NCBI GenBank assembly: GCA_020444165.1
Contig: JAHLLK010000140.1
Location: 1-6,987 of the forward strand
Reading direction: 5' to 3'
Origin: Deltaproteobacteria bacterium
Lineage (GTDB): Bacteria; Desulfobacterota; Desulfarculia; Desulfarculales; Desulfarculaceae
DNA length: 6,987 nucleotides
Under the pieces are notes generated by a model, which saw only the letters and a program-made list of their open reading frames with translations, ran no database searches and was not told the DNA's origin. Shown here piece by piece: positions 1-6,987 of the stretch. Each line of letters begins with the position of its first letter. Position 1 is the first letter of the stretch. Both the position numbers and the translations under genes were made by a program.

Positions 1-9
1 TCAAGTTTG

Positions 10-41
10 GTTGAAAAAGGCCATGGAGGGACTTTTTCAAC
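10..41 (-). terminator. Stem-loop just downstream of the UPF0261 gene
   Basis: Perfect 10-bp inverted repeat (GTTGAAAAAG at 10-19, CTTTTTCAAC at 32-41) with a 12-nt loop containing CCATGG. It starts 6 nt beyond the stop codon of the minus-strand gene. The A and T runs lie inside the stem, so it could end transcription from either side. It is not a textbook GC-stem plus T-tail terminator, and it could instead be a copy of a dispersed intergenic repeat. Confidence 0.5.
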
Positions 42-47
42 ATCCTG

Positions 48-1223
48 CTAGAGCATCGCGGTCATGGCCCGGGCCGCCTCGGAGGCGAAGGCCGGATCGT
101 TGATATGCAGATCCACCTCCCGCACCGCGATCTCCGGGCGTAGCAGACGGCGCAGCTGATCGACAAATTCGCGGTTGGATTCCGGGTCGTGCAGGGGGGC
201 GCCGGGGGCGTCGGCGGCCGACCAACCTTGGAGGGGGATCAGCACCTTGACCGCGGAGGTGGCCCGGTTGAGCTTGTCGGCCAATTGCCCGGTCAGCACC
301 TGGGACTCGGCCGGGCTCAGGTGCACCGCCGAGCGGAAATCGTAGAAAAAGACCTTGCGCCCCACGTACTCGGCGGGGATGTTGTCGCGGGTGAACTCCA
401 GCACCGCGCAATCCAAGCCTCCCGGCACCAGCAGGCGGGGGATGCCCCGCCCTGGCAGGGGCTCCAACCGGCCTCGGGCGATGAGCTTGCAGTAGCCGTT
501 TTTGAGGGTGTCAGCCAGCTCGTGGGGGGCCAGGTCCAGGATGGCGTCGAAACGCCCCTCGGCGGCCAGCTCCTCCAGGGCCAGGCCGCCAATGCCATTG
601 GCGTGAAAGGCCACCACCTCGTACCCCTGGGCCTCCAGGAGATCCTTGACCGCCTGCGCCGCCGCATTGATGAAGCCGAACATGCTCAGACCAATACGCG
701 GCTTGTCCCCTGGCGCCTGCCAGTCCCTGGCCGTCATGCCGCAGATGGCCCCCGCCGCCCGGTCCAGTATCAGGCCGGTGAGGGAGTTGACCCCCAAGAG
801 GTCACCCACGCTGTGCATCATGGTGATGTCCTTGGTGCCCACCACCTGAGCCATGTCGTGGGCGGCCACGGTGGAGACCATCACCTTGGGTACTCCCAGG
901 GGCAAAGCCTTCATGGCGCTGGTTACCAGATAGGTGCCGCTGCCCCCGCCGGCGCTGATGACCCCGCTGATATGTCCTTGCGCATACAACTCGGCCAGCA
1001 TGCGTCCGGCTCGCACGATGGTGGCAGCGATGGCCTTGTCGCGGCCCGCGATCTGCAAGGGGCGCAGGTCGATGTCCGGGGTGAAAGTGGGGGCGTGCTG
1101 GGTGCCCACGTTGAGGGTGACAACCCTCCTGCCGCGCCGCTCTATGGCCTCCTTCAGAAAGAGATGCTCCTGCCCCTTGGAATCAAAGGTTCCCATCACT
1201 GCAATAGCTGTCTGGGGGCTCAT
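48..1223 (-). CDS. UPF0261 / Tm-1-like ATP-binding domain protein
   Basis: The 391-aa product has the normal full length for the UPF0261 family, which corresponds to the N-terminal half of the tomato virus-resistance protein Tm-1. Family landmarks seen are: an N-terminal beta strand and turn AIAVMGTFDSKGQE (residues 6-19), the glycine-rich loop AGGGSGT (91-97) followed by TSAMKALPLGVPKVMVST (101-118), the block GTKDITMMHSVGDLLGVN (129-146), a second domain starting at MFGFINAAAQ (181-190) with HANGIGGLALEEL (207-219), VPGGLDCAVLEF (266-277), and the C-terminal DLHINDPAFASEA (371-383). The family is thought to bind ATP, but no reaction is established for the bacterial members. Such genes are often found beside a Tm-1 C-terminal-like (PEP-hydrolase-type TIM barrel) gene. 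None is in the window, but one could lie past the left edge. ATG at 1223 is chosen because the conserved strand starts five residues in. The Shine-Dalgarno is weak. The gene is transcribed divergently from the dehydrogenase operon. Confidence 0.9.
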   Translation of the reverse strand: MSPQTAIAVMGTFDSKGQEHLFLKEAIERRGRRVVTLNVGTQHAPTFTPDIDLRPLQIAGRDKAIAATIVRAGRMLAELYAQGHISGVISAGGGSGTYLVTSAMKALPLGVPKVMVSTVAAHDMAQVVGTKDITMMHSVGDLLGVNSLTGLILDRAAGAICGMTARDWQAPGDKPRIGLSMFGFINAAAQAVKDLLEAQGYEVVAFHANGIGGLALEELAAEGRFDAILDLAPHELADTLKNGYCKLIARGRLEPLPGRGIPRLLVPGGLDCAVLEFTRDNIPAEYVGRKVFFYDFRSAVHLSPAESQVLTGQLADKLNRATSAVKVLIPLQGWSAADAPGAPLHDPESNREFVDQLRRLLRPEIAVREVDLHINDPAFASEAARAMTAML

Positions 1224-1275
1224 GGCGCTCTTGGGTTTAGGGTGATCGTACTGGGTGGGCTGACATGTGGATTTG

Positions 1276-1281
1276 ATTATA
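1276..1281 (-). promoter_or_regulatory. Probable -10 box for the UPF0261 gene
   Basis: Read on the minus strand, this is an exact TATAAT, placing a transcription start near 1269 and leaving a 5' leader of about 46 nt before the ATG at 1223. No good -35 hexamer sits at 17 nt; the best match, around 1299-1304, is weak. A small palindrome CTGCA-AA-TGCAG at 1308-1319 lies immediately upstream and might be an activator or repressor site. Only the -10 match is strong. Confidence 0.45.
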
Positions 1282-1580
1282 GCTCAAACCCCCATGCTGT
1301 TGACAGACTGCAAATGCAGCCCCTGGATTTCTCCTCCGCTACTTAAGGTAGACCTCAATCTCTGCTATAGATCGTCGCCGGTAGCTGCGTAGAGTGGACC
1401 ACAGGCAGCGAATAGCCAAGCCCCGGCGCTGGAGAGGCCGTGGGCAGCCATGTCCCAAACCGGAGGCAAAGACCACCGGTAATCCTTGGAATATCACGGC
1501 TACTAATGGCCGGGCGGGGTTTTATGCCAGACAAGATAGGGTGTGCAAGGATAGGAGGCGATTGCATGATGAAACACATA

Positions 1581-1623
1581 AATCATGTTGATATTATGTC
1601 GAAAATGGCTGTGAAACATGATT
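1581..1623. repeat. Inverted repeat, 9-bp arms, wide spacing
   Basis: AATCATGTT (1581-1589) is exactly complementary to AACATGATT (1615-1623), with 25 nt between the arms. It lies in an AT-rich stretch just left of the hairpin cluster. The wide spacing makes a protein site or chance more likely than a stable hairpin. Confidence 0.4.
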
Positions 1624-1642
1624 ACGGCAGGCAATGGCCGAT

Positions 1643-1662
1643 GCGGGCCAAGGATGGCCCGC
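1643..1662. repeat. Hairpin 1 of cluster
   Basis: GCGGGCC (1643-1649) pairs perfectly with GGCCCGC (1656-1662) across a 6-nt loop. It abuts the next hairpin with no gap. Confidence 0.6.
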
Positions 1663-1694
1663 CAAATTGCAAGCTTCAAAAAGCTTGCAATTTG
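1663..1694. repeat. Hairpin 2 of cluster, 14-bp perfect arms
   Basis: CAAATTGCAAGCTT (1663-1676) and AAGCTTGCAATTTG (1681-1694) are perfect complements with a 4-nt loop CAAA. This is far longer than expected by chance at one site. It is not followed by a T run on either strand. Confidence 0.75.
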
Positions 1695-1697
1695 TGA

Positions 1698-1727
1698 GGC
1701 TTGGCAAAACCGCTTTTTTGCCAAGCC
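1698..1727. terminator. Hairpin 3 of cluster, terminator-like
   Basis: GGCTTGGCAAAA (1698-1709) pairs perfectly with TTTTGCCAAGCC (1716-1727) over a 6-nt loop. The A and T tracts are at the loop end rather than after the stem, so terminator activity is uncertain. It begins 4 nt after hairpin 2. Confidence 0.5.
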
Positions 1728-1729
1728 GA

Positions 1730-1760
1730 CATTGCACGGGGCAGGACGCCCCGTGCAATG
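1730..1760. repeat. Hairpin 4 of cluster, 13-bp perfect arms
   Basis: CATTGCACGGGGC (1730-1742) pairs perfectly with GCCCCGTGCAATG (1748-1760) over the 5-nt loop AGGAC. It begins 3 nt after hairpin 3. The four adjoining hairpins have unrelated sequences. Confidence 0.75.
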
Positions 1761-1803
1761 CTCTCATTATAGAAATTTGTTTATTTGCCATCTTCCCCCT
1801 TTT

Positions 1804-1828
1804 CGGAGCTTGCCGGTGGCAAACTCCG
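1804..1828. repeat. Imperfect hairpin in the intergenic region
   Basis: CGGAGCTTGCC (1804-1814) pairs with GGCAAACTCCG (1818-1828) at 10 of 11 positions over a 3-nt loop. A competing fold pairs GCCGG (1812-1816) with CCGGC (1829-1833). Confidence 0.5.
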
Positions 1829-1961
1829 CCGGCCAACCTTTTGGAGTAGCTCGGCAGGAGCAGGCGCGAAACGGCCCGGGCCGGATCTCACCGCTCGGCC
1901 TACCCATCCTTGGGAAAGCGGCCGAAAAGCCAAACCTGGCCCCCTCGGGACACAGTGGACC

Positions 1962-2001
1962 GCCTGGACAGAATTCCTGGGAGGCTGCATTCTGTCCAGG
2001 C
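1962..2001. repeat. Inverted repeat upstream of the dehydrogenase operon, 13-bp arms
   Basis: GCCTGGACAGAAT (1962-1974) and ATTCTGTCCAGGC (1989-2001) are perfect complements separated by 14 nt. It has the size of a two-turn operator or a stable RNA stem. Its loop length equals that of the next inverted repeat (2051-2092), about 50 nt away. Confidence 0.65.
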
Positions 2002-2050
2002 TGTCCATCTTTTCCAAGCGGGTCAGAGATCGCGTCAAGTGAGTGCGGGT

Positions 2051-2092
2051 CAGACAGCCTGCGGGCCTTTACACGGCTCCGCAGGCCGTCTG
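2051..2092. repeat. Inverted repeat upstream of the dehydrogenase operon, 14-bp arms
   Basis: CAGACAGCCTGCGG (2051-2064) pairs with CCGCAGGCCGTCTG (2079-2092) at 13 of 14 positions with a 14-nt spacer. It could be an operator, an RNA stem or a terminator protecting the downstream promoter, but there is no T run after it. Confidence 0.6.
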
Positions 2093-2269
2093 GTTCCACT
2101 GCCCTTATGCGGCCAAGCAAGGGGGTTGACTTGGTGGGTGGAGCTGGGCCTGCGGCCGGCTGCCGACCGCGAAGACAATCATAGCTCCGGATGAAAGCCT
2201 CCAAGAACCGGTCACACGCCTCCCGACTGGACAAGGTTCGCGAGTTGTCGCCGGCAGGGTTGGAAGGGG

Positions 2270-2297
2270 TTGACCGTTGGTGGCCAATCTGCTTTAT
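2270..2297 (+). promoter_or_regulatory. Possible promoter of the acyl-CoA dehydrogenase-etfBA operon
   Basis: A TTGACC -35-like hexamer (2270-2275) is followed after 16 nt by CTTTAT (2292-2297), a weak -10. The start would fall near 2304, giving a leader of about 67 nt. The -35 match is good and the -10 poor, so this is only the best candidate in the last 150 nt before the gene. Confidence 0.3.
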
Positions 2298-2370
2298 CTT
2301 CAAGCGAGCGTAGGGCCTCTTTAAGCCCAGGCCACCGTTGGTTTTCAGGTTCCATACATAGGTGTGTTGT

Positions 2371-3519
2371 ATGCAAGACCCATTTCTGACTGATAAACAT
2401 CGCGTTTTGCGCCGCAGTGTCCGCGATTTTTGCGAACGGGAACTCAGGCCCATCGCCGCGCAAATCGACCAGGAAGCGCGTTTTCCTTGGGAAGTGGCCG
2501 AGAAAATGGGGCCTTTGGGATATTTCGGGATTCAGGCCCCCCGGGATTTGGGCGGCGCCGGGCTGGATACGCTGAGCTATGCCATCACCATCGAAGAGGT
2601 CTCGCGGGTCAGCGCCGCCATGGGCTTGTGCCTGAGCGTGCACAACAGCGTCGCCCTGTATCCCCTGGTCACTTTTGGCTCCCCCGCGCAGCACCAACGC
2701 TGGGTGCCGCCCTTGGCCAGAGGGGAGAAGGTCGGCGCCTTCTGCCTGACCGAACCCAATGCCGGTTCCGACGCCAGCGGGATCACCGCCACCGCCCTGG
2801 CGGAAGGCGGCGAGTGGGTGGTCAATGCCAACAAGGTGTTTGTCACCAACGGCGGCATCGCCGACATTTGCTTGATCTTTGCCAATACCGCCGCGGGGGG
2901 CGCGCCGAAAGAGATCAGCGTGGTGGTGGCCGAAAGAGGCACTCCGGGCTTCATGGTGGGGGATCTGGAGGACCTTTGCGGCATGCGCGCCAACCCGGTG
3001 GCCTCCATCCGCCTTTGCGACTGCCGCGTCCCCCGGGACAACCTGCTGGGCAAGGCCGGCCAGGGGCTCAGGATCGGCCTGGCGGCGCTGGATGTCGGTC
3101 GCATCGGCATTGCCTCGCAAGCCGTGGGCATCGCCCAGGCGGCCCTGGAGGAGGGGGTGCGTTACGCCAACCAGCGGCAGCAGTTCGGGGTTCCCCTGGG
3201 CCGCCACCAGGCCATCCAGATGATGATCGCGGACATGGCCACCCAAGTGGACGCGGCCCGCCTGCTGGTCTACCGGGCGGCCTTGCTGAAAGATGGCGAC
3301 CAACCGGTCACCAAAGCCTCGGCGCAGGCCAAACTCTTTGCCTCGGAAGCGGCCTGCCAGGTTTGCGATCTGGCCCTGCAGATCCATGGGGGGTACGGCT
3401 ACTCCAAGGCTTATGCCGTGGAACGCTATTATCGTGACGCCCGGGTCACCCGCATTTATGAGGGTACTTCAGAGGTGCACCGCATGGTGATCGCGCGGGA
3501 AGCGCTGCGGGAAAACTGA
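2371..3519 (+). CDS. Acyl-CoA dehydrogenase (short-chain / butyryl-CoA dehydrogenase type)
   Basis: This is a 382-aa FAD enzyme of normal family length that oxidises an acyl-CoA to the enoyl-CoA, or works in reverse with an ETF. The N-terminal helical domain runs to about residue 118. The middle beta domain starts at AFCLTEPNAGSD (123-134), which is signature 1, and the C-terminal helical domain follows. Signature 2 begins at QIHGGYGYSKAYAVERYYRD (337-356), with alanine at 347 where an acidic or Asn residue is usual. The catalytic base is predicted to be Glu364 in IYEGTSEVHR. The SVHNS motif (89-93) and overall look favour the short-chain class, but the substrate cannot be read from sequence. 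ATG at 2371 is preferred because AGGTG precedes it at a suitable distance. A GTG at 2362 would add only Met-Cys-Cys. The etfB ATG follows 25 nt after the stop, so the ETF below is the likely redox partner. Confidence 0.93.
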   Translation: MQDPFLTDKHRVLRRSVRDFCERELRPIAAQIDQEARFPWEVAEKMGPLGYFGIQAPRDLGGAGLDTLSYAITIEEVSRVSAAMGLCLSVHNSVALYPLVTFGSPAQHQRWVPPLARGEKVGAFCLTEPNAGSDASGITATALAEGGEWVVNANKVFVTNGGIADICLIFANTAAGGAPKEISVVVAERGTPGFMVGDLEDLCGMRANPVASIRLCDCRVPRDNLLGKAGQGLRIGLAALDVGRIGIASQAVGIAQAALEEGVRYANQRQQFGVPLGRHQAIQMMIADMATQVDAARLLVYRAALLKDGDQPVTKASAQAKLFASEAACQVCDLALQIHGGYGYSKAYAVERYYRDARVTRIYEGTSEVHRMVIAREALREN

Positions 3520-3544
3520 TCGCTGTTGTCCCCTGGGAGGAATC

Positions 3545-4324
3545 ATGTCGCTTCACATCATTGTCTGCGTCAAATCCGTCCTCAAATCGGCCCCCGTGGG
3601 GGGAGCTGGGCGCACGGCGGACAACAGTGAACTCAATCCCTTTGACCGCTCGGCCCTGGAGGCCGCCCTCCGCCTCAAGGAGACCGTGCAAGGGTCGGTG
3701 ACCGCGCTGTCCATGGGGCCCGCAGTGAGCTCCGAGGCCCTGGCCGAGGCCCTGGCCATGGGGGCCGATGCGGCGGTGCTGGTCAATGACCGGGCCCTGG
3801 TCGGGTCGGACACCTTGGTTACTTCCCGGGTGTTGGCCAAGGCCGTGGCCAAGATCGGCGCTTTTGATTTCATCTTTTTCGGCACCCAAACCTCGGACAG
3901 CGATACCGGACAGGTCGGTCCCCAGACCGCGAGCCTGCTAAAGGTGCCCTTTCTGGGGCGCGTCACCAATCTGGAGCGCCAAGCTGAAGGCTGGGAGGTG
4001 CGAAGAAGCATAGACACCTGGGAGGAGGTCTGGCAGGTGCAGCCCCCGGCCGCGGCGGCCCTGGAGTCCCGCGCGTTCGTGCCCAGATTCGTGGGCCTGG
4101 GGGGAATCTCCCAGGTTTTTGAACAGCGCGCGCTCCAGGAGTGGACCCTGGCGGATCTGGGTTTGACGCCCGGGCAAGTGGGGCTCATGGGCTCGCCCAC
4201 CCGGGTGGCCGCCCTGGAAAAGATAAAACACGACCGCAAATGTAAAATGCTGGCAGGCAACCCGCAGGAGCAGGCGGAGGCCCTGCTGGAGATGCTCACC
4301 AGGGCGGGTGAAATCGTATCATGA
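3545..4324 (+). CDS. etfB: Electron transfer flavoprotein beta subunit
   Basis: The 259-aa EtfB/FixA-family protein forms a heterodimer with EtfA and carries electrons to or from the adjacent dehydrogenase. Seen: N-terminal IIVCVK (5-10), NPFDRSALEAALRLKE (31-46), the nucleotide-loop region SMGPAVSSEALAEALAMGAD (56-75), DRALVGSDTLVTS (82-94), FGTQTSDSDTGQVGP (112-126) and GSPTRVAAL near the C terminus. The 82-94 segment aligns by eye with the SDRAFGGADTLATS loop of bifurcating, CarD-like and FixA-like ETFs. Mitochondrial-type EtfB instead has a proline-rich AEAERLGP-type segment that holds AMP. A second FAD in the beta subunit is therefore plausible. A strong Shine-Dalgarno (GGGAGG, 3535-3540) supports the ATG. 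The stop TGA overlaps the etfA ATG (ATGA, 4321-4324), which implies translational coupling. Confidence 0.93.
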   Translation: MSLHIIVCVKSVLKSAPVGGAGRTADNSELNPFDRSALEAALRLKETVQGSVTALSMGPAVSSEALAEALAMGADAAVLVNDRALVGSDTLVTSRVLAKAVAKIGAFDFIFFGTQTSDSDTGQVGPQTASLLKVPFLGRVTNLERQAEGWEVRRSIDTWEEVWQVQPPAAAALESRAFVPRFVGLGGISQVFEQRALQEWTLADLGLTPGQVGLMGSPTRVAALEKIKHDRKCKMLAGNPQEQAEALLEMLTRAGEIVS

Positions 4325-5973
4325 AAGCAAAAGCCATCTGGATATGCGGTGATTTGCGCAGCCGGCGACTTTGGCGGAACAGCCTCAAGGTTTTGGCCAA
4401 GGCGCAGCCCCTGGCCCAGGAGACCAAGGCTCCCGTGGCCATGGTTCTCCTGGGCGCCCGAGAGCCAGGTGGGTTGCCAGACCAGGATATGGGGCTGGCC
4501 GCCGGCGTCCCCCTGGCGGAAGCGGCCCAAGAGGCGGCGGAATGCGGGGTCTCGGAAGTTCTCTGCCTGGCCCATCCGCGGCTCGCGGTCCCCCGCACCG
4601 ACATCTACGCCCGGGTTTTGGCTGATTTCGTCCGCGCCCGCCATCCCTGGGTGGTGCTGTTCAGCATGAACGATTTTGGCCGCGAGATGGCTGCCTTGGG
4701 AGCCCAGCCCTGCCAGGCCGGGGTCATCGCGGACTGCGAGTCGCTGCTTTTGCGCGAGGGACAAGTGGCCGGACGCTGCCCTGCCTGGGGAGGGCAGATC
4801 CTGGCCGATATCACCCTGGCCCCGGGCTGGCGTCTGGCCTTTGTCACGGTCCGGCCGCATGGCGGTCCCCCCCCGGCGCCCAGCGGAGCCCAAACCCCGG
4901 CGCCCAGCGGAGCCCAAACCCCGGCGCCCATAACCTGGCTTCAGCCTGAGCAGGTGGAATCTCCCCTCGGGGTGCACCTTAAGCGCCGCACCAGGGAGGC
5001 CCTGCAAACCCGGCGTTTGGAGGAGGCGGAAACCGTGGTGGTGGGCGGCGCCGGCCTGGGCGACATTCGGGGCTTTGGACAGGTGCGGGAGTTGGCCGCG
5101 GCCCTGGGGGCCGAGGTGGGCGCCACCCGTCCGCCGGTCTTGCACCACTGGGTCGAGGAAGAGCGGCTCATCGGCCAGACCGGTAAGACCGTGCGGCCCA
5201 AGCTGTTGATCACCGTGGGCACTTCGGGAGCGATTCAATACACGGCCGGCATCATGGAGGCCGCCACCATCGTGGCCATCAACCGCGATGCCGCCGCGCC
5301 CATCTTTGGTTTGGCGGATATCGGCATTGTGGCCGAGGCCGGCACCATTTTGCCGGTGCTGACCCAGAAGGCCAATCAGCTGACCATGCGGCGCTTGGCG
5401 GATTCGTCCGCCAGCCTCAGCGGGGAGGAGGGTGGCCTGCCCAGCGGGTTCGGGGCCCTGGTGCGTCAACTGCGCGAGGCCCGCAATTGGACCCAGGGGG
5501 AGTTTGCGGAAAAAACCGGCCAGACCCCCGATTTCGTCGCCCAGGTCGAGGATGAGCGCCTGTCCCCGCCGGTGAGCTTCATCCTGCGCATGGCCCAGGC
5601 CATGGAGGTGGACCCGGGGACCTTCCTCAACAAGGAGGAGCAGGCCGCCATCCGGGACCGCCGGGCCCAGGCCTTCCGCCAGCGCACCCAAAACTACAGC
5701 TACATCACCCTGACACCCAATGCCGAAAACGATCACCTGCGGGCCTTCATGATCACCATCGAGCCGCACCTGGCCCACAAACCCGTGGCCTACAAGCATG
5801 AGGGCGAAGAATTCAATTTTGTCATGGAGGGGGAGCTGGAATTGACCCTGGGTTCGCGGGTGCATCACCTCAAGGCCGGGGAGTCCCTCCATTTCAATTC
5901 GGACATACCCCACAAGCTGAAGAGCCTGAGCAATGAACCCACCAAATGCCTGGTGGTGCTCTATACTATTTAA
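4321..5973 (+). CDS. etfA: EtfA fused to an XRE helix-turn-helix and cupin regulator
   Basis: This 550-aa protein is much longer than ordinary EtfA (about 310-340 aa). Domain I spans about 1-180. A proline-rich tandem repeat PAPSGAQT follows TVRP (185-203). The FAD domain covers about 205-355 with GATR (Arg270), GQTGKTV (285-291), VGTSGAIQYTAG (299-310) and IVAINRDAAAPIFGLADIGIV (317-337). Tyr307 replaces the His common at that FAD contact. Residues 377-436 form an XRE-type HTH (LRxxRxWTQGEFAEKTGQ, then FVAQVEDERLSPPVSFILRMAQAMEVD). Residues 458-550 form a cupin with possible metal ligands His493, Glu497 and His531. The C-terminal 175 or so residues match the size of free XRE-cupin regulators. 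The frame is uninterrupted. Its start overlaps etfB (ATGA) and it has only a weak Shine-Dalgarno of its own. Inferred role: electron carriage for the neighbouring dehydrogenase plus DNA binding and ligand or metal sensing, perhaps autoregulation. Confidence 0.92.
   Translation: MKAKAIWICGDLRSRRLWRNSLKVLAKAQPLAQETKAPVAMVLLGAREPGGLPDQDMGLAAGVPLAEAAQEAAECGVSEVLCLAHPRLAVPRTDIYARVLADFVRARHPWVVLFSMNDFGREMAALGAQPCQAGVIADCESLLLREGQVAGRCPAWGGQILADITLAPGWRLAFVTVRPHGGPPPAPSGAQTPAPSGAQTPAPITWLQPEQVESPLGVHLKRRTREALQTRRLEEAETVVVGGAGLGDIRGFGQVRELAAALGAEVGATRPPVLHHWVEEERLIGQTGKTVRPKLLITVGTSGAIQYTAGIMEAATIVAINRDAAAPIFGLADIGIVAEAGTILPVLTQKANQLTMRRLADSSASLSGEEGGLPSGFGALVRQLREARNWTQGEFAEKTGQTPDFVAQVEDERLSPPVSFILRMAQAMEVDPGTFLNKEEQAAIRDRRAQAFRQRTQNYSYITLTPNAENDHLRAFMITIEPHLAHKPVAYKHEGEEFNFVMEGELELTLGSRVHHLKAGESLHFNSDIPHKLKSLSNEPTKCLVVLYTI
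4871..4930 (+). repeat. 24-bp in-frame tandem repeat, 2.5 copies, inside etfA
   Basis: Two identical 24-bp units (4871-4894 and 4895-4918) and a half unit (4919-4930) encode PAPSGAQT-PAPSGAQT-PAP. The repeat sits at the loop between EtfA domain I and the FAD domain, directly after the TVRP motif. The units are exact, so the expansion is recent or kept homogeneous, and copy number may vary between strains. Confidence 0.9.
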
Positions 5974-5992
5974 TCTCTTTGGGTCTAATTCC

Positions 5993-6008
5993 CCGAAGCT
6001 TGCTTCGG
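5993..6008 (+). terminator. Probable terminator of the dehydrogenase-etfBA operon
   Basis: CCGAAGC (5993-5999) pairs with GCTTCGG (6002-6008) over a TT loop, 20 nt after the etfA stop. It is followed by CTTTCT, a weak T tract. Position and stem suit a rho-independent terminator, but the tail is poor. Confidence 0.55.
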
Positions 6009-6024
6009 CTTTCTGGCTAGTGTC

Positions 6025-6072
6025 GTTCCCATCCTATAAGTCTCAACTAGTTGAGACTTATAGGATGGGAAC
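6025..6072. repeat. Perfect 48-bp palindrome
   Basis: Every base of 6025-6048 is complementary to 6072-6049, with no loop. It begins GTTCCCATCC, ends GGATGGGAAC and is centred on ACTAGT (6046-6051). It lies between convergent genes, after the etfA terminator. In RNA it would form a very long hairpin from either strand. It could be a bidirectional terminator, a miniature transposable element or two transposon ends meeting head to head. The sequence alone does not decide. Confidence 0.85.
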
Positions 6073-6130
6073 TATTTAAAAACTAGGAAGTTTTTTGGAG
6101 GAAGGGGGTGGGGGGAGAAGGACGCGGGGT

Positions 6131-6157
6131 CCCCAGAAAAGCCGCGCTTTTCCGGGG
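6131..6157 (-). terminator. Stem-loop downstream of the YHS gene
   Basis: CCCCAGAAAAGC (6131-6142) pairs with GCTTTTCCGGGG (6146-6157) at 11 of 12 positions over a 3-nt loop. It is 65 nt past the stop of the minus-strand YHS gene. No T run follows on that strand, so terminator function is a guess from position. Confidence 0.4.
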
Positions 6158-6221
6158 TGCAAGGCCGCTTTTTTTCCAAAAAGGGTCGTTCTCTCCACCT
6201 TCCAATTTCTCCGGCCCACTC

Positions 6222-6467
6222 CTAGTGGCAGTGGAGTCCGCCCTCGCCAAACTCACGGTCATTGGCCCGGGCCAAGCGGTCCAGGAAGCGTCCCCAGCGG
6301 CCCTTGGGCTTGGCGCAGCAGGGCATGGTCAGGAACCTGTCCCGGCAGCCCGCGGCGCAGAAGAAATTGAGCTTGCCGTCCCGCTCGGCCACCAGATCGG
6401 TCTTTTGGGTGTCCACCGGCATGTGGCAGATGGGGCAGGGCTCGGTGCGGTTGATGACCTGTTCCAT
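6222..6467 (-). CDS. Small YHS/TRASH-type cysteine-rich protein, probable metal binding
   Basis: An 81-aa cytoplasmic-looking protein with no signal peptide or membrane segment. Its core CPICHMPVDTQ (11-21) and GKLNFFCAAGCRDRFLTMP (31-49) follow the YHS/TRASH pattern: Cys11-x2-Cys14, then 22 residues to Cys37-x3-Cys41. Family members bind soft metals such as copper and are often found with P-type metal ATPases or metal regulators. Extra potential ligands are the Cys50-Cys51 pair and the C-terminal His79-Cys80-His81. The start at 6467 is fixed by an ideal AGGAGG (6474-6479) with 6-nt spacing. The frame stays open upstream, but that part is not protein-like and overlaps the preceding gene. It follows the secreted Gly-rich gene by 70 nt on the same strand, so the two probably share a transcript. 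The metal is not determined. Confidence 0.8.
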   Translation of the reverse strand: MEQVINRTEPCPICHMPVDTQKTDLVAERDGKLNFFCAAGCRDRFLTMPCCAKPKGRWGRFLDRLARANDREFGEGGLHCH

Positions 6468-6537
6468 GAGCTTCCTCCTGGTCTGGGAGGGGAGGGAAAG
6501 GGGGCCCGGCCCGGATGTCCGGACCCCCCAGGGAGTG

Positions 6538-6912
6538 CTAGCGGGTGAAGTTACCGGACGAATTGCCGGGGTTGACCGGAGCGCGCCGGAAGTTGGGGCC
6601 CGGGCCAAAACCGCGGCCGTAATGCGGGCCCTGGTTCCAGTTCGAAGACTGCCAGCCGGGGCAATTGGCCGGTCCGTAGCCGTTGCCCCGAGCATTGACA
6701 TTACCCGGGCCATAGCCGGGGGCCGCGCAGTTGGCGCCGTTGGCGTAACCGTAGCCCATGTGGTAGCCGGGCTGCATCATGTGGCCGCCCCAACCGCCGC
6801 CCCAACCACTGCCATAGCCGCCGCCCATCATGCCGTAGCCCCCTGCCATGGCGCCCACGGCCAGTCCGAGGGTCAGCATGCCAGCCAGGACGAAAATCAT
6901 TGCGTGTCTCAT
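6538..6912 (-). CDS. Secreted Gly/Tyr/Met/His-rich small protein
   Basis: This 124-aa protein has a clear signal peptide: MRH, a hydrophobic core AMIFVLAGMLTLGLAVG, then AMA at 21-23 before GGYG. The mature part is low complexity, rich in Gly, Tyr, Asn, Met, Trp and His (MMGGGYGSGW, GGHMMQPGYHMGYGY), with Cys in two NCxxPGY/NCPGW-like spots and an Arg/Pro/Asn-rich tail. I recognise no domain. Similar Met/His/Gly-rich periplasmic proteins occur beside heavy-metal resistance genes, and the YHS gene downstream fits that, but binding is inferred. ATG at 6912 is chosen because AAGAGG (6919-6924) precedes it with 6-nt spacing and because it opens a good signal peptide. A TTG at 6948 would spoil it. 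Confidence 0.78.
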   Translation of the reverse strand: MRHAMIFVLAGMLTLGLAVGAMAGGYGMMGGGYGSGWGGGWGGHMMQPGYHMGYGYANGANCAAPGYGPGNVNARGNGYGPANCPGWQSSNWNQGPHYGRGFGPGPNFRRAPVNPGNSSGNFTR

Positions 6913-6987
6913 TTGGGGCCTCTTCTTTAGTATGAGACTGCTGCACAAAGACGCGCAGGTTCTTCAGATCGCTTTGTTGGTCTTGGG
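6913..6987. other. Right edge, upstream of the secreted protein gene
   Basis: These 75 nt contain the Shine-Dalgarno of the Gly-rich gene. On the minus strand one frame runs open from the window edge to a TAA at about 6928-6930, so the tail of another gene is possible but cannot be judged from so little. No convincing promoter was found. Confidence 0.3.

Follow-up and report, generated by a model that had tools for sequence, protein, structure and literature searches.

The window, that is, the whole stretch of 6,987 nucleotides that was analysed, carries a short operon in which genes for an acyl-CoA dehydrogenase (acd) and an electron transfer flavoprotein (ETF) beta subunit (etfB) precede an ETF alpha subunit gene that continues, in the same frame, into an XRE-type helix-turn-helix (HTH) and a cupin (Table 1).

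Table 1. Features of the window around the fusion gene
Feature	Position	Strand	Basis
Acyl-CoA dehydrogenase gene (acd), operon gene 1	2362..3519	+	Pfam Acyl-CoA_dh_N/M/1
etfB, electron transfer flavoprotein beta subunit	3545..4324	+	Pfam ETF, E 5.9e-38
etfA::XRE-cupin fusion, 550 aa, last gene of acd-etfB-etfA::XRE-cupin	4321..5973	+	
ETF N-terminal domain, residues 19-193	4375..4899	+	Pfam PF01012
FAD-binding ETF_alpha domain, residues 233-311	5017..5253	+	
XRE-type helix-turn-helix, residues 377-433	5449..5619	+	Pfam HTH_31, HTH_3; model helices
Cupin barrel, residues 477-546	5749..5958	+	
Candidate promoter TTGACC-N17-TTTATC	2270..2298	+	Conserved with closest locus, L001 (two-sequence alignment)

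In the case of acd, alignment with relatives makes an ATG at 2371 a likelier start than 2362, and the best NCBIfam match, acryloyl-CoA reductase AcrC, scores 428.6 bits against a cut-off of 640. The etfB stop and the start of the fusion gene overlap as ATGA, and the best solved relative of the window EtfB is its counterpart in the butyryl-CoA dehydrogenase complex of Clostridium difficile. The candidate promoter is absent from the list returned by a consensus promoter scan, Rfam at gathering scores gave no match anywhere in the window, and a BLAST search of the upstream DNA against the genome of L001, run without a positive control, likewise gave none.

A preliminary description had read 4321-5973 as a single open frame joining a complete EtfA to a complete XRE-cupin protein, and this was confirmed: Pfam finds ETF (E 9.7e-18), ETF_alpha (2e-27), HTH_31 (residues 377-432, 1.4e-10), HTH_3 (381-433, 5.6e-7) and Cupin_2 (4.7e-16). 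These five matches pass their curated cut-offs and agree with the limits first proposed for the three parts (270-337, 377-436, and 458-550). The same domain order, which that description had suggested looking for in other genomes, is widespread. With the XRE-cupin part as query, 767 proteins of similar length were found; among the 120 matches listed, ETF_alpha and Cupin_2 are present in all, an HTH recognised by Pfam in 118, and the ETF domain in 114, the six that lack the latter being shorter (305-441 aa). A scan of genome contigs with the window protein alone as query returned no match; 56 fusion loci (4 of them partial) were retrieved from genome contigs, and Desulfosarcina widdelii and D. 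alkanivorans, both with complete chromosomes, also carry the fusion. Where the sequence extends 2.2 kb or more upstream, etfB adjoins the fusion in 48/49 cases and acd in 46/49.

One might suspect a sequencing or assembly artefact, in which a stop or frameshift between two genes (near 5390-5440, as first proposed) had been lost. The two halves do seem to be separate frames on some metagenome contigs, such as those listed for P0137 and P0264 (7258 bases in both cases), but nothing favours this explanation for the window itself. The architecture recurs in the listed homologues, in the genome loci, and in the two Desulfosarcina chromosomes, and 34 aligned proteins read through the EtfA/XRE junction with short linker gaps only; we therefore reject the artefact, the probability of which is negligible. 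The EtfA::XRE-cupin fusion is real and conserved among numerous sulfate reducers and related anaerobes. As for earlier accounts of such a protein, a literature search found no paper describing the design among the papers listed, in line with the initial impression that none had been characterised, and the parts consulted of PMC5373536 and PMC12565409 contain nothing on it.

The EtfA part retains its expected signatures, with T269-P272, G285-G288, and T301-A304, which we take to be FAD contacts, invariant in 34/34 aligned fusion proteins. The best solved sequence relatives of the fusion EtfA/EtfB are 5ol2 (C. difficile Bcd-EtfAB), 7koe (Thermotoga EtfABCX), and 4kpu (Acidaminococcus), presumably all electron-bifurcating ETF complexes; they share with the fusion the EtfA domains, the fold, and the neighbouring EtfB and acyl-CoA dehydrogenase, whereas the additional XRE-cupin C-terminus occurs only in the fusion. 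The window EtfB scores 131.6-98.8 bits against five solved chains of presumably bifurcating type, and 89.8-56.3 bits against five others. Tyr307 of the fusion corresponds to His in 7koe, 5ol2, and 6fah and to Phe in 7qh2.

A structure model of the fusion protein built from 118 sequences (mean pLDDT 87.6, pTM 0.63) was used in place of a poor one from 34 sequences (pLDDT 70.6). It is weaker near residues 359-375 and 438-458, and places the HTH helices at 377-387, 392-399, 403-410, and 418-428. The cupin triad is invariant in the 179 fused rows (169 distinct sequences): H493 and E497 in 179/179, and H531 in all 176 rows with a residue there, with Y491 where an HxH motif would usually have its first His. 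Mean entropy of the cupin and the FAD domain was 0.51 and 0.58, 0.85 and 0.89, and 0.90 and 0.91 bits in three sets, the HTH being less conserved than the cupin (0.73, 1.29, and 1.08 bits). One of these sets (34 rows) was collected through XRE-cupin similarity itself; in the other two, one of 48 fused ORFs taken from genome loci and one of 20 fused proteins collected through the EtfA part, the cupin is merely level with the FAD domain, and its ranking as the single most conserved part was rejected.

In a tree of XRE-cupin sequences, the 110 fused modules form one clade (support 100/100) nested in a 99/98 clade with 34 free XRE-cupin relatives. The EtfA half gave a less simple picture, its 44 fused rows falling into groups of 34, 9, and 1 when unconstrained (the tree omits near-duplicates, 14 of them fused and 9 unfused, and 4 unfused rows whose frames were odd); holding the fused rows together gave a p-AU of 0.615, so that a single origin is compatible with the data. 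The nearest relatives of the module are free XRE-cupins linked to dehydrogenase genes in Desulfobacterota (37-43% identical), which have the motif Y-x-H-(E)-G-E-E-F and the same triad but are encoded by separate genes and carry Lys or Arg in the recognition region (21/21). Free relatives lie directly upstream of an acyl-CoA dehydrogenase gene in 5/5 genomes and at 17/30 loci in a phylum sample, the two samples overlapping by one locus; at the remaining loci of the latter, the neighbour is a transketolase-like gene (5) or another gene (8). A free XRE-cupin is present in 23/26 genomes with a fused or sister unfused EtfA, against 20/172 others (uncorrected for kinship).

DNA binding by the fused HTH is still possible, and its surface and the upstream regions bear on the question. 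Over 12 positions taken as DNA-facing, the charge sum is zero or negative in 179/179 fused rows (mean -1.37), compared with a mean of +0.14 in 21 dehydrogenase-linked free relatives, and the difference persists when the sequences are clustered at 65% identity (p 0.0015, 19 vs 11 clusters). At the positions equivalent to base contacts in 434 repressor, fused rows have P in 176/179, D/E in 178/179, and Q in 142/179. The P-D pair is no argument against DNA binding because 5/5 transketolase-linked free relatives, whose promoters contain an inverted repeat, also have it.

For operators, we searched 46 upstream regions of 300 bases for exact words of 4-6 bases, palindromic or direct, and compared the counts with 30 shuffles. 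No palindromic word was common to these regions beyond close relatives, and none crossed clades: TTCAA-N-TTGAA lies upstream of acd in four Desulfosarcina-type loci (L021, L031, L035, and L046; shuffle maximum 3), and a CCGCCG-N5 palindrome is confined to L005, L009, and L053. The 17-bp form of TTCAA-N-TTGAA has a single site in the genome of D. alkanivorans (allowing one mismatch), upstream of the fusion operon, and is absent within one mismatch from the D. widdelii operon. The arms of the longest inverted repeat per region average 6.5 bases, vs 6.0 in shuffled sequences; the repeats are unlike in sequence, and terminators may be among them. As a positive control, ACAAA-N10-TTTGT was found inside the promoter of 4/5 transketolase-linked free loci, and seven other free loci had no such word common to more than two (both without shuffles); the method can thus find a site but is insensitive.

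Several named systems help to place the module. XRE-cupin regulators (PsdR, PauR, and ErfA; structures 1y9q and 6b8w) have an HTH followed by Cupin_2 and detectable homology to it, but the fusion differs in its enzyme-subunit part, its less basic DNA face, and the absence of a family-wide operator among the regions searched. The HppE epoxidase (hydroxypropylphosphonic acid epoxidase), an enzyme with an XRE-type domain and a cupin but no ETF fusion, matches the module across both domains (E 3.1e-8), though the module is closer to the regulator 1y9q (E 2.7e-18). BzdR, whose DNA-binding domain we take to be XRE-type, has a shikimate-kinase-like sensor and neither ETF nor cupin; it senses benzoyl-CoA in anaerobic benzoate degradation (PMC3602430).

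We favour, with a probability of roughly 0.45, a sensing module that acts on the ETF/dehydrogenase complex over an autorepressor resembling PutA. EtfA would then belong to a working acyl-CoA dehydrogenase/ETF module and bear a permanent C-terminal sensor, the cupin of which may bind either a pathway metabolite, such as an acyl-CoA or a related compound, or, via the triad, a metal. The HTH-cupin, probably dimeric, would target the protein complex itself, gating or positioning EtfA's mobile FAD domain or its docking onto the dehydrogenase, and transcriptional control by the HTH would be secondary or lost. This reading draws on the fixed operon, the single module clade, the free relatives beside dehydrogenase genes, the conserved cupin with its invariant triad, the non-positive DNA face, the want of a cross-clade operator, and the precedent of HppE as an enzyme of XRE-cupin build. 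It is weakened by the retained HTH fold, by the Desulfosarcina palindrome, by the modest share of dehydrogenase-linked free loci, and by the way in which the 34-row entropy set was collected. The charge argument also has limits: the shift amounts to a single event on a single branch, clustered fused and dehydrogenase-linked free proteins cannot be told apart by whole-domain net charge (p 0.4), and 17 distant XRE-cupin controls (of 19 loci, two with frames >330 aa being omitted) range from -3 to +5, with 41% negative. ETFs set the electron transfer route when anaerobes oxidise fatty acids, a step close to the thermodynamic limit, and a sensor built into EtfA would, if this reading is true, be a direct control point of that step in many sulfate reducers.

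The autorepressor, in which the fusion would repress its own operon through the HTH until a cupin ligand or the flavin state released it, is a credible though doubtful alternative. The HTH fold is kept in alignment and model, the Desulfosarcina palindrome has its single D. alkanivorans site in the right place, and the free XRE-cupins that have been studied in Pseudomonas act as local repressors and have palindromic motifs (PMC7901475), which bears out the preliminary view of free XRE-cupins as repressors. Trifunctional PutA offers the precedent of a flavin-linked catabolic enzyme with its own repressor domain (PMC5293562, in part), and if the autorepressor is right, the fusion would, like PutA, be a redox enzyme repressing its own operon. 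That parallel holds in this case only; PutA has an RHH and not an XRE domain, carries it at the N-terminus instead of the C-terminus, and lacks a cupin, and since no RHH, proline dehydrogenase, or P5C dehydrogenase domain is among the Pfam matches of the fusion, the resemblance is one of design and not of kinship. Against repression stand the DNA-face charge, never above zero, the failure to find, in the 46 upstream regions, a palindrome shared beyond close relatives despite a conserved recognition helix, the D. widdelii operon, and the poor economy of using an abundant electron carrier as a repressor. The charge and operator results likewise leave two earlier proposals, that the protein reports flavin state or a metabolite to DNA and that it tethers the ETF-dehydrogenase to its own promoter, possible but unsupported.

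Dimerisation is common among cupin and XRE domains, and it is conceivable, if unlikely, that the module is a scaffold only, dimerising EtfAB units or recruiting the dehydrogenase without sensing. The low-confidence and probably flexible linkers that flank the HTH in the model would suit this role, as would the palindromic binding of XRE-cupins as dimers (PMC7901475, in part); a scaffold, however, needs neither an invariant triad nor a barrel conserved like the FAD-binding domain. Less likely still is an HppE-type metalloenzyme that would act on a pathway intermediate with electrons from the ETF. Here, the match to HppE must be set against the better one to a transcription regulator; moreover, HppE needs an oxidant, a requirement unlikely to be met in strict anaerobes, and His-Glu-His-like triads occur in non-catalytic cupins too.

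Extending the sensor reading, we tentatively propose that XRE-cupin proteins, free or fused, may serve anaerobic acyl-CoA dehydrogenase/ETF complexes as a new type of accessory subunit, derived from a transcription factor that has come off DNA, which would now sense acyl-CoA, CoA, or metal and gate electron flow from EtfA, the fusion being the Rosetta-stone form of the free partner. The dehydrogenase-linked free relatives are currently annotated merely as XRE regulators, and the proposal poses a concrete question about this group of proteins. A 1095-aa protein encountered in the survey of free loci resembles a mutase.

The preliminary description had proposed an electron transfer flavoprotein alpha subunit (EtfA) fused to a complete XRE-cupin regulator, and this is confirmed: one frame carries ETF, ETF_alpha, HTH_31/HTH_3 and Cupin_2 over the Pfam cut-offs. 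Its start codon (ATG) shares bases with the TGA that ends etfB (ATGA), and 25 bases lie between the end of the acyl-CoA dehydrogenase (acd) frame and etfB. The closest family of the dehydrogenase is AcrC (acryloyl-CoA reductase), at 428.6 bits under the cut-off of 640. A perfect 24-base tandem repeat (2.5 copies, window 4871-4930) lengthens the linker joining both ETF domains and is absent from 33 other aligned fused proteins.

Features of the window and domains of the fused protein
Feature	Position	Strand	Basis or remark
UPF0261 protein	48-1223	-	both Pfam domains; divergent from operon
etfA::XRE-cupin frame, 550 aa	4321-5973	+	ORF and Pfam
ETF domain	residues 19-193		Pfam, above cut-off
ETF_alpha domain	residues 233-311		Pfam, above cut-off
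HTH_31/HTH_3	residues 377-433		Pfam, above cut-offs
Cupin_2	residues 477-546		Pfam, above cut-off
Frame with C-terminal LDCC putative metal-binding motif	6222-6713	-	NCBIfam, 33.7 bits (cut-off 30)
Short Gly-rich frame	6538-6948	-	apparent signal peptide at start (by eye)

A protein search with residues 350-550, restricted to matches whose length was between 0.55 and 1.75 times that of the 550-aa protein, returned 767 proteins; among the 120 matches listed, all possess ETF_alpha and Cupin_2 and 118 a Pfam HTH. The few named sources among these are Desulfarculaceae, Desulfobacteraceae, Desulfobacterales, Thermodesulfobacteriota or Pseudomonadota. Some fused proteins already bear the JGI name 'electron transfer flavoprotein alpha subunit/transcriptional regulator with XRE-family HTH domain', and some the NCBI name 'FAD-binding protein'. 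The same domain order, sought in other genomes by scanning contigs, was recovered at 56 loci, including the complete chromosomes of Desulfosarcina widdelii and D. alkanivorans; four of the loci (L050, L051, L053, L054) hold a piece only, and L030 and L036 stop near residue 520. Most of their titles read Desulfo- or Deltaproteobacteria, and a few read Nitrospirota, Myxococcota, Proteobacteria or Syntrophaceae. Sampling the phylum around D. widdelii (198 genomes) gave 12 genomes with the module (XRE HTH plus cupin) in a frame of 529-578 aa, the EtfA part being confirmed for eight (G001, G004, G007, G044, G047, G079, G082, G093) and judged from frame length in the other four.

Among the 57 sequences matching the fusion (the 56 loci and the window), 49 have at least 2.2 kb upstream, L053 with its first 245 residues only; etfB adjoins in 48 of these and acd likewise in 46 (the exceptions being L016, L025 and L047 for acd and L047 for etfB). 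No further recurrent neighbour stood out across clades in this survey, which used crude ORF calling. Four protein pairs (P0137/P0264, P0190/P0239, P0169/P0309, P0159/P0267), the members of each being listed with contigs of the same length, apparently represent both halves in separate frames, through frameshifts or true splits. The fusion is a conserved, uncharacterised joining of known parts. Our searches of the open-licence literature turned up no paper describing an ETF-XRE-cupin protein, and the available portion of the Desulfococcus multivorans proteogenome account, which describes seven ETFs, does not mention one (PMC5109826).

The 161 XRE-cupin modules placed in a tree include 110 fused rows (picked from 179 at below 88% identity), every one of which falls in a single clade (support 100/100), nested in a 99/98 clade that also contains 34 free, separately encoded relatives. 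The EtfA half is compatible with a single clade of fused forms (p-AU 0.615), though its tree does not recover one. Because sister EtfA without the module keep the acd-etfB-etfA order at 14 loci (L122-L134, L136; EtfB and dehydrogenase matches upstream, and about 1.5 kb free of any XRE-cupin), an already existing operon most likely gained the module.

The motifs that we take to be FAD contacts are intact in the alignment, and EtfB and EtfA of the window score highest against chains of complexes that we likewise presume to be electron-bifurcating. At the His position of SGAIQH, 7koe, 5ol2 and 6fah EtfA have His, whereas residue 307 of P0001, the protein numbered here, is Tyr, as in about half of the unfused rows. 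Fused rows have Tyr in 56 of 58 (Phe in 2); since the 45 unfused rows are split (Tyr 22, His 22, Phe 1), the Tyr is not particular to the fusion.

The cupin is level with the FAD domain in mean entropy in all three sets of fused proteins: 0.51 vs 0.58 bits (34 rows collected through their XRE-cupin part), 0.85 vs 0.89 (48 ORFs from genome loci) and 0.90 vs 0.91 (20 proteins collected through their EtfA part). Corresponding values are 1.19, 1.92 and 1.59 bits for the ETF N-domain and 0.73, 1.29 and 1.08 for the HTH, which is less conserved than the cupin. H493 and E497 occur in 179/179 fused rows (169 distinct) and H531 in all 176 with a residue there; all three have equivalents in 34/34 free relatives, and the first His of the usual HxH is Tyr491 in every fused row and free relative. 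This shared invariance suggests a common metal or polar ligand site in both forms.

Free XRE-cupins, 37-43% identical to the fused module, occur in five of six searched genomes (D. widdelii, D. alkanivorans, Desulfatitalea alkaliphila, a Desulfarculaceae MAG and a Syntrophaceae MAG). Another acyl-CoA dehydrogenase gene lies directly downstream on the same strand in all five, and thiolase and 3-hydroxyacyl-CoA dehydrogenase genes precede in three, the genes being named mainly by similarity. At the best 30 loci of the phylum sample, the neighbour is a dehydrogenase in 17 (one being the D. widdelii locus already counted), a transketolase-like gene in 5 (downstream in L115 and L118-L121) and another gene in 8. 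A free protein (frame shorter than 300 aa, E below about 1e-42) was found in 43/198 genomes: 10/12 with the fusion, 13/14 with sister EtfA (E under about 1e-95) and 20/172 others (either EtfA vs neither, Fisher p 2.6e-15, a value that ignores kinship and uses cuts set after the lists were seen).

The alignment and a structure model show the HTH fold retained in fused proteins. Its recognition region (401-414) is without Lys/Arg in 118/179 fused rows, 0/34 of the free subfamily and 6/17 more distant XRE-cupins. Over 12 positions that we take to face DNA, chosen by the contacts of 434 repressor, the charge sum averages -1.37 (maximum 0) in fused rows, +0.14 in dehydrogenase-linked (n=21), 0 in transketolase-linked (n=5) and +1.38 in other free proteins (n=8), and +0.47 in the 17 distant ones (41% negative). 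The difference holds at 65% clustering (p 0.0015 vs dehydrogenase-linked, 0.028 vs distant); whole-domain net charge, fused vs dehydrogenase-linked, does not differ after such clustering (p 0.4). As all fused rows belong to a single clade, the change counts as one evolutionary shift. A Pro-Asp pair at two base-contact positions speaks neither for nor against DNA binding, since transketolase-linked free proteins have it too.

We give a probability of about 0.45 to the module being a sensor that acts on the protein complex. A lesser but credible possibility is that the fusion represses its own operon through the HTH, much as the flavoenzyme PutA is described as repressing its own regulon (PMC5293562); XRE-cupin proteins of Pseudomonas are likewise reported to repress locally, with motifs that are palindromic (PMC7901475). 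Another known design is BzdR, in which a benzoyl-CoA sensor and a DNA-binding domain are joined in one protein (PMC3602430). The operator search keeps such autorepression alive in one clade: TTCAA-N-TTGAA lies upstream of acd in four of nine aligned Desulfosarcina-type regions (L021, L031, L035, L046), and its 17-bp form occurs just once in the D. alkanivorans genome, ahead of the acd-etfB-etfA' operon. That form is not at the D. widdelii operon within one mismatch, and no palindromic word is common to different clades in the upstream regions searched. A scaffold or enzyme role takes the remaining share.

Core promoters look different between clades: TTTACA is present in 9/10 Desulfatitalea-type upstream regions, with TAATGT 17 bases further on in 6/10, and the window and L001 have a candidate TTGACC-N17-TTTATC in common. 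ACAAA-N10-TTTGT lies inside the promoter of 4/5 aligned transketolase-linked free relatives (L115, L118-L121). In L035, a Nudix-like frame lies on the opposite strand beyond TTCAA-N-TTGAA.

Elsewhere in the window, the UPF0261 protein has no match among the relatives' neighbourhoods listed. Between its gene and the operon, four strong hairpins stand side by side (1643-1762), with no Rfam match at gathering scores; as RNA, 1640-1780 folds at -82.3 kcal/mol (z -9.1 vs shuffles). Two more long inverted repeats, with arms of 19 bases (95% complementary) and 14 bases (93%), lie at 1956-2092, within roughly 1.1 kb where no gene was recognised. The Gly-rich frame has neither a Pfam nor an NCBIfam match, and the C-terminus of the LDCC frame scores slightly below the Pfam cut-off for YHS.
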